NCBI GenBank assembly: GCA_016647705.1
Contig: CM028340.1
Span: 14,089,001 to 14,153,000 of the forward strand
DNA length: 64,000 bases
Direction: 5' to 3'
Origin: Eucommia ulmoides
Lineage: Eukaryota > Streptophyta > Magnoliopsida > Garryales > Eucommiaceae
This document shows positions 1-64,000 of the stretch, one piece after another (the stretch's first letter is position 1; each line of letters begins with the position of its first letter). The notes under the pieces are model-generated. The model was not told the DNA's origin and did not search any database. It was given only the letters and a program-made list of their open reading frames with translations. Both the position numbers and the translations under genes were made by a program.

Positions 1-21
1 AATACAAAAAAGTAGTTTTAA

Positions 22-235
22 TGTTGTGCAAACCAATCGAATCGAAGAATTGAATGCGACTACTATGCTCATGAAACTGGATCGATCGCTTTAGGCATAA
101 TTTCACGAGTTTTTTTTAATTGATTTCATGATATTTTTTTTTTTTAGTTAACGTCGTGCAAATCAATCGAATCAATGCTTTGAAGGCGACTACTATGCTC
201 TTGAAACTGGATCGATCGTTTGAGGCGATTTTCAG
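22..235. repeat. Two-copy tandem repeat, period about 130 bp
   Basis: Two copies share the core ACTACTATGCTC followed by GAAACTGGATCGATCG. The copies start near 24 and 154 and are separated by a T-rich spacer. No coding potential is visible. The left end may be cut by the window edge. Confidence 0.7.
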
Positions 236-239
236 ATTA

Positions 240-560
240 ATTTGATTAATTTAAGTTCAAATTTTATTTGGTTTATGTATGATGGTTGTTTCATTTGGTT
301 TATGTTTGATGTTGGTTTATTTATGTTTGAATATTCTTTATTTCACTTTTATTTTTATTTATCAGTCATTCCAATATCATATTTAATGCATTTTGTAACC
401 AAATTTAGGAATGGTAATGGTCATTCCAATACCATGTTTAATCTCGCTTGTCACCAAATATGGGAATGGTAATGGTCATTTCATTCCAATACCACACTCA
501 TTTTATTTCATTTCATTCCATTCCATTCCATTCTAGCATACCAAACGTAGCGTAAGGTGT
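240..560. other. AT-rich stretch with ATTCC runs, possible MITE end
   Basis: No gene is visible. The stretch holds repeated ATTCC/GGAAT motifs (about 410-535) and ends in ACCAAACGTAGCG, a CCAAAC-type motif like those at plant MITE ends. No partner inverted repeat was found, so this is only a possible MITE edge next to the truncated copia element. Confidence 0.3.
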
Positions 561-580
561 AAATAGATCTTTAAAAAAAT

Positions 581-1950
581 ATGAAAGCAGATGGATCAAT
601 TGATAAATATAAAACAAGACTTGTAGCTAAAGGTCACAAGCAAAAAGAGAGTATAGATTATTTTAATATTTATTCACCAGTAACAATAATCACATCTATA
701 CATATGTTAATAGCAATAACAGTTATACATAATCTTGGGATACATCAAATGGATGTTAAGACTGCTTTCTTGAATGGTGAATTAGATGAAGAAATCTATA
801 TGGAACAACTAGAATGGTTTGTGGTTCTTGGAAAAAAGACTAAGTATGTCAACTTATAAAATCCTTGTATGGATTAAAGCAAACACCAAAACAATGACAT
901 GAGATATTTAACGATGTTATGTTGTCAAATAATTTTATGATCAATAAATATGATAAGTGTGTTTATATTGAGAAAATAGAGTCTTGTTACGTTATTGTAC
1001 GCTTATATATAGATGACATACTTATTATTAGTAATAGTGATAAGATTATAAAATCTACCAAACAAATGTTGGCAAATATATTTGAGATGAAGGATTTGAG
1101 AAAAACAGATGTAATTCTTGGAATTAAAATTATAAGAACATCTGAAGAATTGATCTTATATCAATCTTATTATATCGAGAATATCCTTAAAAAATTTAAC
1201 AAGGATGACTCTGGTATAATCAGAACACTAGTAGATGTTAATCAACATCTTTTTAAGAATACTGGTTAGAGTGTATCTCAGTTGGAGTATTCTCATATAA
1301 TAGGCAGTTTAATATACATAATGAATTGTATCAAACCTGATATTGCTTACGCAGTAAGTAAATTAAGCAGGTTCACTAGCAATCTAAGTAGAGAATACTG
1401 GAAAGCTATCGTGAAACTTTTGAGATATTTAAGATATATTCAAAATTATAGTTTGCATTATATGAGATATCAAGAAGTACTTTAAGGGTATAATGATGCA
1501 AATTGAATATCTGATACTAACGACACCAAATCTACTAACGGATATGTCTTTGTATTAGGAAGAGCTACTGTGTTATGAAAATCCTCTGAGCAAACATGTA
1601 TTGCCAGATCCATAATGGAATTTGAATTTATTGCTTTAGATAAAGTAGGAGAAGAAGCAGAGTGTCTTTGACAATTTTTGAAAGATATTCTTATGTGAAC
1701 TAAGCCTGTGTCAACTATCTACATATATTGTGACAGTCAATCAGCTATTGGAAGAGCACAGAGTAGTATGTATAACGGTAAGTCTCAACATATACATCGA
1801 AAGCATAATACCGTACTTTCTAATGGAATTATCTCAATTGATTATATTAATTCAAAAGATAACATTACAGATCTATTGACCAAAGGTCTTACGCGAGATA
1901 GAGTACATTGTTTATCGAAGGGAATAGGTTTAAAGCCTATTACGAAATAA
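581..1950 (+). pseudogene. Copia pol remnant: reverse transcriptase and RNase H
   Basis: Readable pieces match the copia order. First comes the start of the reverse transcriptase (YKTRLVAKGHKQ, then HQMDVKTAFLNGELDEEIYM), then the LYIDDILI catalytic region near 1000. Next is the segment around [20 protein letters not shown] (about 1310-1370), and last the RNase H end with IYCDSQSA and the HIHRKHN and DLLTKGL stretches (about 1720-1900). In live elements this enzyme copies element RNA into DNA. This copy is a broken fossil and not expected to make an active product. Confidence 0.9.
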
Positions 1951-3463
1951 TCATCATAATGGAAACACAACCTAGTTAACTAGAGATCCCAAGATCTAGG
2001 TTAAGAGGGAATCTACGACTATTCTATGATATAACAGTGATATCTGCAATATAGTTAAGAATAAGTATAACTTTTAATAATTTCTATATCTTGAAAATTT
2101 CAAGTGGGGTATCGCAAAATACTCTTTATAGAATATCACCTATATGAGTAAGAACAAGGCCGATTTCTGAGAGAATGAAAAGGCTAAATTCTCTAGAAGC
2201 ACTCATGAAGTACCAGGGTGTTCAGGGCCAAAATGAATGCAACCATAGAATAGAAAGTGTCTAGAAGATAACTATGTAGTTTTTATTGTCTTGATTTACA
2301 CAAAATGTCAAACAGTTCAAGATATCATGTTCACTAATTGGTTGAGTAAATCTGAGGGATTCTTACTAAGGAAGGTTCAAAGCCAAAAGTTATCTGTCTT
2401 CACGTGCTTATTTTCTTTTTGAGCTCCCTCTCTCTCTCGTTTTGATTCTGTATTTCATATATATGTTTATCCGATCAATTTTCATTCATGTGGAGGACTG
2501 TTGTATTAAATGATTTTTTTGGGTATTTTGTAACCCAATTATTTATGAGATCCAATAAGAATTTGAGATATATAGATATACTAATGTGTTCCCCTTGGTG
2601 AGAAGATAAATGTAATATATTTATTTATGAAAAATCATTTAAAAGGTGAATTAAAATTGTTGATTAAAGTACCCAATTGAAGATATTGATTGACGTGTGG
2701 TGTGGATTATCCCACATCGATAACCTAAGAAGATGAAAAGTCATTTATTAAGGTTCGAGATACTTCTTGTAGGTAAGTCCTCTAAGGCATTAAAAGATAT
2801 GGATAGAAAAAAGGTTAAAGGTTATAAAATAAATAAAGTGTCACGACCCGTCCCGGAACCCATCATCCCGAGGCTGGCGTGACTACAATATGACATCACC
2901 AATAACCAATCAACCAAATGAAAGACAATTTTTTCCCATCATATAATACAAACATTTAAATGGGGAACACACCCATCCCAATCTAATATTCCTAACAAAC
3001 AATATTCATCTATGAACCTTTTAACGGTTCGTCTTGATTAGTTTCTCTCAAACACCTCTACGACTTCATTACGCAGCTTTACCTAGTGCCAGTAGGGGAC
3101 CGACTCCTAGCCGTTGTACCTGCGAGTGTACTGCCTTCTTAGTAAAACATTTTTTAAAATATTAATACGTTCCAAATATTTCCACAATTTAGTATGGATC
3201 AAACACAGGTATTTAAACAATGGAAATAGGCGCTATAGATAAGTTCTAGCCAGATTCATCTTAGTATAACATCATACCAATCATCATAATAAATAATATC
3301 AAATAAATCAATATACGTAACACACCACATCTCAAGCACCAATCTCAAACACCCACCTCCAACACACACACACTGGCCAGTCCTAGTGATCGTTTTAACC
3401 TCACGATCAGGAGTTTACAACGGTACCGTACCATCCGTAGGATATGCCTTCCTACGAACACCC

Positions 3464-3600
3464 ATCACTCCGCCGAAGCGGATAATCACTGCGCAGTATA
3501 AACGTCTAACATCGCTCTGCCAAAGCAGATAAACATCACTCCGCCGTAGCGGATAACATCACTCCGCCGAAGCGGATAATCTCACTCTACCGAACTAGAT
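3464..3600. repeat. Tandem hairpin array in the solo LTR
   Basis: About five units of 20-30 bp, typified by ATCACTCCGCCGAAGCGGAT, each form a short inverted repeat (TCCGC-CGAA-GCGGA). Variant units keep pairing: TCTGC-CAAA-GCAGA, the palindrome ACTGCGCAGT, and TCTA...TAGA. Paired changes in both arms are seen directly in the sequence. Confidence 0.8.
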
Positions 3601-4380
3601 AAATACTAGGACATCGTCAAATCAAATACAGCATCATCGCATCACAACTCAACAAATATCGTCAAATCACCACGTCTATCTCTTTTCCTCAAACCCAACT
3701 TTTAAGCCCAAAAACATATTTCACACTTTTCTTTTTAGAGAAAAACGTCTGATTCTTTCAAAACTACTTTTCCACCCTTTATTTTTTCTTTTGAAAACTA
3801 GACATTTTTAGGAAAACATATGTTTTCTATTTCCTTTTAAAAACACTGTCTAATTTCACCAAATTCACCAAAAATTCATTTTCAGTTTCATTTTGGAAAC
3901 CATCGAAATTTTCCAAAAACTCAGTTTACCAACTTACCCAAATCCTGCTTGATCCATATCATTTATAAATTCATATAATTTAGGTAATCACAATTTTCAT
4001 CCCATATTTATATAGAGAATAATTTGGTAAGAAGACAGTACACTCACCTCGATCCCCGTTTTGCACCACTGACATTGTCCGCCCTCTATCTGGACGCCAG
4101 TGCCTGCGAACCTAATAGTGGCAGAGTCTAAATTAATATCTTATCTAAAATATCCTAATCATGTAATGCAAACCCTATTTCCCGAATCGTTACTAATTTT
4201 ACATACCACGTACTTAAAATTAATTAATCGTTACGACATTATTATGGTTTTAGGATTTCTAATACTAATTAAAATTTAATTTAATGGAAATTAAATCATC
4301 GATCGAAGCTTCACCTGTTTCCGAACCGTTTGGCGACCATGAGATAAGTTTTGGATTCTTCTGGGGTGGTTTCTGCAATT

Positions 4381-4480
4381 TCCCCTTTTTCTTTTTCTTT
4401 TTTCTTTTTTTTTTTTTCCTTTTCTTTTCTTTCTTCTTTTTTTTTTTTTCTTTTCTTTTCTTCTTCTTCGTTTTCTGCTT
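4381..4480. repeat. Polypyrimidine tract of about 95 bp
   Basis: An almost pure T/C run inside the gypsy solo LTR. Apparent long reading frames across it on either strand are low-complexity artefacts. Such tracts can form triplex DNA in principle; nothing here shows that it does. Confidence 0.8.
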
Positions 4481-5570
4481 CCGGTCCGATCCTCCCTCAG
4501 CCGCCGACAAGGAACTCCGACCACGTCTCCCGTCGTCACCATTCCGAACGCACAACCATATCACAACGATCCACCACCTCCACCCACACAGCCGACCAAC
4601 CACCCGGAGCCGATCACCCATCGTTGGACAGCTCACACCGCCAGACCGGAGTCCTTTCTCTCTCTACCTACTCCGGCGACTTACCTACAACCGAAACCAC
4701 CCACACCTACTTCCATAACAGTAGAACACACCTACACCTCCTTATTCCATTTTCAGAAACCACACACCCTACCCACCTGTTCCATTTTCAGAAAACACAC
4801 GGCCGGTCACCGTCGACGACTCACGTACCGCAGCAACGGCCACGCTGAACAGAGCACAAACCAACACACCCACCATCTTCCGGAGGAGCACGGAAGCCCC
4901 CCCCATGCACGTCCAACAGCCTCGCCGGCGATCGCTTCTCAAAACCGAACTCCGGCCGGCTCTCTCTCTCTCTCTCTCTTCTCTATTTTTTTCCTCAGAT
5001 TCCCTTTTTCTTTCTTCTCGATCCTTCTGAAATGAGTGAATCGCTTATATACGCATGAGTGTAGTGGTTGCGTTTGATTCTGGCTCGCCACGTCGAAGCC
5101 TCTGTCCGAATTCCTGCTGGCCCTCCCTCCGACCGAACGTTGGTGGGTATATGATGATAAAAAAAAATATTCATTAATTGCTCTTTCCTCCCCCCAATTT
5201 CCTTTAAACCCTGATTTTACTCCTTTTCAATTTTAAAAGTTTCTAACATTTTCAATTCCACCCCTGAAAGTTTAATTTAAATGTTACATGTCAATTTACT
5301 TCCCTAAATTGGGATTTACTATTTCTATATTTTCAATTTGACCACAAACTTTTTATTTGAATTTTTAATGGTCCTAGTTTCATCCCGAATTTTCACCATT
5401 ACTTTACCACACCACTGAAATGACGTATCTTCTACGATGGCGGTCTTACATAAAGTTACACGTGCGCGCGCGTTGCGGCCGCTGCCAACCGGCCAGGTCA
5501 AACGCAGGCTCAAGTCTAGGTTCTGGACCTGGGCCTTGGGCCTCTTGGAGAATGCTTGATTTTTGCTCTC

Positions 5571-5580
5571 TATAAAAGGG
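5571..5580 (+). promoter_or_regulatory. TATA-like box in copia 3' LTR
   Basis: TATAAAAGGG lies in the second half of the copia LTR, where the family's promoter would sit. A related element has CCATAAATAGGAGG near 58098. Whether it is still used is unknown. Confidence 0.5.
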
Positions 5581-5900
5581 CACATATTCTCAACATTAGG
5601 CATCCATGAGCTGCATTGCATTCTTCTTTTCTGTCTTCGTTGTTCTTGTTTTGAGAGAGTTCTACATTTCTCTTGTTCGTTCGGCTTTTGGTTTCTAGTG
5701 CTAATACCAGTAGTAGTCTGATCGTTGTATCCTGAGAGACAAACACTCATTCAACCGTAAACATTTAGCGGAGACGAAATCTACTTTAAAGACAAATCTC
5801 CAAATGATTGTCTCAATCTTCTATTTTGGTATTTTCGTTTCTGTTTCTTGTTACTACACAATAACTATTATGCTTCTATCTGCTTTATCATTTTACAACA

Positions 5901-6311
5901 ATTATCCTTCTTTTGTTTTTTATTTTTCTTCTGAATTGTAATATCTTTTTTTGTAATGTCGTTTGAAATATTTCTTCAGCAAAAAAATAAGAATTGTTAC
6001 TTCTCTATATTTATTCTCCAATTAATAATTAATTTTCTACCACAATTTACCAGCAGGAACTTCAGAAGTTAATATGCATATAAAAAACAGAAGGTAATGA
6101 AAGAAAGTTGCATAGAAAATAGAAAACAAATACAATCCAAACAAGCCCTGGGAAACCGAAACATGGGTTAGAAATAAAGCATCCAAACAAGATTTACAAA
6201 ATTACATCCAAATAATTAGAAGATATTAAACAGCAAAGTATTTCAAAACAAAGTGGACTTTCTCTTACTCTCCCTTTTTTCTCCAATAAACATTAAAATT
6301 AAACAGTAACA
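5901..6311. other. Intergenic DNA downstream of NF-YA
   Basis: AT-rich DNA with no gene visible. It lies between the end of the copia LTR and the 3' side of the minus-strand NF-YA gene and probably includes part of its 3' untranslated region. Confidence 0.5.
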
Positions 6312-6332
6312 AAGCCAAGGATGAATTGCCCG
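6312..6332 (-). promoter_or_regulatory. miR169-like target site in NF-YA 3' UTR
   Basis: On the plus strand the bases read AGCCAAGGATGAATTGCC, nearly the sequence of plant miR169 itself, so the minus-strand transcript carries the complement. The match breaks at the first base, one internal position and the last two bases. The site lies 34 bp past the NF-YA stop codon. Plant NF-YA mRNAs are a known miR169 target family with the site in the 3' UTR, so both identity and position fit. This implies post-transcriptional repression. Confidence 0.85.
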
Positions 6333-6366
6333 ACCGGTGACACGGCCGTTTTCCTTTTTCTCCACT

Positions 6367-9300
6367 TCACCGGACAACTGGAGCCCGCTGCTGATTCCCA
6401 CCACACATCATGTAGGAGTAGCCTGAGAACCCGCGATCTGGCTGCCGGAAAGTGACATCAGTGTGTGAGAAATTGACATCAGTGCGCCGGTCACCTTCGA
6501 TCTCTGGCACTCTGTTTTGACCAGAGTTTGAACCAGAATTCGCGTCCATCGGGCCCGCAGATTCTGTGTTTTGAAGCTTTTTTGTGCTGAGAAAACGACC
6601 GCCGGAGCCTCGAACCCTTTTGACGGCATGGAGGTGGCGAGACTCGTGAAGATAAGGCTGCATTTGGTCGAAAAAAAAAAACAATTAATTTTTAATTCAA
6701 TCTTAAGAACAAACTTAAAAGCAGAATTCACGAGGAGAGGAAGTCATTAAGGTGCTGTTTGGCTCACGGTGCAATTTCAGAGACCCCAAACTGCGGTTTA
6801 GAGTGTTCCAACTCCATTGGTGTCTTTAGTTTTTCAAATTGGGGTTTAAAGACGCCAAACAGATGCTAAGAGTTGTAGTAGAAAATGAGCGATAGAGTGC
6901 ACATACTACTACAACAACAACAACAACAACAAAAAAAAAAAAAAAAAAAAAGGAATTGTCTGTTTTCCCAGTTTTTAGTTTTTGTGCCCAAAAAAATTGA
7001 AATAGACAGAAATTCGAGAACAAAAAAATCATTTTTTTTCAAGGAATTTATTCTAAAATCAGGCAGAAGAATAGAATTTTTTTTCCATTCCCATATTCTG
7101 TTTCTGAGAAGAGAAGAGAGTTTTATATTAGAAATCAGAACAACCGCCACATAAGGTGTCATTTTTGTTCCCACATATAGAACAGAAATAACAGAATGAC
7201 AAAAATAAATAATTATTTGTACTGTTCCCAGATTTTCAGAACAAATTTTGGAAATAGAAACAGAAATCTGGGAACAGAAACAACACAAAACAAAGGCCAC
7301 TTAGGTGGCGTTTGGTAACCGATTCTGTTTGGAGTAGAATTGCGTTTGGTAACGATAATTTTTTTTTTTGTTTTGGGAAGAGAATTGCGTTTGGTAACGA
7401 TTTTATCCTAAAATCTTTTTTTTTTATTTTTTTATTTTTTTTCTATTTTAGTCGGACGGCGGTGGCTCCGGCACCGGCGGACATCGGTGTGCCGGCGCCG
7501 GTGACGGTCGAAGGCAATGGCGCCGGCGACGGTCGAACAGCAGTGGCGGGTGGGTGACAGTGGCCAGCCGCCGGCAACGGACAGTTGTCGGCCGGCGAGT
7601 AAACAGTGACTGTTTTGGGAATGGAATGAGAATAATGAGAAACAACTTTTTTTTGTTTCTCATTTCTTAAGAAAAAAGTGAACACAATTCTCAAATGGGA
7701 ATAGAATGAAAACGGAAACAAAAATTACCAATCGTTATTCCCAAACAGAATTCCCAAAAATCTAGAAATAGAATGGGAATTTCTAGAATGAAAACGGTTA
7801 CCAAACAGGGCCTTAAATTATCCTAGCTATCGATTCACATTTCTCAATTCAACTGAGTAGACCTGCATAGTAGATATATAAATTAAAAAATAAAAATAAA
7901 AGAAGAAAAGACCAACATACCCTTCGAGCTTTGATGAGTTTGTTTTGAGCCTCGAGCTTTGCTCGCGCCTGTCTCCTCCTTAGGATTCCATTATATTGCT
8001 TTGCGTTGACATAAATAGGACCGTCTTCCGCAAGATCTAATGCAACCCGTGTTGGTCCTAGACCGACCATTTGGGGCGAAACCTACAAAGCCCAAAACTT
8101 TAAGGTCCTGTTTGGTTTATTATTTTAAAAAGTAACTTCTTTTTATTTCCTCTCTATTCACATTTCTCTCACATGCATTTTAGGGAAATTCCTCCAAAGG
8201 TTCCAAAAGTGTAGAGGATCATCCAAGGAATTTTTTTTGCCTTTAGATGGTCTTTAGAAAGTGGTCATCCTCACTTGTGGGATCTCTCAACAAAATGCCC
8301 ATTTTATTCAATCACATGAATAATCTCTCTCATCACTTTTTAAAAAATTTAAATTCACCACATCAAATCATTTCAACTTATTTATTTATTATTTTTAACA
8401 CATTTTTAATAACAAATATATTTTTAAAAATTTTGAAAAAACAAACCAAACAAGTAATCAAATTTAAGGGGGAAAAAATTGATTTGGTAAAAAAAATTCA
8501 AATTTCTAAAAAAAAATAAAATAAAAAAAACAGATTCGGAATTCTAAACCAAACAAGTCCTAAATTTCTTTACTTTCAATTCAAAATCCGAAACATCAGT
8601 TCTTTGTTTCCAGACGGTGCCTTAAAAAATGAGAACATGGTAGTAACATTATACCAAACCCAAATTGGGGAGAGAAAAAATATTGCTCAACAATACTTAC
8701 CATAGTCTGTGGTCCATAAGCTGAGAATAATCCGCCACAGTAAGGATCAGAGTACGTGTAAGGAATACGAGCCTGAAACCGGAGGTTGAACGTATCAAAT
8801 CAACTAGCAAGGCAAGGAGAGGAAATCTTAGGTGGCACTTGGTTTGTGTTTCATTTTTTTTTTTTTTTTTTTTTTTTTTTTGTTCCTTGAAAAAAAACTT
8901 GGAACAGAAACAGGAAAAAAGTAACGGAAAAAAAACCACCTGTTTTATTCCGATCTGTCTTTTTAGAACAAATTTCGGGGATCAGAAAAAAGCAAGATAT
9001 TCTTTTCTTTTGTGTTCCTATTCCAAGTTATAGAAACAAAAACATTAACCGAATGCCACCTTATTGATCAAAAGTTATATTTACCATAGTTTGGCTGACA
9101 TCAACTGGCATGGGATTGGCACCGAAATCAAGTTTACCCATAAACATTACCCGTTTCATCTGTCCAAATTGGTTCCCAAAGCTTCCATCTTGAACTAAGT
9201 AGGCGGATCAGAACAATTCATATGGAAGGATCACCATAACAAGTTAGATCAACTAAAGATTCGTTTGGATATCTATTTGAATCGACATAAATTAATCAGC

Positions 9301-9909
9301 AACTACACATAATAGTAAAAATATCGGGAATGGCACAAAAACAACTTTTTTTTTGGTTTTATTGTTTTTGTTTTTCAGTTTTCCTGAAAATATTTCCAGA
9401 ATAAGAAGAATATAAAACAGTAGTCAAACAAGTTTATGTTCCTGAAATCCTAAAAATTTGGAAACAAAAATAGGAAAACAAGAAAAGAAACACTAGCCAA
9501 ACACCACCTTAGCTTGTTTCACTCGAAATTCTAGAGTGCCAAAATTCTAATTAAATGCTTGAAAGTGCAAAAACTAACAACAAACGTTCAACTTCATGGT
9601 GGTGTTCCTTTCACCAAAACTTCAAACATAAACCAAACATTTTGATATTAAAAATCAGGGAATAGAAGAAAAACAGATTTTGCTTTCTGGTTTTGTTTCA
9701 AATTTTAAGGGAACACAATCAAAATAACAGAAACATAAACAATAACCAAATGCATGTAAAACTGCAGTTACAGAACCAACATCACGGAGCAAAAAAAGTA
9801 ATCGAGAAACAAAATAGGAAATAATACCGGATTCCGATGAAATAGATTGATCTTGAGAGTTGATAGCAGTCACTTCTTGTTGAGATTGGCTGGTTGATTT
9901 TGTTGACAT
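6367..9909 (-). CDS. NF-YA: NF-YA subunit of the CCAAT-box factor NF-Y
   Basis: DNA-binding subunit of the nuclear NF-Y trimer, which reads CCAAT boxes. Five coding exons on the minus strand join in frame: 9909-9828, 9194-9085, 8772-8701, 8082-7921 and 6657-6367. All four introns are GT-AG (donors GTATTATT, GTAAATAT, GTAAGTAT and GTATGTTG). The product is 238 residues. The core spans about residues 111-165: IYVNAKQY and RRRQARAKLEAQNKLIKARR (NF-YB/NF-YC-binding helix), then PYLHESRHLHA and RGSGGRF (CCAAT binding). The C-terminus ends in QQRAPVVR, as I recall for other dicot family members. The start is the first ATG in its exon. The protein is shorter than many relatives, and upstream bases hold relic-like coding (EFNQPVSSGLDL) broken by stops, so the N-terminus may be lost. 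Residue 119 is Asn where the family almost always has His. Introns are loaded with MITEs. The subgroup is uncertain. Confidence 0.9.
6751..6866. mobile_element. Tourist-like MITE in NF-YA intron 4
   Basis: 116 bp with terminal inverted repeats GGTGCTGTTTGGC and GCCAAACAGATGC, flanked by TAA on both sides (6748-6750, 6867-6869). A 3 bp TWA target and TGTTTGG ends fit non-autonomous PIF/Harbinger (Tourist) elements. Confidence 0.8.
6880..7303. other. Degenerate MITE-like stretch in intron 4
   Basis: Holds a CAA/poly-A microsatellite (about 6905-6950) and repeated fragments of the type CAGAAACAGAAAC and GGTGTCATTTTTGTTCC that resemble interiors of the neighbouring MITEs. Clean ends were not found. 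The apparent reading frames across it are low-complexity. Confidence 0.4.
7304..7812. mobile_element. Tourist-like MITE with a GC-rich core, intron 4
   Basis: 509 bp flanked by TTA (7301-7303, 7813-7815). Ends are GGTGGCGTTTGGTAACCG and CGGTTACCAAACAGGGCC, a long near-perfect inverted repeat. The centre (about 7450-7610) is a GC-rich block of GCCGG/CGGCG repeats, unlike the AT-rich surroundings. It lies wholly within NF-YA intron 4. Confidence 0.85.
8104..8560. mobile_element. Tourist-like MITE in NF-YA intron 3
   Basis: 457 bp with ends GGTCCTGTTTGGTTTA and TAAACCAAACAAGTCC, flanked by TAA (8101-8103, 8561-8563). The interior is AT-rich and non-coding. It fills most of the 618 bp intron. 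Confidence 0.85.
8831..9060. mobile_element. Tourist-like MITE in NF-YA intron 2
   Basis: 230 bp with ends GGTGGCACTTGGTT and AACCGAATGCCACC, flanked by TTA (8828-8830, 9061-9063). It makes up about three quarters of the 312 bp intron. Its edge sits only 24 bp from the exon donor at 9084. It contains a T-run of about 28 bp. Confidence 0.85.
9330..9510. other. One-ended MITE relic in NF-YA intron 1
   Basis: The right end CCAAACACCACC followed by TTA (about 9497-9511) matches the other intronic MITEs, with the same CAGAAAC/GAAACAAAAA interior type. A matching left end was not found. Confidence 0.4.
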
Positions 9910-10095
9910 GGAGTCCTGTTCTGGTAGATTTTTTTAAATCAAGTCCTGAGGAAACTGGTTGGTTGAATTCAACCTTGATGACCAATTAACAGTTGAAATC
10001 AGATGAATTGGTAGAACTTCGATCCAAATTCTCCGTCGGAAGATTTTGTTGATTCTTGAAAGCAATCAATTGTACTTATCGACTCTCTCTAGCTG
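9910..10095 (-). other. Likely NF-YA leader with decayed N-terminal coding
   Basis: Read on the minus strand, a good acceptor (CATTCCATAGGCAG) near 10095 is followed by sequence with no ATG until 9909. Part of it reads as family-like peptide (EFNQPVSSGLDL) in a different frame from the start codon, with stops between and a seven-A run at the frame change. It is either a 5' leader that was once coding or a leader broken by small indels. No transcript data are available. Confidence 0.4.
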
Positions 10096-10567
10096 CCTAT
10101 GGAATGATACAACAAAATAAATCATGAATATCCAAATCACAGCAAATATATAGGTGAAAATGTGAATTCATAGAAGCTCATAGAAGCTTCTCTAGATTTA
10201 ATGCATCGCCACTTTAAAATAACAACATAAATTTAAAACCATCATTTTCCCAAAAAGAAATAAATTAATTAATTAAGACACCCAGAAGTGATTCTACATT
10301 CACATAGAAATCCACAAATCAAATGCAAGAAATCCCTTCTCCTTCCCCCAAAAACAAATGCTTAAAATGTTGGGATATTTTGGCTTATCAGATTAAAATT
10401 TGAAATTTTGGGAGAATTTAGGAGGGGACAGATTAGAAACAGACCTAACCTTTGACCTCAAAATTATTTGGCTGAACTTTATAAAACTAGATCAGTGACC
10501 CCCTAACAAAAAAATTCTAAAATAATACACACACACACACTTATTTATAGTTTCGAAGAAGATCATT

Positions 10568-11202
10568 CTATGCAGTAGGATTTTCTTAATATACAACTAA
10601 TGCCTCCTATTTTTTATGCATTATTATTAATATGATGCATCGTCGGAACTTAAAAGAGTTTAAAATTTGTATAGTAATAAAAAATAATCAAAGCTATTTT
10701 CGCTGTTTTAATATTTACCTGGAGAAATCGTCTATCAAAGTTTTCATGCGCTCAAAGCTCTATAAATATTATAGACATTTAATATTCATTCCAACATTAC
10801 TTCCATAGAGCACAGCACTCTCATTTCTTTTTGGCTAAGTAGAATCTCATGTTTTTTGCTAAATTCCTTGTTTATCTTACATACTATGCAGTAGGATTTT
10901 CTCAATATACAACTAATGCCTCCTATTTTTTATGCATTATTATTAATATGATGCATCGTCGGAACTTAAAAGAGTTTAAAATTTGTATAGTAATAAAAAA
11001 TAATCAAAGCTATTTTTGCTGTTTTAATATTTACCTGGAGAAATTGTCTATCAAAGTTTTCACACGCTCAATGCTCTATAAATATTATAGACATTTAATA
11101 TTCATTCCAACATTACTTCCATAGAGCACAGCACTCTCATTTCTTTTTTGCTAAGTAGAATCTCATGTTTTTTGCTAAATTCCTTGTTTATCTTACATAC
11201 TA
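10568..11202. repeat. Tandem duplication, two copies of 316 bp
   Basis: Copies begin at 10568 and 10884 and are nearly identical; a handful of differences are visible. Each holds CTATAAATATTATAG, then a CA-rich stretch, then an ATG followed by a hydrophobic start (MFFAKFLVYL). It looks like a promoter plus the first codons of a small secreted-type protein, but neither copy has an open frame of its own beyond about 12 codons. The function is unknown. Confidence 0.85.
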
Positions 11203-12008
11203 GTTAATGGAGTTTCATTTAAATGATAAGGTCTTTAATAACAAAAATAAAATTCACATTGAAAGGAAAAATTCATTATCGATCATTCTGGTAACTTTCT
11301 GATAGGTAACCAAAACCATACTCTAAAATAAGCTTGAGAGCTCACACTTGCAAGAAATAGAAATTTATGACACGCTTTCCCCCAATAAGAAGTTCTCTCT
11401 CCCTCAAATCATGCACCACACCACTATCACTCACCTAACCACGTTGTCGACCACAACCTCACAAATCTCATTTTCCTTCGCTCCAACACACCCCTAGAGG
11501 CCCTACCCATCATCGACACACCAGCCTCAAAAAACAAGATAAGAGAAACAACACAAAAAAAACAAAAAAAATGTGGAAATTAGGGGCTTATGTAAGCGTT
11601 AAGCCTAATCCTTTTCATTTATCTCTATTTTTTCATGGGGCATGTGTCCATATTCACGGACAAAATTCACTTCGTGTTTCTAAAATACCGCATTGTGGAG
11701 CGAGCTGTTCTAGCCAACTCCAATGTTTCTTGTACTTCTATGATCTTACTATTTATTTATTTTTGGACCATGAAATGGTAGAATTAGCTCTTATTTCACC
11801 AACTTCTAGAGTTCCATTTTGAACTTTATTTCAATCTTTGTTGATATGGAAAGAGAAGAAAAAAACATAATCTATAATCTCATGTGATAAGGTGGCAAAC
11901 ATGTCGTATGCATCACATTCGTTTCAGGTCAACTCAGGTTCAGGTCAACACTCTATGAACCCTAATTCTAACCCTACATGTTAAAAAAGACAAGTCAAAA
12001 AACACCCA
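11203..12008. other. No recognised feature
   Basis: AT-rich DNA. An open frame of 83 codons at 11571-11822 has no recognisable domain and no supporting context. Near 11930 there are GGTCA/CAGGTT repeats like those in several plant repeats. Confidence 0.4.
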
Positions 12009-13249
12009 TGTTGGAGTAATTGGTTTTGATGATGTCATAATGGATTTAGTGATGAAGTAATGGATTAGATATAACCACAAATTATATAGATTAAATTATG
12101 TGCCAAGTATGCTCGGTGAATGGTTTTTATGTTCATGTGCTCATATGCGCACTAACCCTAATCAATTGTCTTGAGTAATCTCGTTCTTAAGAGCAATCAC
12201 AAGAAGCAACGAAGAGTTGAAGAGTGCATTGAAGATTTTGAGTCTTAGTAGGTAATGACACACTTGCTAAGATTACACGCCGGTAACTCTCTAGGATCAC
12301 ACACAAAGAAGTAAGGTCTCTTAAATAATTCATAATGATCATCATTGCATTTTAAATAGCATAAAATTATGTGTGATACACTGATAATGTTTAGGATAAG
12401 TGGCATGATTTTTGGATCTTCAATCAAGTAAAAATATGTCTTAAGTTCATATACTATTCAAAACGGTCAACTAAGTAACCTTAAACCTTGGCAGAAACTT
12501 TAACAATTATTGTCGTACTGAAGCGGTCAACCGGTTAGTACAATACAGTCGACTGATTCAAACAGATGATCTAAGGGTTGGTTTTTCGTACAAAAAAGTC
12601 GACCGGATTGCCAACTCTGTCTACCGTTCAGGCGGAACCTTAATGGTATTGAAATTTTACACAAAACAGTCCACCGAATGTCCTAAAGCAGTCAAACATC
12701 TTGATCAGGAAAATTACTAAGTGATTTATATGCTGATAAATAGTTCATATTGTGATCAACATCTCTTGATCCAAACTTGATTTTCATTCGGATATTCACC
12801 TACATTGAATTCTGTGAGATTGCTCTATATTGGTTAAGATTTATTTGTAATTTATTGGCATTATATATTTATATGAAACCGAAATTGTTCTGCTTATAAT
12901 CTGTGAAAGCCTTTGAATTTTTCGGTGATTGTTTTAATTAAACTCCAGCCTATTATTTGATCAGTTAATTCTTGAGTTGAAGAAAGTGATACTCAACTAT
13001 GATTAAAATATTTTTGATACTAAAAATTCTTGTGTGTGTGTGTGATTTTCATTATCCTTAACTCTCTTTGGCGTTTATACTTTGCATGGTGTAATTATTG
13101 TTTTCATATCTCTGCAGCATACTTACACTAATTATAATAAAGATAAAGAAGTGTTTGAGGATTTTGTTTAAACAAACACAGATAGGTTAAAAGTTTTTGA
13201 AGACCCAATTCACCTGCCATCCCCCTCTTGGGTCATCTCTAGGCCAACA
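12009..13249 (-). mobile_element. Solo LTR, GTCGAC-array family, copy 1
   Basis: Minus-oriented copy of the family also at 39379-41685 and 55950-58065. It ends in GGCCAACA (the complement of TGTTGGCC) and has TGTTGG at the other edge. Flanks ACCCA/ACCCT match at four of five bases. The conserved start ('CAAGAGGG...GGTGAATTGGGT' type) reads on the minus strand at 13210-13249. It carries palindrome-like motifs (CAGTCGACTG, CGGTCAACCG) between 12460 and 12670. At 1.24 kb it is shorter than its relatives, so it is internally deleted or a divergent subtype. Confidence 0.75.
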
Positions 13250-13254
13250 ACCCT

Positions 13255-14291
13255 AACTGACCTGTTTATTTTTCAGGTTACCCAAAATCAACCCGTTATC
13301 AAAACACCAATAAATAATTTGTTGTGCGTTTTTCACATTTGTTTACATACCCAAATTCTATATTTGAAAAAAACAGAAAAACACTCAAAATTAACCAAAA
13401 TAAATATTAAATACCACATCCTTCAACTATTAGACTCCAAAAATCATTCATCCGAAAACAACTAACGATAGAATTATCCCACAATATAAATGAAGGAACA
13501 AAAAGGTTATAGAAAGCTTGAACAAAAGTACAAAACCCACAAAGATCCAAACAATCATAATAATCTTTCATTGAATACTAAGTAACCCCCATAATCATAT
13601 GTTTAAGGCAAGAGATGTGTGGTTCAATGAAAGCTCTTATAAATGAACACTATATTTATAAATAAAAAATAAAAATTCCATTCAAGTTATAACAAGTGGA
13701 AGTTGAGCTTCCACTAACAGAAAAAAACAGACATGCAATAAATGAATGAAACCCCCCCACCCCACCCCCAAAAAAAAGCGGTGAACTTATTACTTACACA
13801 AAGTAGTCATATTTTGTTGCTTCAGGGTTTATTTATGCAAATCTAACACAATCAGTCCGACAATATAACTTTACTTTCTAAAATAAAGGATGTTCTAGAA
13901 CTCGCTTCAATAGAGAAACCCCAAAATCAGAAAAGAAAAAATGTAGAAAATAGTAAAAACAATCAAGCATAGCTTTAATCTGAAGTTGAAACCCAAATCT
14001 CTATGAAGAGAGAACACAAACAAGAACAAGGCGAAGCCATTTTCCTTCTTAAATCAGACAACCTTAATTTCAATCTCCACATGCATTGAAGAATCAGCCA
14101 CCAAAAGGAAAAAGAAAACTTGCATCCTATTTCTATAAAAGAAGAACACAATAGTGAGAATATGGAAAAAGGGATCAAAATTAATAGTAATTAAAAAAGG
14201 GAAAAAGTTGCAGAGGAATCGGATAAGATGAACTGATGAAGAAAACACAGACGTATAATAATGGATATATATGATAGGGGCAGCAGAGAAA

Positions 14292-14326
<35 letters not shown>
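13255..14326. other. AT-rich DNA, possibly first intron of NF-YA
   Basis: No gene is visible. It contains a C-rich run at 13751-13768 and a GA microsatellite (14296-14325). If the leader exon at 14327-14458 is real, this is part of a long first intron. Confidence 0.4.
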
Positions 14327-14328
<2 letters not shown>

Positions 14329-14458
14329 TGGGGATCTGATTAGTGGAGAAGAAGCACGGAACACATTTGTTGGGACGAAATTGGGCATGTCTCCTTCCTT
14401 GAAACCCTCCCCCCACAGTCGACTCCTTTCTCTCTCTCTAGAACTCTGCTGCTAAGAA
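14327..14458 (-). other. Candidate NF-YA 5' UTR exon
   Basis: On the minus strand a CT-rich leader-like sequence ends in CCCCAAG, followed by GTCTCTCTC, a plausible splice donor. A CT-rich first leader exon far upstream is common in plant NF-YA genes. It lies 4.4 kb from the first coding exon with a solo LTR between, and there is no transcript evidence. Confidence 0.3.
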
Positions 14459-14459
14459 G

Positions 14460-15565
14460 TCTCTGTCTTGGGCTTAATAGTTAATACAAATAAATTACAA
14501 TAAATAAAGAATCATCTATCTACCCACCCACCCACCCACCACATTTATGATTTAACGTTGTGGGGGTCATCACTGTATTTATCCAAAACACACCCCCCCT
14601 TCCTTTTCTCTTTTGCTTTTGTTGTTTAGCGATTGACGTCGTCTTCTTCGTAGGAGTGGGACCCACTCTAGGCGTCAGAGTGGGACCCATTGAACTCCGC
14701 AGCCGCCCTTCACTGTTTCCTAAAGCTATTGCCACCCCTATAATTGCCATTTGCGCTCTAATGGAAAAACAAATAAATTGCAGTTGGACACTTTTAGAAT
14801 GTTAGAAAGAAATATTATTTTTTCTCAAATTAATTTATTATTTTATTTTTATATATTATAAAAATAAATTAAAAAAATTTATTATCCAGAATATAATTAT
14901 AAGTTTACTAATCATCCCACACTTTTCCTCATTTTCCTCTTAAATTTATATAAAAAAAATTAATAATTTCAAAAATTATGCATTTTTTTTTTCTCCCGTT
15001 TTCCATCCATGCTAAACAATTTTTTTTTTTACAATTTTTCATCCTATTATCTTTTTCATTTTTTTTTCCATCATTTTTTTATTCAACCAAACGCACTCTA
15101 ACTCTAGTGGTATGTAGTGGATATTTTTTATAAAATAATTTAAAATAAATATTAAATAAGAATTAAAAAAAATAAGTTGGTGCCGAAAATTACTTTAAAT
15201 ATTTAAAAAACAAGATAGAAATTATAAATATATATAAAAAAATAAAAAATAAATTGTTGGGTGATTTCTAGAAATAGCTAAAATGGAAAAATAGAACACA
15301 CATAGAATTTTAACATGGTACCATAGTAGTAAAGCAGTGGTCTTACTGTGTTCGGTAGGTAGGAAAACGACACAAAATTGGAAATGACAATTTTAGGGAT
15401 GTTTCAAGTCTAATTTTAGGGAATAAATTTTAATTTAAGTGACATTTTTAGTTACCATCATGAGTGTTTCTAAATCTATATTTTATTTCTATATCTCACC
15501 ATCAAAAAAATAATATATATATATTATTTTAATTTTTTAAATTATTAATATACATATATTTTTAT
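14460..15565. other. AT-rich intergenic DNA
   Basis: Contains CCACC repeats near 14521-14540, a short GC-rich block (14640-14720), then very AT-rich DNA. ACCAAACGCACTC near 15087 resembles a MITE end, but no partner was found. No gene is visible. Confidence 0.4.
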
Positions 15566-15654
15566 CTTTTTCCACGAGTTGTTTACATTTATAATACAAA
15601 TTTAAAATAAAATTATTGAAATAGATCATTTTTTAACTTATTTACATTTTTAGT

Positions 15655-15810
15655 GCTACCAGGGATTCGGAATCCCGATTTTGTGGGGCCGGCGGTATAC
15701 CTGGGGTTCCAAACCCCAGGTATATGAAAAAAAAAAAAAAAAATTCGGGTATACGGGGTTTGGTACCCTAGGTTCTATGTAGAACCCGGAGAACCAAACC
15801 CCGGATATAA
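15655..15810. repeat. Nested hairpins, left arm
   Basis: Contains the interrupted palindrome TACCTGGGGTTCC-AAACCCCAGGTA and GGTTCTATGTAGAACC. The matching region in the right arm has CCGGGGTTCGGAACCCCGG. The two versions differ in both halves of the stem. Confidence 0.8.
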
Positions 15811-17384
15811 CCCGAATTAAAAAAAATAAATAAATAAAAAATTCGTTTTTACCCAAGAAATTTTTAAAATTTTTGACAACTTTAAACTGATTAACGGTGG
15901 TCTATCGATATTTTAAATAAATCTAATTTTTTTGTACATAAATTAGGTTTAAAACACTACATAATGCTTTTTACAACACTAAAAACGAACAAGTGGATGA
16001 ATTTTAAAAAATCGCCAAAGTTGACCAAATGAGTTGTTTCGATAACGGCGGAATTTTTTTCGGCAATTTAAAATTAACAAAAGATTGCATGTCCATAACA
16101 GAAATGAACCAAATTTTTTTTATATAAACTATGTTCATAACACTACATAACAAAACTTAGAACACTAAAAACGGACAAGTGGATGAATTTTAAATAATCG
16201 TCAAAGTTGATCAGACGAGTTGTTTCGTTGACGATGCAATTTTTTTGAAAATTTTGAATTAACAAAAAATGGTCGTCTATCCGTAACAGAAATGATCCTG
16301 ACTTTTTTGTATACAAACTACGTTCATAACGCTAAATAATAAAATCGAGAATACCAAAAACAGATTAGTGATTTTTTTTTAAATAATGATTATTATCATA
16401 ACATTTTATTACTCTTCAACATTTCAAAAACACTATATTGCTCTTCAATGTTTTGATGGACATAACTTTGCACTCAATGATCCGTTGGGGGCAAATTTTT
16501 TTTTAAAAGTTGGGTCTGATTTGAGTCATCACTCTGATTTTTGAAGATTTAAATTTTATCAATAGAACAAGACACATGATCGCAACGAAGATTACAAATT
16601 TATTCACCCAACACTTCGAATCCAAAATTGAAGGTGCAAACGGGCTTTATTTGAAAAAATACTGGACCAAACTACCTGCGGCATTTGCGGCGCCTAGATC
16701 TCGAAAAAATACTCGAAATCAAAAAAAAAAAAAAAAAAAGCCCCAAACGGACCACCGAGCACAAAATTATGTCCATCCAAACTTTTTCTATTATTTTACG
16801 TAAGTTTTATTTTCTCTCGATAACATATTATCCGTTTTTTGTGTTCTCAATTTTATTATTTAGCGTTATGAACATAGTTTGTATACAAAAAAATCAGGAT
16901 CATTTCTGTTACGGATAGACGATCATTTTTTGTTAATTCAAAATTTTCAAAAAAATTGCATCGTCAACGAAACAACTCGTCTGATCAACTTTGGCGATTA
17001 TTTAAAATTCATCCACTTATCCGTTTTTAGTATTCTAAGTTTTGTTATGTAGTGTTATGAACATTATTTATATACAAAAAATTTGATTCATTTCTGTTGC
17101 GGACATGCAATCTTTTGTTAATTCTAAATTGCCGAAAAAAATTCCGCCGTTATCGAAATAACTCATCTGGTCAGCTTTGGTGATTTTTTAAAATTCATCA
17201 ACTTGTCTGTTTTTAGTATTGTAAAAAGCATTATGTAGTGTTTTGAACCTAATTTATGTACAAAAAAATTAGATTTATTTAAAATATCGATAGACTACCG
17301 TTAATCAGTTTGAAGTTGCCGAAAATTTTAAAAATTTCTTGGGCAAAAACGATTTTTTTTTTTTTTTTTTAATTCGGGTTATAC

Positions 17385-17560
17385 CCGGGGTTTGGTTCTC
17401 CGGGTTCTACATAGAACCCGGGGTACCAAACCCCGGGTATAAACCTCGTATACCCAAAAAAAAAATAATAAATAAATAAATAAATTTGTATACCCGGGGT
17501 TCGGAACCCCGGGTATACCGCCGGCCCCACAAACCCGGGGTTCCGAACTCCGGGTAGCAC
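17385..17560. repeat. Nested hairpins, right arm
   Basis: Right-arm counterpart of 15655-15810, with GGTTCTACATAGAACC, CCCGGGG/CCCCGGG stems and GGGGTTCGGAACCCC. GC-rich in an otherwise very AT-rich element. Confidence 0.8.
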
Positions 17561-18005
17561 TAAAAATATAAATAAATTAGAAAGTGGTCTATTTCATTAA
17601 TTTTATTTTAAATTTATATTATAAATGTAAACAAGTCCTTTTTCCACATTATATCTTCTTCTTCTCTCTTTCTTTGAACCACTATTGACACAAGTGCTAG
17701 TGCCAACAATAAATTTCTCTCTGCTCTCTCTCAATAATTCTTAATAAATAAAAAAATTAAATTAAATTATTTTATTTTTCAAATATGGAGGAGGGAATTT
17801 TGAATACTAGATAATCGCTAAGTTATAAGGTTCGGGTTAAATAAAATTATTTTTAATAAGAGTAATATAGCAATTTTAAAATTATTTAGATTTTTTTTTA
17901 GGAAGTGTAGATTTATCAAAAAAAAAAAAAATTGATGTACATAGAATTATCCTATATTTTGTTTTCAGTACTTGAATTTTCATAAATTTAGCATTAAATG
18001 AAATA

Positions 18006-18010
<5 letters not shown>

Positions 18011-18063
<53 letters not shown>
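18011..18063. repeat. (TA)n microsatellite
   Basis: About 26 TA units. The frame across it is low-complexity. Confidence 0.95.
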
Positions 18064-18065
<2 letters not shown>

Positions 18066-19204
18066 AATTTTGATTAAATATTGAAAAAATAATAATTTTA
18101 ATTTTTTACTTTAAAAAAAAAACACAAGGAAGGGCAACCAATCTGTTTGTTTTTGTCTTTTTTTGCTATTTGAAATCTAGGGCAGATTTTTAGGCTAAGA
18201 ACCAGGCATTTGAAATCTGGTGGAATTTCAAGCTATTCTACTGGTGAAACGACGACGTAGGAGACAATGAACGACGTTGGTTTTTTCCCATTTAATTCAT
18301 TTATTTATTTATCCAGTTTATTTCCTTTAAAAAATAAAACCCAATCCAGAACCCCCCCTTTTTTTTGTCTTTTCCATTTTCTGGCTCTTTTCCAAGAAAG
18401 GACCATTATCAATGTGCTTTTTACCAACAAGCACAATGCACCTCTCTTTTTCTTTCTTTAAAACTAGTTTTAGACTGCATTTTTATGCGGGTCTAGAGAA
18501 AAAAAAAATATTAGGATATAATTTTTATTTGAATGTTTGATATGATATTTTAATTTTATAATTTATATATTTATAAAAATATAACAAAAATAAATTTTAA
18601 TATTAAAAGGTAAAAATAAAATTTTAACTAATAAAACTTTTAATGTCAATTTTTAAAACTATTAATATCATCGCTCAGATTTAATTTCAGAAGAGAAAAA
18701 AATGAGCTTCTAAAGAGGCTTTTCAAAAAAATTAATTTTTTTTAATAAAAATTTTAAAATAATATAATAGATCTTTTTTATATTATTTAATAGTTTCTAT
18801 TATTTGATTAAAAATTATTGTAATACTCTATTGAGCAAATGAAATTTAATAAATTTTATATGTAATTAATACATGGAGAGAAAATTTTATTAAATGGTTG
18901 GAGAGAGAGAATGGAAGGAAGAGATCAGTCACATATAAATAATTACAATAAAACAATCATGAATCATATAGGTAAGTTTCAGTGATGTACCTTGTCATTT
19001 GGAAAACCTACGGCAATATTCCGCGTCATTTGAAAAATATCTTCGACTCCTCATTCGTTTGATGTTAAATATAAAATTACTTATTTTCCCTTGTTATTAT
19101 ACTATTAAAAAATTAATTAAAACTATATAATAAAAGAATTACTCTTATAACCCTTTTAAAAGAACTACAATTTTGGATAAATTTGATTTTTGTATTTAAA
19201 TTTT

Positions 19205-19490
19205 GTTTGTGTAATACATTTTCAATTCTAATTTTTCTTTTATAACATTTCGGATCAATTGTTGGTTGCTACATATTTTTTTAGTATTTAAAAAGTATTT
19301 GGTACTGAATTTTTTAAATTTAAAATTATTCTAAAAATTAAATATTATTGGTTATGTAATACATTTTCAATTCTATTTTTAATTACTTTTGGAATCAAAT
19401 GATAGTTTATTATAATTTTTTGAGTATTTAAAGAGAACTTGGTAATGATTTTTTAAAATTTAAAATTATTCTAAGAACTAAATATTTTAC
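19205..19490. repeat. Degenerate tandem duplication, about 145 bp period
   Basis: GTAATACATTTTCAATTCTA occurs near 19210 and again near 19355, each followed by similar AT-rich sequence ending in TTTAAAATTATTCTAA. Confidence 0.6.
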
Positions 19491-19699
19491 TTATTTATGA
19501 AATTTAGTTACAATTTATATATAAACTATTTCATTTAGTTACATTTTTTTTACTTGTTTTGTGAAGTTTTCATTTGAGACCTTATTTAGTAATATTTTCA
19601 CTCAAATTAAAAAAATAATGGGCTTGTGAATTTTTTAATTGTTATTTTTTACTCTTTATTATATTGTACTTTTTATCTCGTTTTGTATATGAAATTATT

Positions 19700-20115
19700 T
19701 GCAAATAATTTATTTATCATTTAAAACTTATTTAAATAAAATATTAAAGAAAGAAAATTGAGAAGAATGGATTTTGTGAGCATTTAATGGGAGATAAAAT
19801 GTGTGAATTAAGAATCAATGAGAATACAAGAAATATATTTGTTGAGCTCTCTTCCATTCTTAAGTTTGTCTTATATATGAAATTATTTGCATAAAAAGAA
19901 GAAGAAAAAAATCATTACTTTCATAAACACTTATATGAGAAACAATAAATATAAAAAAGAAAAATATATATATAATTTTTTAAAAAAAAAATAAAATAAA
20001 AAGTCTAGTAAGTGAAATATTTGTGATTTATTTATTTATCATTTCAAACTTATTTAAATTCAATATTAAAGAGAGAAAAATGAGAAGAATTGATTTGTGA
20101 ACAATTAATGGGGGA
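19700..20115. repeat. Direct duplication about 325 bp apart
   Basis: A segment with ATTTATTTATCATTT, ACTTATTTAAAT and GAGAAGAAT...GTGA is present near 19705-19800 and again near 20030-20120 with moderate divergence. Confidence 0.6.
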
Positions 20116-20914
20116 TTAAAAGTTATAATATTATTGTGGGGAGATAATATTATTAGGGTTGAACAAATCTTGGCCGCTCATTCATCTAAATGAATAGAAA
20201 TTGAGAGATAAGCAATATTTGAATCTAAGGCAATGTCTTCCGTTTTTAAGTATAACATATAGATATTTATTATTTTTAGAATCTACATTTTTTTCTTAAA
20301 TTTAATTCCTTTTTTTCCCCATAAATTTATTTAATTTTTCTGAAAAAAAAATCAAGAAACTCCAGTTTGAAGACTTCAAATTTTTACTATGAATTAGTTT
20401 TGGAAAATATAGTTTTTTGTTATAATTTTCATATTTAAAAAACTGGTTTGGTTAATGTTAATATATGTATACATGGCTCTTAGCCCATTAGGTTATTTGG
20501 AGTATAATACTCCAAACCCTATTTGCAATAATATTCTATCTCTCAATTATTGTAACACGGTATCAAGAGTCAATTTTTTCAGACTTTATTCTTACTAAAA
20601 TTTCAAGCAACCCTAAAACTAATTTGTTTTTCAAGCCTTTCGTTGTGCCACTGCCTACACTACTTATTATCATCTTTTTACAATCCTACACAAAATCTGC
20701 CACCACCATTAGACTCCTCTCATAGCGATGAGTCCAACGCCACCCGATAGAAGTCCAATCACATTTACACGTGCTCTCATGCGCCTCTAGAAGTCTCAAA
20801 AATGTCATCAACTTTGTTGGCTCCCGCAAGATTCACCATTGCTTCGACCTCAACATGAACCACATCATCCAAATTGTCTCGTCAAGATGAACAAAACCCT
20901 ACCAACCAAACCAC

Positions 20915-22548
20915 TGTTAGAGCTGTGACGCACCTCCAAACGTTGCCCAAAGAAGTTGCATATGGTTGGGATAAGGCCCATAGACAATCCTAAGCGGGCT
21001 TATTTATGTAAATAATCTCGAGTAATTAAATAATAAAAATGGAAAACTTGATAACTAGCATACTAACCTGGTATTTTACATATCATCATGTATGTATTAT
21101 ATAGCTGTAAGATTCTTTGGATGTTTGACTGAAATGTATTAACTCCTTAAGGAGATTAAAAATGAGTGAGATTGTAGACATTTGGTAATTAAATATCCTA
21201 AAATATTCCAGGTTGTAAGATTATTAACTAGAACTTAATAATTAGGATAGATTGGCTTATGGGGTATTTTCTATGTTGAGAATGGTGAATCTCAAAGCCA
21301 TCGGTATGAAATACTAGAACAACCATAAGAGGGCTTGTTAAGTAGTAACGAGTGCCTAAATGTAACCATACCTGATACTCTGTGGGAAATATTGCTTAAG
21401 ATTAAAATAGACTATATATGAGTTGTAATAGTGCATGTGATCTTTTGATTTGAAATATGTCATGTGTATGTGCTCCTATACCTTGAGAATACTAAGTGTT
21501 GTACTCAAACCACGAAACTTCAAAGCTATTCATTGGATATAATCGGACATATGGATGATCATTCGAGTATTCAAGAAAAGATCTAGTGCAATTTAGCAAA
21601 AATAAAATTAATTGTCTTATGTGATCGAACTTGAAGGTCTTTTGTCAAACCAATATGATTATTAGAATAAAATTCTAATTGGTATCATAACATAAATCAT
21701 GGATCAGGAACATATGATCGGATTAGGGGCTTTGACTTTATCCCATCTTGTTGGTTCTTTCGGGACATCAAGATAGAGAGATCAAATTGCATTGTAATTA
21801 CATCTAGGTGGGTTCTTTAATTAAATTCTTATCAACTAGATATAAATATGATATGTGGGTAAATGTATCTCATAGTTGTTGGAGATGCCTTAAAAAGTGT
21901 TCTTTACAAAGGGCAAAATTAGAATTGTTCTAATTTTAATTGATTAATTAACTAGTAAAATAATTAATTAATCAATTAATTGTTCCTAATCGTCCAACTT
22001 TTGATGTGAACCTAATGTGTCACACACAATGAAGAAGAAAGTTTGAATGGTTATTGAAAAAGAAATGGTAATATTAAACTGCTCAAAATTTTAAGGGCCA
22101 AAGTGCAAATAGAAAAAATAAGGAATCCATGATTTTGAACCCTAGATAATATTTATAAGAGGGAAGCCTCCTATGGTTGTCCCTATGGGGATAATTTTCA
22201 GCCACTATCCTAGAATTTCTAGATTCTTTCTTTCTCTTTCCTTTGATTGCTCTATTGAATTAATTCTAACTACTAACTTTTCAAATTGAACAAGCCCTAG
22301 ATCTACTAATTTAGAATATGATTCTTAGATAATCAAGAGGCATCATTCAAATAGAGTTCTTTGTGTGAATATCGTTAGAGAAGGGATACTGGTACTGCTA
22401 TTGGGAGATCTCTACTCTTTCAGAGATTTGATATTATCACTCTTGGAAGAGTCTTCTCAAATCGTGCCTCAAAAACTGCCGGCTACGAAGCTGAAGTACT
22501 AGAAGAGTTATAAAGTTTAAATACGATTTATTCTTTATGTTTCTAACA
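20915..22548. mobile_element. LTR-like insert, TGTTAGA...TCTAACA
   Basis: 1,634 bp with 7 bp inverted ends (TGTTAGA and TCTAACA) and no coding. It separates gag-like DNA from the pre-integrase segment of the surrounding copia relic. The flanking 5 bp do not match, and gag sequence is missing at the junction, so it may have come in with a deletion or been rearranged since. Confidence 0.5.
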
Positions 22549-22769
22549 TGTATTTAATACCAAAGATAATTTTAAATCTTATAACTGTTAGGCAACTTTG
22601 GGAATTGAAGTGATATTTTCTAATACTGGTTATTGTGTGTAGGATCCTCGGACACAAAAAACTCTTGGGACTAGTCATAAAATCGGATGTCTATTAGAGT
22701 TCAATAGTATTCATCTTCTAAATCAATTTCCACCACTCCCACTCCTTATCCCTTCAATAATTTGTGCAA

Positions 22770-22850
22770 CCTCTCCATCATCATCATTACCATCACCATC
22801 ACCACCACCACCACCATCATCATCACCATTATCATCACCACCTTATTCAT
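22770..22850. repeat. CAC/CAT trinucleotide repeat
   Basis: An imperfect run of CAC, CAT and ATC triplets inside the copia relic, where a low-complexity Ser/Pro/His-rich linker would lie. Confidence 0.8.
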
Positions 22851-23148
22851 TTTCTCTCAACCTTTGACACTCTCGGTTAGGTCATGCATATACCCTATGT
22901 ATCATCACTTTAGCTTTTAGCAGAAAATTGGGATGTATCTCTACCAGGCATCTTGAATGTCTTCCAAGTCAGCAAGCAAAATAACATGCCTTACCTTTTT
23001 CAATTAATGACACAGTTTCCTTCGCACCCTTTAACCTAAGCTACTCTTATGTTTGGGGACCCTCACCTTCTACCACAATAATAGAATCCAGATACATTGT
23101 CATATTTATCGATGACTACTCACGATACACCAAGCTATATTGTTGGAT

Positions 23149-23415
23149 GTAAGACCTATATTCAATCTTGTAATATTACATTTATGACTTCTATCTCAAG
23201 TATCAATAAAATGTATTTTTTATATTATTCTTTAATTGTATCATTATTGTTATAGACTTTGGGTATTAAGTTGAAATGCTTTATCTTTCTAAAATCAATT
23301 TAAAATTGAACAAATTGTAAAATACAACATCTTTATGAACAAGGAAATCAAGTTGAAAAATGCATCTTGTAGCAAATGTTCAAGTCACATTTTAGTAAAT
23401 TAATATTTTTTAGTA
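23149..23415. other. AT-rich, no feature seen
   Basis: Lies between the end of the copia relic and the first block of the 100 bp repeat. Confidence 0.4.
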
Positions 23416-23929
23416 GAAATTTAATCTGACGATTCTCTTCATAAGTGTGCTAACTTATTATTTATTTATTATAAATTAGAATGATCCGACGGTTCAAAGT
23501 ATAAGTTGGTTTGTCATTTGATCCAACGGTCCTCTTTACAAGTTTCATAACTTTTTTTTTTTTTTTAATTTATAAATTAGGATGATCCGACGGTCCAAAA
23601 TATAAGTCGATTTATCGAACGATCCTCTTTATAAGTATCCTAACTTATTATATTTTTAATTTATAATTTAGGATGATCCGACGGTACAAAATATAAGTTG
23701 ATTTGTCTTTTGATCTGACCGTACCCTTTATAAGTGTCCTATCTTATTATATAGTTTATAAATTGGGATGATCCGACGGTCCAAAATATAAGTTAGTTTG
23801 TCTTTTGATTCGATTGTTTTCTTTATAAATATCCTAACTTATTTTTATTTTATTTATAAATTAGATGATCTGATCGTTTAAAAGATAAGTTGGTTTATTT
23901 TTTGATCCAATGATCCTCTTTATATCTTA
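23416..23929. repeat. 100 bp tandem repeat, block 1 (about 5 units)
   Basis: Units of roughly 100 bp carry GGATGATCCGACGGTCC, then ATATAAGTTGGTTTGTC, then TTTGATCCGACGGTCCTC, then TTTATAAGTGTCCTAACTTA. The CCGACGG core therefore appears twice per unit. The block stops exactly at a Helitron-like 3' end. The same unit recurs at 27150, 31860, 44487 and 46043. Confidence 0.85.
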
Positions 23930-26155
23930 CTAATGTATAACTCGTGCCTAAAGGCACATGCGTAAAACAACAAAAACACACAGAAAAATATCATTAATTT
24001 TTTTTGACAAAATATCTTCTATTTATTCAATAATTCATATCTATTTCATTTGAACTTTAATAATAATAACAATTAAGCATCAATAATAAAAACAATCGAG
24101 ACCATAAATCGTTTCAAACAATTAATCATCAATAATAACAAACTCCCTACCTATGAATAGAGAAAAGTAAGAGGTAAAAGAATGTAATATTATTTGACAA
24201 TATATATAAGGAATGACAACATAAATAAGGATCTTGGAATAAGACAAACAAAACCAATACAAAGTACAAACTATGAATTCAAATAATCAAGATTTTTTTT
24301 ACTGAACATAGCTAGAAAGGAGACATGCAATCAAAACTCTTAACAAAAAAAGTTGGATCCATCAAATCTTAAGCATCCCCACATAACTGTTGAAAGTTAA
24401 TACTATTGAAAAGCTTTACTATTAGTCCTCCTTGAATGTCGACTATACAGCTGAAGAGCCTACAGAAAGAACAATGACAGAGTCGTTATAAAATTCATCT
24501 AATCAACACATACTCTAAACAAAAAAAAAATTATTTAAGTTCAAATAAATATATAAATAAATGTTACCTGGAATGACAAATCCAAATCATAAACTAAGAT
24601 CTAATACATATAAAAAGAACAAATCCAAATATTAGATTCATAGTAACTCAAACAAATGATTATTTACCAAATATGAATATAAAAGTAGCTCTTAAATAAT
24701 TTTTAATCGTCTAACATCGAAAGAAATCTGTGAAAAAAAAGACAATGAAAAAAAACAAAAAATAAAGTTCATGTTTCCTTCAGGATTTTATTTCCCTCAA
24801 ATTTGAAATAAGAAAAGAAAAAAAAATGAAAGATAATAAAAACAACCAAAATAAAAGGATTCACATAAAAAAAAATGTAGTAGTAGATATAAATTTTTCT
24901 TAAACAACAGACAATGAACTAAAATCTAACTAAATATATACTAAAATATTAAAAACTTGAAGAGAAAATCAAGCGGAATTTTTGTTACCTTACAGAGAAT
25001 TCACATTTCAATGGGAACAAAAGAAAAATATAGTGAGTAGGTAAGAGAATGAGAAGGGATTGATCTCTGTGGATAATTCATAAGAGATGGATAACAAACC
25101 CAAAAATTCAAAGAGATAGAATTTTGGATAAGCAGAGTTTAACATGAAATCCATAAATCGAAATTACAAAACATTAATGCAACAATCGAGATGACAAATC
25201 CTAAATTGCTAAAGCCCTGAACACACTAATTGAAAATATATGAAAATAAAAGTTAACAAAAGACTTAGTTGAGCAAATAAAAATCGTGATCCAATTAATC
25301 AAATAATAATTAGTGAAAATAAAATTTGAGTTCACAAAAGACTTCGTTAAGGAAACAAAAACCGTGGTCCCGGTCAATCAAATAATAATTAGCAACCACA
25401 ACCAAATCTATCAGATTATGCGGCTAAATTTTGACTTGCTGTCAAGGCATAAAAACTAATTCAATATACTCTCATCACGAAAATAGAACTAAAACATAAT
25501 GAAATTCGAGATAAAATTTTGTCAAATGTATGCTACTAAATGAAGAAATAAATTAATAGAACAAAATACGCTACCAAATGGATGTCGCGATACAATGATG
25601 TAATATATTCAATGGCTAAAGATGATTAGGCACAAAGAAGGCAGCTAGGCGATCTTAGTTGGAGATTACCAAAATTATAAATATAACAATGAAAACCAAG
25701 AGTTTTGAGAGACACAAATCCATAGCTTCAGAGGCATGGAACATGTGCCTAGATCCAAAAATTATAAAGCTACCCTTGAAATTTCATAAAGCTTGTAGGA
25801 AATTTCATAACTGCATCACTTCGCCCCATCTGTTCCAATTTTGATCCATGAAAGTTGTTCTAAAAATGAAACAATAACCAAAAACAACAAAAACTATTGA
25901 ATACTACCCTATTAATCAAAGAACCAAAAAGCAAAAGCAATCTAAAAGTGATTTACCAAATAGTTGAATCTTCAAACAAAAGCAATCTCCATTATCGGGT
26001 TTCCTATCGAGAGAAAGAAGAGAAGAGCTTAAATATTTTACTTAACCCATATCAGGGAAAAACACTATCGGATGTCATAAAAATATCACACACACCCCTG
26101 CCTCAGAAGAAAAAAGAAGAAGAAGAATTACCAAAAGAGATTTAACTTTCACAAA

Positions 26156-26260
26156 GATAGAACTTAATTGGTACTCATCTTCTTCACCCAGCATTTCTGG
26201 CGAAGAAGATGTCGATGACGTGGACGGCAATTGAGCATCGACAGTACTTTTTGTTCGCAA
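26156..26260 (-). pseudogene. Possible captured exon fragment
   Basis: On the minus strand a Ser/Thr-rich then acidic stretch reads STVDAQLPSTSSTSSSPEML followed by GEEDEYQL, unlike the low-complexity AT-rich DNA around it. I do not recognise the family. It lies inside Helitron-like element A. Confidence 0.3.
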
Positions 26261-26849
26261 TCTAATCCGAAGAACAAAATATCTTTGTTTTACGTGGTGA
26301 ATGGAAACCCTTTCTCCACCAGCTGCAATCGAATCTACTCATGGATGACTCCAATCTGAACAAATCTAGGGTTACTCGAGACGATCTCAGCAATAATCGC
26401 TATAGTCTGTCTACTCAATGCGTACCCGAGAAATTCGTAAAGCTAAACAGAAGAAATCAGAGAAATAGAAAGAGAGAGGGCTTCGCAATTGCGTACACCG
26501 CAGATCAAATAGGGATTCACAATTACAAATCACAGATCTGGAGGACCTCTATAATTAAGAGCTTTTTCAGACATATTAAGGGAACAATTGATTTTCAGGG
26601 ATTAGGGAATAGAAGATGGAGATTAGGGATTAGGGAATAGAAGATAAGGGCAATGATGGCAAGGAACAATCCAAGAGCAATGATCGGGGGAGGTAATGAA
26701 CGGTCCTTGGATTGTTGTTGTTTATATGTAGATTTAAAGATACGTGAATTGCTAAGATGAAGGAGGTAACGATCTACGAGATTATGTTTGATAATCGGGG
26801 GGAGATGATAAGCAATGATCCAGAGGAGATGAATCTGGTGAAGATGTGT

Positions 26850-27100
26850 CATGGAATTGGAAGCTAAAAATGGAGAGGAGAAGAAGCCGTAGAATTGGAA
26901 GACTATTCACGGGAATTGGAAGCTAAAATGGACTGTAAGCAAAAGTAAAAATGGAAGCTATCATGTGAATTGGAAGCTAAAAGGTAAGTGCTCTAAATTT
27001 AATGCTATTGGAAGCTAAAAGGAAAATGCTCTAAAAAGTAAAAAATAAGTCCTCACATGAATTGGAAGCTGAAAAGTAAGTGCTCTAAAAAGCAAAAATG
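26850..27100. repeat. Degenerate short tandem repeat in element A
   Basis: About six copies of GAATTGGAAGCTAAAA, several followed by GTAAGTGCTCTAAA, spaced 30-60 bp apart. Confidence 0.75.
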
Positions 27101-27149
27101 ATTACTCTAAGTATATATGCGGCTCCAATCCCTAAACCATATGGTGTAT

Positions 27150-27448
27150 AATACAAAAGTCATCCGACGGCTACCAATATCTAGATGTTTGTCTCTTGAT
27201 CCAATGGTTCTCTTTATAAGTGAGCTGATTATTATATAAATTAGAATTTTCTGTTTATAAATTAGGATGACTCGATAGTCCAAAATATAAGTTGATTTGT
27301 CTTGTAATCCGACGGTCCTATTTGTAAGTGTCTTAACTTATTAAATTTTTTTAATTTTTAAATTAGGATGATCTGACGGTCCAAAATATAAGTTGGTTCG
27401 TCCTTTGATATGATCTTACTCTCTATAAGTGTCCTATCTTGTTATATA
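27150..27448. repeat. 100 bp tandem repeat, block 2 (about 3 units)
   Basis: Same unit as 23416-23929. It ends in GTTATATA directly before the CTAG terminus of Helitron-like element B. Confidence 0.8.
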
Positions 27449-28981
27449 CTAGTGTATAACCTGTGCCTGAAGGCACGGGCGTAAAACATACATCATTATT
27501 TAGGACAATTATATCAATTTATTTTGCTATCATATGAACTTAGCTTGAAAATATCCACGTACAAAAAATAATTCGGAATAATTATTTTTACAACCCAATT
27601 AGAAGAAATTATCTACATACAATAAAACTCAACTACACAGTACCAATTAACCAGATGAAAAAATTAAAATCAAATTACTGTACATAACAATAGTTAATTA
27701 CAACATGTAAATGCTATTGAAATCAATACGCAAACACACAATCAAAACTCAAGAACTATTAATCCACATATAATAGGGAAAAGAGAAATGCACGTCGTCA
27801 AATGTCTGTAGCACCTAGACAAAAATAAGGGTTGAGTCTCTTATGCAATCCTATTAAAACAATTTTCTTCAAGAGAATCTATTAAAACACTAAACAACAA
27901 ACAATTTTTTGTTATATCAATGAACGGAAACAACAAACAAATTTTTCTATATCAGTGATGATAAAAAACATGAAAAATGAAGGAATCGAAGATACTTTTC
28001 GGCAACAGAGAATAGGGCATTGGAATGGAAGAGCGTCCGAAAACAATAACTAATATTGAACATCAACAATAACTAACAATTAAGACTACTAATTAAGAGA
28101 GTTTCCAATCAATTTCTTTTTTATGTTTCATAGTTCATACACCCTAAAAGAAATTAAAATACAAAAAAAAAAAAAAATGAAAAATTACACAAAAAACAAT
28201 TAAATGATTACAATACAATTTTGTTTGAAGAAATATTTAAAAATTAAAAATATATATATTGAGAGATAATGACATTTTTGGTCCCTGATAAATGAAATTG
28301 GTGTTCGATAGGACCACATTTGAAAATAGACACACGGACCCTTCACATCTCAATTTTACTCTAATTACTATTCAGTTAAGATCAATCATTAACGTCAAAT
28401 GACATTTTGATCATTTCGTGTACAAATCCGCTTTTTACTACTTAACTTATATAGATTAATTACACTTTGAAATCTCATTATTTTTTAATACCCGCCCCAA
28501 GCCACCCAAATATGTCTTTTTGCCACCTTTACCTGCATTTTTCATTTTACTTTTTCTGGGGAGGGTGGGGGCAAAAAGAACGATATATCTCACCACTGCA
28601 ATCTCTTGCGAAGCATTTAACGCAGATATGCATCTGTTCCAAAAGGACTAATTCCCATACACATATTCACTAACCGAGGCCTGATCACATAAAAACCCGA
28701 ACATTGAATAATTTTGAAAAATAAGGTGCCTAAGTAAACAAAAATTAGGGTGCACCGTCAAATCAAATATCAAATAAGACAAAAAACAATGGTAGCAATT
28801 GCAACATGCTGATGTTATCTAGTGTTAGCTCATCATTGAACAATTAGGAAAATCCTAAGATTTCCTCATTTGAGACACCACCTCCTATCCTAACCTGTCA
28901 AAATCCAGTTTTGAGTATTAAATTCTAATATGTAGAAAATAAATAATGTAACAGCAAAGTTCAGTGTAAATGTGAAGTAAC

Positions 28982-29128
28982 CTTGTTCAAGAATTCATCA
29001 AGATCTTCTGCTGTTTTCTTGATTTCTCTACTCCGCGAGTTCTGTTCTTCCTTTGCCATCTCTTTAATAGTCTCCTGAAGAAACTTTGCATATCCTATAC
29101 ATGCATTCAGCTTCCTTATCGAAGCTTC
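28982..29128 (-). pseudogene. Orphan 49-codon exon, coiled-coil-like
   Basis: Bounded by an acceptor (GAATTGTAG) and a donor (GTTACTTC) on the minus strand and exactly 147 bp, so phase 0 at both ends. It reads EASIRKLNACIGYAKFLQET, IKEMAKEEQNSRSREIKKTA and EDLDEFLNK: charged, helical and likely coiled coil. I cannot name the parent gene. An intact frame with good splice sites shows it is recent or still selected. It could instead belong to a real gene spanning this region. Confidence 0.5.
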
Positions 29129-29403
29129 CTACAATTCAAACTTTGAAGTGAAACATTCCACATAAAAAAAAAAAATATTTGAAAGAGGTCAGAGATAAGT
29201 ACACCTATGGATTTGTGTGCATGCAAGAGCAAAAAAAAAGTACACGACAATGAACAGGGAACTTAGTAAGGGCAAAAAAAGAGTGAGACCTTAAATGGTG
29301 TTGATATAAAAGTAAACAATAGAAATAAAAAAATACAAAAGAAACAGAATGAGTTTTTATAACTCAATATATTAAATAGTGATCTATGATAAAGGGTTCC
29401 AAT

Positions 29404-29408
<5 letters not shown>

Positions 29409-29467
<59 letters not shown>
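29409..29467. repeat. (TA)n microsatellite
   Basis: About 29 TA units inside element B. Confidence 0.95.
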
Positions 29468-29469
<2 letters not shown>

Positions 29470-30200
29470 TGCTTAACCAAGAATTTGAACATGATTTGAA
29501 CTATGGTTAATACACAAACGCATAATAAAATAAGTTTGAAAGCCAATCACAGTTAGCCCGCTAAAATCTATTACTCAAGTTGATGGTATGCCAATCCATT
29601 ATTCGTGGAACAAAAAACAGTAAAAAAACAAAATTTATAACCGTTGTTAGTTTTAATGCTTGCCAAAATTCTCTACAATCGGTAGCAAAACAAACAAAAA
29701 ACAAAAACTTGAGTAATAGATTTTATGAACAGAAACGGAAACATATATATTTCTCTGACAGAGAATAGAAACAGAAGCAGGATCAAAAACAAAAAACAGA
29801 AACAGAAACAGGGAGTAGGAACAGAAACAGAACAGAAATAGGAATGGGAACAGAGACAGAAACAGAAACAGGGAATAGGAACAGAAAAAGAAACAGGGAA
29901 CATAACAGAAACAAATGCAAATTTAACCTGATTTGAGTGTGCATGAATTAAACCCGTGCCTAAAGGAAAAACAGAACACAATCTCAATTATACATGAATC
30001 GATTGACGAATTGAATAAGAATATTATAAGCAAATGCAATCGAATTCATAGACCAAAAAAACTAATTAAACTAAGTCGAAGGAAAAACCAAAATTTAATC
30101 GAATTCATAAACATAATCAACATTGAAACCTAAAATTTAAATTGTAGCAAGAGAAATCACACACACACTGAACAGATTAGAGAAGAGAGAGAAAAAGAAC

Positions 30201-30270
30201 CTGGATCGAAGGCCATGGCTTGCAAAAGAGATCGGGCTAAGGGGTGAGGTCTTGAATGTGGAGGGTTGCA
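30201..30270 (-). pseudogene. Leader/first-exon-like fragment
   Basis: On the minus strand, GCCATGGCC (ATG at 30216-30214) gives MAFDP followed by CCAG and GTTCTTTTTC, a plausible donor. It resembles a first exon with a strong start context. The parent is unknown. Confidence 0.3.
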
Positions 30271-30558
30271 TCACAAAATGCCAAATAAGATGAAAATCAC
30301 AAACCACATACAATATATTTTCAGCTATTTGCAAATAAAACGTCATTCTAGTCAACAATTTACGCATTAGCTTTCCCCCAATTAAGCATTACCACAAAGC
30401 ACAATACTTAATTTACGATGACGGTTTAAAGGTAACAAAGCAGTATGAATCCATCCTACAAATTGAGTATCCATTAAAACCAAACAAACAATATACACCA
30501 ACACACATATTAATACACCAATAATGCAAATTTGAAGAGAGAGAGAGAGAGAGTACTT

Positions 30559-30666
30559 GGAGTTGGTGACATCGATGAAGAGGGCAAGAGATGATCCCTG
30601 ACCATATTTCGCCACCATCTCATGGGCACTCACCACCTCCACCCTGAGCTTGAAGACATTCATCAT
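30559..30666 (-). pseudogene. C2-domain-like fragment
   Basis: Reads MMNVFKLRVEVVSAHEM then GQGSSLALFIDV. The order (LRVEVVSAH, then xGQGSS, then a beta strand) resembles the start of the first C2 domain of plant MCTP/FTIP membrane-tether proteins. Only about 36 residues are present, and a CT microsatellite follows. No downstream C2 or transmembrane segments were found nearby, so it is a fragment. The match was made by memory of the motif only. Confidence 0.4.
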
Positions 30667-31258
30667 CTGTACAAAAGGGGAAAATTTTAGAACTGAAAAT
30701 TTGGAGGAGAAAATGAAGAATTCGGTTATGTATCAGATTTTTACATGCGTTAATTTTCAATTGCAATTCGGAAGCTCCAATTCGCATTAAAACAAACGCT
30801 ACCTAAGTGGTTTTTGGAGGAACAAAAATAGAAATTGAAGAGCAAAAACACTGAACAAATACCACCTTAGCGTTTCTGTCCCAGATTTCAGTTTGTATTC
30901 CTAGTTATCTAAGAATAGAAACAAAAGTATTGTAACAAAAAGGGGGGGAAAAATCTGTTTGTGGATTCAGAACTTAGGGTAGAGGTTAGTTAAATATACC
31001 TAAAAAGGGGTCTGTTAATTAGGAAATGACACTGCTTCAGCTCCAGGGGGTCATTGTCCAAGCATCAATTGGAGATTCTAAAAGTGAAAAAGAAATATAT
31101 CAGAAAAAAAATCGAAGAAATAAGCAATCGAAGAAACAGTTGAAATTAAAATCCAAATAAAATAGTTTAGATTGAAAGTTCTCAGAGTAAAAAATGAAAG
31201 GATGGAGAACTATAACAGATCCGAATTTAGGGAGAAAAAGAGAGATAAAAATAAAAAC

Positions 31259-31800
31259 CTGGATCCAAGCCACTCAACGATTAGCGAAGGGAAACCAATC
31301 ATTGTTAGATCTAGGAAATCAAATTTAGATTTAGCCAAAATAAATACAGAGTGAGGTCGGGGTCCCATAGATGGAGATGGTCTTCCAAAAATCTGCGACG
31401 TCGGGAGCGAGGACTGTGAGCGATTGGAGGAGTCGACTATCAGCGGAGTTGTGACATTAGATTCGGCCGAGAGCTAAGCCACCGTCATCGTCTGAAGGAA
31501 GGGAGAAGTCGTCGCGAGGGAGAAAGAAAAATCCACTGCCGTTGTGAGTGAAGGATGACGTTGTGAATGGCGAGGCGATGACATCGCGGCAAAATGGAGC
31601 AGAGGTGGCAGTGGCGGTGGTGAGAGGATGGCGAAGGAGGCTAAGAGGGAGTGGATCGCGGGAGATTGAAAATGAGAGGAGATGAAGGCGACGATGATGG
31701 CGATTGTCGGAAGTGGAGAGGGTATTGACAGTGAAAGATGATTGCAGAGAGAGAGCGTGAGAGAGAAAGAGAGAGAGAGAGAGAGACGAACCCTAATTTC
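31259..31800 (-). other. CT-rich leader-like exon in element B
   Basis: On the minus strand a CT-rich, GC-balanced segment ends in TTGGATCCAG before GTTTTTATTT, like a 5' untranslated exon with a donor. It is compositionally distinct from the surrounding AT-rich DNA and contains a GA/CT microsatellite (31747-31785). It probably derives from a gene 5' end. Confidence 0.4.
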
Positions 31801-31859
31801 TCTGGCAGCCGTGAGAGAAAGACAACCCTAATTTTAATTTTAATATTTATATGTAGGTT

Positions 31860-32297
31860 TATTTTGATCTAACGGCTATCAATATCCAAAGACATCTAAC
31901 GACTGTGAATGTAAATGAGCTAATTTATTATATAGATTTTATAAATGAGGATTATCTGACGGTCCAAAATATAAGTTAGTTTGTCTTTTGATCCGACAGT
32001 CTTTTTTATGAATGTCCTAACTTACCTAACTTATTATTTTTTAATTTATGAATTAGGATGATCTGACAGTCCAAAAGATACGTTGGTTTGTCTTTCGATC
32101 CGACGGTCCTCTTTATAAATGTCCTAATTTATTATTTTTTAATTTATAAATTAAGATGATCCGACGGTTTGAAAAAATATTGGTTTGTCTTTTAATCCGG
32201 CCATACACTTTATAAATGTTCTATCATATTATATAGTTTATAAATTAGGATGATCCCACGATTCAAAATATAAGTTGGTTTGTCTTTTGATCTGACT
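31860..32297. repeat. 100 bp tandem repeat, block 3
   Basis: About four units of the CCGACGG repeat. The run is cut by the gypsy insertion at 32298 and continues at 44487; TGACT is duplicated at the two junctions. Confidence 0.85.
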
Positions 32298-32359
32298 TGT
32301 CACCCCCCACCCCGGGCCCCACTCCCTTAGACAAGGTTTGACCTCGACTTAATGTTACT

Positions 32360-33723
32360 TGGTATCGCGAAATTACGTCGCTACTTTCACCGCAAGTGTA
32401 CGGGTCAAGTTGTAGTAGAGTGGAAAGAGTAAGGGTTGTCGTATCCACATGGATTGGATTAAACTGTCGTCAAGTACTGCAATTATCATAACCTAACTTT
32501 ATCTAAGTGGCTCAAATTTATATTTTTGTAAATAAAATAATATACTAAACTAATTAACTAATTAAAATAATTAATCTAATATACTAATATTGACATTAGT
32601 GGGAGTAAATTGCCTAGAGATTAACTTCGTCCACTTAAACGTGTTCGTCTCAATCTAGTTTACATTAACGACATTCATCCTATCCGACAATCTCAGTATC
32701 GAAATCTCACTCACTACGTCTCCCGAGTGTAAAGTGAATGAATATGTGACTTTGCGACAATGCCGAAGTCTCCCTCGAGCGTCTATACAATACTTAGTCA
32801 GATGAGTCTTGCCCCAAAGTCACGGATTGCATACTTTCTAACGCCCTCTCGGGTCATTAGATCGTCACGTTGTGTTTAAATCTTAGTCCAAATCCATAGT
32901 TAGTTCTCCCGAGTGTCAAACCGCGTATTCTCAAAATCAACTCTAATACCATAACAAGTATATTAATATTGTAATAAAACGCTAAACACAATTGGATAAA
33001 CATGAATAACCATTAATGAAACATAGATTTATTGAAACAACGTTTTCATACACGAATCGCTCCCTAGACAATATATGTTTAGTTAAACATGGTCACAACC
33101 ACATATAAATGTATATTCAAGTTAAACATATACAAAATGATCAACCAAACTAAGAAATAAAGAGAGAAATGAGGAGACTAGCCGTTATCCGAAGAATCGA
33201 CGCTAAAACCGCTCCGAGAACGTTTCCTCTTCTTGGCTTTGTGATTTTCTCTTGGTTGAATGGCCTTGAAGCTCTCAAGACACTCCTGAAAACGTTCCTT
33301 GTGTGCTTGGGGGAGAAAAAGGGATATTTATAGGATTCAAAATATCAACAAAATATCCTAAAATATCTATCGGTGGCTTTCTGGTGGGTGACCGCTGCAG
33401 CTGTGGTTTTACCGCCGCAACGGTGGAGCTCTCTGCATTTTAACTGCTGCTGTGATGGTTTCACCGCTGCAGCGGTGGAGAATTCAGTAACTCTCTATAC
33501 TTTGACCGCTGCAATGGTGGATGCAGGTTCTAAAAATTGATCTTTTTGCTATTTTTCTCCATTGTTCTTCCACCGACTTACTCGTTTATGGACCATTTTC
33601 GTCCCTTTTCACCCCAAATACCTGATTTATAACAAAATAAATAAAAACATATTAAAACACTATAAAAATATTCAAAAACTATCAAAACTGGCTTGGGAAT
33701 ATATAAACAAATTACACCTATCA
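32360..33723 (+). mobile_element. Solo LTR, CTGCAG-array family, copy 1
   Basis: 1,364 bp, TGGTATCGCG...CACCTATCA, with a perfect 5 bp duplication TTACT (32355-32359, 33724-33728), inserted in the gypsy 3' LTR. No coding. A second copy lies inverted at 49675-50982. Between 33370 and 33530 it carries an array of CCGCTGCAGCGG-like palindromes. The parent family was not identified. Confidence 0.85.
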
Positions 33724-34359
33724 TTACTCAACCAATAACAATTATACACCAACTCTCAATTGATACATTTAAAAAAAATAAAAATAAAAAATACCAACTC
33801 CAATTCAGGGATTACACATGTCCCAAATATTCCATAGCAAAATTACAAAATCAGAACCTTTCCCAATCAACACCTATCCTGATAGCAATAAAATATGACA
33901 CCACCCTCTAACTTTATCTAATGCCTGTAGTGGACCCATCTCTAACTAGAGTATTTGAGACAAAATATTTTATCAGTGTACTGTCTTTATAATATAAAAA
34001 TAATTTATGAATCAAATATATTTATCAAACATCACTTTTCAAAATATAAATATACACTCGAATAATATCAAACTTCCACTTAAATCATCATAATAAAACA
34101 ACTGAATTTAAATCAACTGATCAAATTACTTTTATATAATAAAATACCACACACATACTTCCCTACTAACCATATGATCATTTCACCTCACGATTGAAAG
34201 TTATAATGGTACCATAACATGAACAATTGCACAATCTAAGGTTTTCAGTGTTAGGGTCATTCAATATTTTCAATGGTAGAAGCCAACATGTGGTAAAAAC
34301 CGCTATATTGAAAATCAATAACAACAACAATATATGTCAACTATCTACAAAACTTGCCC

Positions 34360-34455
34360 TCATGCTAGGTCACAACGCAACGTCCTACAAGACATATCCT
34401 CCTGTTAGGACCAACAACATTCTCCAGAACATGCCCCATGTCGGGACCACACTAT
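34360..34455. repeat. Palindrome-like short array in gypsy LTR
   Basis: About three units of 37-40 bp of the type GTCCTACAAGACAT, then CCTCCTGTTAGGAC. GTCCTA and TAGGAC pair within a unit. The same array sits at the matching place in the other LTR (43160-43275). Confidence 0.7.
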
Positions 34456-35051
34456 GGCATAGTGGCATAATAATAAAAATCACTTTCTACATTTAACGTT
34501 TTACTTAATCTATCTAACGTTATAAAATAATATATTTTAATAATTTTTTTCTTTTCACAATTTAGTACGAAAATATAATTTGACAATTTACATAGAAGAC
34601 AATACACTCACCTCAATATTTGCACTGCTATTATACTATTGCCGTAATATTGACGTAGTAGGGTCGACTATAAGCCTAACAACGACAGAGCTTAAACTAA
34701 AAAATTATCTAAATAAATCTAATATGACATGTAATGCATGACACTAAAATGTAAATTTTTTCATTCTCAAATTTTCTTAATCATATGAAATTTATTAAAA
34801 CTAAACGCACTATTTTCTTCACTCGGTATGAATTGTAGAAACGAAAATACTATAACTAAAATTACAAAATTTATCAACTAATAATTTAGTTTGCTGAAAA
34901 ATATTGACCAACTATTAATAAAATTTATTACTCAATGAAATACTAAAATATCATTGTAATAAAAATTATAGAATTTTTACTGTAATTTAATTTCTACATA
35001 AATTAAATATATCTATATATAAATATAAACTCATTATATTTTTCAAATCTG

Positions 35052-35057
<6 letters not shown>

Positions 35058-35121
<64 letters not shown>
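35058..35121. repeat. (TA)n microsatellite in gypsy LTR
   Basis: About 32 TA units. Absent at this length from the other LTR, so it expanded after insertion. Confidence 0.9.
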
Positions 35122-35125
<4 letters not shown>

Positions 35126-35440
35126 ACCGATGTATACCGGCATATGTCTATAGATGACCCATATATAACCACACATGCACGCGCGCGTGCGCGCACACAC
35201 ATGCCCGAATACACACAAGCACACACAAAATATATTTGTAAAAGTAGTGGAGAGAAAAGCCATGGAATTTTTACCTTAATGATTAAGAAATGCATGAGAG
35301 GAAAAGGAAGAGAGAGAGAGACTCCTTAAGAGAATCGAAGAGAGTCAAAAATCTCTCTTTCTCTCTCTCTCTCTCTATATATATATTTAATCGTTATAAA
35401 ATGCAAATAAAATTGCGCACATGCAAAATCGTATTTTACA

Positions 35441-35458
35441 ATCCTTCCCCCCTAAAAG
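35441..35458 (-). other. Polypurine tract of the gypsy element
   Basis: On the minus strand CTTTTAGGGGGGAAGGAT lies directly before the 3' LTR, the standard place of the plus-strand primer in reverse transcription. Confidence 0.75.
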
Positions 35459-35519
35459 AACTTTTGTCTCAAAATTTAATTACCTTAAACGAATAATCGC
35501 AGATATTTACTCATCATCT

Positions 35520-38500
35520 CTTCTTCTTTTTCCCACATTGCCTCTTCTACGGAGTGACTGCGCTATAGCACTTTAATCAAGGGAATCGTTCTCATTCGCA
35601 ATACTTCATTTTTACAGTTTATAATCTGTTCTGGCTCCTTAACATATGATAAGTCTTCATTCAATTCAATTGGCTGAGAAATCAACACATGCGAAGAGTC
35701 TGACACATATTTCCTAAGCATCGAAACGTAAAAAATATCGTGTAATCTAGACAACTTTGATGTCAAGGCTAGTCGATAGGCCGTTGTACCGACCCTTTCT
35801 AGAATCTCATGTGGCCCGATGTATCTCAGACTTAGTTTTCCATTCTTTCAAAATCTCATGATGTCTTCCTACGGAGATATACGTAAAAATATATAATCAC
35901 CTACTTCAAAATCTAACTCACGTCTACACTTGTCAGAATAACTCTTTTGTCAGCTTTGAGCAATCTTCAGTCTTTCCTAAATTACCTTCACTTTTTCCGT
36001 TGTCATCTGAGCTATGTGAAACATAAAACATTTTTGTTCTCCAACTTCAGTTCAACAAACCAGAGTTCTGCATCTTCTACCACACAATGATTCATACGGT
36101 TCCATTTTGATTATCAAATGATATCTATTGTTATAAGAAAATTCCATCAAAGTTAAATGCTCATTCTAACTACAAGGAGATTCTAAAACACAACCCCTCT
36201 ATATATCCTCCAATATCTGAATTGTTAACTCTGATTGGCCGTCAGTTTGAGGATAAAAAGATGTACTGAATTTTAATTTGGTACCTAGAGAAGCTTGTAA
36301 ACTAGGCCAAAATTTCGACATAAATTTTGGATCTCCATCCGACACTATAGAAATCGGCGCACCATGAACCTGGGAATCTCGTCGATGTATAATTTTGCAT
36401 CCTTGTCTATGAAGTACTTGGTTTTCACAGCCCAAAAATGATCAAACTTTGTAAGTCTATCAATAATCACCCTAATGGAATTATATCCCTTTTGAGTACG
36501 GGACAATCCTGAAAGAAAATCTATCATGATATGTTTCCACTTTCATTCTGGAATAGGTAAAGACTGCAATAACCTTCTTGGACATTGGTGCTCGATCTTG
36601 ACTTCTTGACAGATAAGACACCTGACAATAAATTCTGGAATTTCTCATTTCATTCTATTCCACCAATAATGTTCTCGTAAATTTTGATACATTTTGGTGC
36701 TCCCTGGATACATTGCATACGCTGAGCTGTGCGCTTCTTCCAAGGTATCTTTTTTCAAATCTGTATTATTAGACACACACCATCTATTTTCAAATATAAA
36801 GGCTTCATCATTATCTCTAACGCGATAGTCAGTTCTCTAATTATTTTTCATCTGATCCCTGATCTTCCCCAATTAGGTATCTGACTTCTGCGCTTCTATA
36901 ATACGGTTAATTAATGTTGATCTTAAGGTTAATGTTCTAAGCAACGATACAGTCTAACCCACTGCTAACTAAACTCTCAGGGTTCTCAACCCAACATATA
37001 GGTTAGTATGAAGGACTCGAAAGTGTGCAACCGAACCTGCCAATTTTTGACTTAATGCCTCTGCTACAACATTAGCTCTTCCAAGGTGATAATGGATAGT
37101 ACAAACATAATCCTTAATCAATTTCATCCAACCCTTCTATCTCAGATTTTGGTCTTTCTGAGTAAACAAATATTTTAATCTCTGGTGGTCAGTATATATC
37201 TCGTAAGTCTCGCTATAAAGATAATTTCTTCAGAGTTTTAAGGCAAACATAATCTCCACCAGCTCCAAATCATGCATTGGGTAGTTACACTCATGATTTT
37301 TTTAATTTCCAAAAGGCGTAAGCAATCACATGGCTATGTTGCATCAGTGCACAACCTAGGCCCTAGTGTAAAGCGTTATTGTATATCTCGAAGCCACCAT
37401 ATTTTATTGGAAGAGAAAGTATTGGGGCAACCTGCATCAGCTTTCTTGTGCATCAAACGGGTCAATGGGGCAACTATAACAAAAAATCTTTGTACATACC
37501 GACGATAATAACCCTCCAATCCTAGGAAGCTTTAGACTTGTATCATACTTTTTGGCCTTTCCCACTGAATAACGATTTCAACTTTCTTTGGGTCAACTTG
37601 TATACCATCACCTAAGATAACGTGCCCAAAAATACGACTCTATCCAGCCAAAACTCACATTTACTGAACTTCGCATACAATTGTTTCTCTCTCAAAATCT
37701 GTAGTACAATTTTGAGATGCTTTACATGTTCTTCTTTATCTTTTGAGTAAATCAGTATTTCATCAATGAATACGATGATAAATTAATCTAAATAAGTCTA
37801 GAAAATATGATTCATCATATCCATAAATGTAGCAGGGGCATTCGTCAACCCAAATGGCATAACAAAAAATTCATAATGTTCATACCTCATACAAAACGCC
37901 TTCTTCGACACGTCACTGTCTCTAGTTTTTAATTGGTGATAACTTGATTGAAGATCTATTTTTGAAAATACCTTGCCTTCTGCAACTAACTGAATAAATC
38001 ATCAATTCTAGGTAACGAGTATTTGTTACGAACTAGCACCTTGTTTAGTTGTTGGTAATCGATGTACATCCTCAAAGTGCAATCTTTCTTTCTTACCAAT
38101 AGTACCGGAACTCTCCACGGAGAAACACTTGGTCTGATAAAACCATGGTCTAACAGATCTTGCAATTGAATTTTCAGTTCTTTTAGCCCGAGAATAATTC
38201 AATAGTGATTTCAATTTCCCTATCCATTGGTAACCCTGACAATTCTTCTGAAAATACATCGGGGTAATCCTCGACTATTGGGATATCTGCTAACTATATC
38301 TCATTCTGACTAGTATCAAGTACATGCGCTAGGTATCATTGGCATCACTTCTTTAATAATTTTCTGGCCTCTAGGAGTGAAATAAAGCTGACAGGGATAA
38401 TGATTCTATCCCATGAAAACACAAACTCTGACTCGCCTTCGACTCGAAAATTAACTTCATTTATAAAACAATTGACTGTGGCGTGGTAGGCATATAGCAA

Positions 38501-41500
38501 ATTCATGACAAGTATCACATCAAAATCATAAATACTCAAGGGTAATAGATCTATTGATAATTCTTTATCGTCAATGTGAAGTAGACTATTTTTGTAAACA
38601 CTATCTATCAACACTTACTCACCCATAAGGGTCAAAATAATAATATCATATGACAGAGGAGTAAAGAATATCTCTACATGCATCATGAATGTCACGGAAA
38701 CAAATGAATAAGTGGAACCTAGATTAATAAATGCACGTGCATCTCTATCACATAACGACATAATACATGTAACCACATCTGGAGTAGCCTGAGCGTCTTG
38801 TTGGATAGTAGCAAATACCCGCCCCTGAGTTGGAGGTCTACCGACCGATCTTCTACCTTGCCCCTGAACACTGCTAGGGCCAATACTATTAGCACTACTC
38901 GCAAAAGGTCTAGGTGTAGCAGCAGGTTTCGGACAATATAGAGACGTGTAACCCGGCTCATAACAACGATAACATGTACCTGCCATGGGATAGTCTCTAA
39001 CGAAGTGATCCGGTGATCCACATTGATAGCATACGGCTGTGCTGGCTTGGCTAAACGTTTGATCCCTACCTTACCCTTGCTGACCTTAACTCTGTCTAGG
39101 TACATTCTATCGTTGCCCTGAATATGATTGTCGTTGGCCTAGGCTCCTAGCTGATTGGTTGACTATAAGAGCCCTAGAAAATTGAGGTCGAGGGCTAGAT
39201 CCCTGAGATATGCCACCTAGATGTCTGCTAGATGACTCAAATATGCTTTTCTTGTATTGCTCACGATTCTAGGCGGTTTTCTACACATTTTTCTCTAATA
39301 ACTTTGTTGCATCTACAAGTTCAGAGTAGTTTTTAACATGTCAACTTGTTAATCTTGAACGTATTTACAAATCTAGTCTGTTGGCCCAAAGAGTTACCCA
39401 AGAGGGGAGGTGAATTGGGTAGTTACCAAATTTAAACAATTAATTTCTTTAAACAAAAATAATCAATTTTCCTAAATAAATTATTATCTTTATACGTACA
39501 AAATGTGTGTTTAACACCAAGTGAACATGCAAATACAAGACAGAAAATAAATCAATACAATACACAAGAATTTATCATAGTTCGGTCAAACCTAGTCTTG
39601 CCTATGTTTAGTCCCCTGAGCTTCACGAAAATTCGCAATCCACTAAACCTTTGATTCCTTTACCAGGTGGGAACCAAACCCGTACAACTCATGATGTTTT
39701 TATAGGTACAAAATCAACATTTACAATTTACCATTTTCACAGGTCAATGATGAACCCTATCTTTTCAACATGCTAAAGATAAATCTAACACTCTCTCACT
39801 TATCCTTTTTATATGGAAGAATGGACATTTACAAATTACTCAAAGCACAATTCAATTGCAGGATGAATCAAAACCTAATTCTTTTCAAGAGAAAAGAAAA
39901 ATCTAACCTTTTTCCTAGGACAAAGATCAAACCCTAACATTTTTCACAAAAAAAAAAAGATCGAAACTGAGCTACCATGACTAGAATAGTCCCAAACGTG
40001 TTTAATCTACTCAAACTTACAAATACAAAAAATGTAAGTTTCTTCCCACAAGGAATTTCTGTCACCACAAAGATCAAACCCTAACATTTTTCACACAAAA
40101 AAAAAAGATCGAAACCGATCTACCATGACTAGAATCGTCCCAAACGTGTTTAATCTACTCAAACTTACAAATACAAAAAATGTAAGTTTCTCCCACAAGG
40201 AGTTTCTGTCACCTCAATATGAATATACTTAATTAATATATCGAATAATTACTATGTGATAGATACAATGTGGGACAATTTAAATCTGATTAATAAATAA
40301 TATGGGTAGCACAAATTTAGCACATAATCAGATAAATAGGAAAAAATCGCTTAAAAAGCTTTTTAGGCTTTTAAGTTCAAAATGATTTTTTTAACAGTCC
40401 TAAACCAAGTAATCAAAATAAATATAACTTTAAAGCAAATAATATAATTTGGAAAGATCTCACCAAGAAAACACCGCAGACAAGGATTGAATAGCGATTA
40501 AAACCCAAATCGGTGACACCAAACAGTTAGCGCTTTAGATCAAGAACTTGAATAGAATCATTTGTAAAAATCTCAGCGTAAATCTCTCTCTTATAAAAGC
40601 TCAACTTGATAGTTCTTGATGTCTTAAACTCTATTCCTGCAGGTCTATATTAACAAACCAATAACTGACCTTCCAACGGCTAGTTTTTCAAAGATATGTC
40701 ATAAACTCCATATATGATTCCCCTTTATTTCAGGTTTATTTCACTTAAAAATAACTTTTAGTTCTCTCATTTAAGTTCATAAAACTATTCTTAATTTAAA
40801 ACCATTTTAATAGGAAGTATTAAACCATTTAAATTCGGAGAATCTCAAAATAAGTAGACCATATCAATACGAGTAGTACAATTGGTTGTTAATAACTTAA
40901 TTATATTCAAATCCCTCTCTTGGAATCATAAAAAATGGATAGTTTTCTACTAAGAGACCAAATTGTCTGAAATCCCAACCGAATTAGTCGTACTTCCAAT
41001 ATAATCGTTGGCACAAAGCCATTCAGTTGACCGACTACACCTAATTAGTTGACCAATTTGGACACCATCTTTCACTTTTCCACCATTTCATCTTCTGACT
41101 CAAACGGTTGACCGATTGGATCAGTGTGGTCACTTTCTTATCCATTTTAGCTATTGTTTCAAATGGTTGACCGACCATCTTCATTCAATTGACCGACTGA
41201 ATCAGTAGCACCACGTTTTAACTCCAAAACTTAGTATTTGGTTCAGTTGACCGATTGCTTTTCTCGGTTGACCGAATTGACAAAAAAACTTAACTTTTTA
41301 TATTTTAAAACATATTTTTCAATTAGATTAATTATCAAATTCATTTCACATAAGGAGCACATATAATATCTTATTTTAGGATCTTAAACTTATCACTTCT
41401 TATTATGACACACATAGAATTAACTCATTTTAAATGTCGTGTGTGATTTTAATTCGGGTTGTATTAAGAATATATAAGTAAATCGTTGTTTTCACCTATT

Positions 41501-42300
41501 TTTCTTCAAGATCTTCAAAACTTTTCACATTTTCATTACGTCCATCTTGCACCTTTTATATCTTCTCCATAAGGTTTTCTTCTTAATCACATGCATGGAA
41601 CTATAAATCTGAAATACTCAATAAAACCATTAGTTCTACAAAAAATATCAATACTTAATTGTTCATCAAAACCTTGAATTCAACATAGCCCTTTTTGGAA
41701 TCTTTTATATCTCCCCTCCTCGGTCTTTACCAAGTCAAAGGAAAATCGAGAAAAAAAAAATCGAATTTAATTTCATACTACAAAACTGACATATTTCCTT
41801 GCCTCAATAATATGAATTTTTCTTCCATCTCGAACTGGTAGGATTCAGGAAAATATTTTTCATTAAATACTGCCACAAATTGATCCCAAGTAATCTCATG
41901 GTCAAGAATTGAAATTAATCATTTCATTTCCTCATACTAATGTTCGGCTTTCCTTTTTAGTTGAAAGGTGATGAGAGGAACTCGACAGTTTTTAGTGATG
42001 TCCATGCCTCGAATGTGTGCCTTACACTCCTCAATCAATTCTCAGCATCTGCAGGACCCATAGTTCCTGTAAAAATTGGGGAGTCTAGCTCCTTAAATCT
42101 TTTCAAGAGTATAGTATGAGAATTGACTATTTCGGTTAGAGCCCTCTGCCATTCTGTCATCTTTATTTGCTATTTTGTCAGTTCTCAGCAACCTGTAACA
42201 TTCGCTCGATAGCATCTAATCTTTCATGTACCCTACCCCTTTTTCTTTGGGGTCCAACATTCCCATTACTTTAATTTCCACATTTCATATTCAAGATTTG
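35520..42300 (-). pseudogene. Gypsy gag-pol relics
   Basis: In minus-strand order: gag pieces (about 42300-41686 and 39378-38987), a zinc-knuckle/protease region (38986-38345), reverse transcriptase and RNase H (about 38260-37200), integrase (about 36530-36200), and a C-terminal tail with HDIFYVSMLRKYV and EDLSYVKEPEQI (35766-35563), typical of Tekay/Del chromoviruses just before the chromodomain. The region is interrupted by a solo LTR and broken in many places, so no intact product is expected. Confidence 0.85.
39379..41685 (+). mobile_element. Solo LTR, GTCGAC-array family, copy 2
   Basis: 2,307 bp, TGTTGGCCC...ATTCAACA, flanked by TAGTC/TAGCC (four of five match), inserted into the gag part of the gypsy fossil. 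Shares with 55950-58065 the start (GGTGAATTGGGTA), a GGTTC..CC segment near 39580 and the ending ATACTTAATTGTTCATCAAA. Contains CGGTTGACCG-type repeats at about 41020-41280. No coding. An internal direct duplication of about 125 bp lies near 39905-40200. Confidence 0.85.
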
Positions 42301-42478
42301 AAATGCAATTTAATAAATAAAAATGCCAACAATACAATAAACAGTGCATGATGCAAAGGTACTATTTAATCAAGTAAAAATAAATACCACTTATATGATA
42401 AACCAATGTATCAACATCATATCTTATGGTCCACTACTGACGAGACAACATAATTAGTCTACAAAACCTATAACCTAG

Positions 42479-42495
42479 GCTCTAATATCAAAAAC
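42479..42495 (-). other. tRNA primer binding site of the gypsy element
   Basis: On the minus strand TTTTTGATATTAGAGCC follows the 5' LTR and resembles the initiator tRNA-Met complement TGGTATCAGAGCC with a few changes. Confidence 0.65.
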
Positions 42496-42497
42496 AG

Positions 42498-44481
42498 TTA
42501 CACCCCACCCCGGGCCCCACGCACGAGACTAGGCATGATCTCAACTTGATGTTACTCAACCAATAACGATTATACACTAATTGTCAATTGACATAAATTT
42601 TCAAAAAAAAAAAAAATTACCAACTCAAATTCAAGGATTACACATGTCCCAAATATTTCATAGCAAAACTACAAAATCTGTACCCTTCGTGATCGACACC
42701 TATCCTAACAACAAAAAAAAACCGACACGACCTCTGACTTTATCTAATGTCAGTAGTGATCCTGTTTCTAACTTGAGTACTTGAGATAAAATATTTTATC
42801 GGTGTTCTATTTTCATAAGATAAAAACAATTAATGAATCAATTATATTTATTAAACACCACTTTTAAAAATATAAATATAACTGCACAATTAAGTAATAT
42901 CAAACTTCTACTTATATCATTATAATAAAACAATTGAATTTAAATTAACTGATCAAATTAATTTTATATAATAAAATATCACATACATTCTGCCTTACTA
43001 GCCATATTTTACCTCACGATCTGGAGTTATAATGATATCGAACATGTACAACTGCACAATCTAAGTTTGTCAGTGTCAGGGTCATTTAATATCTTCAATG
43101 GTAGGAGCCAACATGTGGTTAAAACTATCATATTATACTGATAATCAACAACAACAATATATGTCAACTACTTGTAGGACTTGTCCTCCTGTTAGATCAT
43201 AACATAACGTCCTACAAGACATGTCTTTCTGTTAGGACTAACAATATCCTGCGGGACATACCCTCCTGTTGGGTGGCATAATAGTAAAATAATAAAAATT
43301 ATTTTCCACATTTAACATTTTACTTAATCCATTTAACGTTATAAAATAATCTATTTTAATAAATCTTTTCTTTTTCATAATTTAGTACGAAAATATAATT
43401 ATATAATTTACATAGAAAACAATACACTCACCTCAATATTTGCACTGCTATTATGATACCACCGTAATATTAACGTAGTCGACGTCGCTTGTGAACCTAA
43501 CAACGATAGAGCCTAAACTAAGAATTTATCTAAATAAATCTAATATGACATACAATGCGTGACACTAAAATATAAATTTTCCTATTCTCAAATTTTCTTA
43601 ATTATACAAAATCTATTAAATGGCATGTTTTCTCGACTCAGTATTAATTGTAGAAACAAAAATACTATAACTAAAATTATAAAATTTATCAACTAATAAT
43701 TTAGTTTGCTAAAAAATATTGACCAACTATCAATAAAATACTAAAAATATTATTATAATAAAAATTATAAATTTTTTTATTGTAAATTGATTTTTTCATA
43801 AATTAAATATATCTATATATAAATATAAACCAATTATATTTTCTAAACCCGTATTATATATATGCATGAATACACTCAAGTACATGCAAAATATATTTGT
43901 AGAAGTAGTAGAGAGGAGCCATGGAATTTTTACCTTAGAGGTAAAAAAATGCTTGAGAGATAAAGGAAGAGAGAGAGAGACACTCTTTAAGAGAGCCAAA
44001 GAGACACTTGGATTCCGAAACTTAAGCAAAATTAATTTTAAGATACTATATTGACCCCAATTTTTTTCTTCCCTTGTACATGGAAAATCTATTCTTGAAT
44101 AATTTACACAAGATATCCCACCATTTGAAAAATATAATTAGGTCACAAAAATTTTCAAAAAATAAAATAATAACTAACACATTAGTTCTCCATGTACAAA
44201 ATAAATTACACAAATCCCCTACTTGACTATCTAAACCATCATTTAAGCCCAAAAAATTTAAATTAAAATTAAAATTTTAAAATGCCAATTGACCCCAAAT
44301 TTTTAAAAGTCAAATTAAATTATCCTATTAACTCAAAATTTCTTAAGACTAAATTCTTAAAAATAATAATCACCAGAAAAACTTTTAGGTAGAATTTAAA
44401 ATCACACATTAGACCCAAATATATTTTTTAATCATTATAAAATGCAAATAAAAATGTGTACATGCAAAATCGGGTCTTACA
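42498..44481 (-). repeat. Gypsy 5' LTR
   Basis: About 1.98 kb, pairs with 32298-35440. Outer end GTCTTACA next to TGACT. Contains the ACACTCACCTCAATATTTGC segment shared with the other LTR, the palindrome-like array at 43160-43275 and GAGA repeats near 43970. Confidence 0.85.
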
Positions 44482-44486
44482 TGACT

Positions 44487-44774
44487 GTTCTTAAATATCC
44501 TAATTTTTATTTATAAATTAGGATCATCTGATAGTTCAAAATATAAATTGGTTTATCTTTTGATCCGATAGTCCTCTTTATATCTTATTATTTTTTATTT
44601 CTAAATTAGGATGATCCGGCGGTCCAAAACATAAGTTGATTTGTATTGTAATATGACGGTCTGTTTTTATGAGTCAGACTTATTTTTTTTTTTATAAATT
44701 AGTGTGATATGATAGTCCAAAATATAAATTTATTTGTCTTTTGATCCAACCGTACTCTTTATAAATCTCTTATA
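44487..44774. repeat. 100 bp tandem repeat, block 3 continued
   Basis: About three units of the CCGACGG repeat, continuing block 31860-32297 across the gypsy insertion. Confidence 0.8.
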
Positions 44775-45111
44775 TATTGGGTTTATCTTACATCGGATGT
44801 AGAAGGGGTTGGTGGTCAGATTATAAGTGTAAGAGAAAGCCTCATCTCATGAGCTAGCGTTTAGGGTAAGAGAGGCTCAAAACCACCCTATACAAGTATC
44901 AGAGCCTAGCTAACAACAACATCAGCCCAATACCCACAGAGGGTGACACTGGTCTAGGGACCGACCAAAGGCCCAATGTGTGAAAGAGATATTGTTGGGT
45001 TTATCTCATATTGGATATGAAAGGGCCAGGTGGTCAAATTATAAGTGTGAAGGAAAACCTCACCTCATGAAGTAGCTTTTAGGGTTAAGAGAGGCCCCAG
45101 ACCACCCTACA
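44775..45111 (+). mobile_element. TRIM retrotransposon, 337 bp
   Basis: Two direct repeats of about 120 bp (44775-44894 and 44993-45111), starting TRTTGGGTTTATCT and ending CCACCCTAYACA, enclose 98 bp. The first is followed by AGTATCAGAGCC, a tRNA-Met primer site, and the second is preceded by a purine-rich GTGTGAAAGAGA. This is the complete layout of a terminal-repeat retrotransposon in miniature. Flanking duplications are not evident. Confidence 0.85.
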
Positions 45112-45795
45112 CTAGATTTTCTCGTATTGATACTGCCTACCATCTTTGCATCTATATACCTTTTTAGCATGAGTTTTCCATTACCGAAACATAAACATAC
45201 TTTAGAAGTGCCTCTGAGATACCTGTAAATTCGTTTTACTACTACCCAATGCTCTTTGTCTGGATTCACGAGAAGTCGACTATGCGACTTATAACACCCA
45301 CTGCATAAGTGATGTTCGACCTCGTGCATACCATAGCATCTATTAAATTGCTAACTATTGAGGCGTAAGGTACTTTCTTTATTTCATCCTTGTTATTCTC
45401 ATTTGAAGGACACTCACTTGAACTTAACTTAAAGTGACTTACAAGTGGAGAACTAATAGGTTTCGCTTTACTCATATTGAATTTTTTCAGAACTTTCTCA
45501 ATATATCCTTCTTGAGATGACTAGAACTTTTTATTTTGCCTTTTCCGAGTGAACTTCATCCCAATTATTTGCTTTATCGATTCCAAATCTTTGATAGTAA
45601 AAGTCTTGTTGAGAGCTTTCTTCAAATATTGAATATTGCTTGCATTCTGACCAACAATCAGCATATCATTTACATAGAGTAGGAGAATGATAAAGTCACT
45701 ATCTGAGAGCATCTTCACAAACACACAAAATCTGACTCGTATACCTGTGATCTATCATGAACGAGTCAAATTGCTTGCACCACTGCCCTTTCCAC
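45112..45795 (-). mobile_element. Ty1/copia fragment
   Basis: A minus-strand piece of pol from the reverse transcriptase catalytic region (LLLYVNDMLIVG near 45680) through the connection (YAVGVISR near 45290) into the start of RNase H (near 45130). No LTRs of its own are seen. It is wedged between two TRIMs, truncated at both ends and broken in more than one place. Confidence 0.85.
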
Positions 45796-46042
45796 ATTCA
45801 ATGTAGGATAAACCCAACAATCTCTCCCTCACATATCAAGCCATTGGTCGACTAACCCTCGATCACTCTCTCCTTTTGTAGCTATTGGGCCAAAGTTATT
45901 GTAATTTGGGCTTTGATACCAGTGTTGGATGGTCTTGGGCTTTTCTCAACCCCCCAAAACTAGTTCATATGGTGAGGCTTTCCCTCACATTTATAACTTG
46001 ACTACCAACTCTTTCCATATCTGATCTGGGATAAACTCAACA
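45796..46042 (-). mobile_element. Truncated TRIM, opposite orientation
   Basis: On the minus strand one LTR (46042-45923, TGTTGAGTTTATCC...CATCCAACA) is followed by TGGTATCAAAGCCC (primer site, 45921-45908), an internal part and the first 24 bp of the second LTR (45819-45796). It is the same family as 44775-45111 but inverted. Confidence 0.8.
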
Positions 46043-46235
46043 CTATCTTATTATATAGTTTATAAATTTGGATGATCTGACGGTTCTCTTTATAAATTTC
46101 CGATCTTATTATATAAACTTTTATTTATTTATAAATCAGGATGATCTGACGGTCCAAATTATAAGTTGATTTGTCTTTTGATTCAACAATCCTCTTTATT
46201 ACTTTTTTCTTCTTTATAAGTTAGGATGATCCAAG
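46043..46235. repeat. 100 bp tandem repeat, last block
   Basis: About two units, continuing the array across the TRIM/copia/TRIM cluster. Confidence 0.8.
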
Positions 46236-46760
46236 CAAAGAATACAAACCATGGTTAGTTTGTAATATATATAAATGATGTGTTAAATTTTATTAAAAAC
46301 AATATTTTATAATTTCTTTTAATTACTCACTTATCTTTTTTTCACAAAAATTATGAAAATTCTTTTTTGATATAAATAATTCTATTTTGATTCCCTTTGA
46401 AAATGTTTTTTTTATTATATTGTAAAGTGTGTCTAGGCCAGCTTACAGACACCTTGACTAGTTATTTTCCCAGACGATCTTAAGGACGTACTCTCTCACA
46501 TCACTCTAGTGTATTTAGGATTAAATTCACGATTTAATTTCTAAAATGTTCTCCAACATAATCGAACCTTGGTTGACAAGAAAGGAGACTTATTCCCTTG
46601 CCAATCAGACTAACACCTCTTGGGTATTCCCTATGAAGATGTGAAATTGTAATTTAGTACGTATATATTTTTACATGTTTTACAAAAACTAATAAAAATT
46701 TATTTTGTGATATAAATAATTCTAGTTTTCTAAGCTGCACCCCTCTATCTATTAACTACT
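46236..46760. other. AT-rich with a moderately GC-rich insert, no gene
   Basis: A segment at 46425-46640 (GTGTCTAGGCCAGCTTACAG onward) stands out in composition and looks repeat-derived. No ends or family were recognised. Confidence 0.35.
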
Positions 46761-46871
46761 ATTGAATAAGAATAACTAAAATCAGAAGCTCAGAGCTGTA
46801 AAAGAGCCACAAATCTCTAGCTTCTCGTTACTTTGCCATCTTCAACGAATTTGCGCATTGCTCATTCTCTC

Positions 46872-47068
46872 ACCTTTCCTCATTTAATTGAATTGATTAC
46901 ATCAAATAACTACTTCCATCCATTCTAATTAGTGTCCTGTCTTATATGCTTTACTTGCTCGTTCTGGCAGCTTTCCTCATTCAAATGAATTGATTACATT
47001 AAATAACCACTTCCATCCATTCTAACCCTTGGCCTGTCGTATATGCTTTGCTTGCTCATTCTCTCAGG
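46872..47068. repeat. Tandem duplication, two copies of about 99 bp
   Basis: Copies share TTTCCTCATT, GAATTGATTACAT, ACTTCCATCCATTCTAA and TATATGCTTT.CTTGCTC. Confidence 0.8.
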
Positions 47069-47604
47069 TGATGTATTTGACAAAAATAAAAAATCAAACA
47101 AATAATATGTTCAATTTGCATTTTTTTTTTGTCGATCCAAAAAACATTACGGTCTTTTATTTTTTGAAATTGGTAGTTATTTTCTGAAATTATTTACTTG
47201 CTTTGGCATTTCCGTGGTATTAGACTTTTTGTATTTGTGTAAATCCAAATGATGTGGACGTTGCGTTCACTTGACTAGATTCAAGTAGAATTGATTTTCA
47301 TCGTCCCTTGCTATTGTTAGTCATCAAAATCATTTTTCTTAGTCATTGTATCCCCATTCAATCGACATATACAATTTGCTTCTAGATAATATATTTTGTT
47401 TCCAGGAGAAAAAAAAAATAAAAAAACTTTGATTTCCTACTTTATTATGCTAAAATCCATCGCCAATTGGATTTTTGTTTCTTTGCTCTCTGTTGCATTT
47501 GGTTTATTTTGCCATTTGCATTTTAGTAAAATTACTTTCCCCCCTATCCCCCGTTCTTCTTCAAGATTTTTAACCATTCTTCTTTAGTTTTTTAACCATA
47601 ATTT

Positions 47605-47654
<50 letters not shown>

Positions 47655-49222
47655 TATTTTTTTTTTTTTTTTTTTTTTTTTTTCTATTTTTATCTTGATT
47701 TCTTTGTGCAGACATTAGGTTGATTTGTGTTAATTTAGGTTCTCTCTTTTGACTGATTTAATAATGGTTTCATCTTAACTTTTTTTGGTATGGGCCTTCG
47801 ATACACTACGAAGGTTACAGTTTAGAGCCGTTTGGATTCCCACGCCAACTGTTTTATAATTTGTGGTTGAGGTAGCATTATAGAAAATAATGATCTTTAT
47901 CATTGTGCATCATACTTGAGCAAGTTTTATGGAGGTGGATAAATTTAGTTTACACTATAATTGTAACATAAAAGTATTTAAAATAAAATATAAAATATAA
48001 ACAGTAATATAGATCTTGTATGCTTTTAAGAAATTTAGATGTGTATTCTAGTTGATAACTAGCAAATAAAAAAATTAAAAATAAAATAAAATCATGCAGT
48101 GTTCCTAAAGTTTTTGTCACATGTTGCTCTTTATGTTTAGATCCTGACCTTCATGGGTTTCGTCTTTATGGTTTTTACTGATGGTTCCCCAACTCAAATT
48201 GCAAACTGCAAATTACTAATTCATGATATGATATGTGGTTGCACCTCTGAAGTTAATCCAATTTTATGCTTTGTGCTTGAGTAATAACAATTAACAATCG
48301 TAATTTCCATGTTATTTTGAAGTTTTAATTTTTAATTATTTTTTTGGTTTCTAAAATATCAAGAGAAAATAAAATTAGAAAAAAAAAAAGAAAAAAGACA
48401 AGTACCGAAAAATAAAATGTCAAACTTGGGATCCTATTTATAAGGATACAATTTCTAATAGTTTATTTTAGAAGAAGGAAAAGAGTGAGTTATATATATG
48501 TTGGATTTCATTCTTTGTTATTATTTTTACATTAAAAAAAAAAATATCATAGGAAAGCACGATACAAGAATTTGTGCCTTTTAGCTGAGGTCGGCTTTGT
48601 CAACAAGGAAATGAAGCTCTTATTGAATTGTTTATTTGCACGCATTTATGCTTGGGTATTGCATTATCATTTGTCCAATGGATGGATGAGGCATGCCATT
48701 TGATATTTTACCCCTTTTTGCTACAGTCAAATGTGCTTAGTGAAGTGACAAAAATATAGATACTCATTTATTCACTTGCTTCTTAATGGTGTAGATTATC
48801 TAGATTGGGAGTATCTAATTTTATCTAATTTTTGCTTTTGAAGTTGTTGAATTTGTAGATGAGACAAAATACTTAAATTGTCTCATAGAGATATGTATTT
48901 CATTATCATTTCTCTCAATTTTTTTATTTACAAAAAAATAAGAATTTATATAAGAATTTCATGTTTAAAAATTTGAGCCAAAATTCTACATATTTGTCTT
49001 TTTTATACTACAATTTTTGTTGAAACTTTAAAACAAATAGAAAAATATACTAATCATATTTTCGTCATATGTCATTTTGTTCAAAATTTAAATGTAAAAA
49101 CCATTAAACAGTGATTCCTAGCTTAAAGTATATTTAATGGTCAATGACATTAATTACTCAAATTGAATAATTATTATAACAATTTACAAATTATATCGAA
49201 CTCCGTAAAAGAAATATCTAAT
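47069..49222. other. Intergenic, probably body of a Helitron-like element
   Basis: No gene seen. A TA microsatellite and T-run lie at 47608-47685. The rest is AT-rich. It lies upstream of a Helitron-like 3' end at 49251 and may be its interior; the 5' end was not located. Confidence 0.35.
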
Positions 49223-49251
49223 AGCCCACGCATATGCGGGCTTAAACCTAG
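49223..49251 (+). mobile_element. Helitron-like 3' end
   Basis: Hairpin AGCCCACGCATATGCGGGCT (49223-49242), a short AT spacer, then CTAG (49248-49251) next to T. Fits a plus-strand Helitron 3' terminus, though the spacer (5 bases) is shorter than the usual 10-12. Confidence 0.5.
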
Positions 49252-49674
49252 TTATATATTAAGGGGCAGAGTTTTTAATTTCGTATATTCTTCTCATCTT
49301 TATAATTGATTGATTTATCCTTACAATTGATTTGCAAATGACTTCTCTTCTTAATAATTGATTTGCAAATGCGATGCACATGCCCGACAATATTTATGTG
49401 GTACTTTTGGTGAAGAGTCCACCATTTCGAAATTTTAGCTCGTAAAATCTAAATTTTTTTGGTCTTTAATACCAAGTCCACCAAACTCATTTTGAACAAA
49501 AATGCTCACATTTCCTTGTCAAAATTTTCAAAAAAAATACTATATTTTTTCACCATTTGCAACTCTCGCAAAAAATGTCACAAAAATAATAATTTAATTT
49601 AAGAAACAAAATCAATCAATAATATGAAGTTGTTGAACTTAATCCCGTAATATTTAGATCATGTGATCGGCTAC
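49252..49674. other. AT-rich, no feature seen
   Basis: No reading frame, RNA gene or repeat end recognised. Confidence 0.4.
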
Positions 49675-50982
49675 TGATAGATTGATTTTATCTAAATATT
49701 TTCAATCCGAATTTGGTAGTTTTCGAGTGTTCTATTAGTATCTTCATTCATTTTTATTTGTTTTTATGCAAATCAATTGTTATAGGCAAAAACGGTTGAA
49801 AATCAAGCTTGTCGGTAGGACGTTGGTGAAGAAACGAGTGAAAAAAGAGCAAATGAGGCTTTCTGCATGCTACTTGCTACAGCGCCCAAGCCAAAGGCCC
49901 ACTGGCTCTTGCTCGCTGCAGCGAGCAACAACCAATGGTTGTTCTGACGTCTATTTGCTACAACGAGCTTCTGCTAGCTGCAGCGCCCAAATGCCAGCTG
50001 ATAATGCGCTTTTGTGATATTTTTAGGATATTTTGGTATTCTATTTATATCCCTCATTGTTCCATTGCCTAGGACGTTTTTGGAGCCCTAGAATCAGACC
50101 AAACAAGAGGAGAACATCATTGGAGAAGAGAAAACAATATTGGAGTGGATTTTGCTGAAGTGGAACCATCCACTTTTCAGATTTGGCTTTCCTTTCTTGT
50201 TTCTTTCTTTTATTATGAACTTTTGTTGGTTGTTTGATGATGTACATCTCATTTGTAGTTGAATATTTGGTTATGACCATGTGTAGCTAAACGTTTATTA
50301 TCTAGAGATTGATGTAGTTCACGAATATTATGTTTGAATAAATCTTTGTTTCGTTAATGGTTGTTCATCCCTATTTGATTGTGTTTACTGTTTTATTACT
50401 TTCATAGTATACTTGTTATGATATTATGGTTTTATTTGAGAATACGAGGTTTGACACTCGGGAGAGGTAATCCCGAATTCGGACTAGGTTTAAAACACAA
50501 CACAAAATTCTAATGTTTTGGGAGATTATTAGAATGTGTGCAATCCGTGAGGTTGGGGCAAGACGCATGTAATTGTTTAAACGTTAGATAGGGATATCGG
50601 TGTTGATGTGATTTCATATTCACTCACTTTATATTTGGGAGAGGTAGTGAGTGAGTTTTAGAAACCTACTTAGTTGAATAGATTGATAACCGTTAATGTA
50701 AATTAGACTAAATCAAGCACGTTTAAGTGAACAAAATTAATCCCTAGATAATTCATTCTCATAGAATTTATTCCAAATATTTTAGTTTAATTAGTTTTTA
50801 TATATAGCAAACACCTTTCAAATCTTAATCGTCTAGATAAAATTGAGTTATGTCAATTGTAGTACTTAGCTTGTTCTAACAATAAATCCTAATGGACGAT
50901 ACTCGATCTTCGGATCTATTTTATTACTTGTTAATCTCGTGCACTTGCGAGTAATTCAAAGCATATTAAAATAATCGCAACA
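49675..50982 (-). mobile_element. Solo LTR, CTGCAG-array family, copy 2
   Basis: About 1.31 kb, inverted relative to 32360-33723. Shared blocks run along its whole length, among them the GCAAGTGCACG start region, the CTCACTCAC and CTCTCCC segments, and the ACGGATTGCA segment. It runs from TGATAG (49675) to GCAACA (50982), with flanks GCTAC/ACTAC (four of five). The palindrome array is at 49870-49995, including the perfect GCTCGCTGCAGCGAGC. No coding. Confidence 0.75.
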
Positions 50983-51539
50983 ACTACTATTAAAAACTAA
51001 TAGAAGGTTATATACATCATTTGAATAAAACAGTTTGGACCTATTATAAAAAAATATATAAAAATGGATCAGGGCCAAACCTGGTAACTCGTTGAACAAC
51101 ATATTGGACTTGATATTTAATATGGGGGCCATTGGCAAAAAACCTATGTCGTAGTTACTAACCAAACAAACCTTCTAACCAAGCCGGGCCACCAATTTGT
51201 GTGGCCAAGCCCAACTTAAAAGGCCCAATTCCTATAATTTGATCAATTTGGATCTCGAAGTGGTGCGGGCCTTTTTGAAAAGCGACGCGGGCCATTTAAA
51301 AACTTTCTGTGACGCTTTTTCTTTTAATTATTATTTTAGTTATTTAGCACAATAATATTATCACTATTATATAATCAACAATTCCAATCCTTCTTTTATT
51401 TTATGGAAATTTTGTCTGCAGTACCAAATTGAAAAAAATAACTTTTGAAGGACTATGACTTTTTGGATCATCCCAAAAACCCCACGATTTTTTTTTTGCC
51501 AATTTTGTCTCTCGGTAAATTTGTTATTTACACATTCAT
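50983..51539. other. Intergenic, no gene
   Basis: AT-rich, with a short moderately GC-rich part (51180-51300) showing GGCCCA-type motifs. No element ends found. Confidence 0.4.
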
Positions 51540-52674
51540 GTCCCTCGGTGGGCCCCGCCGTCTCTCTCTCTCTGCTTGCAGTGGGTAGGCGGGCCCCACG
51601 TCTGCTCTTTCTCTCTCTCTCTCTCGGTTTGGACCCAAAAAGGGGCCCACTCCCTTTTCTCCCATTTTCATTTTACGCACTTTATTTAGCATTCTTTTAA
51701 TTTCAAACCCTCATTTCTTTATTTTTCAATTTCACACATTTTTCTTTATTCCATTTTTTTTTTTGTATTTTTGGAACAAATGAAATGAAATGAAACAAAA
51801 CAAATTCAGTTGTAAAATGAAGTATAATTGTTTATTTTTATTTTTTTTGTGGGACAATCAAAATGTCGTGTCTACAGCCTCTTCAAAATTTTCTGGATTT
51901 TTATAAATATTGGTGATCCGAATTACGGAACGGTCAAAATGTCGTGTCTTGCTTATTGATGGTTTGGTTTTCTGATTGCTTCCATTATGTGGATATTTAC
52001 TTAATTATATTTAGTAGATATCTACTTAATGAATATTTAAGTAGATTTTCATTTAATGAATATTTAAGTAGATATCCACTTAATTGATTTTTAAAATTAT
52101 TTTAAATGAATTTTTAATTTTTTTTTTTATATTTTAAAATGTTCATAGAATATTTAAGGATGTTTACTGTTGAATTGAGTGCTACTGTGTGAAGACAAGA
52201 TCTATATGGTTGAATGGATTAATACCATTAAGGAAATGTGAATCAAACGGATTAGTTTAAAAATTCAGTAGATATCTACTGATAAATAGACATCCTTAGT
52301 GGATATCTTCTTAATAGAACCAAAGTCGATAAAATGAAACAATGTAAGTATACTTTAGTAGATATCTTCTGAACATAACCAAAGTTGGCAAATGAAAACA
52401 ATGCTTATTAAGTTTTTTTTTTTTTTTAGTTATCTAAATTTCATGAAAAATGTGTTGATGGTTTGATTTTTTATTTGGATATCCACTTGATTATATTTTA
52501 GTAAATGAATATCCACTTGATATGTTTATAAATGGTTCGATTTTCTGATTGCTTCCATTTTGTAGATATCCACTTAATTGTATTCAGTAGATATCCACTT
52601 AATAGATATCTAAATAGATATTCACTTAATTGAATTTTAAAATTAATTTAAAGAATTTTTTAATTTAAACATAA

Positions 52675-52718
<44 letters not shown>

Positions 52719-52794
52719 TTTAAAATGTTCATAGAATATTTTAAAAAATAAACTAAAATTAAAATTAAAATAAGCGAAAAATAATGTAAGTGGA

Positions 52795-53060
52795 TATCTA
52801 CTGAAAATAAATTAAGTAGATATCTATAGAAAATAAATTAAGTTGATATCTACTAAACATTATAGAACTCACTGTGTTTCTACAAGACTTGTAGATGAAA
52901 TTAAGTAGATATCCACTAAACATTATAGAACTAATTGTGTTTCTACAAGACTTGTAGATATCTATTGAAAATAAATTAAGTAGATATCTACTGAATATTA
53001 TAAGACTCATTGTGTTTCTACAAGACTTGTAGGTGAAATTAAGTAGATATCCACTAAATT
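52795..53060. repeat. Tandem repeat in foldback centre
   Basis: Units of about 60-95 bp combine AAATTAAGTAGATATC with ACTAAACATTATAGAACT and TGTTTCTACAAGACTTGTAG; two to three copies. The repetitive frames they produce on the minus strand are not genes. Confidence 0.75.
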
Positions 53061-53236
53061 AAAAAATATCATAAAGTACCACTTACATTGTTCTTCAAGA
53101 GACAACTTTTTAAGGACTATCATTTTTTTACTCATCCCAAAAGTATTATCATATATATTCTCTCTAAAATACCATTCAATAGTTATAAAATTTACATAAA
53201 TGCCATTTTGGCAATTTTCTAACAAAATTCCTAAAA

Positions 53237-53238
<2 letters not shown>

Positions 53239-53331
<93 letters not shown>
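53239..53331. repeat. (TA)n microsatellite at foldback centre
   Basis: About 46 TA units close to the symmetry centre. A shorter TA run lies at 52679-52711. Confidence 0.95.
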
Positions 53332-53335
<4 letters not shown>

Positions 53336-54589
53336 TAGAATTTAACTTGCTTTCAATGTTTTCTCAAATTTTATTTTTTTAATAAAAATTTCAATTAATC
53401 TTATTTTTCTTAATTTTTTTTTTTTGTAATAGATATCCACTTACATTGTTTTTCACTTATTTTAATTTTAAATTTAGTTTATTTTTTTAAATATTCTATT
53501 AACATTTTAAAATATAAAAAAAATAAATATTAAATTATGTTTAAATTAAAAAATTCCTTTAAATTAATTTTAAAATTCAATTAAGTGAATATCTACAAAA
53601 TGGAAGCAATCAGAAAATCGGACCATCTATAAACATATCAAGTGGATATTCACTTACTAAAATATAATCAAGTGGATATCCAAATAAAAAATCGAACCAT
53701 CAACACATTTTTCAAGAAATTTGGATAACTCAATACAAAATGATCCACAAAAAAAAAAAAAAAAAAAAAGGAAAAAGAAAAAAAACAATAACTTAACAAG
53801 TATTGTTTTCATTTGCCAACTTTGGTTATGTTCAGAAGATATCTACTAAAGTATACTTACAATGTTTTATTTTGTCGACTTTGGTTCTATTCAGAAGATA
53901 TCCACTAAGGATGTCTATTCATCAGTAGATATCTACTGAATTTTTAAAATAATCCGTTTGATTCACATTTCCTTAATGGTATTAATCCATTCAACCATAT
54001 AGACATTGTCTTCACACAGTAGCACCCAATTCAACAGTAAATATTCTTAAATATTCTATGAACATTTTAAAATATATAAAAAAAAAATTAAATTAAAAAT
54101 TCATTTAAAATAATTTAAAAATCAATTAAGTGGATATCTACTTAAATATTCATTAAGTGAATATCTACTTAAATATATTCATTAAATAGATATCTACTAA
54201 ATATAATTAAGTAGATATCCACATAATGGAAGCAATCAGAAAACCAAACCATCAATAAATAAGACACGATATTTTGACCGTCCTGTAATTCGGATTGCCA
54301 ATATTTATTAAAATCCAGAAAATTTTGAAGAGGCTGTAGACACGACATTTTGACTGTCCCACAAAAAAATAAAAATAAATAATTATGCTTCATTTTACAG
54401 CTGAATTTGTTTTGTTTCATTTCATTTCATTTGTTCCAAAAATACGAAAAAAAGAAAAGAAAAAAGAAAAAGGTATGAAATTGAAAAATAAAGAAATGGG
54501 GGTTTGAAATTGAAAGAATGCTAAATAAAGGGAGTAAAATGAAAATGGGAGAAAAGGAAGTGGGCCCCTTTTGGGTCCAAACCGTGAGT

Positions 54590-55012
54590 GAGTGAGTGAG
54601 AGAGAGAGAGAGCGTTAAGAGAAGAGAGGAAAGAAGAGAGAGAGAGAGAGAGCAGGCATGGGGCCCGCCTGCCCACTGCCTGCAGAGAGAGGGCGGGGCC
54701 CACCTGTCCACTGCCTGCAGAGAGAGAAAGAGTGGTGAGAGAATAGAGGAAAGAGAGAGAGAGAGCAGGCGTGGGGCCCGCCTGCCCACTGCCTGAATAA
54801 AGAGAGAAAGATAGAGAGAGGGCGGGGCCCGCTTGTCCACTGCCTGCAGAGAGAGAAAGAGCGGTGAGAAGAGAGGAAAGAAAGAGAAAGAGAGAGCAGG
54901 CGTGGGGCCCACCTGCCTACTACTTGTAGAGAGAGAGAGAGAGGTGGCGGGGACCACCTGCCCACTGCCTGCATAGAGAGAAAGAGAGGCAGCAGGGCCC
55001 ACCGCTGTCGGC
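54590..55012. repeat. GC-rich minisatellite expanded in one arm
   Basis: About five units of GAGAGAG plus GCAGG, GTGGGGCCCGCCTGCCCACT and GCCTGCAGAGAGAG alternate in the right arm. The left arm (51545-51610) has only one to two. The long minus-strand frames across this block (Leu/Ser-rich) are repeat artefacts. Confidence 0.85.
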
Positions 55013-55342
55013 TGGTGTGTGTTATGAAGAAGGTAATTTTGTCATTACAAAATGTGAGTAGGACTCTCAACCAATTTGTTTTTTTTTTTTTTTTTTTTTT
55101 TTAAAATAGGAGTTAAAAATTTGTTTTTAATTGTATAGAAGTGGAAAAATTATTGGTTCTCCAAATAGGAGCTTTGGAGGAAAAAACCTTTATTTTATTT
55201 ACAATTAAATAATTAGATAATTTATTAATTATTATTAACTATTAAAAGTTTTGGTAGACGCTTTTCCTTTTAAATTTGGTTTCATTAGTTTAACTGCTAA
55301 AGTAAATAAATTTAAATGATTTTTTTTTCTTGTTCAAAAAAT
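55013..55342. other. AT-rich flank, no feature
   Basis: Contains a T-run (55080-55102) and nothing else recognised. Confidence 0.4.
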
Positions 55343-58300
55343 TGTTAGAATTTTTGGCTACTTTAATTGATTAATTAAAGTGAGACCCATTAATTAAATT
55401 AATCGGGTTAGTATCCCGTTGCGTTTCTTGTCGTTTGAGGATCATCGTAGTATATTTATATGCCAAAAATGATTGTGTTTTGAATAAGATTTTGATTCTC
55501 AAAGGAACCTACTTGAGATCGGTTGAAGGCTATTATAGATGAGCTGTCTCATATTACTTGGGAAAGGAAAACTTGAGCACCTTGTTAAAGTCTCAAGATA
55601 TAAGTTAAGTTGTAAATTGTAAGTTATCCCACATTAGTTGTGGAGGAAAATTTTAAGCTTGTATCAACTTATAAGTTGAGAATAAAGGCTAGCCACTAAT
55701 CAACAAACATTTAAACTCGAATCGGGCCAGGTTGGGTTTGGGTTAGATCAATCCGATTAATATTTGGATCGGGTTTGAGTCAGATTCGGGTCGGATCTGA
55801 TCTTAACCTACCAGAATAGTTTAAATTTTAATTAAGTGGCAGTTAAACAGTTAATTAACTGCTTAACAGTTAATTTTTAATTAGCAATAATGAACAAACA
55901 TGAAGGTTCATTAGTGATGATTTGCGTTAACGTTCACGCATACAGATATTGTTGGCCCAGTAGAATACCCAAGATGGAGGTGAATTGGGTAATTAAAAAT
56001 ATATCAGAATAAAAACTTAAATAAATCAAATAATTAATTTTAAGTCTAAATTAATTATTATCTTTATAACACAGCGGAATAATATTATTAATCTAAGCGC
56101 ACACCTAAACAACAAAAATAGCAAAGTAGTAATGTAGCACATAAAAGATTTATACTGGTTCACCAAGCTACTATTGGCTAATCCAGTCCACCGAACTCCA
56201 CGGAGGTTGCACCCAATAAAACCAAGATCTCTTTAAAGGTAGAAACCAAACCCACACACCGATTGTTTTACAAGCTCAGAATCAATCTTTACAATTTCCT
56301 TTTCCAAGGCTCAGGAATAACCTCTACTTTTTACAGGCTAAAGATTAACCTAACTCTTTTTATACCTTAGACTTAAGAATCAAAACCTCTCAAAACACTC
56401 GAAGTATCATTTTTCCAAGTAAGGATGGAACTTTTACAAATCACTCAAACTAATTCTATTCAGGAAGAATTACTACCTCAATCTCTTTACAGGAAGAGAT
56501 TGAAACCTGGTTACCCTTGATTAAATACCCGCAACAGTATTTAATCCGTCACAACTCACCAATACAAAAATTGATAAGAAGTAAATCTCACTCAGAGCTT
56601 CTACCACTCCAGATAAATAATAACTCGATTAATATCCCAACTAGTGATAGAAATATGTGAGATACAAAAATCAGATTTTAACAAGAACATGGGTAGCAAA
56701 TTGGAGCACGTAATCAGATTTAAGAAATTGTTTGTAAAAATATTTTCTTAAAAAATCAGAAACAATTTCTAAGATCAATTTCCAAACAATAAACAAATAA
56801 TGCAATGAAAGAATATAATTGGAAAGATCTCACCCGAAATCCATAGAATAATTAGATAAGCAATGTAACTTTAGATTCGGTCGCAGTAAAGATTAATTGC
56901 AATTGATTTTTAAGACCACACTTAGAATAACTCACAAACTCTCAGAAATATATCTCTTAGAAAAACTCACTCTTATGATATGATATGATTTCTCTCTTAT
57001 TTACTGCTTAATTTTGCTAATGAAATTTGCAGGTCTATTTAAAGGAACATGTAATCAGTCCTCTAACAGTTAGTTTACAAGTGTCGTGACAATTAAAAAC
57101 TCTTATAGATCCTTTATATCATAAGGACTTCATTTTGGTTCAATTACACTTAATAACAACTTTCAAAACTCTCAATTAAACCCCCAAAGTATTTCTCAAT
57201 CTAAATAAATAAGTATAAAATCTATTTCAAGTACCAAATTGAGAAACATTAATATTTAATGAACCATATTAAAATGATTTAATTAGTATATGAACCATAT
57301 CTTAAATATAGATAATATCCTAAAAATCCCTCTAAAATCCCAACAAAAAATGGCTACTTTTTGATATAATCTTGGATTAAACTGTATCTTGAAACAACTC
57401 GTTCAGTCGACTGCCCAACTCAGGTTGCAGCCAAACCATCGCCACGACGTGCATAGGTCGACCACCCGGTCGACTCACAGGTTCTGAGAGTTCAATATTA
57501 CTTCACTGGTCGACCTATCGGTCGACATGTTGATTCAGAGAGTTCAGCCTTCTTGGTCAGTCGACCTATCGGTCGACTTAGAGTATAGGATGTTACAGCT
57601 TCCATGTCCGGTCGACTCACCAGTCGACTACTGTGCTTGTATTTCTTATCTGAATACGTTTTTAACTTATTTTCTTTTACGATTTCATCCCTTTAACCAT
57701 TTGTTTCTCTTGATTAGCTCTACTAATATTCTTATATTCCATTTTAGTCATTTAAAATTATTTCTTCTTATTTCACATAGGAGCAAATAATTTAACTTAA
57801 TCAAAACACACATAAAAGATAAAATATATTTTGTGTCATAATGTGTGTTCCTAAATAGGATATTAAGAGTTAAGATTCACCTGAGTTGTTTTCCATAATT
57901 TCTTCAAACTTTTAATTTTTCTTCATCATCTTGACATCTTCATTTCTCATCCATTCAATTTGACGTCTTAATTACTGGAACTTTAAATCACTGAAACACT
58001 CAATTAAATATTAGTTCTATCAAAACATCAATACTTAATTGTTCATCAAAATCTTAGGATCAACAGATATATTTTCAAAGATTCATTCAATGGTGTCTTT
58101 CGGTCTTCCATAAATAGGAGGAGGCTTCACATTCATTTCAATTTGTCTTATTCACAACATTATCACTTCATATGACCACCAAAGCACAAAATATTTAGAA
58201 TTTTGTGAGGGTTCAAGTATAAGTTTAGTTAGTCAATTATTTTGGTTTTAAGTGCTTGTACCAGAAACTTGTATATCGTTGTACCTTGAGAAACAAACGT

Positions 58301-58380
58301 CCATTCAACTATTAGCATTAGTCTTGATCTACTCAACTCTATTCGTTGTTTCAACATCCGGATAAGTTTTATTTAAAGTT
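55343..58380 (+). mobile_element. LTR remnant interrupted by a solo LTR
   Basis: Starts TGTTAGAATTTTTGG, is split by 55950-58065, then continues with a TATA-like CATAAATAGGAGG (58098-58112) and a segment ATCGTTGTACCTTGAG, AAACAAACGTCCATTCAAC (about 58280-58318) related to 5730-5760 in the copia LTR. The right end is uncertain. Probably a copia-type LTR or solo LTR. Confidence 0.5.
55950..58065 (+). mobile_element. Solo LTR, GTCGAC-array family, copy 3
   Basis: 2,116 bp, TGTTGGCCC...GGATCAACA, with a perfect 5 bp duplication GATAT (55945-55949, 58066-58070). No coding and no second terminal repeat inside, so a solo LTR. Palindromes GGTCGACC, CAGTCGACTG and CGGTCGAC cluster at 57400-57630. Confidence 0.9.
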
Positions 58381-58399
58381 TATTTTATAGTTTCTGTTA

Positions 58400-59212
58400 C
58401 GTAAACGTTAATATATTCTGTCATTGTTAATTTTTATGTTTATGTTACGTAAATATTTACTTCTCTTCTCTATTGTTACCTCAGTTTCTGTTACGTGTTA
58501 CGATTCTGGTTTAGTATATATACTTTAGATTAATTTACATAATTTTCATATTTTAATTTTACTGCCCATACATGATAAGTTAATGTTCACATTAATAGTG
58601 TTTAACAATTATTAATTTTATTCCATGATTATTAGTATTTATTTTGAAATTTCAGTTATTATCACCAACAAAAATTCTATTTTATCTATTTTTGTAATTT
58701 ATTTAATCTATTTTTAACTTATTGTCTAATGCTTAATTTCTATTATTTAATAAATTAACTATAAATTTATACTTTTTAAAAATGTTGATAAATATGAATT
58801 CTTAACAAAACTTCTTACTATGATTATATTTGTTAATTTTTAAATAATTTTTTGATAATAACATTGCACTTGAAATGCAACATGCCCTTGAAGTTTTTAA
58901 CTATTACTTTTAACATTTTAAAATAAAGTTGTAATTTAAATTTATGATATAGTGCTAAAATTAGCAAGTAATAATGGATAATCTGGTTATTTCCATTTAA
59001 ATAGATTTAAAGTAAGTTTGTACTAGTTGATTGGCACTCATTTTTTTTTTTAAAAGTAATAATTTGATAAAAAATGCCATTAATTAAAAGCAAAAATAAA
59101 AATCAAAAGTGTGTGCGATCGTAAGAAATAATATCTTAGTATTATCCATGATATCTTATCCCTCAAACAAATATAGATGTTTAAAAAAAGCCAAGTGAAG
59201 AGATCTTAGTTA
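58400..59212. other. AT-rich, no gene
   Basis: Contains repeated GTTACGTAA motifs (58390-58500), perhaps a continuation of retroelement DNA, then plain AT-rich sequence. Confidence 0.4.
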
Positions 59213-60058
59213 GGAGTGTGCACGGTCGGGTAGGGGAAAAAATTAGGTCACTCGACACCCGACCCGAACAATATTCGGGTGAGGAAATAGTGGCCTAATT
59301 TAGATCGAATGATTGCTGGAAACTGATAGTGGGTGGGTCTGTAGGATAGCGGGCGGGTTAGGTCGGGTGAGGTTCGAGTAAGGTAGCTCAAGGAATCAAA
59401 ATCCCTGAAATAGAAATAAAAAACCCTAATGAAATTGAAATAAAAAAACCCTAATTGAAACAAAATTCAAAAACCCTAATCCATACAGAAATCAAAATCG
59501 AAGAGAAAAAAACAAATTAACAAAACATTAAATTCAAAAAACAAATAGAAGAACTCACCATCTTGAGCCTGATTTCAACAGTCGATTGCGTTTCTTACAA
59601 GTTTCACCATCAGAGAGAATAGTGTATTTTGTTTTGGAATTTGGATTTGAATCAAATACGAAGGCTACTAGAATAACTTGGAATGAAGAATCTTGATTTA
59701 TAGCCATTGTGGAAGGAGAATTAAAGACGATGACGAAAATCCTTGATGGAAGGGAGAGTTACGAGATTGAAATTGGTGAATTGAAGTGACAAAGAGAAAT
59801 CAATGAAAGGAATTGGAGAATTGAAGGTTTCGAAGTTTGCAATTCGCAAATCGAAGCATCATCAATGGACGCTGGAGTAAATAAGAGAATTGAAGGTTGA
59901 CTTCACTGCTGCTAAACTGAAATGAATGAAACCCTAGCAAATATCATATTTAAGTCTGCAATTGTCGGTCGGATCGGGTGTGGTCGGATGGGTTTGGATT
60001 AAACTCGTCATCCGACTCGCAAGTTCGGAAAAAATTGTTTTAACCCGTTGATGCACCC
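59213..60058. mobile_element. hAT-like non-autonomous element (tentative)
   Basis: Ends GGAGTGTGCACGGTCGGGT and AACCCGTTGATGCACCCC resemble the GGGTGTGCA...TGCACCCC termini of plant hAT MITEs. The interior has ACCCGACCCGAAC repeats and CCCTAAT repeats but no transposase. No clear 8 bp duplication, so the ends are provisional. Confidence 0.45.
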
Positions 60059-62870
60059 CAGATTTTTGAAAGCAGAGGAAGTAGAGATCGGGAAGAAGAG
60101 AAAAATAAGTTTTCATTCCTCCATCTCGAAATCCTCAAAATTCGTTCATTTTCAACAATGGTTTTTAGGGGTTTTTCTAGGTGCCGATTTTGTAAATATT
60201 TTTGGTAGGGATTTATATTAGAAAAGGAGTCTCCACCTAGTATGGAGTTAAATGGTGTGTTAGGTCGCCGAGATTTTAGAAATTCATTTTTTATTTTGAA
60301 ATGACCCAAGTTTTGATTCGTAAAGGTCTTTTATCAGAAATTTATTTAATTTCAAGGGTCAGTTATGCTCGAGAAAGGTTTTAAGCACCCCAAGATACCG
60401 GCCCAAAAATGATAACTCAGTCTAAATATATGTTCACGTTTAAACAAACTCCAAGTAACTTCCTTTAGTTTTGTTTAATAAAAAAATTCTCATTTTATGT
60501 TTTTGTCTTTTATGAATTTTTGATATAAGGAAAACAAGTAAACTAACTATCTATTAGCAGCAACAAATAAAACAAATGAAATGAAAATGTTTTTACACTT
60601 TTTTTTACGATCGACCATTGTAAAGGTTGCCTAAGTATTCCAGTTATCACGTAAAATCAGGTCAAAATGTAGTTCATCTGTTCAAGATGAACTGATTTTT
60701 ATTTAGATAGGTAACCAAACCCATACGTGGGTTGCCTACGTATCTCAGATCGTTGAGATTCAGGTCAGCACATAGTTCGTTTCGAGATGACTTTTGTTTT
60801 GAGCTTGTTAGAGTTCGATTTCATTTGTTCCTAAGAGAATCAAATACACCATGTACCACCCATGGGCTAATTGACGTTCTTATCATGTTCTAAACATAAT
60901 TTTGGATATTTATGACATAGTTATATGAATTTGACATGTTTTTGACGTTTTTGACTTGATTATGTGATAAACATACAATGTACATGGAATATAAGTCTAA
61001 AAACTGCATAAACCTGCTATGTACAAGCAATATAAATGTATTGAAAACAAGATCAAATGAAATTTAAGAAGATATACCTAACTTAGGGGAGTGGTCTTTC
61101 CTTAAGCGATTTCCTTCTTCTCATTCTTTGAATCTTCTCGGTTGTTCTCGATCGTTTTTCGACAACTCATTGAGATCTTCTTCCAAAATCCTCAAGAACT
61201 CCTTTCGGAAGATATTTTGACAGAATTTTGAGGTGTTTATTGAATAAAAATCTTGAAAATCCACTAGACCTAAGAGCAGAATTCGAGCCTAGAGAGAGAA
61301 GTTGTGGGTTTAAACTCTCCAAATTATGAAAACAGGGGCCCCTATTTATAGGTTGGAAACCCTGCGCATTGGCCAATGTGCAGACTAACCCAACCTGCTC
61401 CTTAGGGGCTGTTTGGTTTAGGGGTCACCCTCTGATGTCTTTTGGTTCGATAGTTTTGGACGAATCTTGAAGATTCTGTAGGATTTTTAAAGATTTGGTA
61501 ATGTTTAACAAATCTATAAATATCTAAGGTAATGAGTGGTAATCATTACTCATGATTGGAAATCATTGGTCATCATTAGCAATCATTAGATATGATTGGA
61601 TTGCACATGGGGAATTTATGTCTTGATGTGACCCTTTTCGGTTTGGTTTGATGGCTAAGTATCGGTTACTTGAACTACTTCGGTTTGGTTGCCATTAATG
61701 ATTTGGAGGAGCATTGAATCTAGTCTCAAATTGTCATTTGGCATTTAATTCTTGATAGTGAAACTTGATGTGATGGAGATTTAATTCTATCTAATGGAAT
61801 TGATTTGGTTTGGTTTGGTTTTCCTTGTAACGGTGTAGTCACATTTCAAGTAATTCGGTTTTCCTAAGATATTTTGATCAAAATATCTAGGTGCCTTGAA
61901 TGTGGTCTTCATACGACATCCCAAGAATTTAATGCATAATGGGATGGGTATTTAATGGCTCATTAAATGCATGCCTTGGTGGCGAACCGAATCGGTTGGA
62001 TTGATAACCGATAGTTACTTTTCAAATAACTTGGTTTCTCCCTTAGATATTTTGGAGAAAATATCTAGGAAATATCTTGGGCATTTAATGCTCATTAATG
62101 GTTCATTTAATTTTTGGTAGGGCCCTTTATGTGATGGGTTTTGATTTCTAGTCATGATGACTTCGGTTTGGTTGATTTCGAATCGAGTCCTAAGCCTTAG
62201 TTACTTTGGTTAACTTAGACTTATCATGAAACTTCCTTGGCTTGATCAAGGGATTTGGTTTGATTTCTTGATGACATTTTATATAAAATGAAAAAATAGA
62301 AAAGTATTTTTGGTGTCAAACAGACGAAACTGATGATAATAAATGTTTTAGGGGTCAAAGTAGGTAACAGAGGTAAATTGGTGAAATGTCTGATAATTGA
62401 AGGATACTAACTAATTTTTATTCATATTAAATATGATTTGATGAAAATAAACCTTTAATAATGTAATCTTATTCCTCCTCAACTTTAGGAATTTCGAGGT
62501 TGACTCGAAATATTTACTTAACCAAATTCAATCAAATTTGACAGTTTTTATGTTTTCTTCTTCTTCTTCTTATTTTATTGTTTTATGTAATATTCAGTGT
62601 AATCCAAGGTAGAAATTCATTCCATTTAAACCTTAGTTTAAAATTTATTTGAACTTATACTTTTGATTTGACACTAGCTGGGCGAGAAAAAATGCGGTAT
62701 CGACAACTTTCCTTCTTTATTATGCGAGTTTACTTGTAATGACAAAGAAGGAGAAACAAATATTTTGTTCCACGAGACATGGAAAGTAAAGACATGAAAT
62801 TTTAAATGCTTACTGTGATTTGGTTAGAAAGAGTCTTCGCGACTCTTCTAAGTGAAAAGTTTTCGCATCC
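60059..62870. other. Non-coding retroelement-like DNA
   Basis: Shows motifs common in large non-coding plant LTR elements: AGGAGTCTCCACCTAG (60220), TTTTAAGCACCCC (60378), and TTGCCTACGTATCTCAG followed by TTCAGGTC (60624, 60729). The last motif recurs beyond the minisatellite (63640, 63830). Ends were not found. Low-copy ATTACTCATGATTGG-type repeats lie at 61530-61600. No gene seen. Confidence 0.45.
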
Positions 62871-62889
62871 GTAACAAAAGGCAGGGATT

Positions 62890-63610
62890 TTTTGCATCTA
62901 TCATCGAATAATATTTGCTTCTGTCACCAGAGACTGAAATATTTTGCTTTTGTCATTAGGAATTTTGCTTCCATCAGCAGAGATAGGAAATTTTGGCTTC
63001 TGTCACCAGAGACATGAACGTTTTTGCTTCCATCACTAGGGACATGAATTCTTCTGCTTCTATCACCAAATGACAGGAATGTTTTGTTTTCATCACCAGA
63101 GAGAGGGATTTTTTTTCTTCTATCACCAAAGACAAGGATTTTTTGCTTCTATCACCAGAGATAGGGATTTTTTGCTTCTGTTACCAGAGATAGGAAATTT
63201 TTGCTTCCAACACCAGAGACAAGAATTAGATGCTTCCATCATAAGAGACATGAATATTTCGCTTCCATCACCAGAGATAGAGATTTTTTGCTTCTATCAC
63301 CAAAGACAAGAATTTTTTGCTTCTATTATCAGAGATAGGGATTTTTTGTTTCTATCACTAGAGATAAGAATTTTTGTTTCTATCACCAGAGACAAGAATT
63401 AGATACTTCCATTACCAGAGATAGGAATTTTTCACTCCCATTACCTAAGACAGGAATTAGATGCTTCAATCACAAAAGACGGGAATTTTTCGCTTCTATC
63501 ACCAAAGATAGAAATTTTTTCACTTCCATCACCAAATATAGGAATTTTTTCGCTTCCATCACCTGATAAGGGAATTAGATGCATCCATCACCAGAGATAG
63601 AAATTTGACA
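62890..63610. repeat. Minisatellite, about 30 bp unit, roughly 24 copies
   Basis: Unit GCTTCTATCACCAGAGAYAG plus GGATTTTTT, with sub-variants carrying AATTAGAT. The open frame at 63070-63402 is made entirely of this repeat (FCFHHQRQEF-like), so it is not taken as a gene. Confidence 0.9.
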
Positions 63611-64000
63611 CTAGGGTTTTGTTTAAGTGTTTGATTGGACTTACGAGTGTTTTCCTACATATCTTAGGATAGCTAAGAATCAGGTCAAATGTAGTTCTAA
63701 CATCGCTTGATTGATTGAAGTAGTAATTTAGACATTGATTGATGGATTAAAGTAGTATTTTTAGAGATTGATTGATTTCTTGATTGATTGTTTGATTTAT
63801 TTAGGAGTTGTCTTGACCAAACTCCATTGGGATGCCTACATATCTCATATAGCTGAGAATTAGGTCCAGTGTAGTTTGAGATTTGATTTTATGTAGACCA
63901 TCATTTGGTGGAAAAGGTTCTTGGTTAGATAAACCATTCCTGGGTTTTCATATCAATACACAATTAGAAAATGACTAAGAGGATTCTCACCTAAGAACTC
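63611..64000. other. Continuation of non-coding retroelement-like DNA
   Basis: Carries two further copies of the CCTACATATCT...AATCAGGTC motif (63640, 63830) and GATTGATTGA repeats. It runs off the window. Confidence 0.45.

Follow-up and report, generated by a model that had tools for sequence, protein, structure and literature searches.

The closest described systems include the psi/DIS leaders of retroviruses, which resemble the locus reported here in their tandem short hairpins, their self-complementary palindrome and their donor-like and acceptor-like flanks. The present locus differs from them in lying inside a plant long terminal repeat (LTR), in the regular 23/24-nt spacing of its hairpin array and in its UNCG loops, and a psi-like role is proposed here by analogy. 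To our knowledge, the means by which RNA of plant LTR retrotransposons is marked for packaging have been little worked out. The combination of an abundant family with a regular, conserved and easily probed array between splice-site-like ends would make such marking directly testable. Among plant elements, the barley Ty1/copia element BARE1 has spliced and packaged RNA pools and produces a spliced subgenomic RNA (PMC3735527). Its separate RNA pools make it a useful comparison among plant LTR elements, but it belongs to another superfamily, and the passages of that paper considered here mention neither a hairpin array nor an intron in the LTR. Retrozymes are found in plants as well, and their structured RNA lies in LTR-like repeats. 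They carry hammerhead ribozymes (PMC4918200), whereas an Rfam search of positions 2700-5600 of our sequence yielded no match of any kind up to an E-value of 1. The words 'stem-loop', 'hairpin' and 'dimer' are absent from the main text of a 2025 review of plant elements (PMC12786077), and, going by titles and the beginnings of abstracts, none of the literature matches listed describes an array of this type.

The array is located in a solo LTR of Eucommia ulmoides, within the 64,000-nt stretch of DNA that was analysed as a whole (the window). Our preferred reading, which we hold tentatively and at somewhat short of an even chance, is that the array belongs to a structured RNA domain, conserved in the transcribed region of the LTR in a probable Ty3/gypsy family of high copy number, where it would serve as a packaging or dimerisation site. 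The coordinates of all features are summarized in Table 1.

Table 1. Features of the solo LTR, the folded domain and the hairpin array (positions in the window; a slash in splice-like motifs marks the intron-like border)
Feature	Position	Strand	Remarks
Target site duplication, left copy	2834..2838		TAAAG
Solo LTR	2839..5450	-	2612 bp; ends TGTAAGACCG...GGGTCGTGACA; full-length relatives have two LTRs
Intron-like folded domain	3120..4047	-	AG/GTGAGT ... CGCAG/GT, 928 nt; contains the array
Domain-closing stem, 3' arm	3124..3141	-	
Nested inner stem, 3' arm	3193..3205	-	13 nt
Terminal hairpin	3433..3459	-	GUUCGUAGGA-AGGCAUA-UCCUACGGAU; 10 pairs including two G.U
Last hairpin unit	3469..3482	-	TCCGC-UUCG-GCGGA
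10-nt palindrome	3488..3497		ACTGCGCAGT; ACTGC/GCAGT without loop
Hairpin unit	3516..3529	-	TCTGC-UUUG-GCAGA; UUCG in many other copies
Hairpin unit	3540..3553	-	TCCGC-UACG-GCGGA
Hairpin unit	3563..3576	-	TCCGC-UUCG-GCGGA
First unit on the sense strand, imperfect	3586..3599	-	TCTA GTTCGG TAGA
Nested inner stem, 5' arm	3946..3958	-	13 nt
Domain-closing stem, 5' arm	4028..4045	-	18 pairs, one U.G
Candidate TATA box	5045..5051	-	TATATAA; upstream of the folded domain
Target site duplication, right copy	5451..5455		TAAAG

The assignment as a solo LTR is based on the terminal TG...CA, the 5-bp target site duplication and the paired LTRs of relatives. Long direct repeats were present in all seven relative loci, which had been picked because they contain two array matches 6-7.6 kb apart. 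In L045 and L046 both repeats are complete, the locus containing both ends of each (about 2.6 kb each, flanking a 3.5-kb interior); in the other five they are cut off or partial. The interior measures 4.4 kb in L043 and about 5.2 kb in L047, the latter with an internal duplication: a 1466-bp segment of this full-length copy is tandemly duplicated with 99.7% identity (L047:3060-5986). In L009, L045 and L046, the minus-strand motif TGGTATC(A/G)GAGCC, which resembles a tRNA-iMet primer-binding site, adjoins the LTR end equivalent to position 2839, and a purine-rich GGAAGAGT adjoins the opposite LTR in relatives, giving these both a primer-binding site-like motif and a polypurine tract. Because the former is on the minus strand beside that LTR end, the minus strand is the sense strand of the element. 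TATATAA on this strand agrees with the TATA-box consensus and is a candidate for such a box. With LTRs of about 2.6 kb, 3.5-kb interiors and longest listed interior open reading frames of 109 aa (L009) and 114 aa (L045), the relatives L009, L045 and L046 resemble the large non-autonomous (LARD-type) LTR elements of plants. L043 differs from that type in keeping a gypsy-type pol fragment, a Tf2-1-like SH3 domain that adjoins the 3' LTR (PF24626, E 9e-19). Since this domain was found without a reverse transcriptase in the five L043 pieces searched, assignment of the family to Ty3/gypsy is likely but incomplete.

A preliminary description of the locus had reported tandem hairpin units inside the LTR, and these are real: units are arranged in tandem at 3463-3600, a 20-base unit pattern allowing up to three mismatches matches three times in the window versus 0.00 expected (100 shuffles), and the repeat family D1 comprises four 25-nt copies at spacings of 47, 24 and 23. 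The arm sequences TCCGC/GCGGA, TCTGC/GCAGA, ACTGC/GCAGT and TCTA/TAGA are also as first read. The accompanying claim that each unit is a 5-bp stem with a 4-base loop applies to four units only; ACTGC/GCAGT is loopless, and the TCTA/TAGA arms bracket 6 nt whose would-be closing pair in sense RNA is G.G. On the sense strand, the unit sequence is TTA-TCCGC-UUCG-GCGGA-GTGATG, the loop being UACG or UUUG elsewhere in the array. UUCG, UACG and UUUG are UNCG-type tetraloops, a loop class of unusual stability, with C-G closure, and UUUG and UUCA are CpG decay products of this type. UCCG (two) and UGCG (one) are rare among 123 units that were collected by a finder requiring some pairing and a UUCG-like loop, which biases the loop and pairing frequencies. 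Position 2 of the loop is thus free (UUCG, UACG, UCCG and UGCG), as in C(UNCG)G tetraloops, on a strand that would be the transcribed one. Exact matches to CACTNNNCCGNAGNNNATAA in the 947-Mb genome number 8868 (4562+4306), a count of units rather than elements, and the same pattern read backwards matches twice. Three to six units were recognized per array in a sample from chromosome 1. Near position 1476 of L053, on the minus strand, there is a chimeric unit, TCTAT-TTCG-GCGGA, which joins the left arm of the first unit type to the right arm of another as if the two had recombined within the loop.

Copies of the array belong to two clades, A and B. The best 40 matches of the array share a 179-nt stretch that aligned without indels. 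In the 26 more distant of these, segments of the array are 91-98% identical to the window and other LTR segments fall to 61%; in this same, nearer set the array is not unique, because parts of 3619-3960, and much of 3719-3960, equal it in conservation. In 15 loci obtained from pattern matches, identity to the window in 20-base segments is 93-98% across the array and the terminal hairpin (3419-3578), 83% in the first unit and 98% in the block around the 3' stem arm, with other LTR segments down to 54-75%. The conservation of the units is biased upwards because the copies were found by similarity to the array; the terminal hairpin and stem arms lie outside the unit search pattern and are less affected.

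The terminal hairpin adjoins the array, follows it on the sense strand and is longer than the array units. Its core, with up to five mismatches in 20, was found in all 65 clade A loci, and in clade B it is exact in three of the four loci when compared with that clade's own form; 38 distinct versions of the hairpin were collected. Just past it lies a 10-bp palindrome, ACGGTACCGT (3420-3429), which many copies, some clade B ones among them, retain in full or almost so.

Conservation of the hairpins does not extend to an excess of compensated changes. The preliminary description had argued that the paired differences between units are hard to explain by drift alone and had suggested a covariation test of aligned copies against shuffles. 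In the near copies (39 distinct rows from the best 40 matches), 97.8% of the cells for 31 pairs are paired, yet none of the 31 pairs changed on both sides, and shuffled pairing values in these rows are as high as the real ones. Genome-wide, the alternative compensated form TCCAC/GTGGA, which single changes can reach just as easily, was observed 56 times versus about 82 expected by independent change (95% 32-157), the expectation being derived from 301 matches for one single change and from the frequencies in the first 100 of 8868 rows. Thus, neither the near rows nor this genome-wide count contains an excess of double-sided, pair-keeping changes, and we rejected compensation as proof of selection. 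A further candidate for a compensated unit, TTGAC/GTCAA in L083, was discarded, as it lies in unrelated sequence. TCTGC/GCAGA is far above independence (about 2217 versus 16, estimated from the first 100 of 8868 rows). It occupies mostly one place in clade A arrays and most units in clade B, and this placement in both clades marks CTG/CAG versus CCG/CGG as a paired state that arose in one or a few events and was inherited by orthologous or duplicated units. Transitions at the CpG in the middle of each arm account for the differences between CCG/CGG, CTG/CAG and CTA/TAG; if CTG/CAG is ancestral, however, the change to CCG/CGG would not be CpG decay. ACTGC/GCAGT contains a T-A to A-T exchange relative to the other units, but its loop has been lost. 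In clade B (78 units, a few of them misregistered), there is an excess of Watson-Crick pairing over shuffles for pair 3 only (P 0.019), the values for pairs 1-5 being 0.14, 0.06, 0.02, 0.74 and 0.13. The argument against drift is therefore not established, given the CpG transitions, the inherited state and the counts above.

Independent arm changes that break pairing, which the preliminary description had named as evidence against selected pairing, are indeed seen in individual copies. They do not exclude selection while the elements were active, because dead copies are expected to show them. That the hairpins have been kept by constraint is supported on other grounds, namely conservation in diverged LTRs, the UNCG loops of the sense strand and the strongly folded domain described below, with the limit that in the nearer copies conservation covers a wider block that includes the array. 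Arm symmetry could also be restored without selection, by template switching inside the hairpins as they are replicated; this is reachable in principle via reverse transcription as well and is compatible with the perfect arms of most of the common units. We regard it as highly improbable, since uncorrected single-arm changes persist in individual copies and the conserved long-range stems are left unexplained. Tandem duplication and common descent, in which one unit arose and was duplicated, two types were inherited and conservation reflects recent expansion and homogenization, accounts for several features: unit number varies (three to six in the chromosome-1 sample, seven in two clade B loci), TCTGC/GCAGA is at the same place in most arrays, the chimeric unit of L053 points to recombination between units, and compensated changes are not in excess. 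As the array, the terminal hairpin and the stem arms exceed most neighbouring LTR sequence of the same copies in conservation, age alone is insufficient, and we consider descent without constraint distinctly unlikely as the explanation.

The domain in which the array is embedded is closed by a long-range stem, both arms of which are kept, 577-948 nt apart, in 49 of 51 distinct rows (the exceptions are L007 and L060). Conservation begins sharply at AG/GTGAGT, where the 5' arm starts: positions +3 to +6 are invariant and upstream positions -8 to -2 are 44-89% conserved in 54 clade A rows, which had to match the core at six or fewer mismatches and of which one or two, L060 for example, may be in the wrong orientation. 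At its end the 3' arm reads CGCAG/GT. GT...AG borders in sense orientation are thus found in the 54 clade A rows and, in clade B, at the donor in two and at the acceptor in three of four loci. Features of this kind characterize a spliceosomal intron whose ends pair with each other, and we call the domain intron-like, splicing being a prediction.

In clade B, the 5' arms of both the closing and the inner stem are present in all four fetched loci. The donor is an intact GT(A/G)AGT in two of them (GTAAGT in L126, and L127) and is damaged in L128 and L129, whereas the acceptor differs, reading TTTGGTTTCAG/G in three of the four. L126 and L128 retain the 13-pair stem core, which has decayed in L127 and was not found in L129; this survey used single rows, and the pair tables were left out because some rows (such as L011, L031, L040, L053 and L075) are wrong-strand.

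These borders could also delimit an intron in the LTR leader that is retained or regulated. Its paired ends would then govern splicing, and the array would only make the intron compact or bind a regulator of splicing, without any role in packaging. The occurrence of AG/GTRAGT and CAG/G in both clades despite the differing acceptor region (with the clade B donor GT intact in two of four loci), together with the pairing of the intron ends, agrees with this explanation, which we nevertheless consider unlikely: all 10 candidate junction matches are mutated unspliced copies, and none is spliced, in a search whose junction pattern reached only families with a first exon that would end in AAG or GAG. 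The same 0/10 fits packaging of unspliced RNA only, and equally fits no splicing at all.

The domain is strongly folded on either strand. The 933-nt sense domain has a folding energy of -262.5 kcal/mol and a z-score of -6.66, versus -8.47 for the antisense domain and -0.10 for a control stretch of equal length from the same LTR (20 shuffles each). For the 221-nt array, the antisense strand forms clean, separate hairpins (z -3.05; 0/200 shuffles as good), and the sense fold is unremarkable, with units partly pairing with each other (z -1.68; 14/200 shuffles as good). In three pairs of single units, the sense version folds slightly better than the antisense one, the difference being 0.9 to 1.8 kcal/mol. 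Single-arm changes lean towards wobble pairs on the antisense strand, 15 to 7 (P 0.13). The U.G of the closing stem and the two G.U of the terminal hairpin would be mismatches on the opposite strand. The evidence on the strand is therefore mixed: the UNCG loops, the splice-like ends and the G.U pairs favour a sense RNA, whereas the fold z-scores and the wobble lean favour the antisense strand.

The strength of the antisense fold is one of the points in favour of an explanation at the DNA level, in which a dimeric plant protein would bind the units as palindromic sites, the array would serve the LTR as a regulatory module and folding would be a by-product. Each unit is an inverted repeat whose arms are 4 bp apart, the units recur at a regular 23/24-bp spacing, and ACTGCGCAGT and ACGGTACCGT provide further palindromes. 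Such sites, however, leave unexplained the UNCG loop sequence, the longer-loop subfamily (L117-L119), the long-range stems with U.G pairs of the sense strand and the intron-like borders, and both the candidate TATA box and the donor-like site are upstream of the array. We rate this explanation as unlikely to much the same degree as a splicing role alone.

The folded RNA domain that we prefer has its observed basis in the UNCG-type loops of the sense strand, the conserved array and terminal hairpin, the two nested long-range stems and the intron-like ends. According to the proposed mechanism, the minus strand of the LTR would be transcribed and the unspliced RNA would fold into the large domain, in which the array and the 10-nt palindrome could be the site of recognition or dimerisation when Gag packages the RNA. 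With a donor-like end on one side and an acceptor-like end on the other, this site would be present in unspliced RNA alone, as psi is in retroviruses, and a fraction of the RNA would stay unspliced through the pairing of these ends. We infer that the domain, kept while the elements were active, functioned in packaging/dimerisation or in controlled splicing; the row of hairpins may help the element RNA to fold, to splice or to be packed. A more specific form of the proposal, that a retrovirus-like packaging/dimerisation signal (the UNCG array plus palindrome) is confined to an LTR-leader intron with pairing ends, so that the splicing state decides between translation and encapsidation, is rather unlikely.

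Two variants of the domain were observed in individual loci. L007 and the clade B loci L126-L128 have a different downstream sequence, with an acceptor-like TTTCAG/G instead of CTCGCAG/G, and homology therefore changes near the presumed splice acceptor. In the clade B loci L117, L118 and L119 (C3:41134990, C13:19450720 and C2:48628430), most units have a 13-nt loop between TCTGC/GCAGA-like arms. This longer loop replaces UUCG, as in TTGGCATAGTCCG, and the change has spread over several units per array.
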